The translations under genes were made by a program, and so were the position numbers. From contig JAKEEG010000008.1 of assembly GCA_022616555.1 (NCBI GenBank), positions 1 to 36,432 of the forward strand: a stretch of 36,432 bases of DNA. The letters run 5' to 3'. Positions within the stretch are counted from its first letter, which is position 1. The number at the start of each line of letters is the position of its first letter. Shown one piece after another: positions 1 through 36,432 of this stretch. The notes beneath the pieces are model-generated. The model saw nothing but the letters and a program-made list of their open reading frames with translations, had not been told where the DNA came from and searched no databases. Source of the DNA: Ignavibacteriota bacterium (GTDB lineage: Bacteria; Bacteroidota; Ignavibacteria; UBA10030).

Positions 1-13
1 CTACGGGATCAGT

Positions 14-898
14 ATGGCAGTGAAGGAGGACTCCGGCCAGGCGGTGGAGCGCGGAAATTCTGGCGACACACCCGGCAGCGGACGTGCCGATTTACATTTA
101 CATACAACCTACTCTGACGGCGCACTTACACCAGAAGAACTTGTTGCAAAAGCTCGCAACGTGGGCTTGAGCACGATCGCGATTACCGACCATGACAACG
201 TGGCGGCGATCGACGAAGCGGTGGAATACGGCGTGAGTGCAGGCGTTGATGTGGTGACAGGCCTCGAGCTTAGCGTATCGCTCGGGGAAAAGGATATCCA
301 CCTCCTTGCGTATTGTTTCGACCATAAGAACCAAACCCTCCAGGAGTATCTCACATTTTTCCGTCGCGAGCGTTTGAAGCGCGCAGAGCGCATCGTTGAG
401 AAACTGAATAAAATCAACGTTCCCCTGGAGCTTGACGCTGTGCTCGGCCAAGCAGGCGTCGGCTCGGTTGGCAGGCCGCACATTGCAAACGCAATGATTG
501 AAATGGGCGTCATCGGTTCGTACCACGAGGCGTTTTCGAAATACATCGGCGTTGGCGGCCCTGCATACGAAAAGAAATACCAGGTCAGTCCGCAGGAGGC
601 AATTCAAATGGTCTCCAAAGCGGGCGGCCTGACGTTCCTTGCACACCCCGGCAAATACACAACTGAAGCGGAAATTCTCGAGCTCATTAACTCCGGGCTC
701 GACGGCATCGAAGTCGTGCATCCCTCGCACGATGAGCATCGGCGACAGTTTTACCGGAGCGTTGTTGACCAGTATTTTCTGCTGGAAAGCGGCGGCTCGG
801 ATTTTCACGGCGGCAAGAAGAATGATGAGTATGCATTTGGCGCGTACTGGGTTCCCGTCACCGTCGTGGACGCGATGCGCAAACGATTGTTTAGCTGA
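14..898 (+). CDS. PHP-domain phosphoesterase (YciV/TrpH-like)
   Basis: Predicted metal-dependent phosphoesterase of the PHP superfamily; relatives (YciV/RNase AM, nucleoside 3',5'-bisphosphate phosphatase) act on short RNAs or pAp. Visible metal-site motifs: DLHLHTTYSDG (residues 26-36), ITDHDN (about 56-61), a central E in GLELS, AHPGKY in the second half, and the terminal GSDFHG. These match the family order. The 294-residue length fits YciV. Residues 1-24 are Gly/Ser rich and not part of the fold, and the frame is open to the window edge, so the true start could lie upstream. It ends 17 nt before ribH and probably shares its transcript. The exact substrate cannot be read from the sequence. 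Confidence 0.88.
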   Translation: MAVKEDSGQAVERGNSGDTPGSGRADLHLHTTYSDGALTPEELVAKARNVGLSTIAITDHDNVAAIDEAVEYGVSAGVDVVTGLELSVSLGEKDIHLLAYCFDHKNQTLQEYLTFFRRERLKRAERIVEKLNKINVPLELDAVLGQAGVGSVGRPHIANAMIEMGVIGSYHEAFSKYIGVGGPAYEKKYQVSPQEAIQMVSKAGGLTFLAHPGKYTTEAEILELINSGLDGIEVVHPSHDEHRRQFYRSVVDQYFLLESGGSDFHGGKKNDEYAFGAYWVPVTVVDAMRKRLFS

Positions 899-915
899 TT
901 ATTATACCGAGCATT

Positions 916-1410
916 GTGACTCCCAAGAATACAAAACGGCAGGTACTTCGCATTTCGGCGCGTGGCTACCGATTTGCACTGGTCGTGAGCCGCTTTCATG
1001 CGGATATCACCGCCAAGTTGCTCAAGGCGGCGCAGGATTGCCTGAGAAAACACGGCGCGAAGTCGAGTGATGTGCGCGTGGTGAATTGCCCGGGGGCGTT
1101 TGAGCTCCCGCAGGCGGCAAATGTGCTTGTCGCATCGGGAGAGTGGCACGCGGTGATCTGCCTCGGTGCGGTGATACGCGGCGAGACGCCGCATTTCGCG
1201 TACGTAGCGGCTGAAGCGGCGCGCGGCATTCAAGATGTTGCGCTCAAGAGCCGTACGCCGGTCATTTTCGGGGTGCTGACGACGAATTCCAAAGAACAAG
1301 CGTTTGACCGCGCAGGCGGCAAGAACGGGAAACATCCGAATAAGGGCTGGGACGCGGCCCTCGCGGCCATTGAGATGGCGGCGTTGTTTCAAGGACTGAA
1401 ATCGAGATAG
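916..1410 (+). CDS. ribH: 6,7-dimethyl-8-ribityllumazine synthase
   Basis: Penultimate enzyme of riboflavin synthesis: condenses 5-amino-6-ribitylaminouracil with 3,4-dihydroxy-2-butanone 4-phosphate in the cytoplasm, usually as a 60-mer or pentamer. Family signatures are clear: SRFHADIT near the N-terminus (substrate-binding Phe), PGAFELP, GAVIRGETPHF with the catalytic His, PVIFGVLTT, EQAFDRAG and NKGWDAA. At 164 residues the length is normal. The start is GTG at 916, with no convincing Shine-Dalgarno; residues 1-10 form a short basic leader. It lies 17 nt after the PHP gene and 7 nt before the propeller gene. No other rib gene is in the window and no FMN riboswitch is apparent. Confidence 0.95.
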   Translation: MTPKNTKRQVLRISARGYRFALVVSRFHADITAKLLKAAQDCLRKHGAKSSDVRVVNCPGAFELPQAANVLVASGEWHAVICLGAVIRGETPHFAYVAAEAARGIQDVALKSRTPVIFGVLTTNSKEQAFDRAGGKNGKHPNKGWDAALAAIEMAALFQGLKSR

Positions 1411-1417
1411 CACGCTC

Positions 1418-3718
1418 ATGAAACGATCTGCGGCAGTTGGCTTGGTTGTACTTGTGACGGCGTCGAATATCTTCGCGTATCAGACCGGCTTCACGGGCCG
1501 GTGGAAGAGTTACACCGACAAGCGCCTCGTGCGCTCTGCATCCAATGTTTCCGGCAACCTGTGGGCGGCGAGCGCCGGCGGAGTGTTTCGCTTCATCCCA
1601 TCGCAAAACCAGTTTACCACCTTCACAAATTCCGAAGGCTTGAGCACGAACGATGTTACCGCGCTGACGGAGGGTGCGCAGGGGCGCTTATGGTTCGGTA
1701 CGGGCGAGGGATATGTAAATATGTTTGAGCCCGCATCGAATGTATGGAAACAGATCGACGGCATTGCCGAATCCGAGCGCGTGCAGAAAGCTGTGCGGTC
1801 GCTTACTGTGCACAACGATACATTGTTCGTTGGTACTGACTTCGGCGTTGTGGTGTACCTGACGTCGAGCGAGGAGTTCGGCGATTCGTACACGAACTTC
1901 GGGTACGCGGCACAGCCGAGGGTCAATGATGTGCTTGTTCATGACTATACCATATGGGTTGCGACAGACTCCGGTGTAGTGTCGGCGCCGCTTGCGCTTC
2001 CCAATCTCTCCTCACCGCTCGCGTGGACGCGGCATGCAGTCGGGCTCACCTCCGGCTCCAGGACCGTCAGGTCGCTTGCGCTATTCAACGGCCAAGTGTA
2101 TGCCGGAACCGGCGACGGCGTGTTCTATTTCAACGGCTCATTTACAGCACATCCCGGGCTTGGAAGTAGGTCGGTTGTTGAGCTTAGAACATCGTCCGAT
2201 GCTGCGCTGCTGTTTGTGCTCTCCAACAATTTCCCAGGCTTCAGTGTCGAGACTGTAGCATCCAATGTCGCCTCCGCCAACATCATAGCCATGGAGAACA
2301 CCGCATCAGCGACCGCGTTAGCGTCTGAACCTGCTGAGAGCAATCTGTGGGTCGGGACATCTTCACGCGGCCTGGCGCGGTGGAATGGAGCGGAGTGGAG
2401 TTATCACGCTCCGAATGGTCCCGAATCAAATTTTTTCTCAAGTCTCGCCGTCGATGAGCTGGGTGTGCTCTGGGGAGCCTCCGGCATCAGCGGCAGGGGA
2501 GCGGGGTTTTATCGATTCGACATATCCCTGCCAGAAGACTCGCGCTGGAAGAACTTCACGTACCAGCAGTATCCGATATTGGGCAACGACCCCGCCGACC
2601 CTGAACGCAACGATTATTACAAAATTTCCGTCGGCCTTAACGGCTCTGTGTGGACGAGTAACTGGGGCCGCGGCGTCGCCGAAGCCAAGAACGACTCCGT
2701 TGTGCGACGCATTACTATTCCGATATTTTCGACAGCAGTTTCGAGTGACCCCGACTATGTTGTGATGGGCGGCGTCGCGACCGACGACAACGGAGGAACA
2801 TGGTTCATCAACCGTTCGGCAGACGACAGGAACTACCTCGTCCGCATGACGGACGACACGGTGTTCACGGATTATCCGAGGTCCACCAACACCACAGAAG
2901 GCAGGTTCACAGCGCTTGCCATCGACCGCAATGGAACGAAGTGGATCGCGAACTCCGAGCCGACGAACAAGCCTACGACCGGGCTGGTGTACTTTAACGA
3001 GACTCCGGGCATTGTTTCCGGCACAATCGGCGGCTGGGGGCAGATGCAGGAGCCGCTCATTCCCCATGACGCTGTGCTGTCGCTTGCTGTCGATCTGGAA
3101 GGCGATGTGTGCGTAGGCACCGACGCGGGTATGCTCATCATTACCAATCCGCAATTCCCGACGCAGAACACATTCAGGCCTCTGCCGGTGATCGGGCAGT
3201 CCATACAGGCGATTGCCGTCGATGCTATCAACAATAAATGGGTCGGCACACGCGAGGGAATCCATGTGCTGAGTCCGGATGGCGTACAACTGTTGAACTC
3301 GTACACGGTCGCATCGACGCAGGGCAAACTCCTGTCGGACGACATCCGCTCGCTTGCCATCGACCAGCAACGCGGCATTTTGTACATCGGTACGGAGAAA
3401 GGGCTTTCAAGCCTGGAGATTCCGGCGGTGCAGGCGAGCAGGTCGTACACCACGTTGGAATTCGGCCCCAACCCGTACCGGTTGCCAAGCGCCGAGCAGT
3501 TGGTGATTCGCAACCTGGCTGCGAATAGCTCCGTCCGGATTATGACTGTCAGCGGGCGGGTGGTGCGGGAATTCCCCGCCCAGGGGGGCGGAAGGGCGTT
3601 CTGGGATGGGCGGAATTCGGATGGAGAATTGGTTCCTACAGGCATCTATTTTGTTGTTGCATATACGGAAAATGGTACTCAACTTACGACCGGAAAAATT
3701 GCCGTGGTAAGGAGGTGA
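1418..3718 (+). CDS. Secreted two-component-regulator-propeller protein with T9SS-like C-terminal domain (PorZ-like architecture)
   Basis: Exported protein of 766 residues. It begins with a signal peptide (MKRSAAVGLVVLVTASNIFA, cleavage after about residue 20). Most of the chain consists of beta-propeller blades with recurring W/V-x-G/A-T-x-x-G signatures: LWAASAGGVF, LWFGTGEGYV, LFVGTDFGVV, VYAGTGDGVF, LWVGTSSRGL, VCVGTDAGML, KWVGTREGIH and LYIGTEKGLS. The last 85 residues or so form a FlgD/T9SS-type Ig domain: FGPNPYR, VRIMTVSGRVVREF, FWDGRNSDGELVPTGIYF and a terminal GKIAVVRR. Porphyromonas PorZ, a component of the type IX secretion attachment complex, has similar architecture (two propellers plus a C-terminal sandwich) and similar length. 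Orthology is inference; an ordinary secreted propeller protein is the alternative. It starts 7 nt after ribH. Confidence 0.85.
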   Translation: MKRSAAVGLVVLVTASNIFAYQTGFTGRWKSYTDKRLVRSASNVSGNLWAASAGGVFRFIPSQNQFTTFTNSEGLSTNDVTALTEGAQGRLWFGTGEGYVNMFEPASNVWKQIDGIAESERVQKAVRSLTVHNDTLFVGTDFGVVVYLTSSEEFGDSYTNFGYAAQPRVNDVLVHDYTIWVATDSGVVSAPLALPNLSSPLAWTRHAVGLTSGSRTVRSLALFNGQVYAGTGDGVFYFNGSFTAHPGLGSRSVVELRTSSDAALLFVLSNNFPGFSVETVASNVASANIIAMENTASATALASEPAESNLWVGTSSRGLARWNGAEWSYHAPNGPESNFFSSLAVDELGVLWGASGISGRGAGFYRFDISLPEDSRWKNFTYQQYPILGNDPADPERNDYYKISVGLNGSVWTSNWGRGVAEAKNDSVVRRITIPIFSTAVSSDPDYVVMGGVATDDNGGTWFINRSADDRNYLVRMTDDTVFTDYPRSTNTTEGRFTALAIDRNGTKWIANSEPTNKPTTGLVYFNETPGIVSGTIGGWGQMQEPLIPHDAVLSLAVDLEGDVCVGTDAGMLIITNPQFPTQNTFRPLPVIGQSIQAIAVDAINNKWVGTREGIHVLSPDGVQLLNSYTVASTQGKLLSDDIRSLAIDQQRGILYIGTEKGLSSLEIPAVQASRSYTTLEFGPNPYRLPSAEQLVIRNLAANSSVRIMTVSGRVVREFPAQGGGRAFWDGRNSDGELVPTGIYFVVAYTENGTQLTTGKIAVVRR

Positions 3719-3849
3719 TAGAAGGAAGCGCGCACCGTTGACTCTGCCGAAGGGGAGACCGGCTGACTCCCGAGTAGTTGATGTGCAGTTGTTGTCTCAT
3801 TATTAATTCACGTTCACTTCTTGTCTTTTTTTGAGGGAGGGTTTTTACC
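3719..3849 (+). promoter_or_regulatory. Intergenic leader of the PUR-alpha-like gene
   Basis: 131 nt without a gene. The left half is GC-rich and can fold (GGGAG at about 3756-3760 against CTCCC at about 3768-3773). The right half is AT-rich and ends with a pyrimidine tract and a good Shine-Dalgarno (GGGAGG, about 3835-3840) 8-10 nt before the TTG start at 3850. A promoter for the downstream gene probably sits here, but I cannot assign -10/-35 boxes with confidence. Confidence 0.35.
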
Positions 3850-4152
3850 TTGGAGACTACTTATAAGGATGAAATTTTTACCAAGCGTGTACGAGCAGGG
3901 AAACGCACCTATTTCTTCGACGTGAAATCTACGAAGTCGGAGAAGGATTTCTTCATCACCATTACCGAGAGCAAACGCGTCGGCGAGCAGCAGTATGAGA
4001 AGCACAAGATCTTCTTGTACAAAGAAGATTTTGAAAAATTCCGTACCGCGCTCGAAGAGACCGTCGGCTACATCGAAACCAACCTGCTGCCGCAGATACC
4101 GGCTTCGGAGTCGGTAGGTGTGGAAATGGAGAAATCCACGGTCGAAGCGTAA
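3850..4152 (+). CDS. PUR-alpha-like DNA/RNA-binding protein (DUF3276)
   Basis: Small 100-residue protein of the DUF3276/PUR family, known mainly from Bacteroidota, Ignavibacteriota and spirochaetes. PUR-domain relatives bind single-stranded nucleic acid. The domain spans about residues 5-80: IFTKRVRAGKRTYFFDVK, then DFFITITESKR, then HKIFLYKEDFEKFRTALEE, giving a beta-beta-beta-helix order. The tail (about 85-100) is acidic and looks disordered. The start is TTG at 3850; it follows a GGGAGG ribosome site, and no in-frame ATG lies near the domain start. It is a single-gene unit: 131 nt separate it from the propeller gene and a strong terminator follows at 4221-4257. Cellular role unknown. Confidence 0.88.
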   Translation: METTYKDEIFTKRVRAGKRTYFFDVKSTKSEKDFFITITESKRVGEQQYEKHKIFLYKEDFEKFRTALEETVGYIETNLLPQIPASESVGVEMEKSTVEA

Positions 4153-4220
4153 CCTGAAGTCTCTTATCATGGCAGCCTGCCCGCCGATCTTAATGGCGGG
4201 TAAAATTTCAGCACCGTTGA

Positions 4221-4257
4221 ACAAAGCCTCAAGCGCCTGCTTGGGGCTTTGTTTTTT
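4221..4257 (+). terminator. Rho-independent terminator after the PUR-alpha-like gene
   Basis: Stem ACAAAGCCTCAAGC (4221-4234) pairs with GCTTGGGGCTTTGT (4239-4252): 14 pairs with one G-T, a 4-nt loop GCCT, and a T-run 4252-4257. One of the clearest terminators in the window. Confidence 0.9.
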
Positions 4258-4311
4258 CTTAAGAATAGAACACGGTAACAGCGGATTGGACGGCTAAAAG
4301 CAGATGAAAGC

Positions 4312-4367
4312 AAACCTTCCAAAGGTTTCCGCGTGATCAAATGCACAGTGCAACCTTCGGAAGGGTG
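4312..4367. repeat. Two AACCTT-type small hairpins
   Basis: Hairpin 1: AAACCTT (4312-4318), loop CCA, AAGGTTT (4322-4328). Hairpin 2: CAACCTT (4351-4357), loop CGG, AAGGGTG (4361-4367) with one internal mismatch. The two share the AACCTTC-GAAGG core and probably belong to one palindromic family. Confidence 0.5.
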
Positions 4368-4476
4368 ATAGGAGTAAGAAAAAGCGGCGTTTGCCTTATT
4401 TCGAATAGCTTTTAACGGGTCTTTTTTTTTGTTTTATTCTGACTTCTGACCTCTGACTACTGAATCTGCTTTCTAA

Positions 4477-4500
4477 GCCCGTTTTTCGGGCGTATTATTT
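4477..4500 (+). terminator. Weak terminator-like hairpin
   Basis: GCCCG (4477-4481), loop TTTTT, CGGGC (4487-4491), then GTATTATTT. The stem is only 5 bp and the T-tract is broken. It lies 240 nt past the main terminator, so it could equally be a repeat remnant. Confidence 0.3.
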
Positions 4501-4652
4501 CTAGTTGACTCTGACGCGGTTTTTGAGTATCTTTATTGAGTTTTTCGGGCAAATATCGGCATTTTCTAAGCCATGTGTTTGCCCTTTTTACGTTTTTAGA
4601 ACAGATAGCCAGTGAAGCGAGGGTCGCTAACAATCTGGGGGTTTCCACGCAC

Positions 4653-5162
4653 GTGAGCGAACTCGTTATTAACATCTCGAAATTGTCGCTGGGCGGTCAC
4701 CAGCGAAGCCTGGAGGCATCTCCCGCGGCGGTAGGTTTGGACGCGCGGTTCACCAAGCCCGTGCATGTAGAGGTGGAGATGGAGAAGAACCCCCGGCAGA
4801 TCTATGCACGTGTGGAGTTTGAGACGGGCGGGAAGTTTATGTGTGACCGGTGCCTGGATGAAATCGAGCGCGAGGTGAAGACCGGCTACTCCGTTGTGTA
4901 CGTGATGGACGGGGACGCACCGGAGAACGTGAAAGGCTCCGAGGAGATCCAGGCGATTACGCCGGACACGAACACGGTGGATATCGGTGAGGATGTGCGG
5001 CAGTACGCGCTGCTGGCGCTGCCGTTTAAGATACTCTGTCGCGAGGATTGTGCAGGGTTGTGCCCAACCTGCGGCACGAACTGGAACAAGGCCAAATGCG
5101 ATTGCAAGGACGAGGAGATCGACCCGAGGTGGGAGGGGCTGAAGCAGATTCCGAAGAACTGA
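4653..5162 (+). CDS. yceD: YceD/DUF177 family protein, probable 23S rRNA accumulation factor
   Basis: DUF177/YceD protein, encoded next to rpmF in most bacteria. In E. coli YceD affects 23S rRNA accumulation and plant homologues act in rRNA processing. The start chosen is GTG at 4653 (protein opens SELVINISKL): this gives the usual length (169 residues), a G-rich ribosome site at 4636-4641 precedes it, and the 39 residues encoded upstream in frame are not family-like. Features: central KFMCDRCLDEIEREV with a CxxC pair, and a C-terminal Cys cluster CREDCAGLCPTCG followed by CDC, probably binding zinc. The terminal DPRWEGLKQI is typical. The gap of 195 nt before rpmF, filled with repeats, is longer than usual. 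Confidence 0.9.
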   Translation: MSELVINISKLSLGGHQRSLEASPAAVGLDARFTKPVHVEVEMEKNPRQIYARVEFETGGKFMCDRCLDEIEREVKTGYSVVYVMDGDAPENVKGSEEIQAITPDTNTVDIGEDVRQYALLALPFKILCREDCAGLCPTCGTNWNKAKCDCKDEEIDPRWEGLKQIPKN

Positions 5163-5173
5163 TTTTTATCGAC

Positions 5174-5208
5174 GTCCCGCCAATAAAGCGGCGGGATGCA
5201 AAAAGCGC
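5174..5208. repeat. Dispersed repeat, copy 1 (GTCCCGC...GCGGGATGCAAAAAGCGC)
   Basis: Hairpin CCCGCC/GGCGGG or GCGGG with an AATAAAG loop, followed by ATGCAAAAAGCGCA. A second copy with almost the same 35 bases lies at 33487-33521 directly after hutH. Both sit just past a stop codon on the + strand and in the same orientation. Confidence 0.75.
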
Positions 5209-5245
5209 AAAGGACACCAAGGAACACGAAATTTTTAGTTTGAGA

Positions 5246-5279
5246 AACCTCCCCTTAATCCCCCTCGGGGAGGGGGACA
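5246..5279. repeat. CCCCTCC-type palindromic repeat
   Basis: AACCTCCCCTTAATCCCCCTC followed by GGGGAGGGGGAC; the CCCCCTC/GAGGGGG arms form a hairpin. Related to the inverted pair at 27871-27980 (AACCACCCCTAACCCCTCC). Lies between yceD and rpmF. Confidence 0.6.
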
Positions 5280-5357
5280 GAAAATACGCATAGGGATTCA
5301 ATATATTGAACCCCTCCAAAACGAAAACAGAAATTTTTATTATAAAGGAAACGAAGC

Positions 5358-5540
5358 ATGCCAAATCCGAAACGACGCCACTCGAAGACACGCGGCAGAA
5401 AACGCCGCACCCATTACAAAGCCACTGCCCCGTCTGTGGTGGAGTGCCCGCAATGCCACGAGCAGAAACTCCAGCATCGCGCGTGCCCGAACTGCGGGTA
5501 TTACAACGGGCGGTCCATGTTTGTGCCGAAGGAAAGCTGA
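5358..5540 (+). CDS. rpmF: 50S ribosomal protein L32
   Basis: Ribosomal protein bL32, 60 residues. The N-terminus MPNPKRRHSKTRGRKRRTH is very basic and family-typical. A zinc ribbon follows: CPQC (residues 30-33) and CPNC (43-46), so this is the Cys-containing (zinc) form. The tail YYNGRSMFVPKES is normal. ATG at 5358 is preceded by AAGGA about 9 nt upstream. The order yceD-rpmF-plsX is the classical arrangement coupling ribosome and membrane lipid synthesis. Confidence 0.97.
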   Translation: MPNPKRRHSKTRGRKRRTHYKATAPSVVECPQCHEQKLQHRACPNCGYYNGRSMFVPKES

Positions 5541-5562
5541 CGCACGCATTCTCAGTTAGTGC

Positions 5563-5636
5563 GTCATTCCCGAAAGTTTTAGTCGGGAATCCAGCTGATG
5601 GATGCCCGCTTACAATCTGCGGGCATGACAGCTTTT
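5563..5636. repeat. Composite GTCATTCCCG palindrome
   Basis: Two hairpins inside an outer inverted repeat. ATTCCCGA (5566-5573) pairs with TCGGGAAT (5583-5590); ATGCCCGC (5602-5609) pairs with GCGGGCAT (5619-5626); GTCAT (5563-5567) faces ATGAC (5625-5629). A T-run (5632-5636) follows, so the second hairpin could also terminate transcription from yceD-rpmF. GTCATTCCCG...GGGAATCCAG is a widespread REP-like intergenic element. Confidence 0.75.
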
Positions 5637-5670
5637 TCTTGGCTCCGTTCTCGATGCACACATTTAACAC

Positions 5671-6720
5671 ATGAACTCTCAACACCTACGAATCGTCGTC
5701 GATGCCATGGGGGGCGATTTTGCGCCTGCCCGCGAAGTGGAGGGCATGGTGCAGGCTCTCCGCGCCGCGCACAATGAGTTTGAGGTCATTCTCGTGGGTA
5801 GAGAGGAAGCCATCCTCGAGGAGCTCAAGAAGCACGACATGCAGGGCTTGCGGTATTCGGTCGTGAACGCGTCGGAAGTGATTACGATGGACGACTCGCC
5901 CACCGCCGCGCTGAAACAGAAACGGGATTCGTCGCTGGGCGTGGGTATGCGGTTGCATCAGGAGGGCAAGGCGGATGCGTTCATCAGCGCTGGGAATACA
6001 GGAGCGGTGCTCTCCGCTTCTACGTTGATCCTGGGGCGTGTGAAAGGCGTGAGCAGGCCGACGATTGGAACGTTCTTTCCGTCTGAGAAAGGCGTGTGTT
6101 TGCTGGTGGACGCGGGCACGAATGTGGATTGCCGTCCCCAGCACTTATATGAGTTCGGCGTGATGGGGAGTATTTACTTCAGCAAGATGTTCAAGAAAGA
6201 CCGCCCGACGGTGGCGCTGTTGAATGTGGGAGAGGAGAAGACCAAGGGCAACGAGGTGGTGCTGGAGGCGAGGAAGTTGTTCGAGGCGAGCACGCTGAAT
6301 TTTATCGGCAATGTGGAGGGACGGGATATCCTGAAGTCCACGGCAGACGTGGTTGTATGCGATGGATTCGTGGGAAATATCGTGTTGAAGTTCGGGGAAA
6401 GTGTTCCGACATTTTTGAGGGCACGCCTGAAAGGGGTGGCGGAGCGGGGTTTGCTGAAGAAGCTGATTGTAGGATTGGCGAAATCGACGCTGAAAGCCGC
6501 GCTGAGCGACATGGATCCGAACGAGCACGGCGGCGTACCGGTGCTTGGCGTGAATGGGGTTTCGATTATCGGGCACGGCAGCTCGACCTCCAAGGGCATC
6601 AAGAACATGATCCTGAAGGCGGCAGAGGTTGCGAAGACGCAGTTGAATAAGCATATTGAAGAGGCGCTGGCGAATAGTCCGGTGCCGCCGGTGAAGCCGG
6701 TGTTGCAGGTGGCGCGGTAG
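5671..6720 (+). CDS. plsX: Phosphate acyltransferase PlsX
   Basis: Converts acyl-ACP and phosphate to acyl-phosphate, the donor for PlsY in phospholipid synthesis; peripheral membrane enzyme. Recognised from the N-terminal IVVDAMGGDFAP (residues 8-19), SPTAALKQKRDSS, FISAGNTGAVLSAS, RPTIGTFFPS, LLNVGEEKTKGNEV, FIGNVEGRDI, VVCDGFVGNIVLKFGE and the C-terminal GGVPVLGVNGVSIIGHGSS. The 349-residue length is normal. ATG at 5671 follows the composite palindrome, with no strong Shine-Dalgarno. It is separated from fabH by 197 nt that contain a repeat element, so the lipid block may not be one uninterrupted transcript here. Confidence 0.97.
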   Translation: MNSQHLRIVVDAMGGDFAPAREVEGMVQALRAAHNEFEVILVGREEAILEELKKHDMQGLRYSVVNASEVITMDDSPTAALKQKRDSSLGVGMRLHQEGKADAFISAGNTGAVLSASTLILGRVKGVSRPTIGTFFPSEKGVCLLVDAGTNVDCRPQHLYEFGVMGSIYFSKMFKKDRPTVALLNVGEEKTKGNEVVLEARKLFEASTLNFIGNVEGRDILKSTADVVVCDGFVGNIVLKFGESVPTFLRARLKGVAERGLLKKLIVGLAKSTLKAALSDMDPNEHGGVPVLGVNGVSIIGHGSSTSKGIKNMILKAAEVAKTQLNKHIEEALANSPVPPVKPVLQVAR

Positions 6721-6774
6721 GATAGAAATTATCCACTAAGAGCACGAAGTTACACGAAGTAAGATTAGAAAAGT

Positions 6775-6876
6775 GAGACCCATCCTTACCTTCCCCTAAG
6801 AGGGGAAGGGATGTGAAGCATAAGTTATCTTATTACGTCCCCTCTCCTTATTAGGAGAGGGACAAGGTGAGGTCTC
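6775..6876. repeat. GAGACC...GGTCTC composite palindromic element, copy 1
   Basis: 102-bp element bounded by GAGACC (6775-6780) and GGTCTC (6871-6876). It contains two hairpins: CCTTCCCCT/AGGGGAAGG (about 6789-6809) and CCCCTCTCC/GGAGAGGG (about 6839-6862). An 81-bp copy in the opposite orientation lies at 35523-35603. It sits between plsX and fabH. Confidence 0.8.
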
Positions 6877-6917
6877 AATAACAAAAATTATTTGTTAGAC
6901 ACTAGATCATTAACTCA

Positions 6918-7928
6918 ATGAAAAAACGCACCGCGACGATCACGGCAGTAGGACACTACACACCGGAAAAGATACTCACGAACGCCGATTTAGAGAAGAT
7001 GGTGGATACCAACGACGAGTGGATTCGCTCTCGAACGGGCATCAGCGAGCGTAGGATTATGGAGAAGGGCGCGACGTCGGACATTTGTGTGAAGGCAATC
7101 GAGATGCTGCTTGCCAACCGGAAGATCGAAGCGACGGAGATCGACCTTATCATCGTTGCCACCGTGACGCCGGATATGTTCTTCCCAGCGACGGCGTGCA
7201 TCGTTCAGGACAAAATCGGCGCGCGCAACGCTTGGGGGTTCGACCTTTCGGCGGCGTGTTCGGGGTTTGTCTATGCGCTGGTGACGGGGGCACAGTTTAT
7301 CGAAAGCGGCGCCTACAAGAAAGTGTTGGTGGTTGGCGCGGACAAGATGAGCAGTATTGTGGATTACACCGACCGCAACACGTGCATTCTCTTCGGAGAT
7401 GGCGGCGCGGCGGTACTGTTAGAGCCGAGCGAGGATGAGTTGTATGGGATCCTGGACCATAAACTCTACAGCGACGGTTCCGGTGGAGGCTACCTCTATA
7501 TGAAGGGTGGCGGCAGCCTCAATCCCCCAACGCACGCGACGGTGGACAACCGCATGCACTATCTCTACCAGGATGGTAAAGCTGTGTTCAAGGTTGCAGT
7601 GGTTGGCATGGCAGAGGTCTCGGCGGAAATTATGGAGCGCAACAAGCTGAAGGGCGAAGATATCTCATGGCTCGTGCCGCACCAGGCGAACTTGCGGATT
7701 ATCGACGCGACGGCGGATAGGATGGGACTCGATCACTCAAAGGTGATGGTGAACATCGACAAGTACGGCAACACCACGGCGGCGACGATTCCCCTGTGTC
7801 TCTCCGAGTGGTGGCAGTGCGGAAAATTGAAACGCGGGCAGAACATCGTGATGGCGAGTTTCGGTGCGGGCTACACGTGGGGCGCCGCGCTGATGAAGTG
7901 GTCACTGGTGAACCCGGAGAAGCCGTAA
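6918..7928 (+). CDS. fabH: 3-oxoacyl-ACP synthase III
   Basis: Starts type II fatty-acid synthesis by condensing an acyl-CoA with malonyl-ACP. The Cys-His-Asn triad is visible: C114 in LSAACSGF, H255 in VPHQANLRI and N285 in [12 protein letters not shown]. Other signatures: [14 protein letters not shown] near residue 35 and the GDGGAAVLL strand. At 336 residues it is full length. ATG at 6918 lies 41 nt past the repeat element. FabD follows after 6 nt. Primer specificity (acetyl versus branched) cannot be decided from the sequence. Confidence 0.96.
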
Positions 7929-7934
7929 GGACAG

Positions 7935-8843
7935 ATGAGCCACACCGCATTTATTTTTCCGGGTCAGGGTTCGCAGTATGTGGGCATGGGGAAGGATCTA
8001 TACGAGCAAAACTCGGAAGCCCATGCGTTATTTGACGGGGCGGATGAGATTGTCGGCGCGCCTCTGAGCAGGATTTGCTTTGAGGGTCCGGACGACGAGC
8101 TGAAGCAAACGAAGAACACGCAGCCGGCGATTTTTTTACACAGCGTCGTGCTGGCGAAATTGTATAAAGGCGCGCAAGCCGCAATGGCGGCGGGGCACTC
8201 GCTTGGTGAATACTCCGCGCTCGTGTACGCGGGAGCGTTGACCTTCGAAGATGGCTTGCGTCTTGTTCGCTTGCGTGGCGAGTTGATGCAGAAAGCCGGT
8301 GTCGAGCAGCCCGGCACGATGGCGGCTGTCATCGGGCTTGAGCCGGACGTTGTGAACAGCGTTTGCGGTGAGGCCTCTGCTGATGGAATTGTGCAAGCGG
8401 CGAATTTTAATAGTCCGGGACAGATTGTGATCTCCGGCTCCGTAACCGGAGTTCGCAAGGCGATGGAGATTGCGAAAACGAGCGGCGCGAAGATGGTGAA
8501 GGAATTGCAAGTGAGCGGAGCATTCCATTCGCCCTTAATGGAATCAGCAGGAGAAGGACTGAAAGCCGCGCTGGACAAAACGGAAATACGCGACGCGGCA
8601 ATTCCGGTGTATGCGAACGTAACGGCGAAGCCAGTGCAGAAATCGAATGAGATTAGAAATTTGCTTTATCAACAGCTCACAAGCGCAGTGCGTTGGCAGG
8701 AATCGGTTGCCAATATGGCTGCGGCTGGAGCGACAATGTTTGTGGAAGTCGGTCCCGGCAAAGTTCTGCAGGGATTAGTGAAGAGGATTAACGGAGGGGT
8801 GGCGACCAAGGGAATTGATAAGTTTGCAGACTTGAATAATTGA
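7935..8843 (+). CDS. fabD: Malonyl-CoA:ACP transacylase
   Basis: Transfers malonyl from CoA to ACP for chain elongation. Signatures: FPGQGSQYVGMG at the N-terminus (residues 6-17), the nucleophile motif GHSLGE (His88, Ser89), QPAIFLHSVV, VSGAFHSPLM with the catalytic His, and VEVGPGKVL near the C-terminus. 302 residues, normal. It lies 6 nt after fabH and 3 nt before fabG, so it is translated from a shared message. Confidence 0.96.
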   Translation: MSHTAFIFPGQGSQYVGMGKDLYEQNSEAHALFDGADEIVGAPLSRICFEGPDDELKQTKNTQPAIFLHSVVLAKLYKGAQAAMAAGHSLGEYSALVYAGALTFEDGLRLVRLRGELMQKAGVEQPGTMAAVIGLEPDVVNSVCGEASADGIVQAANFNSPGQIVISGSVTGVRKAMEIAKTSGAKMVKELQVSGAFHSPLMESAGEGLKAALDKTEIRDAAIPVYANVTAKPVQKSNEIRNLLYQQLTSAVRWQESVANMAAAGATMFVEVGPGKVLQGLVKRINGGVATKGIDKFADLNN

Positions 8844-8846
8844 CCT

Positions 8847-9593
8847 ATGGGTGTGCTACAAGATAAAATTGCGTTAGTCACGGGCGGCTCGCGAGGCATC
8901 GGCAGGTCGGTTGTTCTCGCATTGGCAGAGCAGGGTTGTCACGTGGCGTTTACGTATAAGAGCGCGAGCGCTGCTGCGGACGCGGTTGTGAAGGAAGTGG
9001 CGGCCAAAGGCCGGAAGGCGATGGCAATTCAGTCGGACGCGAAGTCGTTCCAAGAAGCAGCTGGTGCGGTTGACAAAGTGGTGGGAGAGTTTAAGCGACT
9101 TGATGTGCTGGTGAACAACGCGGGCATTACGAAGGACACGCTCTTGCTGCGGATGTCCGAGCAGGACTGGGACGAGGTCATCGACACGAATTTGAAAAGT
9201 GCGTTCAATTTTTCCAAAGCGGCGTGTAAGCAGATGATGGGGCAGCGTGAGGGCAGGATCATCAACATGAGCTCCATAGCGGGCGTCATCGGCAACGCGG
9301 GGCAAACGAACTATGCTGCTGCGAAAGCCGGCATGCTCGGCATGACGAAAACGCTCGCCAAGGAATTGGCATCCCGCAATATCCAGGTCAATGCCATAGC
9401 TCCGGGCTTCGTCGAAACGGACATGACACACAAGCTGACAGACCAGCAGAAAGAAGCGCTCATGGCTGTGGTGCCCATGAAGCGCGTCGCTAAACCCGAA
9501 GAAATCGCCAGTGTAGTCGTATTTCTTGCTTCACCCGCCTCTTCCTACATGACCGGACAGGTCTTGTGTGTGGATGGCGGATTAGTAATGTAG
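8847..9593 (+). CDS. fabG: 3-oxoacyl-ACP reductase
   Basis: NADPH-dependent short-chain dehydrogenase that reduces 3-oxoacyl-ACP. Rossmann motif TGGSRGIG (residues 12-19), NNAG (90-93), and the catalytic set S143, Y156, K160 (YxxxK in NYAAAKAG). The C-terminal [13 protein letters not shown] and [10 protein letters not shown] are typical of FabG. Placement between fabD and acpP removes doubt about its role. 248 residues. The stop (9591-9593) is followed at once by an AT-rich palindrome upstream of acpP. Confidence 0.96.
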
Positions 9594-9596
9594 AAC

Positions 9597-9646
9597 GTAT
9601 ATTATATACCTTACCCGTTTAACCTATCACCAAAGGAGGCCTGACA
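9597..9646 (+). promoter_or_regulatory. acpP leader with 13-nt AT palindrome
   Basis: GTATATTATATAC (9597-9609) is a perfect odd-centred palindrome starting 4 nt after the fabG stop. It could be a -10-like element or an operator. An AAAGGAGG ribosome site follows at about 9632-9639, well placed for acpP at 9647. Separate transcription of acpP is plausible because ACP is needed in large amounts; this is inference. Confidence 0.35.
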
Positions 9647-9886
9647 ATGGCTGACATTGATGCAAAAGTAAAAGAAATCATCGTCAACAAGCTCGGCGTA
9701 GATGAAGGGCAGATTACCCCCGCCGCGTCGTTCACGAATGACCTCGGCGCGGATTCGCTCGATACGGTTGAGCTCGTGATGGAATTTGAAAAAGCGTTCA
9801 ACATCCAGATTCCCGATGAAGATGCAGAGAAGATTGCCACTGTCGGGGATGCGATTAGCTACGTGAAGTCGAAGTCCGGCAAGTAA
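9647..9886 (+). CDS. acpP: Acyl carrier protein
   Basis: 79-residue acidic carrier that holds growing acyl chains on a 4'-phosphopantetheine arm. The attachment site is Ser37 in [10 protein letters not shown]. Helix pattern and terminal acidic stretch ([19 protein letters not shown]) match AcpP. It has one of the best Shine-Dalgarno sites in the window (AAAGGAGG, 7-8 nt upstream), as expected for a highly expressed gene. A hairpin with a T-run separates it from fabF. Confidence 0.97.
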
Positions 9887-9907
9887 GCTGCCGGCGTATC
9901 TATCTGC

Positions 9908-9947
9908 GGAAGGGTTCGCGATGTGAGCCCTTCCATCAGGTTTTTTT
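9908..9947 (+). terminator. Hairpin with T-run between acpP and fabF (terminator or attenuator)
   Basis: GGAAGGGTTC (9908-9917) pairs with GAGCCCTTCC (9925-9934), loop GCGATGT, then 6 nt and T7 (9941-9947). The T-run begins a little late for a strong terminator, so partial termination that favours acpP over fabF is plausible. A GTG at 9923 that would extend fabF lies inside the hairpin. Confidence 0.65.
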
Positions 9948-9967
9948 ATAAACGAAGGGTGGAGACG

Positions 9968-11227
9968 ATGCCGTTCAACGGAGAAAAAAGGCGAGTCGTC
10001 GTAACCGGTATGGGCGTTATTACGCCGCTGGGGATGACACTTGAAGAGTTTTGGAACAACTTACTCGCGGGCAAAAGCGGCGCCGTGCCAATTTCGTATT
10101 TTGACGTTTCGAACTACGATACGAAGTTCGCGTGCGAGGTGAAAGGCTTCGACCCGTTGAAGTACATGGACCGGAAGCTGGCGCAGCGGTGCGACCCGTT
10201 CACGCAGTACGCGCTTGCAGCGGCCGAAATTGCCATCAAAGACGCGGGGCTGAATTTAGAGAAAGAAGACCGCGACCGCATCGGCGTTGTGGTTGGTTCA
10301 GGTATCGGCGGGATGGCGACGTACCACAAGCAGCAGGAGACGATTTGGGAAACGAAGGGCCCGCACCGTATCAGCCCGTTCTTTATTCCGATGATGATCG
10401 CGGACATTGCGCCGGGACGGATTTCAATGCGTCACGGCCTGAAAGGCCCAAACTATTCTACGACATCCGCCTGCGCGACGTCATCGCACGCGATTGGCGA
10501 TGCGGTGATGCTCATCCAGCGCGGCGACGCGAACATTATGCTGACGGGCGGAGCAGAAGCGGCAGTGACGCCGATGGGCATCGGTGGCTTTAACGCGATG
10601 AAGGCGCTTTCTACGCGCAACGATGCGCCGGAGAAAGCAAGCAGGCCGTTCGATAAGAAACGCGACGGGTTTGTGATGGGTGAGGGTGCCGGGATTTTGG
10701 TGCTGGAAGAGTTGAACCATGCAAAAGCGCGGGGCGCGCGCGTTTACGCGGAAATCGGCGGTATCGGATTTACGGCGGACGCGCATCATATTACAGAGCC
10801 TGCCCCGGGTGGCGAAGGCGCGGTGCGCTCGATGCGCATTGCGTTGAAAGACGCCGGATTGAAACCCGAAGACGTGCAGTACGTGAACACGCACGGTACG
10901 TCGACGCCGGTGGGAGATAAGAGCGAAACGGCGGCCATCAAGACGGTATTCGGCGAGCATGCGCGAAAGCTGGCGGTAAATTCAACAAAATCGATGATCG
11001 GGCATTTACTCGGCGCTGCCGGCGCTGTCGAAGCCGTCGCGACGACGATGTCCGTGGTGAACAACAAAGTCCACCCGACGATCAACCAGGAAGAAGCAGA
11101 CCCAGAGTGTGACTTGAATTACATTCCCAACAAGAGCCAGGATTGGAATGTCGAGGCTGCAGTCAGCAACACATTCGGATTTGGAGGACACAACGCCTCC
11201 CTTCTGATAAAGAAATTTCGGGAATGA
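9968..11227 (+). CDS. fabF: 3-oxoacyl-ACP synthase II
   Basis: Elongating condensing enzyme of type II fatty-acid synthesis (acyl-ACP plus malonyl-ACP). Start chosen at ATG 9968 (MPFNGEKRRVVVTG): it has GGTGGAG just upstream and matches the family N-terminus, while the 15 residues from GTG 9923 lie in the upstream hairpin. Signatures: VVVTGMGVITPLG (10-22), nucleophile Cys169 in TTSACATSS, the first catalytic His in YVNTHGTSTPVGD and the second in KSMIGHLLGAAGAVEA, and the C-terminal NTFGFGGHNASLL. 419 residues. rnc follows after 33 nt. Confidence 0.96.
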   Translation: MPFNGEKRRVVVTGMGVITPLGMTLEEFWNNLLAGKSGAVPISYFDVSNYDTKFACEVKGFDPLKYMDRKLAQRCDPFTQYALAAAEIAIKDAGLNLEKEDRDRIGVVVGSGIGGMATYHKQQETIWETKGPHRISPFFIPMMIADIAPGRISMRHGLKGPNYSTTSACATSSHAIGDAVMLIQRGDANIMLTGGAEAAVTPMGIGGFNAMKALSTRNDAPEKASRPFDKKRDGFVMGEGAGILVLEELNHAKARGARVYAEIGGIGFTADAHHITEPAPGGEGAVRSMRIALKDAGLKPEDVQYVNTHGTSTPVGDKSETAAIKTVFGEHARKLAVNSTKSMIGHLLGAAGAVEAVATTMSVVNNKVHPTINQEEADPECDLNYIPNKSQDWNVEAAVSNTFGFGGHNASLLIKKFRE

Positions 11228-11260
11228 TCCCCGAAACGGGAAGGGCGTGAGTACACTTAC

Positions 11261-12070
11261 TTGAGTGACGCGTTTCGAACATTTTGGCGGCGACTTTTCG
11301 GCGGCTCGCGTGTCGACCAACAGGTCGGCGAGCTGTCACAACAACTCGCGCAGGCGCGCGGTACTGGTTTCGACTTCTCCAATTTTGCCAAGACGATCGG
11401 CTATGCGCCGCGCGATTGGCATCTCTTCATCGAATCCCTTCTTCACCGGTCTTACCTTCCGTACGTCAGCACAGGGTGGCAATCGAATGAGCGTTTGGAA
11501 TTCCTCGGCGATGCCGTGCTGAATTTTGCTGTCGCAGAGTATCTTTTCAAAATGTACCCAGAAATGGAGGAAGGCGACCTGACGAAGCTGCGCTCTCGGC
11601 TCGTCAACAGGCGTATTCTTGCGCAACGCGCGCGGGACATCAATATTTCCAGCTTTTTGTTGCTCAGCAGCAGCGCGGCGCAGTCCATTGAAGGCGGCTC
11701 GGAGTCGATTCTTTCCGATGCGTTCGAAGCGGTCGTGGGCGCAATCTACATGGACGGTGGTATGAAGGCCGCTAAGAAATTTGTGCACATGGCGTTGCTT
11801 TCGAACAAAGCTGTCATGGCATCTGTGGTGATGGACGATAACTACAAGAGCGCATTATTGGAGTATACGCAAGGGCGGGGAATGGCAATTCCGCGCTATG
11901 TCACAGTGCGAGAGGAAGGTCCTGACCACGACCGGCGATTCACGGTTGAAGTGCTCTTGGGGTCGGAGCGGTATGGAGTTGGCTCCGGCAAAAGCAAAAA
12001 AGAAGCGGAGCAGGCGGCGGCATCGCAAGCGTTGGAGCGAATACAGCAGAAGCCGTTTGTAACGCATTAA
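11261..12070 (+). CDS. rnc: Ribonuclease III
   Basis: Double-strand-specific endoribonuclease that processes rRNA precursors and structured mRNAs. The signature ERLEFLGDAVLNF (about residues 77-89) carries the metal-binding Glu/Asp, and SDAFEAVVGAIYMDGG is the second acidic site. A C-terminal dsRNA-binding domain follows (NYKSALLEYTQ to EAEQAAASQALERI, about 190-260). The start is TTG at 11261; no in-frame ATG lies upstream of the catalytic domain. The first 35 residues are an extra leader relative to E. coli RNase III. The order fabF-rnc is common in Gram-positive and FCB genomes. Confidence 0.94.
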   Translation: MSDAFRTFWRRLFGGSRVDQQVGELSQQLAQARGTGFDFSNFAKTIGYAPRDWHLFIESLLHRSYLPYVSTGWQSNERLEFLGDAVLNFAVAEYLFKMYPEMEEGDLTKLRSRLVNRRILAQRARDINISSFLLLSSSAAQSIEGGSESILSDAFEAVVGAIYMDGGMKAAKKFVHMALLSNKAVMASVVMDDNYKSALLEYTQGRGMAIPRYVTVREEGPDHDRRFTVEVLLGSERYGVGSGKSKKEAEQAAASQALERIQQKPFVTH

Positions 12071-12077
12071 TTCCTTT

Positions 12078-12128
12078 GGTAGCCTGCGGATAGATAACAA
12101 GAACCGCAACCTAAAGGTTGCAGCTACC
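12078..12128. repeat. GGTAGC/GCTACC palindromic element upstream of gcvP
   Basis: Outer arms GGTAGC (12078-12083) and GCTACC (12123-12128) enclose an inner hairpin GCAACCT/AGGTTGC (12106-12112 with 12115-12121). No T-run follows. The AACCT-AGGTT core resembles the small hairpins at 4312-4367. It lies between rnc and gcvP. Confidence 0.6.
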
Positions 12129-12167
12129 CTATAAGAAAAGATAGACATAGACTGTGTCCAATTATCA

Positions 12168-15068
12168 ATGAATTCTCTTTTAAACGAAAACGGATTTCAA
12201 GCCCGGCATATCGGGCCGAACGAAGAAGAAACGAAGGCAATGCTGCAAGCGATCGGTGCGGCATCGCTCGACCAGCTAATTGATGAGACAGTGCCGGCAA
12301 GCATTCGTCTGAAGAAGCCGCTGGATTTGCCTGAGCCGATGAGCGAATATCGATTCCTGAGAACTATGCGAGAGTTGGCTGGGAAGAACAAACTCTATCG
12401 CTCGTTTTTGGGTCAGGGCTACTACCCATGCGTGACGCCGCCTGTGATTCAACGAAACGTGTTTGAGAATCCGGGTTGGTACACACAATACACGCCCTAT
12501 CAGGCGGAGATCTCACAAGGCAGGCTTCAAGCGCTGCTGAATTTCCAGACGATGGTGATGGATTTGACAGGGATGGAAGTTGCCAACGCATCATTGCTTG
12601 ACGAAGGCACTGCGGCTGGCGAGGCAATGACGATGTTGTACGGAATCGTCAATCGACAGCAAAACGGCTCGCCACGCAACAAGTTTTTTGTGTCGAGTTC
12701 ATGTTTCATCCAGACGATTGAGGTTGTAAAATCAAGAGCGCTGCCATTGGGAATCGAAGTCGTCATTGACGACTGGCAAACAACGAATATCGACAAAAGT
12801 TTCTTCGGCGTGTTGGTGCAATATCCCGCTGAAGACGGGTTGGTATCGGATTACCGCGCTTTTATTGAGAACGCGCATGCTGCGGGGGCGCTGGCAGTGG
12901 TGGCGAGCGATTTGCTCAGCCTCGCACTGTTGACTCCGCCGGGCGAGTTTGGAGCGGATGTGGTGCTGGGTAACTCCCAGCGATTCGGCGTGCCGATGGG
13001 ATATGGCGGGCCGCACGCGGCATTTTTCGCGACGAAAAACGAGCATATCCGCAACATGCCGGGGCGCATCATTGGCGTGTCCATCGACTCGCGGAACACG
13101 ACTGCGTTTAGGATGACGCTCCAAACCCGCGAACAACACATACGCCGCGAAAAAGCGACGTCGAATATCTGCACTGCACAGGCACTACTTGCTATTATGG
13201 CGGGGATGTACGCCGTGTATCATGGTCCCGAGGGGATTAGGCGCATCGCGCAACGAGTTCATTCGCTGGCAAGTGTGTTGGATAAAGAACTCACAGCGAA
13301 GGGTTACAAGCAAACGAACGCAGTGTTTTTCGATACGCTTAAAATAGCAATTGACGATAAAGCATTGGCGCAGAAGATTCATGCTCTGGCGAGCGAAGCA
13401 AAGATAAATTTCCGCCGCATCGACGACACGCATATCGGCATCACGCTGGATGAAGCGACACTGCCGGAAGAAGTTGAAACGATCGGCGGCATTTTTGCTG
13501 GTGCGAAAGGCGGCTCTGTTACTAAAATTGACTGGAAGAAGTCCACAGGAAGCGTTACGCAATTTCCGAAACAATTCCAGCGCACGTCCACATATTTGCA
13601 GCACCCGATTTTCAACCGGTATCATTCCGAGTCGGAAATGATGCGGTACATCAAGAGCCTCGAGAACAAAGACCTCTCGCTCACACATTCCATGATTTCG
13701 CTCGGCTCGTGCACGATGAAGCTCAATGCCGCCGCAGAGCTGATGCCGGTGAGCTTCCCGGAGTTTTCGCAACTGCACCCGTTTGTCCCCGCCGAGCAAG
13801 CTGAAGGCTACAGGCAGGCTTTCACGGAGCTTGAACAGTATTTGTGCAGGATCACGGGGTTTGCTGCCACGTCGTTACAGCCGAACTCCGGCGCGCAGGG
13901 TGAGTTGTCCGGTTTGATGGTGATTCGCGCATATCACCAAGATCGAGGACAGGGGCATCGCAACGTAGCGCTGATACCGTCTTCCGCTCATGGCACGAAT
14001 CCCGCCAGCGCGACGATGGCAGGGATGAAAGTAGTGGTGGTGAACTGCGATGACAGCGGTAACATCGATATTGACGACCTCAAGCTCAAGGCGGAAGCGT
14101 ATAAGGACAACCTTGCGGCTTTCATGGCGACGTACCCATCGACGTTCGGTGTATTTGAAGAACATATCAAAGAAGTGTGCGACATTATCCACAAGCATGG
14201 CGGGCAGGTGTACTTGGACGGCGCAAACATGAACGCGCAGGTCGGGCTGACAAGCCCCGCAAGCGTTGGCGCGGACGTGTGCCATATTAATTTACACAAA
14301 ACGTTTGCGATTCCGCACGGCGGCGGCGGTCCGGGGATGGGTCCGATTTGCGTTGCGGAACACCTTGTGCAATTTCTACCCAATCATCCGGTGGTGAAAA
14401 CCGGCGGGAACAAAGGGATCCCGGCGGTGGCATCTGCGCCGTGGTCGAGCGCGAGCATTCTGTTGATTTCGTACGGCTACATTAAAATGCTGGGCGGACA
14501 GGGAGTAACGGATGCGTCGAGGTACGCCATCCTCAACGCGAATTATCTCAAAGCGAAACTGGAGCCTCTGTATCCCGTGTTGTATCAGGGAAGCAAGAAG
14601 CGCGTGGCGCACGAATTTATCCTCAACACGAAAATTTTTAAGGACATGGCTGGTGTTGAGGTGGAAGACATCGCCAAGCGGCTGATGGACTATGGCTTTC
14701 ACGCGCCGACGGTGTCGTTCCCGGTCGCCGGCACACTGATGATTGAACCGACGGAAAGCGAAGCAAAAGCGGAGCTCGACAGGTTCGTTGAAGCGATGGC
14801 ATCAATCCGGAAAGAAATAGAAGATATAGCTGACGGGAAGGCTGACAAGACAGATAACGTTTTGAAGAACGCCCCGCACACAATGCACGAGTGCGTGGGC
14901 GATGAGTGGAAGCATTCGTATACGCGCGAGCAAGCCGCATTCCCGGCTCCGTATGTGAAGCATAATAAATTCTGGCCGGCCGTAGCGCGCATCAACAATA
15001 CGTACGGCGACAGGAATATTATTTGCGCCTGCCCGCCGATTGAGACGTACGCGGAGGTGTTGTCGTAA
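12168..15068 (+). CDS. gcvP: Glycine dehydrogenase (decarboxylating), P protein, single chain
   Basis: P protein of the glycine cleavage system: PLP-dependent decarboxylation of glycine with transfer of aminomethyl to the lipoyl H protein. The 966 residues are the fused, homodimeric form; many bacteria have two subunits. The N-terminal half begins FQARHIGPNEEE. The C-terminal catalytic half has SLGSCTMKLNAA, PNSGAQGELSGL, SSAHGTNPASA and the PLP lysine K711 in NLHKTFAIPHGGGGPGMGP. The terminal INNTYGDRNIICACPPIE is family-typical. The gcvT and gcvH partners are not in the window. Its 5,10-methylene-THF product feeds the same folate pool as the formimino branch of histidine breakdown; that link is inference. 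Confidence 0.97.
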   Translation: MNSLLNENGFQARHIGPNEEETKAMLQAIGAASLDQLIDETVPASIRLKKPLDLPEPMSEYRFLRTMRELAGKNKLYRSFLGQGYYPCVTPPVIQRNVFENPGWYTQYTPYQAEISQGRLQALLNFQTMVMDLTGMEVANASLLDEGTAAGEAMTMLYGIVNRQQNGSPRNKFFVSSSCFIQTIEVVKSRALPLGIEVVIDDWQTTNIDKSFFGVLVQYPAEDGLVSDYRAFIENAHAAGALAVVASDLLSLALLTPPGEFGADVVLGNSQRFGVPMGYGGPHAAFFATKNEHIRNMPGRIIGVSIDSRNTTAFRMTLQTREQHIRREKATSNICTAQALLAIMAGMYAVYHGPEGIRRIAQRVHSLASVLDKELTAKGYKQTNAVFFDTLKIAIDDKALAQKIHALASEAKINFRRIDDTHIGITLDEATLPEEVETIGGIFAGAKGGSVTKIDWKKSTGSVTQFPKQFQRTSTYLQHPIFNRYHSESEMMRYIKSLENKDLSLTHSMISLGSCTMKLNAAAELMPVSFPEFSQLHPFVPAEQAEGYRQAFTELEQYLCRITGFAATSLQPNSGAQGELSGLMVIRAYHQDRGQGHRNVALIPSSAHGTNPASATMAGMKVVVVNCDDSGNIDIDDLKLKAEAYKDNLAAFMATYPSTFGVFEEHIKEVCDIIHKHGGQVYLDGANMNAQVGLTSPASVGADVCHINLHKTFAIPHGGGGPGMGPICVAEHLVQFLPNHPVVKTGGNKGIPAVASAPWSSASILLISYGYIKMLGGQGVTDASRYAILNANYLKAKLEPLYPVLYQGSKKRVAHEFILNTKIFKDMAGVEVEDIAKRLMDYGFHAPTVSFPVAGTLMIEPTESEAKAELDRFVEAMASIRKEIEDIADGKADKTDNVLKNAPHTMHECVGDEWKHSYTREQAAFPAPYVKHNKFWPAVARINNTYGDRNIICACPPIETYAEVLS

Positions 15069-15069
15069 T

Positions 15070-15480
15070 ATGCCGATACACGACGAACATACCATCAAAC
15101 AGATTTTAGAACAATCCAAGACGATTGCGGTTGTGGGGGCATCTCCAAAGCGATGGCGCGATAGCAACAGCATCGCGCTGTTCCTTGCCAATCGCGGTTA
15201 TACGGTGTATCCGGTAAATCCGCGATACGAAGAGATCGATGGGATGAAATGCTATCCGGAGGTGAAGTCGATTCCGGCGAGCATTGACATAGTGGATGTG
15301 TTTCGGCAATCGTCCGCAGTGCCGGACGTAGTTGAAGACGCGGTCAGCGCCAAGGCGAAAACGCTGTGGCTGCAATTCGGTGTTGTTCATGAGGAGGCGG
15401 CTGATCAAGCAGAGCATGCTGGGATGCAGGTTGTGATGGACAGATGCATTGCGGTGGATTATCGACAACTCGTCCGGTAG
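15070..15480 (+). CDS. CoA-binding domain protein (YccU-like)
   Basis: 136-residue Rossmann-fold CoA-binding protein like E. coli YccU. The start chosen is ATG 15070, 1 nt after the gcvP stop; an in-frame extension lies wholly inside gcvP. Features: TIAVVGASPKRWRDSNSIA (binding loop near the N-terminus), GYTVYPVNPRYEEIDGMKCYP, DIVDVFR, TLWLQFGV and VMDRCIAVDY. All match the family, which occurs as a stand-alone domain of succinyl-CoA synthetase-like fold. The biochemical role is unknown. Its tight coupling to gcvP suggests co-expression, and a terminator follows. Confidence 0.88.
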   Translation: MPIHDEHTIKQILEQSKTIAVVGASPKRWRDSNSIALFLANRGYTVYPVNPRYEEIDGMKCYPEVKSIPASIDIVDVFRQSSAVPDVVEDAVSAKAKTLWLQFGVVHEEAADQAEHAGMQVVMDRCIAVDYRQLVR

Positions 15481-15499
15481 AAAACAGAGAAAATGGCTG

Positions 15500-15532
15500 A
15501 AAAACCCTTCTGCTCAGTGCGGAAGGGTTTTT
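15500..15532 (+). terminator. Rho-independent terminator after the gcvP unit
   Basis: AAAAACCCTTC (15500-15510) pairs with GAAGGGTTTTT (15522-15532); the pairing can extend inward through TGC/GCG with loop TCAGT. The T5 end on the + strand and A5 start make it usable in both directions. It begins 20 nt after the stop of the CoA-binding gene. Confidence 0.85.
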
Positions 15533-15549
15533 GCGTTCGAGAGGCAATT

Positions 15550-16836
15550 ATGAAATTTGTGTTCTGCATGCTGATTCTGCTGGGCATCGTTACTCACGCG
15601 AGAGCGCGAGAATATTCCGATACGCTCCTGACCGTGCGCGCGGTCATGATACAGGGTAATCTAACAACGAAAGACCATGTCATTTTGCGAGAAATGAAGC
15701 TGAAGCCGGGCGAGCTTATCACTGAAGCACTGGTCGACCACGACGAGAAGCGTATCTATAGCCTAGGTTTGTTCAATAAAGTAGAATTGGAAGTAAAGCC
15801 TGAGGGCGAGGAAGCCGATGTGCTCGTGCAAGTCGATGAACGGTGGTACATTTTTCCATATCCGATCATCGGCATCCGGTACAGAGACTTTGACAAATTA
15901 TACTATGGCTTCGGGTTCGTGCACACGAATTTCCGCGGGCGGAACGAGAAGCTCTTCGCTTCGTTCGCCTTCGGATTCGACCGTTGGGTATCATTGACGT
16001 ACAGAAATCCGCGGCTGACGGAGGACGATGTTTCGCTCGGTTTCGAAGCGAAATACGCAAAGCTCCAAAGCTTGAGCGTGGAGACAGACGTCTATGACCA
16101 AACAAACCTCAAGCTGGGCGTGGAAATGGGAAAACGATTGGGCTTGTACACCTCTGTCGGAGGGTGGATTAATTATGATGTGTGGGAGATCTCCGAGCCC
16201 GGGTTGGGCAGGACCGTTTCGGACGACGGGCGTGATGCCTTCATCAGCGTTGGGGGGAATTTCGGCGTCAACACGCGCGATGTGAACGATTACTCGACGA
16301 ACGGCTATTCGTTTGTGCTCTTTGGCAGCAAGCATGGGTTTGGCGAGTCGCCGGTAAATTTCTTCCGGTACGGGTTTGACGCCCGCGGCTACACGCCAAT
16401 ATACGACGATGTTGTTCTGGCAGGTAGGACGTTTGCGAATTTTGCGGGCGGTGGAGAGGTACCCAAGTATCAGCGGGTGTATTTCGGATTTCTGGAGCGC
16501 ATACGCGGATATTTCAAGGATGGGCGGGAAGGCGAGCATATTGCCGGTGGAAGTACTGAGCTGCGGATCCCGCTGTTGATGCCGCGATATTACCAACTGC
16601 CGTTTGAGTTTGTGAAGGAGTTCAGCACACTGCGATACGGATTGTATCTCGGTCTCTTTGCGGACGCGGGCACGGTGTGGTTCCGCGGGCAGGATGTGTT
16701 TCAGCGGCGCTGGTTCAGCGGGTACGGCGCGGGACTGCATTTTCTTCTGCCGTATAGTTTTGTCCTCCGTACAGAATATGCATTGAATATGGAAGGGCGC
16801 GGAGAGTTCGTGTTTGACTTAGGGGCGGCGTTTTAA
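15550..16836 (+). CDS. Omp85-family outer-membrane beta-barrel protein with one POTRA domain
   Basis: 428-residue outer-membrane protein. Start ATG 15550; the 19 residues encoded upstream lie in the terminator. Signal peptide MKFVFCMLILLGIVTHARA. One POTRA domain (about residues 26-106): VRAVMIQGNLTTKDHVILREM, then KRIYSLGLFNKVELEV. The rest is barrel strands with aromatic girdles. IRGY at about 318-321 corresponds to the (V/I)RGF/Y loop-6 motif of Omp85 proteins, and the chain ends in a C-terminal Phe strand (FVFDLGAAF). BamA has five POTRAs and TamA three, so this is a short member; whether it inserts or secretes proteins is unknown. rsmE begins 3 nt later. Confidence 0.82.
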   Translation: MKFVFCMLILLGIVTHARAREYSDTLLTVRAVMIQGNLTTKDHVILREMKLKPGELITEALVDHDEKRIYSLGLFNKVELEVKPEGEEADVLVQVDERWYIFPYPIIGIRYRDFDKLYYGFGFVHTNFRGRNEKLFASFAFGFDRWVSLTYRNPRLTEDDVSLGFEAKYAKLQSLSVETDVYDQTNLKLGVEMGKRLGLYTSVGGWINYDVWEISEPGLGRTVSDDGRDAFISVGGNFGVNTRDVNDYSTNGYSFVLFGSKHGFGESPVNFFRYGFDARGYTPIYDDVVLAGRTFANFAGGGEVPKYQRVYFGFLERIRGYFKDGREGEHIAGGSTELRIPLLMPRYYQLPFEFVKEFSTLRYGLYLGLFADAGTVWFRGQDVFQRRWFSGYGAGLHFLLPYSFVLRTEYALNMEGRGEFVFDLGAAF

Positions 16837-16839
16837 ATA

Positions 16840-17556
16840 ATGGAATATTTTTACACAGACCCGAACGACGTGCACGGCACGCATTTGTTTCTGCGGGATG
16901 AAGAGTATAAACATCTCGCGAGAGTTCTACAGAAACGCGTCGGCGACCACGTTGCGGTCACGGACGGCAAGGACCGCATGTACGAAGCGGTGATCCGTTC
17001 TTTGAACCATACCGATGCCGAGTGTGAGATCGTCGATGTGAAGCACCGGGTCAACGAGCCGAAAGTGGATGTGACGATTGCGATTTCAGTGCTGAAGAAC
17101 CCGGGGAGAATCGATTTTCTGGTTGAGAAGGTGACGGAGTTCGGCGCAAGGACGATTGTTCCCATGTTATGCGAGCGGACGATTCCAAAGCAGGAAAAGC
17201 ATACGCGGCTTGAAAAAATCGCGCTTGCCGCGATGAAACAATGTGGTAGGTCGTATCTACCTAAAGTCTTCATGCTTACTCAATTTGATACGCTTGTCAG
17301 CCATGCACACGAATACGACTTGAAGCTTATCCCGCACGAAAAGACTGAGCAATCACAATTTATCGGCGCGGTGATCAAGCATCATCCGAAAGCGAAGAAC
17401 GTTTTGGTGGTTGTGGGACCGGAGGGCGGATTTACAGAGCACGAAATGGAGTTGGCGGCAGAGAATAATTTTGTCCCGATCTCGCTTGGGGCGAGACGAT
17501 TGCGATCCGAGACAGCAGCGATTTCAGCCGTGTCGTGGATTGTCGGCGGGTGGTAA
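16840..17556 (+). CDS. rsmE: 16S rRNA (uracil-1498-N3)-methyltransferase
   Basis: SPOUT-class methyltransferase that uses SAM to modify U1498 of 16S rRNA. N-terminal PUA-like part (HLARVLQKRVGDHVAVTDG, about 25-43). The C-terminal knot has KVTEFGARTIVPMLCERT, AAMKQCGRSYLPKV, VVGPEGGFTEHEMELA and LGARRLRSETA (the SAM-binding deep trefoil). 238 residues, normal. It is 3 nt downstream of the Omp85 gene and 32 nt upstream of trkA. Confidence 0.95.
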   Translation: MEYFYTDPNDVHGTHLFLRDEEYKHLARVLQKRVGDHVAVTDGKDRMYEAVIRSLNHTDAECEIVDVKHRVNEPKVDVTIAISVLKNPGRIDFLVEKVTEFGARTIVPMLCERTIPKQEKHTRLEKIALAAMKQCGRSYLPKVFMLTQFDTLVSHAHEYDLKLIPHEKTEQSQFIGAVIKHHPKAKNVLVVVGPEGGFTEHEMELAAENNFVPISLGARRLRSETAAISAVSWIVGGW

Positions 17557-17588
17557 CAGGTATTTAAGAACATTCAAAAGGAATAAAC

Positions 17589-18929
17589 TTGAAAATTATC
17601 ATTGTTGGCGCGGGGGAAGTCGGGTTTCACCTGGCGAAAGTCCTCGCGCAGGAACAGAACGATATTATTGTTATTGACCGGAAACAGGAACGCTTGGAGC
17701 GCGTCAGCGAGTCGCTCGACGTTATGACTGTCGAGGGAAGCGGAAGCCAGCTCAGCACGCTCGAGAAGGTAGGAGTGAGCGATACAGACCTGCTCATTGC
17801 GGTCACGTCCATCGACGAGGTCAACCTGACCTCGTGTCTGCTTGCGCACAAGCTGGGCGCGAAGAAAACAATTGTGCGCGTCAACGACCCGGAATTCCTT
17901 TCCGCCAAAAGCCCGTTGAACCCGGAAGACTTCGGCGTTGACCTGGTGATTTATCCCGAGGGCTTGGCGGCGCACGAAATCGTGCAGCTCATCCGCCGCT
18001 CGTCTGCGACAGATGTGCTCGACTTTGCTGACGGCAGGATCCAGCTGATCGGTATCCGTATTGAAGCCGACAGCCCGTTGGTCGGCAAAAAGCTGCGCGA
18101 TGTTTCTGCGGGATACCAGGATATTCCGTTCCGTGTTGTCGCCATCCAGCGCGGCATAAAGACCATTATTCCTTTTGCCGACGACACTTTCCGTAAAGGG
18201 GACCAAGCGTTTGTTATTTCCAAAACTGAGCAGGTTCCTGAGATGCTTCGTATGGCAGGCAAGGAGACGGCGAAATTCGAACGCGTCATGATTCTCGGCG
18301 GCGGGCGTATCGGCCAGCATGTTGCCGAAGAGCTGGAAGAAGAGTTGACGGTGAAGCTGATCGAATCGAGCAAGGAAACCTCGATGAAACTTGCCGACTC
18401 GCTGCGGAAGACAATGGTAATTCAAGGCGAAGGGAAGGATATTGACCTGTTGGCAACAGAAGGCATTATGGATATGGACGTGTACATCGCCACGACGCGC
18501 GACGAAGAGGATAACATTATTTCATGCCTCATGGCAAAGCACCTTGGCGTGAAGAAAACCATCGCGCACGTGGAGAAGCTGGATTATATTCCACTGGCAA
18601 ACACCATCGGCATCGACGCGCTTGTGAACAAAAAGCTCTCCGCGGCGACGGCAATTCTGAAGTTCATCCGCAAAGGCGAAATTGTGTCCGTTGCATCCCT
18701 GCACGGCGTAGATGCGGAAGTGATCGAGATGGTTGCGCAGAAGGGCTCGCGGGTAACGAAAAAGCAGCTGCAGGATTTGGAATTTCCCGAAGGAGCGATC
18801 GTCGGGTGCGTTATCCATAACGGCAGCGTGGCGATTCCAGTCGGCGCAACGAAAATCAACCCACAGGACAGGGTGGTCGTTTTCTGCCTGCCGGGAGCAA
18901 TTAAAAGCGTTGAAAAGTTCTTCAGTTAA
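17589..18929 (+). CDS. trkA: Trk potassium uptake regulatory subunit TrkA
   Basis: Cytoplasmic nucleotide-binding ring that gates the TrkH channel. Two tandem RCK_N-RCK_C units: IIIVGAGEVGFHLAKVL (3-19) with acidic VIDRK, and a second glycine loop MILGGGRIGQHVAEEL (about 235-250). Each is followed by a RCK_C domain ending in ...KSVEKFF. The start is TTG at 17589, preceded by AAGGA about 8 nt upstream, and it places the Rossmann strand directly at the N-terminus as in other TrkA. 446 residues. trkH follows after 14 nt, forming a complete transporter unit. Confidence 0.95.
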   Translation: MKIIIVGAGEVGFHLAKVLAQEQNDIIVIDRKQERLERVSESLDVMTVEGSGSQLSTLEKVGVSDTDLLIAVTSIDEVNLTSCLLAHKLGAKKTIVRVNDPEFLSAKSPLNPEDFGVDLVIYPEGLAAHEIVQLIRRSSATDVLDFADGRIQLIGIRIEADSPLVGKKLRDVSAGYQDIPFRVVAIQRGIKTIIPFADDTFRKGDQAFVISKTEQVPEMLRMAGKETAKFERVMILGGGRIGQHVAEELEEELTVKLIESSKETSMKLADSLRKTMVIQGEGKDIDLLATEGIMDMDVYIATTRDEEDNIISCLMAKHLGVKKTIAHVEKLDYIPLANTIGIDALVNKKLSAATAILKFIRKGEIVSVASLHGVDAEVIEMVAQKGSRVTKKQLQDLEFPEGAIVGCVIHNGSVAIPVGATKINPQDRVVVFCLPGAIKSVEKFFS

Positions 18930-18943
18930 CTGTTAATTTCACT

Positions 18944-20395
18944 ATGCGACTTGTCCCGGTTCTCGGTGTAATTGGATTTTTGCTCATTGTCGTCGGTGTT
19001 GCCATGCTGACGGCGTTACCGTTTTCGTACATGTTTGATGGAACGGACTTTCAACCGATTTTGTACTCCGCTCTCATCACCATAGCCGCCGGAGTTGCAC
19101 TTATGTTGTTCATGAAGCGCATGCCGCGCGAAGAATTGGGGGTTCGTGAAGGCTTTGCCATTGTGACGTTTGGGTGGGTTGTGGTCGCTCTGTTCGGTTC
19201 TTTGCCATTTTTGTTCACGGGAGCGACTACTTCATTTACGGACGCCTACTTTGAAACAATCTCCGGCTTTACGACAACTGGCTCATCGATTTTCACCGAC
19301 GTCGAGAGTCTTTCGCATGGGTTACTCTACTGGCGCGCGTTAACGCATTGGCTTGGGGGAATGGGTATCATCGTGCTTTCACTTGCTGTTCTGCCGATCT
19401 TAGGTATCGGTGGAATGCAGTTGTTCAAGGCAGAGGTCGCGGGTCCGACAAAAGATAAACTTACGCCCCGTGTGGCTGAAACCGCCCGACTACTCTGGGG
19501 ACTTTATGTTCTTCTTACCGCGGTTGAGACCGGTTTATTGATGTACGGGGGAATGTCGTTTTTTGACGCCATTTGCCACGCGTTTGCGACGATCTCCACT
19601 GGGGGGTTTTCGACGAAGAACGCGAGCCTTGCGACGTATGATTCTGCCTATTTCGATTGGATTGTGACTCTCTTTATGTTTATCGGCGGGACCAACTTTG
19701 CCTTGCACTACTCGGCGCTGAAAGGCAATGTTGGGAGTTACTTCAAAGATAATGAGTTTATGTTCTTTTTGATCAGCGCGATTGTGGCAGTGCTCATCGT
19801 AACGCTTTCCATTTCACCCGGCTTCTATGAAGGCGATGTGATGCGGGCTTTCCGGTATGCCGCGTTCAATGTCGTCTCGGTCATGACGTGCACGGGCTTT
19901 GCCAATGCAGATTTTGCCGTGTGGGCGCCGTTGGCTCAGGTTGTTTTGTTGTTTATGATGTTTCCAGGAGCAAGCGCAGGTTCGACTGGAGGCGGGTTAA
20001 AAAATATCCGCGTGTTGCTGTTGTTAAAAACAGGGGTCAATGAGTTGAAGAAGCTGGTCCATCCCAAGATCGTGTCTCCAATCCGTTACAACGGACGCAT
20101 GGTAGAACAGGATACGCTGTTTACCGTCGGCGGGTTTTTAATTCTTTACCTTATTACATTCTCAACTGCGTCAATTATTCTGACGGCAACAGGGCTGGAT
20201 ATCGTAACTTCTATGAGTGCTGTTGCAGCGTCGATGGCAAACGTTGGTCCGGGTTTGGGGACGGTAGGGCCGATGGCGAACTACGCTCACCTGACCGATT
20301 TCGCAAAATGGGTGCTCGGCGCGTGTATGCTATTGGGCCGCCTCGAAATCTTTACCGTGTTTGCGCTCTTTAGTTCCGCCTTCTGGAAGCGGTAA
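18944..20395 (+). CDS. trkH: Trk/Ktr-type potassium channel subunit TrkH
   Basis: Membrane pore of the K+ uptake system: four M1-P-M2 repeats with selectivity-filter glycines, for example SGFTTTGSSI, STGGFSTKN, MTCTGFAN and the last MANVGPGLG. The 483 residues contain about ten hydrophobic segments, starting with VLGVIGFLLIVVGVAMLTAL. HWLGGMGIIVLSLAVLP after the first filter and GASAGSTGGGLKNIRVLLL before the last repeat are hallmark sequences. Encoded directly after trkA. A terminator-like hairpin follows, and the next gene is convergent. Confidence 0.95.
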   Translation: MRLVPVLGVIGFLLIVVGVAMLTALPFSYMFDGTDFQPILYSALITIAAGVALMLFMKRMPREELGVREGFAIVTFGWVVVALFGSLPFLFTGATTSFTDAYFETISGFTTTGSSIFTDVESLSHGLLYWRALTHWLGGMGIIVLSLAVLPILGIGGMQLFKAEVAGPTKDKLTPRVAETARLLWGLYVLLTAVETGLLMYGGMSFFDAICHAFATISTGGFSTKNASLATYDSAYFDWIVTLFMFIGGTNFALHYSALKGNVGSYFKDNEFMFFLISAIVAVLIVTLSISPGFYEGDVMRAFRYAAFNVVSVMTCTGFANADFAVWAPLAQVVLLFMMFPGASAGSTGGGLKNIRVLLLLKTGVNELKKLVHPKIVSPIRYNGRMVEQDTLFTVGGFLILYLITFSTASIILTATGLDIVTSMSAVAASMANVGPGLGTVGPMANYAHLTDFAKWVLGACMLLGRLEIFTVFALFSSAFWKR

Positions 20396-20412
20396 CATGG
20401 AAAAAATTTCTT

Positions 20413-20478
20413 AATCCGAAGGCGTCTCGCCGAGGATTTTTTTTGAGTAAAAGAGTACGCTCGGCAGGGACGCCTTCG
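20413..20478. terminator. Bidirectional terminator with two alternative folds, trkH/fchA
   Basis: Fold A (for trkH): AATCC-GAA-GGCG, loop TCT, CGCC-GA-GGATT, then T8 (20437-20444). Fold B: CGAAGGCGTC (20417-20426) with GACGCCTTCG (20469-20478), extended by GCCGA/TCGGC (20429-20433 with 20461-20465). Read from the minus strand, fold B is followed by an AT-rich tract (GATTAAGAAATTTTTTCC) and could terminate the hut operon. Confidence 0.75.
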
Positions 20479-20499
20479 CGTTAGATGGAGACTTTGGGA

Positions 20500-21141
20500 T
20501 TAACTGCGGATGTTACTACCAATCACAGCATTCACGTGGTGGAGAATCTCCACGCTCTTCTGGTCAACTGAAGTCAGAATCGATTTTGCTTTCAGCGATG
20601 TGTCGTGAACGAAACTGTCGTCTTGAATTGTGCCGAGGTTGATGCGTACGTTCAGCGCAGCACTGATACAGGCGGCGCGGAGCATTTCCGCGGCAACCCC
20701 GGCATCGGAAACAGAGTTGACATTCCCTTTTGTTGCCACCTCGAGCGCCAACGGGAGCGTGCGTTCGCAAAGTTCCATCACCTGTAGCGGCACGAGCGCG
20801 GCGGATTTCGTCGCTTCCTGAATTGCACCGCTGCGAAAATTCTTTTGGTCGTCGTCGTCCTTCGGCAGTGAGAAAGCCCGCATCACGGAGTTGAATGCCT
20901 CGGTATCCTTCTCGATCAAGCGGGTAAACTCTGCCCGAATATCTTCTGCTTGCCTGAGCAGTTGTTGCATTTCCGCTTCAACGTCTGCATATTTCTTTTT
21001 TCCTACCGTAAGCCTGCATACCATGGATGTCAATCCGGCGCCCAGCGCGCCGGCTAAGGCGGCAATGCTGCCGCCGCCGGGTGCGGCTGAGTTGGAGGCG
21101 ACTTCGTCTAAAAATCCTGAGACGGTTTTTTCGATAAGCAT
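20500..21141 (-). CDS. fchA: Formimidoyl-THF cyclodeaminase (methenyl-THF-forming)
   Basis: Converts 5-formimino-THF to 5,10-methenyl-THF and ammonia; last step of the formiminoglutamate route. It corresponds to the C-terminal domain of mammalian FTCD. Signatures: SNSAAPGGGSIAALAGALGAGL (about residues 17-38), LTVGKKKYADVE, EKDTEAFNSVM, ALEVATKGNVNSVSDAGVAAEML and ALNVRINLGTIQD. The start chosen is ATG 21141 because GGAG lies 6 nt upstream; a TTG four codons earlier overlaps that site. 213 residues. It is the last gene of the minus-strand hut operon, 55 nt after ftcD. Confidence 0.92.
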   Translation of the reverse strand: MLIEKTVSGFLDEVASNSAAPGGGSIAALAGALGAGLTSMVCRLTVGKKKYADVEAEMQQLLRQAEDIRAEFTRLIEKDTEAFNSVMRAFSLPKDDDDQKNFRSGAIQEATKSAALVPLQVMELCERTLPLALEVATKGNVNSVSDAGVAAEMLRAACISAALNVRINLGTIQDDSFVHDTSLKAKSILTSVDQKSVEILHHVNAVIGSNIRS

Positions 21142-21196
21142 GTTATACTCCAATGATGAAACCTGCAGGTTTTGAAATCCTTGCAGGTTTTGGTTA

Positions 21197-22231
21197 TCAC
21201 AATAAGTATTCGATCACTTTCTTCTTGGGGTCGAACGGCTCAAGCTGGCTCAATCCCAAGCCTTCGACGGCGAGATCGACCAGCTCCTGTTCCGTGTGTT
21301 TGCCTGAGTTTGCTTTGCGCGAGGAATAAAATTCCCCTGCCATCAAGAGAGCTTTGAGCGGAGTAAGGCCAACGATTTCACTGCCCGTTGCCTCGAGCCC
21401 AAGCGTACGCGCTTCCTTGTTCACTTCTTCGAATGCTTTATGCGGAGGAGTTTGTTCGTAATCGACCAAATTAATGGAGACCTGCGCGATGTGGGCGCGT
21501 TCCAGCAGCACGCCCATCGCTTTCACCGCTTTGAGTGAGCCGGGGATAATGATTTTTTCGCCCTTCTCGTTTTTCATCGGGTTGCCCGCCTCGTCTTTTT
21601 TCGGCCTGCCGCTTTCACGGATGCGTAGGGCAATTTCATGAGCGAGCGATGAATCCGGCGTGTTGAGATTCACATTGTAGGCAATAAGGAATGTACGCGC
21701 ACCCGTTACTGTGGCTCCTGACTTTGCGTTAAATGTTGCCTCGCCGTAGTCCGGTTTCCACTTTGGGTCTTTGAATTTTTCTGACAAACCTTCGTACTCG
21801 CCTTTGCGGATGTTGGCAAGATTTTTCCGCTCAGGCTTTTGTGCGGCATATTCGTACAGATACATGGGAATATTGAGCTCACTTGCTGCGCGCTTGGCAA
21901 ATGTGTGAGCGAGCTTTGCGCAATCATCCATCGTAACGCCGCTGATGGGTACGAATGGAACGACATCCGTCGCACCCAGGCGGGGATGCTCACCTTTGTG
22001 CTTTGTCATGTCGATGCGCTCGGCGGCGGTTTTCATCGCTTGAAACGCAGCTTCAACAACCGAGTCCGGCTTGCCGACGAATGTCACGACGCTACGGTTG
22101 TAGTCTTTGTCTGGTTCCACGCTGAGCAATTTCACATCGGCGACGCGGCGTATGCTTTCTGCTATGCCATCGATCGTGTGTTGGTCTCGTCCCTCGCTGA
22201 AGTTGGGAACGCATTCGACAATTTTACGCAT
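21197..22231 (-). CDS. ftcD: Glutamate formimidoyltransferase
   Basis: Transfers the formimino group of formiminoglutamate (HutI product after hydrolysis) to THF, releasing glutamate. It equals the N-terminal domain of mammalian FTCD. VECVPNFSEGRD (5-16), catalytic His82 in KHKGEHPRLGATDVVPFVPI, and TGARTFLIAYNVNLNT are all family hallmarks. The 344 residues form a complete transferase without a fused cyclodeaminase, which is encoded by the next gene. Its ATG (22231) follows the DUF429 stop with no gap (TAAATG), suggesting translational coupling. Confidence 0.95.
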   Translation of the reverse strand: MRKIVECVPNFSEGRDQHTIDGIAESIRRVADVKLLSVEPDKDYNRSVVTFVGKPDSVVEAAFQAMKTAAERIDMTKHKGEHPRLGATDVVPFVPISGVTMDDCAKLAHTFAKRAASELNIPMYLYEYAAQKPERKNLANIRKGEYEGLSEKFKDPKWKPDYGEATFNAKSGATVTGARTFLIAYNVNLNTPDSSLAHEIALRIRESGRPKKDEAGNPMKNEKGEKIIIPGSLKAVKAMGVLLERAHIAQVSINLVDYEQTPPHKAFEEVNKEARTLGLEATGSEIVGLTPLKALLMAGEFYSSRKANSGKHTEQELVDLAVEGLGLSQLEPFDPKKKVIEYLL

Positions 22232-22849
22232 TTAGTTCTTTCCGTTCGAGTGGGGTATGACAATTGCTCCCTGCCGAAAATTTCCCAGCACTTCCGCTTT
22301 GCCCTGCAGAAAAAGTTTTGCTACGAGTGCTCCAGTGACGGCGTCCAGCTCATCGCCGTTCATGGATTTTTCCAGACCTATAAGACCAAGCTTCTCGAGC
22401 CCGCGGCGTAATTTCGGCAAGCCGTCCTGCTTGCGGGCGATCCTCCAAACGTCTTGCGCGGCGCCGGGATACATCTCGATGACCTTGTAGCCTCGGCGCA
22501 CGAGCTTTTTCCGCAACGAAATCCCCCGCACGGTGAGTGTCCGCATAGGACCGAGCGTGATGGGGAAGAACCGGATGCCGCGTTTCAACAGCTCGCGGTC
22601 GCACGGGCGAAAATGCTCCCCGTTGCGGTCATCGATAGTTTTGCGCCCCGGCGGAAGATTCAGCGGCGCGTCGATGCTAACAAGCTTTGGACGCGTTGCC
22701 TCGACAAAATCGAAAATTTCCTCGTCCGTATGTACAGTTGCATACCGCGTGATGGTGAAGCCGCGCAATGCGCAGATGCCCGTGTTGCGCTTTGGGCTTC
22801 CGGCAAGGTCAATGCCGACTACAGTAATTGGTTTATTTTTTAGCGGCAT
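22232..22849 (-). CDS. DUF429 protein (predicted RNase H-fold nuclease-like)
   Basis: 205-residue DUF429-type protein. The start ATG (22849) overlaps the hutI stop by one base (TAATG); the longer in-frame extension lies within hutI antisense-free coding and lacks family similarity. Motifs: VVGIDLAGSPKRNTGIC at the N-terminus, PKLVSIDAPLNLPPG, RFFPITLGPMRTL, VIEMYPGAAQDVW and GDELDAVTGALVA. The spaced acidic residues (D in GIDLAG, D in SIDAP, D in GDELDA) resemble RNase H-like folds. Biochemical function is not established for the family. Its place between hutI and ftcD, coupled to both, is the odd point: it is not a known histidine-degradation enzyme. Confidence 0.82.
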   Translation of the reverse strand: MPLKNKPITVVGIDLAGSPKRNTGICALRGFTITRYATVHTDEEIFDFVEATRPKLVSIDAPLNLPPGRKTIDDRNGEHFRPCDRELLKRGIRFFPITLGPMRTLTVRGISLRKKLVRRGYKVIEMYPGAAQDVWRIARKQDGLPKLRRGLEKLGLIGLEKSMNGDELDAVTGALVAKLFLQGKAEVLGNFRQGAIVIPHSNGKN

Positions 22850-24093
22850 TAGAATTCTAAAATGACACCGCGTTTGATAACGGTGTTTACATGGTTTACG
22901 CCAAAATGATAGGCAAGGTACTGGTAATTTGGGATATCGTAAAGCACAATGTCGGCTTGCTTTCCGGTTTCGATACTGCCGACAGTGTTTGACATTTTGA
23001 GCGCCGCAGCGCCATTGAGTGTGCAAGCGGCGATGGCTTCCTCGGGCGTCATGTTCAGCTGGGTGCAGGCGAGTGTCATCATCATCGGCACGGAAAATGA
23101 CATGCACGAGCCGGGGTTGAAATCCGTTGAGATGGCAACGGGCACGCCCGCATCGATGAGCTTGCGAGCGGGAGCGTATGAGTGATTCAAAAAGAAGGAC
23201 ACGCCCGGGAGCAACACCCCCACTGTGCCGCCGGCTTTCAGTGCCCGAATGCCGGCGTCGTTGATGTGTTCCAGATGGTCGGCGGAAACGGCTCTTAACT
23301 CGCCGGCGAGTGTGGAGCCGCCCGACGGCGCCAGCTCGTCCGCATGGATTTTCAGGTCAATACCCAGCGAGCGGGCTTTTTCGAGTATCTTTCTACTCTG
23401 CCCAACGGAAAAATATCCCGACTCGCAGAACACATCGCAGAAGCTGGCAATCTTGCGTTTTGCAACGTAGGGAAGCATGCGCTCGCACACGAACTCAACG
23501 TACTCGTCGGGCTTTTGTTTGTATTCCGGTGGGATCGCATGTGCGCCGAGGAATGTCGGCATGACAGTCATGTAATGCTCTTTTCTCAGCTCGTTGATGA
23601 CGTCCATCATCTTGATTTCGGATTCTTCCTCCAAGCCGTAACCAGATTTAATTTCGACTGTCGTCGTACCGTGTTTCAGCATATCATCGAGCCGCTTGCT
23701 CGCCAATTTCTTAAGGTCTTTTTTTACTGCTGCCCGTGTCGCTTTGACGGTACTGAGTATTCCGCCGCCTTGCTCGGCGATTTGCTGGTACGTTTTTCCT
23801 GCAGCGCGCATGGCGAATTCATTCTCCCTGCTGCCGGCAAATACGAGGTGCGTGTGACAATCGACGAACCCCGGCAAGGCGACCAACTCAGACGCGTCGA
23901 CAATATGGGCATCGTCAGAAAGTGCGGTCGTAAATTTCGCGTCAGCTCCTATCCAACGGAAATGGCCGTCTTCTATCAGAACGGTGGCGTTTTCTATGAC
24001 GCCGATGTCTCTCATCTCAACGCCGGTTTTACACTGTTTCCCGTTGCTTGCGACAGTGACAAGTTGTTTAATATTTTTGAGAAGAAGCTGCAT
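22849..24093 (-). CDS. hutI: Imidazolonepropionase
   Basis: Hydrolyses 4-imidazolone-5-propionate to N-formiminoglutamate; metal-dependent amidohydrolase. Metal motif FVDCHTHLVFAGSRENEF (about residues 75-92), substrate loop KSGYGLEEESEIKM, PTFLGAHAIPPEYK, KIHADELAPSGG, SADHLEHINDAGI and STDFNPGSCMSFSVP. The C-terminal TGKQADIVLYDIPNYQYLAYHFGVN matches HutI. 414 residues. Its ATG overlaps the stop of the methyltransferase gene (TAATG), and its stop overlaps the DUF429 start in the same way. Confidence 0.96.
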   Translation of the reverse strand: MQLLLKNIKQLVTVASNGKQCKTGVEMRDIGVIENATVLIEDGHFRWIGADAKFTTALSDDAHIVDASELVALPGFVDCHTHLVFAGSRENEFAMRAAGKTYQQIAEQGGGILSTVKATRAAVKKDLKKLASKRLDDMLKHGTTTVEIKSGYGLEEESEIKMMDVINELRKEHYMTVMPTFLGAHAIPPEYKQKPDEYVEFVCERMLPYVAKRKIASFCDVFCESGYFSVGQSRKILEKARSLGIDLKIHADELAPSGGSTLAGELRAVSADHLEHINDAGIRALKAGGTVGVLLPGVSFFLNHSYAPARKLIDAGVPVAISTDFNPGSCMSFSVPMMMTLACTQLNMTPEEAIAACTLNGAAALKMSNTVGSIETGKQADIVLYDIPNYQYLAYHFGVNHVNTVIKRGVILEF

Positions 24094-24977
24094 TACGTTT
24101 TTTGTGCTTCGATGAAGAAATAAGCTCCTGTCATGCCTAAAGAGAGTAGTTCAGTATCCATCTCGTGAAGCCACTTCGACGCCTGATAACGCCACGCGTG
24201 CGGCAAGCGCACTTTCGGAGCGAGGTAATACCAAAACGGACAGAACGAAAATTGCTCCACAATGGTGAACCGCTCTCGAATTTTTTTAATGATCGAGTGC
24301 TGTGAGATTTCCTCAAACGGTGATTCGGGATGCAAGCCTGCTGTGGATCCCGACTCCAGTGAGTTTCTCTTCTTTGCTTCGGGCGCGAGGAATGTGCTGA
24401 GCCGGTTTCGCAACGCCCATTTTTCAGTGTACGGTTTGTATGTCAGTAAGAGAGCGTACAACGCCGCGGCGAGGGCCTTTCGCATTCCAGACATCCCGAC
24501 GTAATCGATGACGATAAGCCTGCCGCCCGGTTTCAGCGCATTCTTTGCCTCGTCCAGCGCGTGGTCGAGTTTATAAATATGGTGCAACGCGTCATGTGCG
24601 ACGACGCAGTGAAATTTCTGTCGAGGCAGATCGATAATATTTAGGTCGCCGACATTGAACGTCGCGCCGTGCGTCAGGGTATGAAGTTCAGCACGCTGTT
24701 TTGCCCGCTGTATGCGCTCCGGACTTAGGTCTAATGCCGCCACCTTGTGTCCACGGCGCGCAAGCTCGACTGCAAGATGCCCTTCACCACAGCCAAGCTC
24801 AAGCACGTCTTTGCCGGCGGCGTCGATGCGTGCAAGGAAATGGCGATATTCTTTCCCGAAAAATATGTCAAACAGCCGGTCGTCGTTCCAGATTTGCGGG
24901 TTGCGCGGGTCAGGTTGTACGCTGCCCCAATGCCTTGCTTCCTGTTCGATGAGTTGCCGGTAGCGTTCGTTCTTCAT
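24093..24977 (-). CDS. Class I SAM-dependent methyltransferase
   Basis: 294-residue methyltransferase. Start chosen at ATG 24977 (MKNERYRQLIEQEA), 8 nt after the VOC stop; the longer frame lies over the VOC gene end. SAM motif I VLELGCGEGHLAVELA (about 65-80), acidic ALDLSPERI, motif DALHHIYKLDHALDEAKNALKPGGRLIVIDYVG. The C-terminal third is helical and ends in a hydrophobic LGMTGAYFFIEA. No specific substrate can be assigned. It is coupled by TAATG to hutI, so it is produced with the histidine pathway, but methylation is not part of that pathway. Confidence 0.85.
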   Translation of the reverse strand: MKNERYRQLIEQEARHWGSVQPDPRNPQIWNDDRLFDIFFGKEYRHFLARIDAAGKDVLELGCGEGHLAVELARRGHKVAALDLSPERIQRAKQRAELHTLTHGATFNVGDLNIIDLPRQKFHCVVAHDALHHIYKLDHALDEAKNALKPGGRLIVIDYVGMSGMRKALAAALYALLLTYKPYTEKWALRNRLSTFLAPEAKKRNSLESGSTAGLHPESPFEEISQHSIIKKIRERFTIVEQFSFCPFWYYLAPKVRLPHAWRYQASKWLHEMDTELLSLGMTGAYFFIEAQKT

Positions 24978-24985
24978 TATGAGGA

Positions 24986-25351
24986 TTAAGCGGCGCGCAG
25001 AAGTGTTTGCCACAGCCCGAGCGTGCAGCCGTCCGGCGTGGCGAAATACGCGTACCATCCTTGCCCCGGAATGAGCGTCTTCGGCAGTATCGTCCTGCCT
25101 TTCGATTTCTCGATGGCTTTCAATTTTTCGTCGATGTTATCGACTTCAATATGTACGATGACGCTCGGTTTTTTGGGGATGGTTTTCGTTTTGAATATCA
25201 GTCCGCCCGGACCCTGATTGATGCTCGTAATATACATGACCGTGGATACTCCTCGCATCGGTTCAAATTTCCATTCGAAAACCTTGCTGAAAAAAGCCTC
25301 CGCTTTTTTCAGGTTGAGCGTGGGAATTTCCACGTACGTGAAATGATTCAT
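24986..25351 (-). CDS. VOC-family (glyoxalase-like) protein
   Basis: 121-residue vicinal-oxygen-chelate fold protein. Two beta-alpha-beta-beta-beta modules: MNHFTYVEIPTLNLKKAEAFFSKVFEWKF and VIVHIEVDNIDEKLKAIEKSKGRTILP, ending YFATPDGCTLGLWQ. GGAG lies about 8 nt upstream of ATG 25351. The metal ligands of true glyoxalase I are not all obvious, so the function is open (lyase, resistance protein or binding protein). It sits in the hut operon between the Cys-rich protein and the methyltransferase. Confidence 0.82.
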   Translation of the reverse strand: MNHFTYVEIPTLNLKKAEAFFSKVFEWKFEPMRGVSTVMYITSINQGPGGLIFKTKTIPKKPSVIVHIEVDNIDEKLKAIEKSKGRTILPKTLIPGQGWYAYFATPDGCTLGLWQTLLRAA

Positions 25352-25429
25352 AGCGGTGCTCCACGATGTGCGACTTGGAAGGGCGAACGGAAGTAACCTG
25401 TTATAAGAAACGAAGAACTGCGAAGAAAA

Positions 25430-25636
25430 TCAAGATGATGAAGTGCAGCGCTGCTGCGCTGGATCTGATTCTTCAAACCCGTCGCACGAGAGGACGGGGA
25501 GGCGCGGGTATTTCGGAAAGCGCGGGTCGGATTCCGAAAGCGTGCAGAGAATAAATGTGCTGCCGCGTGGGTTTTCGATCACGCGTGCGTTGGCACAGTG
25601 AGAGCAGAGGCCGGGGTTGGGAGTAACATGTTGCAT
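25430..25636 (-). CDS. Small Cys-rich protein coupled to hutU
   Basis: 68-residue protein of unknown function. Its ATG (25636) overlaps the hutU stop by one base (TGATG), which fixes the start. Four cysteines, CSHC (11-14), C near 31 (FILC) and C near 51 (VLSC), suggest a metal site. The core ARVIENPRGSTFILC and DPRFPKYPRLPV looks like a conserved motif set; I recall similar short proteins in other phyla but cannot name a family with certainty. The last 12 residues are polar and probably disordered. Possible roles: zinc-binding accessory or regulator. Function not assignable. Confidence 0.65.
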   Translation of the reverse strand: MQHVTPNPGLCSHCANARVIENPRGSTFILCTLSESDPRFPKYPRLPVLSCDGFEESDPAQQRCTSSS

Positions 25637-27306
25637 CACTTCATCATCGGCACTTTTACGTTCCACTGCTTTGCATTTTTGATGGCGCGGTCGTAGCCGG
25701 CGTCAGCGTGGCGCACGATGCCCATGCCAGGGTCGTACGTGAGTACGCGTTCAAGCCTGCGCTCGGCATCTTTCGTGCCGTCGCAGACGACGACCATACC
25801 GGCGTGAATCGATAAACCGATGCCGACCCCTCCGCCATGGTGGACGCTCACCCAGCTTGCTCCGCCCACCGCGTTGAGCAGCGCGTTGAGAATGGGCCAG
25901 TCGGCAATCGCATCGCTGCCGTCGCGCATTTTTTCCGTTTCTCGGTTTGGCGAGGCGACACTTCCGCAATCCAAATGGTCGCGGCCTATCACAATCGGCG
26001 CTTTGACTTCCCTGCTCGCGACAAGCTGGTTGAAAATCTTGCCCATCTTCGCCCGCGCGCCGTAGCCCAGCCAGCATATGCGTGCCGGCAAGCCCTGGAA
26101 CGCCACCTGCTTCTGCGCTTTTTCGATCCAATTGCAGAGTTGCTTGTCTTCGGGGAATGTCTCCATCACCGCGCGGTCGGTGCGGTAGAGGTCTTCCGGG
26201 TCGCCAGAGAGCGCCGCCCAGCGGAAGGGTCCTTTGCCGTCGCAAAACAACGGACGAATGAACTCCGGCACGAAGCCCGGAATATCGAATGCCTTCTTCA
26301 CGCCGTGTGCGAGCGCCTCGCCGCGGATGTTATTGCCATAGTCGAACACCACCGCGCCTTTCTGCTTGAGCTTTAACATGCCTTTGACATGCTCGGCTAT
26401 GGAATCCTGAGCCATTTTGACGTACTTCTTGGGATTTTTTCTGCGTAACTCGAGGGCTTTGGCATACGACAATCCTGCAGGCACGTAGCCATTGAGTGTG
26501 TCGTGCGCGGAAGTTTGGTCGGTGACGATGTCTGGAAGAAATTTCCCCGCGGCAATTTTCGGGATGATCTCCGCGGCGTTGCCGAGCAACCCGACGGAGA
26601 GCGGCTGTCTGTGTTCCTTTGCCCGTTTGATATTGGCGAGCGCATCATCAAGACTTTCCGTCATTGTGTGGAGGTATTTCGTCTCAAGGCGGCGCTGGAT
26701 GCGTGCGCGGTCGACCTCAATAACGAGACAAGCGGCGCCGTTCATTGTTGCGGCGAGTGGCTGTGCGCCGCCCATGCCGCCGAGTCCGGCAGTGAGTACG
26801 AATCGACCCTTAAGCGAGCCGCCGAAGTATTTTTCCGCGCAGGCGGCGAATGTCTCGTACGTGCCTTGCAGAATGCCTTGCGTGCCGATGTAGATCCAGC
26901 TGCCGGCAGTCATTTGTCCATACATCGTCAGTCCCAAGCCTTCGAGCCGTCGGAACTCGTCCCACGTCGCCCACTGAGGCACGAGCATCGCGTTGCTGAT
27001 GAGCACGCGTGGGGCGTCGGTGTGCGTCTTGAAAATTCCAACGGGTTTGCCGGACTGGACGAGGAGCGTTTCGTCGTTTTCGAGATTTTTCAGGCCTCTG
27101 ACGATGGCGTCGTAGCATTCCCAGTTGCGCGCGGCTTTGCCGGTGCCTCCGTAGACGATAAGCTCCTGCGGCTTCTCGGCAACGTCGGGGTCGAGGTTGT
27201 TCATCAGCATCCGCAGGGCGGCTTCTTGCTGCCAGCCTTTGCAAGTTAACTGTGTGCCGCGGAGTGATTTTATGACTGTCGAGCGAGTAGAATTTTTATT
27301 TGACAT
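25636..27306 (-). CDS. hutU: Urocanate hydratase
   Basis: Adds water to urocanate to give 4-imidazolone-5-propionate; uses tightly bound NAD+ as electrophile. 556 residues, normal. Signatures: [17 protein letters not shown] (about 46-62), NAD loop [57 protein letters not shown] with the conserved Cys, and [20 protein letters not shown] at 27306, 31 nt after ridA, with no clear Shine-Dalgarno. It shares an operon with hutI and ftcD; hutH is 4.6 kb away on the other strand. Confidence 0.97.
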
Positions 27307-27337
27307 TCGTATTTGTTTAGGATTTAGAAATTAGAGC

Positions 27338-27823
27338 TTAGTATTTGCTTCTAAAAGCTATAGCAGCGATTTCCACTTTCGCATTTCGAGGGAGATTGGA
27401 GACTTCCACCGTCGTGCGGGTAGGGTAGCTGCCCTCTTCAAAAAAGCCGCCGTAGATGAGGTTCATCTTCGCAAAATCGTTGATGTCTTTCAAGAATACC
27501 GAACATTGGACGATGTGGCTGGAGTCGTATCCAGCTTGCTGGAGAATGGCCATCATGTTTGTGAGCGATTGCCGCGTCTGGCTCTCGATGTCATCGCCGG
27601 CAAGCTCGCTGGTGACGGGGTCCATGCCGATTTGTCCGGAGACGAAGAGGAAATTTCCCACCTGCACGGCGGGACTGTAAGGCCCGATGGTTTTCGCGTC
27701 GGTGATGTACGTGCGCTCTACGGCTATGGAGAGCTCATCGCGTACAAGGGCGCGGATTTCGTCTTCCGATTTTCCGCAGCCGAGAATTGAGAATAACAAC
27801 ACAAAAAGTAACATGTTTTTCAT
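27338..27823 (-). CDS. RidA-family protein with a lipoprotein signal
   Basis: RidA/YjgF-family domain (2-iminobutanoate/2-iminopropanoate deaminase type) on a predicted lipoprotein. The N-terminus MKNMLLFVLLFSILGCGKS is a short signal with lipobox ILGC (Cys16). A linker (17-40) follows, then the RidA fold from TIGPYSPAV to the end. The Arg of RTTVEV and the Glu of KVEIAAIA align with the Arg105 and Glu120 substrate-binding residues of E. coli RidA; the next family Glu is Ala here. AAGGAT lies about 9 nt before the ATG. RidA normally works in the cytoplasm on reactive enamines and imines, so membrane anchoring is unusual. First gene of the hut operon, 31 nt before hutU. Confidence 0.85.
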   Translation of the reverse strand: MKNMLLFVLLFSILGCGKSEDEIRALVRDELSIAVERTYITDAKTIGPYSPAVQVGNFLFVSGQIGMDPVTSELAGDDIESQTRQSLTNMMAILQQAGYDSSHIVQCSVFLKDINDFAKMNLIYGGFFEEGSYPTRTTVEVSNLPRNAKVEIAAIAFRSKY

Positions 27824-27870
27824 AGGATATCCTTATGTAAAGAAATCTCACCCGCTTCATACAGAGGGAG

Positions 27871-27981
27871 CCACCCCTCCTCTTTGAGGAGGGGATGAAG
27901 GGGGGTGGTTTTTTGCCTTGGAGAACCGAAAAGCGTTAAAAGCTAACCACCCCTAACCCCTCCTTGAAAAGGAGGGGGATG
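27871..27981. repeat. Inverted pair of CCACCCC/CCCCTCC palindromic elements
   Basis: Left copy CCACCCCTCCTC-TTT-GAGGAGGGG (from 27871) followed by GGGGGTGGTTTTTT; right copy AACCACCCCTAACCCCTCCTT-GAA-AAGGAGGGGG ending about 27979. The right copy is the reverse complement of the left with matched base changes (CTC/GAG versus CTT/AAG). Read on +, the left hairpin and T6 resemble a terminator. The element fills the gap between ridA and the adenosine-kinase-family gene. Confidence 0.75.
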
Positions 27982-28017
27982 TTATTCTGCGTTAACCGAC
28001 CTTCCCTACGAAACCTG

Positions 28018-28500
28018 TTACAGCTTGTAGCCTATTTTCCTCAAAAATTCTTTTCGTGTTTTAATGTCTGCGTCGGTTTCGATGCCTTTGGTCTTCATGC
28101 CGTCGATGACGCCGAGGATGCCGCGGCCTTGTTCCGTCTCGGCAATAATGACTTCAACAGGATTCGCTGTTGCACAGTAAATGTTGCACACTTCGGGGAG
28201 ATTCTTGATGGAGTTGAGGATATTCACCGGAAAGCCGTTCTCCATAAACAGAATAAAACAATGCCCGCATGAGAGGTTGATAGCATTCTTCTTCGCCAGC
28301 TCGATGAGCGCCGGTTCGTTGCCCACCCAGCGCACGAGCGCGGGTCCGGACGACTCGCAAAAGCCAAGCCCGAATTTCATCTGCGGGTTCGTCTGCACAA
28401 CTACTTCGTAGATATCCTCCACCGTTTTGATAAAATGGCTTTGGCCGAGAATAAAATTCGTCGCTTCCGGTTTTTCGATTTTGACGGTTTTGAGTTCCAT
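28018..28500 (-). CDS. Adenosine-specific kinase family protein (DUF355)
   Basis: 160-residue protein of the family named adenosine-specific kinase, known mainly from archaea and thermophilic bacteria. Start ATG 28500 has GAGGAG 7 nt upstream; 14 further residues upstream are not family-like. Typical segments: LKTVKIEKPEATNFILGQSHFIKTVEDIYE, KFGLGFCESSGPALVRWVGN, HCFILFMENGFPVNILNSIKNLPEVCNIYCATANPVEV and GRGILGVIDG. The fold binds nucleosides in solved archaeal examples. The catalytic role is not proven for the family. It follows the broken sixA by 11 nt; the hut operon lies beyond a repeat. Confidence 0.85.
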   Translation of the reverse strand: MELKTVKIEKPEATNFILGQSHFIKTVEDIYEVVVQTNPQMKFGLGFCESSGPALVRWVGNEPALIELAKKNAINLSCGHCFILFMENGFPVNILNSIKNLPEVCNIYCATANPVEVIIAETEQGRGILGVIDGMKTKGIETDADIKTRKEFLRKIGYKL

Positions 28501-28511
28501 GCTTGCTCCTC

Positions 28512-28987
28512 TTATTTCATCTGTTCCGCTGTAACAAGCCACTTGAGCGTGGCTGGCAATTTTCTTAATGGGCGCATCGTCTCAATACACGCGAGGCTTG
28601 CTTTTTTCATTTCCACATGCGGGTGTGTCTCGCCGAAGACCAGCAGCGCGATGGCGTTGCTCATGAATGGCTCATGCCCCACGCATAATATACTTTGCTC
28701 TTTGCGCTCGTTCAACAGGTCGAAAAGCTGTCTGTGGTCTGCATACGGCACGAGATACTCGGATGTCAGAAGTTCTTTCACGCCCAACTCTTTGCGTGTC
28801 GGCTCCGCCATTTGCTGTGCACGCAATAAGGGACTCGCGATGATAAGGCGAGCGAGATACCCGAAGACTTGAAGAATTTAGCGACATTCTCCGCTTGCTT
28901 GATGCCCTTATCGCTTAGAGGGCGTTCGCTATCGTGCAGGGAGGGGGTATCGAGTGCATCGCCGTGACGGAGAAGATAAAGAAGCAT
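28512..28987 (-). pseudogene. sixA: SixA-like phosphohistidine phosphatase, frameshifted
   Basis: Histidine-phosphatase-superfamily SixA, which removes phosphate from phosphohistidine in signalling proteins. Two frames make one protein: 28987-28840 encodes LLYLLRHGDA (catalytic RHG) to KFFKSSGISLA, and the -1/+2 frame continues IIASPLLRAQQMAEP to CVGHEPFMSNA (second catalytic His) and ends at 28512. The join is at about 28844-28850, where one base appears to be missing. Both halves are otherwise intact with no other stop, which suggests either a very recent mutation or a sequencing/assembly error. The full protein would be about 158 residues. Confidence 0.8.
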
Positions 28988-29004
28988 GGTTTAAGTGCGG
29001 AATG

Positions 29005-29106
29005 CGGAGTTTCTTATTGCGAATTGCAGATTTCGAAATGCGAAATGAATTGTCGGTTTTTTCGTGGTGTTTCATTTCGCAATCCGCATTTCGAAATCCG
29101 AAATCG
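29005..29106. repeat. TTTCGAAATGCG inverted repeat downstream of the NtrC-type gene
   Basis: TTTCGAAATGCGAAATGAA (29031-29049) faces TTTCATTTCGCAATCCGCATTTCGAAATCC (29070-29099). The pairing is imperfect, with GGATTGC inserted in one arm. Further GCGGAATGCGG words lie to the left (from about 29005). It fills the gap between sixA and the NtrC-type gene and could act as a 3' stabiliser for the minus-strand message. Confidence 0.65.
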
Positions 29107-29108
29107 GA

Positions 29109-30485
29109 TCACTTTTCTTCGAGATTGTACTGCTGGATTTTGGTATAGAGCGTTTTGAGGCTGATGCCGAGCACTTTGGATGCCATGCTTTTATTCCATC
29201 CCACCATCTTCAACACGCCGTGAATGTGTTTAATTTCGATGTCGCGCAGTGTAACCGCACTGCCGACCATCTGATCTCCGCTTCCTGCTGCACGTTGCTC
29301 TCCCGCAGGACGCATGCCAATCGGGAGGGCGAGGTCATCAATACGGATTGCATTGTTTTGGCACAGAATCGCCGCGCGCTCTATGACGTTTTCCAACTCA
29401 CGGACATTTCCGGGCCACTCGTATTTTGTCAACAGATCCATCGCTTTCGTGTCGATGCGGATCGGTTCTTTCGTGCGGACGCGTTTCTTCAGGAAATGGT
29501 CAACGAGCAGGGGAATATCTTCTTTTCGTTCGCGCAATGGCGGCATATTGAGCGTGATGACATTCAGGCGGTAGAGTAAATCCTCGCGGAAGCGCGTTTC
29601 AGCAACCTCGGTTCTAAGGTTCTTGTTCGTCGCGGAAATAATCCGCACGTCCGCATGGAGATTCTTATTGCCGCCCACGCGGCGATATTCGCCGGTCTGC
29701 AAGAAGCGCAGGATCTTGGGCTGAATTATAATGCTGATTTCGCCGATCTCATCGAGGAAGAGCGTCCCACCGTTGGCAATTTCCACCAATCCCTGCTTTG
29801 TCGCGATGGCGTCGGTGAACGCGCCTTTCTCGTGGCCGAAGAGCTCGCTTTCGATCAGCGTCTCAGGAATCGACGCGCAATTGAGCGCAACGAACGGATA
29901 ATCTTTATGTAAGCTGTTCTTGTGGAGGAAACTTGCGACGAGCTCTTTTCCCGTGCCGCTTGGTCCCTGGATGAGCACGGCGGAATCGGTTGGTGCGACT
30001 TTCGTGCAGAGCTTGAGGACTTCGAGAAATGCAGGGGCCTGACCGACAATCTCCGACGCGTATGCGTGGCGCGCAAGTTCGCTCTTGAGCGCTTTATTTT
30101 CGATTGTCAGTCGTTTGCGTTCGAGCGCCCGGTCAATCGTGGCGATCAATTCTTCTGCAGGGTGAGGCTTCGTGAGGTATGTGTACGCGCCCATCTGCAT
30201 GCACTCCACTGCGCGCTTAATGTCGGCGACGCCCGTGAGCATGATGACTTGCGTATCGAGGTAACGGTCTTTGATGAATTTTAGGACTTCCATGCCGTCG
30301 ACGCGCGGCATTTTCATATCCAGGAGAACGAGGTCGTACCCTTTTATCTGGAGCTTGTTGATGGCGGCAACGCCGTCGTTCGCGGTTTCAACGGCATAAC
30401 CTTCATGACCGAGGAGTGTCTTGATGAGGTCGAGGAAGCTGTCTTCGTCATCTACTGCGAGAATGGAAATTCCCTGTTGAGCCAT
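29109..30485 (-). CDS. NtrC-family sigma-54 response regulator
   Basis: 458-residue bacterial enhancer-binding protein: REC domain (1-120), AAA+ domain (about 145-375) and Fis-type helix-turn-helix (about 415-455). REC has the acidic pair D12-D13, phosphoacceptor D56, T84 and K106. AAA+ has Walker A GPSGTGKE (174-181; usual form GESGTGKE), GAFTDA (221-226) where most members have GAFTGA, Walker [10 protein letters not shown], and arginine-finger FREDLLYRL. The HTH is [19 protein letters not shown]. It follows the REC-kinase gene by 24 nt, so the two probably form a pair. Its target promoter was not found; no clear -24/-12 box was seen upstream of hutH or ridA. Confidence 0.93.
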
Positions 30486-30509
30486 AATCGTAAATGCTTA
30501 GTGGATGTC

Positions 30510-31616
30510 TTACCGTACCGGGAGTGCGAAGAAGAACGTCGTTCCCTTTCCGGCTTCGGACTCGACCCAAATTTTCCCGTTATGAGCTTCGACAATGCGC
30601 TGGCAAATAATGAGACCGAGTCCGGTTGTTTGTTTCTTATCTTTCGAATCGGTGACGACGTTGCGATAGCGATTGAAAATGAGCGGCAGCTCTTCCTTCG
30701 GAATCCCTTGTCCCGTATTGAACACGGACACCATCAGGAAATTTTGGGGCTGCTGGCCTTCTTCGACGACGAGCGCTACCTTACGCGCTTGCACCACGAT
30801 GGCGCCTTGAGCCGGCGTGTACTTTACCGCGTTGCTCAAGAGGTTGTGCATCACCTGTTCGATTTTTTGAGAATCGTACTCAATTGGGGGCAGGCCTTCT
30901 TCGGAAGAGATGTCTAGGGTAATTTTATTAGACTGTATCGGGACACGGAATTCTTGCGTTATTTTCTGAACAGTGTCGAAGATATTACCGATGCCCTCAT
31001 TGAGGCGCACGCGGCCACCTTCGAGCTTTGTCAGGTCCATCATGTCGCTCAGCAGGGTTATAACCTTGTCGATAGAGTTGACCATGTAGCCCATCAGCTC
31101 TTTCTGGTGGTCGGACAGCGGACCTGCCATGCCCTTCATCAAGTAACCGATGCTTTGCTTGAGTCCAGAAATAGGATTGTGCAGGTCGTACAGTAATCGA
31201 GCGGTGTGTTCGGCTTGCAGTTGCCGGATGCGCTCTTCTGAGTCGCGTTTTTTGATAAGCCCGCGCAGTTGGGGTACGAGCTGGTCGAGGTCCACAGGCT
31301 TCGTAAGATATTCCTTTGCGCCAAGCTTCATCGCTTCCACAGCCATGCTCACATCGCTCATGCCGGTCATCATCACGACTTCTGTTTGGTTGGAATTCTT
31401 TTTGATGAACCGGAGCACCTCAAGCCCGTTCGCGCCGGGCATCTTGATGTCGAGCAGGGCTATATCGAAATCCTTGCCCTGGACTTTTTTAATCGCCTCC
31501 AGTCCATCTCCTGCTTGTTCGACGTTGAAGCCCTCGTCCCCAAGCCACGCGGAGATAGTGCCGCGGAGCGAGTCTTCGTCGTCGGCAATCAGTACGTTGA
31601 TTTTCTCGTCAGCCAT
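30510..31616 (-). CDS. REC-histidine kinase hybrid with atypical H-box
   Basis: 368 residues: N-terminal REC domain (1-122; D12-D13, phosphoacceptor D56, T84, K106), a short coiled linker, HisKA-like helices (about 135-200) and a HATPase domain (250-368). No membrane segment, so cytoplasmic. The H-box reads LLYDLHNPIS: aligned with the usual HDLRTP, Tyr143 occupies the phosphoacceptor His position and His146 sits three residues later. The N-box HNLLSNAVKY is intact; G1 is FNTGQGI with Asn300 where Asp is usual; G2 is TGLGLIICQRIVEAHNG. The DNA supports the reading (TAC, then CAC). It may be a pseudokinase, or may use His146. It is encoded upstream of the NtrC-type partner. Confidence 0.9.
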   Translation of the reverse strand: MADEKINVLIADDEDSLRGTISAWLGDEGFNVEQAGDGLEAIKKVQGKDFDIALLDIKMPGANGLEVLRFIKKNSNQTEVVMMTGMSDVSMAVEAMKLGAKEYLTKPVDLDQLVPQLRGLIKKRDSEERIRQLQAEHTARLLYDLHNPISGLKQSIGYLMKGMAGPLSDHQKELMGYMVNSIDKVITLLSDMMDLTKLEGGRVRLNEGIGNIFDTVQKITQEFRVPIQSNKITLDISSEEGLPPIEYDSQKIEQVMHNLLSNAVKYTPAQGAIVVQARKVALVVEEGQQPQNFLMVSVFNTGQGIPKEELPLIFNRYRNVVTDSKDKKQTTGLGLIICQRIVEAHNGKIWVESEAGKGTTFFFALPVR

Positions 31617-31921
31617 AATGATGAGGAACAGTTTGTAATTGACGGTGCGGCTGAAATCTACGTGGAAGTCGACCTGTGGCTGGTATCCCCCGATGCGTCA
31701 TAGGTCAACGGAGATAATAACGAGATTCGGCTGAAAAGTCAATGAGTATCTCTTGTCAAAACAACTCTCATTCGTGCGGTCAGGACTTACGTCCTGACCG
31801 AAAAGCCATTAGTGTCAGGAGGTAACTCCTGACACCACCCAGAGTATCCTTTGCCATTCATATTGAATTTCAAGCGATGCTCTGCTACATTGAAGGACAT
31901 TCATCCTTAACCAAAAGGTCT
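31617..31921. promoter_or_regulatory. Divergent intergenic region with hutH leader
   Basis: 305 nt between the kinase (minus) and hutH (plus). It contains two strong hairpins (31777-31800 and 31812-31835, listed separately). The AT-rich segment around 31855-31875 is the likely promoter area for hutH, but I cannot assign boxes. No -24/-12 sigma-54 promoter is evident. AAAAGG at 31914-31919 is the probable hutH ribosome site. Confidence 0.4.
31777..31835. repeat. Inverted pair of TCAGGA-GTAA hairpins upstream of hutH
   Basis: Hairpin 1: CGGTCAGGAC (31777-31786), loop TTAC, GTCCTGACCG (31791-31800). Hairpin 2: GTGTCAGGAG (31812-31821), loop GTAA, CTCCTGACAC (31826-31835). Both have perfect 10-bp stems. 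Loop 1 is the reverse complement of loop 2, so the copies are in opposite orientation and differ by compensatory C-G/G-C changes at the loop-closing pair. Confidence 0.85.
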
Positions 31922-33487
31922 ATGGCGGCTTACGTTCTTGATGGAGATTCCCTCTCCATTTCAAAACTCGCAGAAATTGTCTATCGCAAAGCTCCGATTG
32001 CCCTTGCCCCGCGAGCGCGTAAGAGCATGGCGGCATCTCGCAAGCTCGTTGAAGATTGGCTGCGCGATGGAGAGACGATTTACGGCGTGACGACGGGATT
32101 CGGGGAATTCAGCTCCGTTCGCATCAGTGCGGCGGATATTCAACGGTTGCAAGAGAATCTTATCGTCAGCCATTCTGCCGGAGCTGGCGATCCGTTGCCT
32201 CGCGATATAGTGCGCGCGATGATGGTGTTGCGTGTCAACGCGCTGGCGAAGGGGTACTCCGGTATCACGTTGCCGACAGTCGATTTGCTGGTGAAGATGG
32301 TAAATCGCAACATCATTCCGGTTATTCCCTCGCAAGGCTCGGTTGGTTCCAGCGGCGATTTGGTGCAACTCGCGCATTTAGTATTGGCGATGATGGGGCG
32401 CGGACGGGTGTGGAGTAACGGCGGGAGATCTGAGGTGCGGGGGAGAGGTGTTGATTCGTCGATTGCGTTGAGAAAAAATAATCTTAAGCCGGTGAGTCTT
32501 ACGGCGAAGGAAGGTATCGCGCTCATCAATGGTACCCAGATGATGACGGCATACGCCGGGCTTGCCGTGCAGAAAGCGAATCAGCTTTGCGCGATAGCCG
32601 ATATCGCCGGAGCTCTCAGCGTAGAAGCGCTTCGTGGAAGCGATACGCCGTTCGATGAGCGCATCCACAAGCTGCGTCCTTATAAGGGCCAATTGACTGT
32701 TGCGGGGAATTTGCGGAAGATGATGCAGGGGAGCGAGATCCGCGAATCCCACCGTTACAACGACCCGCGCGTGCAGGATGCATACTCGCTGCGGTGTATT
32801 CCGCAGGTGCACGGAGCGTCACGCGATGCAATCGACTACGTGTATGACAAAGTGAGTATCGAAATCAACTCAGCCACCGACAATCCCCTGATTTTTCCGA
32901 AAGACCGGGCGCATCTCGAAGGCGGCAACTTTCACGGTCAACCGATAGCGCTGGCGATGGATTTTCTCGCCATCGCGCTTTCGGAGTTGGCAAATATCTC
33001 CGAGCGGCGCATTGAGCGGCTGGTGAATGGGTCACTCAGCGGTTTGCCGCGCTTCCTGACGGCGAACGGCGGGTTGAACTCCGGTCTGATGATCGCCCAA
33101 TACACCGCCGCATCGATTGTCTCAGAGAACAAAGTGCTTTGCCATCCGGCGAGCGTGGATTCGATTCCCACTTCAGCGAATCAAGAAGACCACAACAGCA
33201 TGGGCTCCATCGGCGCTCAGAAGGCGTGGCGCGTGCTGAAGAACGCTCAGACCGTACTCGCGATTGAATTGCTCTGCGCGTGTCAAGCGCTTGACTTTAC
33301 GCGTGAGTTGAACGGTGGCAAACCAATGAAAGCAGGCGATGGTTCGGAGGCTGTATATCAATTTATTCGCAAACGTGTCAAGCATCTGGATGAAGATAGG
33401 GTGTTGTATGATGATATTCAGAAATCGTTGGGAATGGTGGAGGATGGAAGTGTGTTGGAGACTGTGAGGAGTTTGAAAATAGGGTAG
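31922..33487 (+). CDS. hutH: Histidine ammonia-lyase with SSG cofactor site
   Basis: First step of histidine breakdown: eliminates ammonia from L-histidine to give urocanate. Start ATG 31922 gives 521 residues, normal for the family; a further 15 residues from ATG 31877 are not family-like. VYGV-type IYGVTTGFGEF (53-63), SHSAG with the His typical of HAL/TAL, QGSVGSSGDLVQLAHL (138-152), SATDNPLIF, and PASVDSIPTSANQEDH with the Glu typical of HAL. The MIO cofactor normally forms from Ala-Ser-Gly; here it is Ser143-Ser144-Gly145 (codons TCC AGC GGC at 32348-32356), and the usual DLAPLAH is DLVQLAH. The nearby hut genes support histidine as substrate. Confidence 0.93.
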   Translation: MAAYVLDGDSLSISKLAEIVYRKAPIALAPRARKSMAASRKLVEDWLRDGETIYGVTTGFGEFSSVRISAADIQRLQENLIVSHSAGAGDPLPRDIVRAMMVLRVNALAKGYSGITLPTVDLLVKMVNRNIIPVIPSQGSVGSSGDLVQLAHLVLAMMGRGRVWSNGGRSEVRGRGVDSSIALRKNNLKPVSLTAKEGIALINGTQMMTAYAGLAVQKANQLCAIADIAGALSVEALRGSDTPFDERIHKLRPYKGQLTVAGNLRKMMQGSEIRESHRYNDPRVQDAYSLRCIPQVHGASRDAIDYVYDKVSIEINSATDNPLIFPKDRAHLEGGNFHGQPIALAMDFLAIALSELANISERRIERLVNGSLSGLPRFLTANGGLNSGLMIAQYTAASIVSENKVLCHPASVDSIPTSANQEDHNSMGSIGAQKAWRVLKNAQTVLAIELLCACQALDFTRELNGGKPMKAGDGSEAVYQFIRKRVKHLDEDRVLYDDIQKSLGMVEDGSVLETVRSLKIG

Positions 33488-33521
33488 TCCCGCTAAAAAG
33501 CAGCGGGATGCAAAAAGCGCA
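33487..33521. repeat. Dispersed repeat, copy 2 (GTCCCGC...GCGGGATGCAAAAAGCGC)
   Basis: Begins on the last base of the hutH stop codon. CCCGCT-AAAAAGC-AGCGGG hairpin followed by ATGCAAAAAGCGCA. Matches 5174-5208 except for paired changes in the stem (CCCGCC/GGCGGG versus CCCGCT/AGCGGG) and one loop base. Confidence 0.75.
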
Positions 33522-33598
33522 TAAGTATTAAGTAGAGAGTAATAAATAAAAATTCCGGTTTAATCTGCTGTTACAGTGTTCTATTATAGATATAGACT

Positions 33599-34684
33599 AT
33601 GAAACTCAAAAAAGATTTTCTTCGTTCTCTACCTAAGGTGCTTCTCCACGACCATCTCGACGGGGGGCTGAGGCCGCAGACGGTTATTGATCTCGCTAAG
33701 GAGTACAAATACAAAAAACTGCCGATGATGGACGCGGGGGAGTTAGCCGAGTGGTTCCACCGCGGCGCGAACAGAGGCAGTCTGCCGTTGTTTTTGGAGG
33801 GCTTCGAGCACACATGCGGGGTGATGCAGACCGAAGAATCGCTCGAGCGTGTTGCGTACGAGATGATGGAGGACATGAAAAACGACGGCGTGGTGTACGT
33901 GGAAACGCGGTTCGCTCCCGTTTTTCATACCGACAAGGGATTGCATCTTGAAACGGTTGTCAAATCCGTGCTCAAAGGCTTAGAGCGCGGGAAGAAGGAT
34001 TTCGGCGTGCAGTACGGCCTAATCCTCTGCGCGCTGCGGCATATGAAGCCGACGGTAACGCAGGAGGTCGCCGAGCTTGCAGTGGATTTCCGCAATCAAG
34101 GCGTGGTGGGATTTGACCTCGCTGGCGAGGAAGGCGGCTACCCGCCGAAGAAGCACGTGGATGCGTTTCACTACATCCAGCGCGAGAATTTTAACATTAC
34201 AATACATGCCGGAGAAGCGTTCGGCAAGGAATCGATTTGGCAGGCGATACAATGGTGCGGCGCACATCGCATCGGGCACGCCACGCGGCTGGTTGAGGAT
34301 ATGAAGATCAAGAACGGAAAAGTCCTTAATATGGGCGCGCTCGCCCAGTTTGTTCTGGATAAGCGCATACCGCTCGAAATTTGTCTGACGAGCAATTTGC
34401 ACACGGGCGCCATCAAAAAGCTGGAAGATCATCCGTTCTGGATTTATTACCAGTATAAGTTTCGTGTCACGCTCAATACGGACGACCGGCTGATGAGCAA
34501 CATTACGATGACCGACGAATACCAGGCGGCAGTTGAGACGTTTGGGTTGAAACTTGACGACCTCGAAAAAATCGCCATTAACTCGATGAAGAGCGCGTTC
34601 ATACCGTACAAGCAGCGCATCAAGATTATTTACGATGTGCTGAAGCCGGGTTACGCGAAGGCAAAGAAGCAGTTGGCAAATTGA
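33599..34684 (+). CDS. add: Adenosine deaminase
   Basis: Zinc-dependent deamination of adenosine to inosine (purine salvage). 361 residues. Motifs: LHDHLDGGLRP with the first two zinc His ligands (about 16-26), GFDLAGEEGGYP, HAGEA with the third His and catalytic Glu, IGHATRL, PLEICLTSNLHTG and TLNTDDRLMSN with the zinc Asp. It matches the adenosine/AMP deaminase superfamily; adenosine rather than AMP or methylthioadenosine as substrate is family-based inference. ATG 33599 follows an AT-rich stretch (TATTATAGATATAG) that may hold a promoter. It is not obviously co-transcribed with hutH. Confidence 0.92.
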   Translation: MKLKKDFLRSLPKVLLHDHLDGGLRPQTVIDLAKEYKYKKLPMMDAGELAEWFHRGANRGSLPLFLEGFEHTCGVMQTEESLERVAYEMMEDMKNDGVVYVETRFAPVFHTDKGLHLETVVKSVLKGLERGKKDFGVQYGLILCALRHMKPTVTQEVAELAVDFRNQGVVGFDLAGEEGGYPPKKHVDAFHYIQRENFNITIHAGEAFGKESIWQAIQWCGAHRIGHATRLVEDMKIKNGKVLNMGALAQFVLDKRIPLEICLTSNLHTGAIKKLEDHPFWIYYQYKFRVTLNTDDRLMSNITMTDEYQAAVETFGLKLDDLEKIAINSMKSAFIPYKQRIKIIYDVLKPGYAKAKKQLAN

Positions 34685-34706
34685 CGGCTTGATGAGAGAG
34701 AGCAAA

Positions 34707-34810
34707 AGGTCGGAGATCGGAAGTCAGAAGTCCAGGGTCAGAAATCATTGTACTCTGCATGGGATGACAGAATTGTTTTTCTGGCCTCTGATCCCTGACT
34801 TCTGACCTCT
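34707..34810. repeat. Long imperfect inverted repeat of CTGACTTCTGACC words
   Basis: Left arm AGGTCGGAGATCGGAAGTCAGAAGTC... (34707-34744) faces right arm ...CCTCTGATCCCTGACTTCTGACCTCT (about 34776-34810); 31-nt loop. Related single-strand words occur at 4437-4458. It lies between add and the MBL-fold gene and might serve as a terminator for add. Confidence 0.6.
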
Positions 34811-34830
34811 GCTTTCGTAAGGAGGTTCCC

Positions 34831-35457
34831 ATGAACCACTCGCATATTCACTGGCTTGGGCATGCGGCGTTCCGCATCGAGGACGGCGCGAAGCAAATCT
34901 ACATCGACCCGTGGAAGCTCCCCGAAGGAAGTCCCAAAGCCGATGTTGTGTTGATCACCCACGCGCATTACGACCACTTTTCGCAGGAAGATATCGCCCG
35001 CATCAAAAAAGAGAGCACGGTGTACTTTGCTCCCAAAGATGTAGCATACCAGTTGGAAGGCAATGTGATTACCGTTTCCCCCGGACAAACCTACACACTG
35101 GGCGAGATGAAAATTAAAACTGTGCATGCGTACAATATCGGGAAGCAGTTTCACCCTAAGCAGAGTAATTGGGTCGGTTATATCCTCACGCTATCCAACG
35201 AGCAGAAAATTTACCATTCCGGTGACACAGATATTACGCCGGAAATGCGGACGGTAGTTGCAGACATTGCACTATTGCCGTGCGGCGGCACGTACACGAT
35301 GAACGCGAAAGAGGCCGGCGACGCTGCGAATACGTTTAAGCCGCAGGCGGTGATACCGATGCACTGGGGCGACATTGTAGGCGCGAAAGCGGATGCCGAG
35401 GGGGTGAAAAAAATGTTCAAAGGAGAGACGATAATTAAAGTACCGGAGCGGGGGTGA
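34831..35457 (+). CDS. MBL-fold metallo-hydrolase
   Basis: 208-residue metallo-beta-lactamase-fold hydrolase of the UlaG-like L-ascorbate-6-phosphate lactonase group. LGHAAFRIEDGAKQIYIDPW at the N-terminus, metal motif HAHYDH (about 48-53), YHSGDTD, CGGTYTMNAKEA and the last ligand His in VIPMHWGDIVG. The ribosome site AAGGAGGT (34819-34826) is the strongest in this part of the window. Substrate unknown. Its stop overlaps a GTG of the next reading frame, suggesting coupling. Confidence 0.9.
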   Translation: MNHSHIHWLGHAAFRIEDGAKQIYIDPWKLPEGSPKADVVLITHAHYDHFSQEDIARIKKESTVYFAPKDVAYQLEGNVITVSPGQTYTLGEMKIKTVHAYNIGKQFHPKQSNWVGYILTLSNEQKIYHSGDTDITPEMRTVVADIALLPCGGTYTMNAKEAGDAANTFKPQAVIPMHWGDIVGAKADAEGVKKMFKGETIIKVPERG

Positions 35458-35459
35458 AG

Positions 35460-36140
35460 ATGTTAGTGAAACAAGTTGTGTTCAATCAGTGTGCTAAACC
35501 GAATAAGTTCCTTTGTGATTATGAGACCTCTCCCTGTCCCTCACCTAAGGGGAGAGAGGACAAAGTCCCTTCCCCTTTTAGGGGAAGGTTAGGATGGGGT
35601 CTGCTTTTCAACTTTTTTCGCTTCGATAAGAATCCGATATTAGTTTACTGGAATGGCATTGGCATAACCCTATTGCTGCTTGCAGTTTCCGGTTGCACGA
35701 AATCCTACCCTTATCTTTTTCTTACCGACAATTGTCGTTGCGAGGAATACACGTACCACGACCAGCGGCAGCAGTTCGATATTATATTCAAAGCCCACTA
35801 TGAAGTCGATGAGCGGGTTGTAACGACGGTGGATATTGAATTTCGCAATCACAGCCGAGATACGTTGAGTTTACAACAAGCGTACCTCAAGGGAACGTCA
35901 CGCAACATCAAGTATCAATACAATAACAAATGGGTGCCGATGCCGTTTGAGGCAATACCGCCGGGAGATAGTTACACCATGACATTTCGGGGAGGTGATA
36001 CGGAAATGATCTCGGATCCATGGCAAAAAATCGCGGGCGAAAGAACGGTGCTGGAAATTAAATCACTAATGTTGGGTAAAACGATGCTAGACCCGATTCG
36101 CGTGGAGTTAGCGCCGACTAACCCAATGCTGCTGATGTGA
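35460..36140 (+). CDS. Putative lipoprotein with repeat-encoded N-terminus
   Basis: Unrecognised lipoprotein. The hydrophobic segment GIGITLLLLAVSGC ends in a lipobox (VSGC, Cys about residue 77 from ATG 35460). The mature part (about 150 residues) is beta-rich: a Cys pair near its start (CRCEEY), RVVTTVDIEFRNHSRDTLSLQQAYL, PPGDSYTMTF and a charged C-terminal half. The only ATG/GTG starts lie before the signal segment, so the signal would carry about 60 extra residues, of which positions 35523-35603 encode an intergenic repeat. Either the repeat inserted at the gene's 5' end, or translation begins at an unusual codon after it. Function unknown. Confidence 0.6.
   Translation: MLVKQVVFNQCAKPNKFLCDYETSPCPSPKGREDKVPSPFRGRLGWGLLFNFFRFDKNPILVYWNGIGITLLLLAVSGCTKSYPYLFLTDNCRCEEYTYHDQRQQFDIIFKAHYEVDERVVTTVDIEFRNHSRDTLSLQQAYLKGTSRNIKYQYNNKWVPMPFEAIPPGDSYTMTFRGGDTEMISDPWQKIAGERTVLEIKSLMLGKTMLDPIRVELAPTNPMLLM
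35523..35603. repeat. GAGACC...GGTCTG composite palindromic element, copy 2
   Basis: 81 bp in the reverse orientation of the element at 6775-6876. Shared blocks read GAGACCTC, TGTCCCTC, GGAGAG, CCCTTCCCCT-TTTAGGGGAAGG and GGATGGGTCT. It lies inside the open frame of the lipoprotein gene and would encode a Pro/Gly/Arg-rich stretch (PSPFRGRLGWG). Confidence 0.8.
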
Positions 36141-36432
36141 TTATGTTATACTTCTTTTGAGTCCCCCTCCTCGAGGAGGAGGGGGGATTACGTTCTGTGA
36201 ATATTTTTGTCTTGCCCGTTCTCAAAATCGCTCATAAACGCTATTAGAGCGATTCTCAATGCCGACCCTATGCGAGACTGCACCCGCGAGTTTGGGAAAA
36301 ATCCAAGCCCGTTTGGGGAATTTCCAAGTGGTTGTAGAATGGACCTGAGAACTAAAAAAGCAGTGTTGTTCGTTAAGGTTGACTTTTTAAGCAGTTTTTA
36401 AGGGAATTTATTCCACAGAAGCATGTTCTTGC
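36141..36432. other. Gene-free end of window
   Basis: No credible gene. A CCCCCTCCTC-GAGGAGGAGGGGGG palindrome (36162-36186), of the family at 27871 and 5246, follows the lipoprotein stop and may terminate it. A hairpin AATCGCTC (36226-36233)/GAGCGATT (36247-36254) with a 13-nt loop and two similar TTTGGG(G)AA...TCCAAG words (about 36291-36330) follow. The last 80 nt are AT-rich and may be a promoter for a gene beyond the window. Confidence 0.5.
36162..36186. repeat. CCCCTCC-type palindrome after the lipoprotein gene
   Basis: CCCCCTCCTCGAGGAGGAGGGGGG: the arms can form a 10-bp hairpin. The sequence belongs with the repeats at 5246-5279 and 27871-27981. No T-run follows (GATTACG). Confidence 0.6.

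Follow-up and report, generated by a model that had tools for sequence, protein, structure and literature searches.

A receiver-fused pseudo-histidine kinase conserved in a family of Ignavibacteria: a candidate binding switch

Introduction

What can a histidine kinase core do once the residue expected to accept the phosphate is missing? The question is raised by a gene within the window—the whole 36,432-nucleotide stretch of Ignavibacteriota contig JAKEEG010000008.1 analysed here—the product of which, termed the REC-kinase below, joins a receiver to DHp and CA domains and reads LLYDLHNPIS across its H-box (residues 141–150). The original prediction offered three readings: a pseudokinase sensing through its receiver, a kinase using a displaced histidine, or a phosphatase-only partner of the NtrC-type regulator encoded downstream. 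To our knowledge, few pseudo-histidine kinases have been characterised, DivL being the best known, and no published work on the REC-pseudokinase family described here was found among the literature matches listed. The gene and its parts are as follows.

30510..31616, minus strand: REC-DHp-CA protein of 368 aa, predicted pseudo-histidine kinase (ORF and Pfam; single orthologue in 31 of 32 family genomes)
31269..31595, minus strand: receiver (REC, Response_reg), residues 8–116, with D13, D56, and K106 kept (Pfam, E 1.4e-30)
31014..31208, minus strand: HisKA/DHp, residues 137–201, without the phosphoacceptor His (Pfam, 25.5 bits against a cut-off of 26.9)
30516..30875, minus strand: HATPase_c (CA), residues 248–367 (Pfam, E 3.3e-27)
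31188..31190, minus strand: Tyr143 (TAC) at the phosphoacceptor His position, Phe in 7 of 31 orthologues (translation, orthologues, phmmer)
31179..31181, minus strand: His146 (CAC) where Arg is usual, Arg in 1 of 31 orthologues (translation, orthologues)
30717..30719, minus strand: Asn300 at the G1-box Asp position in 31 of 31 orthologues (orthologues, phmmer)

The acceptor position and the ATP-binding boxes

The HisKA stretch of the REC-kinase scored 26.9 bits in the genome-wide search, which is the threshold itself, and no PAS domain was present among the Pfam matches of the protein, its N terminus being the receiver. HK853 (2c2a) was aligned by phmmer without gaps across the H-box (E 7e-24), with Tyr143 opposite His, Asp144 opposite Glu, His146 opposite Arg, Asn147 opposite Thr, and Asn300 opposite the Asp of the G1 box. 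This alignment and the TAC codon bear out the claims that tyrosine replaces the phosphoacceptor histidine and that a histidine occupies the usual arginine position; the receiver is likewise as complete as had been stated. The N and G2 boxes of the ATP-binding site had been described as intact, and this holds for the window protein, in which they are present together with the HATPase_c domain; they are eroded in some orthologues. The asparagine at the G1 position had been missed.

An AlphaFold2 monomer model built from eight sequences (pLDDT 83.8, pTM 0.58) predicts one continuous helix over residues 110–160, which carries the H-box, and a second DHp helix over residues 169–199; residues 318–330 of the CA domain are modelled with low confidence. 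Among the kinase chains listed in a structural comparison with the model, DivL (4q20) came first with a Z of 22.7 (rmsd 4.3 over 223 aligned residues, model 120–367 on 526–756), tied with ZraS (22.1), and HK853 scored 21.6. The LvrB entry 8vc9 matched the window protein in sequence across residues 52–367.

Conservation among orthologues and control kinases

A single match with an E of 1e-120 or better was found in each of 31 of the 32 family genomes searched, at 68%–81% identity, and the sole genome without a match (G018) is 72% complete. The family set for residue counts was picked by residue and is identical to the set of 31 rows with at least 68% identity. In G022, a 55% complete genome, the copy contains an in-frame TAA near residue 356, and only its open stretch was used. 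A relative on VGWB01000004.1 ('Ignavibacteria bacterium') shares 76% identity.

The alignment of orthologous HisKA regions, proposed as a check in the original prediction, gave Tyr at position 143 in 24 orthologues, Phe in seven, and His in none, the Phe-bearing proteins not being confined to a single tree branch. Position 300 is Asn in every orthologue. A sequencing error or a pseudogene is ruled out, the gene being found in 31 of 32 family genomes and His in 0 of 31. Within the receiver, D13, D56, and K106 are retained by all 31 orthologues, and position 84 is Thr in 30 and Ser in one. The N-box Asn262 is kept in 28 and Gly332 in 21 of the 31.

Two canonical kinases from the same genomes provide the controls. 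The first (29 rows taken from the 31 genomes with a match) keeps His, the G1 Asp, and the Gly332 equivalent in 29/29 and another G2 Gly in 28/29; the second keeps His, the G1 Asp, and the Gly332 equivalent in 26/26. An earlier control candidate (L175), present in only five of the 32 genomes, was dropped. Mean pairwise identity within the pseudokinase family is highest in the DHp domain (0.86), with the receiver at 0.79–0.80 and the CA domain at 0.69. The corresponding DHp/CA values are 0.88/0.81 for the first control and 0.81/0.67 for the second, and eight His-bearing relatives from the order show the reverse of the pseudokinase pattern (DHp 0.52, CA 0.57). The idea that stronger conservation of DHp than of CA might reflect relaxation of the ATPase domain was abandoned, since the canonical controls show it too; only the motif residues differ, and any claim of relaxation is thus limited to them, identity at the whole-domain level failing to tell the cases apart. 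As a CA identity of 0.69 is no lower than the 0.67 of one control, constraint still acts on the CA domain overall, which may bind nucleotide.

Of 184 profile matches, 167 could be read at both positions and 17 were left out. The G1 residue of the 124 His-bearing rows is Asp in 120 and Asn in four; on these sequences, Asn at G1 is rare, yet compatible with His, and is no proof of lost ATP binding.

The window's own genome contains 28 HisKA stretches, 25 of which have His (two of these being identical copies). The remaining three have Thr (contig C48), Arg (contig C1), and, in the window's gene, Tyr. The Thr- and Arg-bearing proteins are L185 (G000:C48:21358-21528) and L188 (G000:C1:33681-33857). 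The identical protein stretches, L181 and L182 (both on G000:C31), lie around 17 kb apart on opposite strands and represent either a recent duplication or an assembly effect.

More distant relatives and the direction of change

A search of the order at E 1e-62 matched 49 of 98 genomes, 31 of these 49 belonging to the family, and a search of the class at E 1e-66 matched 45 of 391 genomes, all in the same order. Outside the orthologue set, His143 is present in 28 of 37 rows. Family f2 has His in three of four rows, with Tyr in L029, while its genus-mate L031 has His; family f3 has His in six of seven, with Leu in L134; and in family f5, three rows of one genus have Leu at position 143. Asp300 is kept in all the closest f2, f3, and f5 rows described. 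A scan of a viral collection returned 21 distant REC or REC-kinase matches of 41% identity or less.

A quick tree of 64 rows was built with columns 143 and 300 left out and four degenerate second tandem copies omitted; the second tandem copy of L036, a fragment, had already been removed by the length filter. The parsimony minimum on this tree is three changes between His and non-His and two between Asp and non-Asp, the second of the latter being represented by two paired rows in which His occurs together with Asn. The f5 Leu group joins the window's family with a support of 94, flagged as two long branches meeting, and hence the loss shared by these groups may be two losses. Change counts by themselves carry no direction; our own reading is that histidine was probably lost.

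Tandem REC-kinase pairs form a separate observation. In L033, L034, L036, L037, and L038, the first copy has His and the second has Y, F, N, F, and D, respectively; in these second copies, of which that of L036 is a fragment, the ATP-binding motifs are degraded where read but the REC is intact. Other tandem pairs (L027, L138, L139, L141, and L142) have His in both copies.

Gene neighbourhood

The REC-kinase gene lies among genes of histidine utilisation, with a regulator gene immediately downstream.

29109..30485, minus strand: NtrC-type sigma-54 response regulator (REC, AAA+, Fis-type HTH), 24 bases downstream (Pfam, NCBIfam)
31877..33487, plus strand: hutH, histidine ammonia-lyase, divergent neighbour (TIGR01225, 675 bits)
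25636..27306, minus strand: hutU, urocanate hydratase (TIGR01228, 937 bits)
22852..24150, minus strand: hutI, imidazolonepropionase, stop-to-stop frame (TIGR01224, 497 bits)
21200..22231, minus strand: glutamate formimidoyltransferase, stop-to-stop frame (TIGR02024, 378 bits)
20503..21213, minus strand: FTCD_C cyclodeaminase-like protein, stop-to-stop frame (PF04961, E 6e-70)
33599..34684, plus strand: adenosine deaminase-family protein, conserved neighbour (PF00962; 11 of 14 family regions)

The NtrC-type regulator occupies the same locus in 30 of the 31 family loci (E 1e-60 or better), and in the remaining one (L004) a REC frame is cut short by the end of the contig. Fourteen family regions of around 20 kb, from among the 31 loci, were compared: all 14 have the regulator, 13 have hutU, 11 have adenosine deaminase, and 10 have hutH. 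The order adenosine deaminase, hutH, REC-kinase, regulator recurs in each of the two f2 regions looked at, the REC-kinase bearing His in L161 and Tyr in L162. In two f3 regions, adenosine deaminase adjoins the REC-kinase and the regulator is absent; two f5 regions have neither.

Gene order, and gene order only, suggests that the REC-kinase controls the NtrC-type regulator and, via the regulator, histidine utilisation. CbrA–CbrB of Pseudomonas, reportedly a two-component system linked to histidine use and with an NtrC-type CbrB, shares that link; CbrA is a transporter-fused kinase, unlike the window protein. RpoN is encoded in the window's genome. A scan of the window for sigma-54 sites gave 15 matches against 19 expected, and in 13 regions upstream of the REC-kinase (the window and 12 of the 14 fetched family regions), the best site was equalled in 9 to 200 of 200 shuffles; neither scan yielded a site above chance.

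Three further features of the locus were observed. The sigma-54 contact loop, GAFTGA in its usual form, reads G-A/S-FTDA in the regulator at 29109–30485 and its relatives. Two palindromes lie between the REC-kinase gene and hutH, at 31778–31799 and 31815–31832, with TCAGGA-N6-TCCTGA in common; the first (22 bases) occurs at eight exact places in its own genome, compared with none for a control pattern, and therefore looks like a dispersed palindromic repeat. Finally, the N terminus of a RidA-family protein (27338–27823) has, by eye, the look of a lipoprotein signal (ILGC), seemingly an unusual feature for RidA.

Docking of the neighbouring regulator

In kinase/regulator pairs, the alpha1 helix of the regulator contacts the DHp domain. 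Going by PDB titles, changes at V13, L14, I17, and N21 of RR468 rewired such an interface. Alpha1 (REC residues 15–28) was compared across 30 family genomes, with the docking positions hand-mapped from RR468. Mean pairwise identity in the neighbouring regulator is 0.42 for alpha1, 0.69 for the rest of the receiver, and 0.35 for the four docking positions; in the pseudokinase's own receiver, the values are 0.75, 0.79, and 0.77. One canonical kinase/NtrC-type pair, present in 26 of the 32 family genomes, gave 0.87 for the regulator's alpha1, 0.72 for the rest, and 0.89 for the docking positions. Measured against this single control pair, the neighbour's alpha1 is without cognate-pair constraint, which is evidence against docking of the kinase or phosphatase type between the neighbours. 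Within the window's family, the pseudokinase receiver and the regulator receiver differ in alpha1. In f2, which comprises four genomes, three of them with His, an FR-F/Y-MLK alpha1 is common to all four regulators and is similar to its counterpart in the f2 REC-kinases.

A binding switch and its rivals

The pseudokinase is the best supported of the three readings first offered, the acceptor and the G1 Asp being lost in 31/31 orthologues while the REC phosphorylation residues are kept. Judged from sequence, histidine kinase chemistry has very probably been lost in the window protein. On balance, we favour a non-catalytic, REC-gated pseudo-histidine kinase acting as a binding switch—DivL-like, with a receiver fused on.

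On this account, a Rec-controlled histidine kinase would have lost its catalytic residues before the family radiated and been kept as a binding switch. Its receiver would obtain phosphate from a small phosphodonor or a different kinase, and the phosphorylated receiver, by analogy with LvrB, might rearrange the DHp/CA dimer together with the signalling helix. No autophosphorylation would follow; the dimer would expose or hide the conserved DHp surface to a partner, as DivL does with DivK~P, the partner being either its own receiver or a third protein. A fuller version can be put forward only tentatively: the kinase may have died on the family stem, freeing the NtrC-type regulator from kinase-specific docking and leaving a DHp domain that answers its own receiver. 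This would amount to DivK and DivL in one chain, of independent origin and with further histidine losses in sister lineages.

In an unlikely but sensible rival, the receiver diverts phosphate from an upstream kinase, as a sink or decoy, and the DHp-CA portion is a dimerising scaffold only. The conserved phosphorylation residues of the receiver suit such a role, as does the FR-type alpha1, followed by ML or similar, that the partner receivers of f2 share. Yet the DHp domain is the most conserved part of the protein, beyond the needs of a mere dimeriser, and the two alpha1 helices differ in the window's own family.

A phosphatase-only role, in which the DHp domain dephosphorylates the neighbouring NtrC-type regulator under gating by the receiver, is also rather improbable; this part of the original prediction emerges weakened. 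The residues that it would need have stood up well: Asp144 (H+1) is kept in all 31 orthologues and position 147 (H+4) is Asn in 30 and Thr in one, as against S, A, G, I, L, or T at H+4 in 12 His-bearing rows of closer order relatives. The regulator gene, moreover, adjoins that of the pseudokinase in 30 of 31 loci. Precedent cuts both ways, at least in those parts of PMC5727384 that are drawn on here: in a figure legend, EnvZ H243A stands for loss of kinase activity and T247A for loss of phosphatase activity, which supports a phosphatase surviving without its histidine, whereas an HxxxT pair is proposed for HisKA phosphatase activity and HK853 H260A shows diminished phosphatase activity. DivL, as described in the cited portion of PMC4211667, is without phosphatase activity. 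Against the same reading stands the neighbour's alpha1, at 0.42 and 0.35 over the docking positions versus 0.87 and 0.89 in the canonical pair.

An unconventional kinase using His146 or His137 is most improbable. Each is kept in 30/31 orthologues, and every orthologue retains at least one of the two. However, His146 is Arg in L024, the family's first branch on the tree, His137 is Tyr in L014, and His170 (kept in 28/31) is Gln in three; no histidine of the DHp domain is invariant among the 31 orthologues, although His345 in the CA domain is, and the G1 Asp is lost. Because one orthologue has Arg in place of His146 and seven have Phe in place of Tyr143, neither displaced-histidine nor phosphotyrosine chemistry can be general. 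Despite the fact that DivL was reportedly first published as a tyrosine kinase, the notion of Tyr143 as a phosphotyrosine acceptor deserves hardly any credence, with Phe found in its place in more than one tree branch. DivL, in the cited portion of PMC4211667, is also without autokinase activity.

Significance

The binding-switch reading concerns a family-wide, single-copy pseudo-histidine kinase with a cis-fused receiver, and the homologues in sister families, mostly His-bearing and some in the same gene block, offer a natural before-and-after comparison. The role of a kinase core unable to pass on phosphate is thereby made testable. Conservation of the partner's docking helix is suggested as a sequence test of whether a kinase-like protein still serves the neighbouring regulator. 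Naming by domain content as a 'histidine kinase' would mislead for the whole family.

Comparison with known systems

A pseudokinase version of ChrS in Corynebacterium is likewise a histidine kinase that serves in the absence of kinase activity; going by the text cited from PMC9491836, it arose in a heme-tolerance setting, unlike the window protein, and the two are likened by function only. The HsfB–HsfA pair of Myxococcus xanthus resembles the window pair in its N-terminal response-regulator kinase and in sharing one operon with an NtrC-like regulator, but HsfB has a conserved histidine and phosphorylates HsfA, as stated in the cited part of PMC9109919, whereas the window protein has no such histidine.

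Closer in architecture is LvrB, the prototype Rec-controlled kinase, which shares the REC-helix-DHp-CA order of the window protein; when its receiver is phosphorylated, a coiled coil forms and the CA domain is released. In the account excerpted from PMC13269768, LvrB has an acceptor (H161) and autophosphorylates once the receiver is phosphorylated; the window protein is without this acceptor.

The nearest functional parallel proposed here is DivL of Caulobacter, a HisKA/HATPase protein that also has Tyr at the phosphoacceptor position. According to the cited portion of PMC4211667, DivL has neither kinase nor phosphatase activity and binds DivK~P; when the Y550H variant is combined with DivK~P and ATP, phosphate accumulates, although back-transfer is not formally excluded. 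Orthology to DivL was judged by PAS domains N-terminal to the DHp domain, and none is among the Pfam matches of the window protein. DivL carries PAS sensors, and the REC protein to which it responds, DivK~P, is a separate polypeptide (PMC4211667, same portion), whereas in the window protein the receiver is fused N-terminally in cis. The window protein differs further in its Asn at the G1 Asp position, in tolerating Phe as well as Tyr at the acceptor position, and in belonging to a different phylum and gene context.
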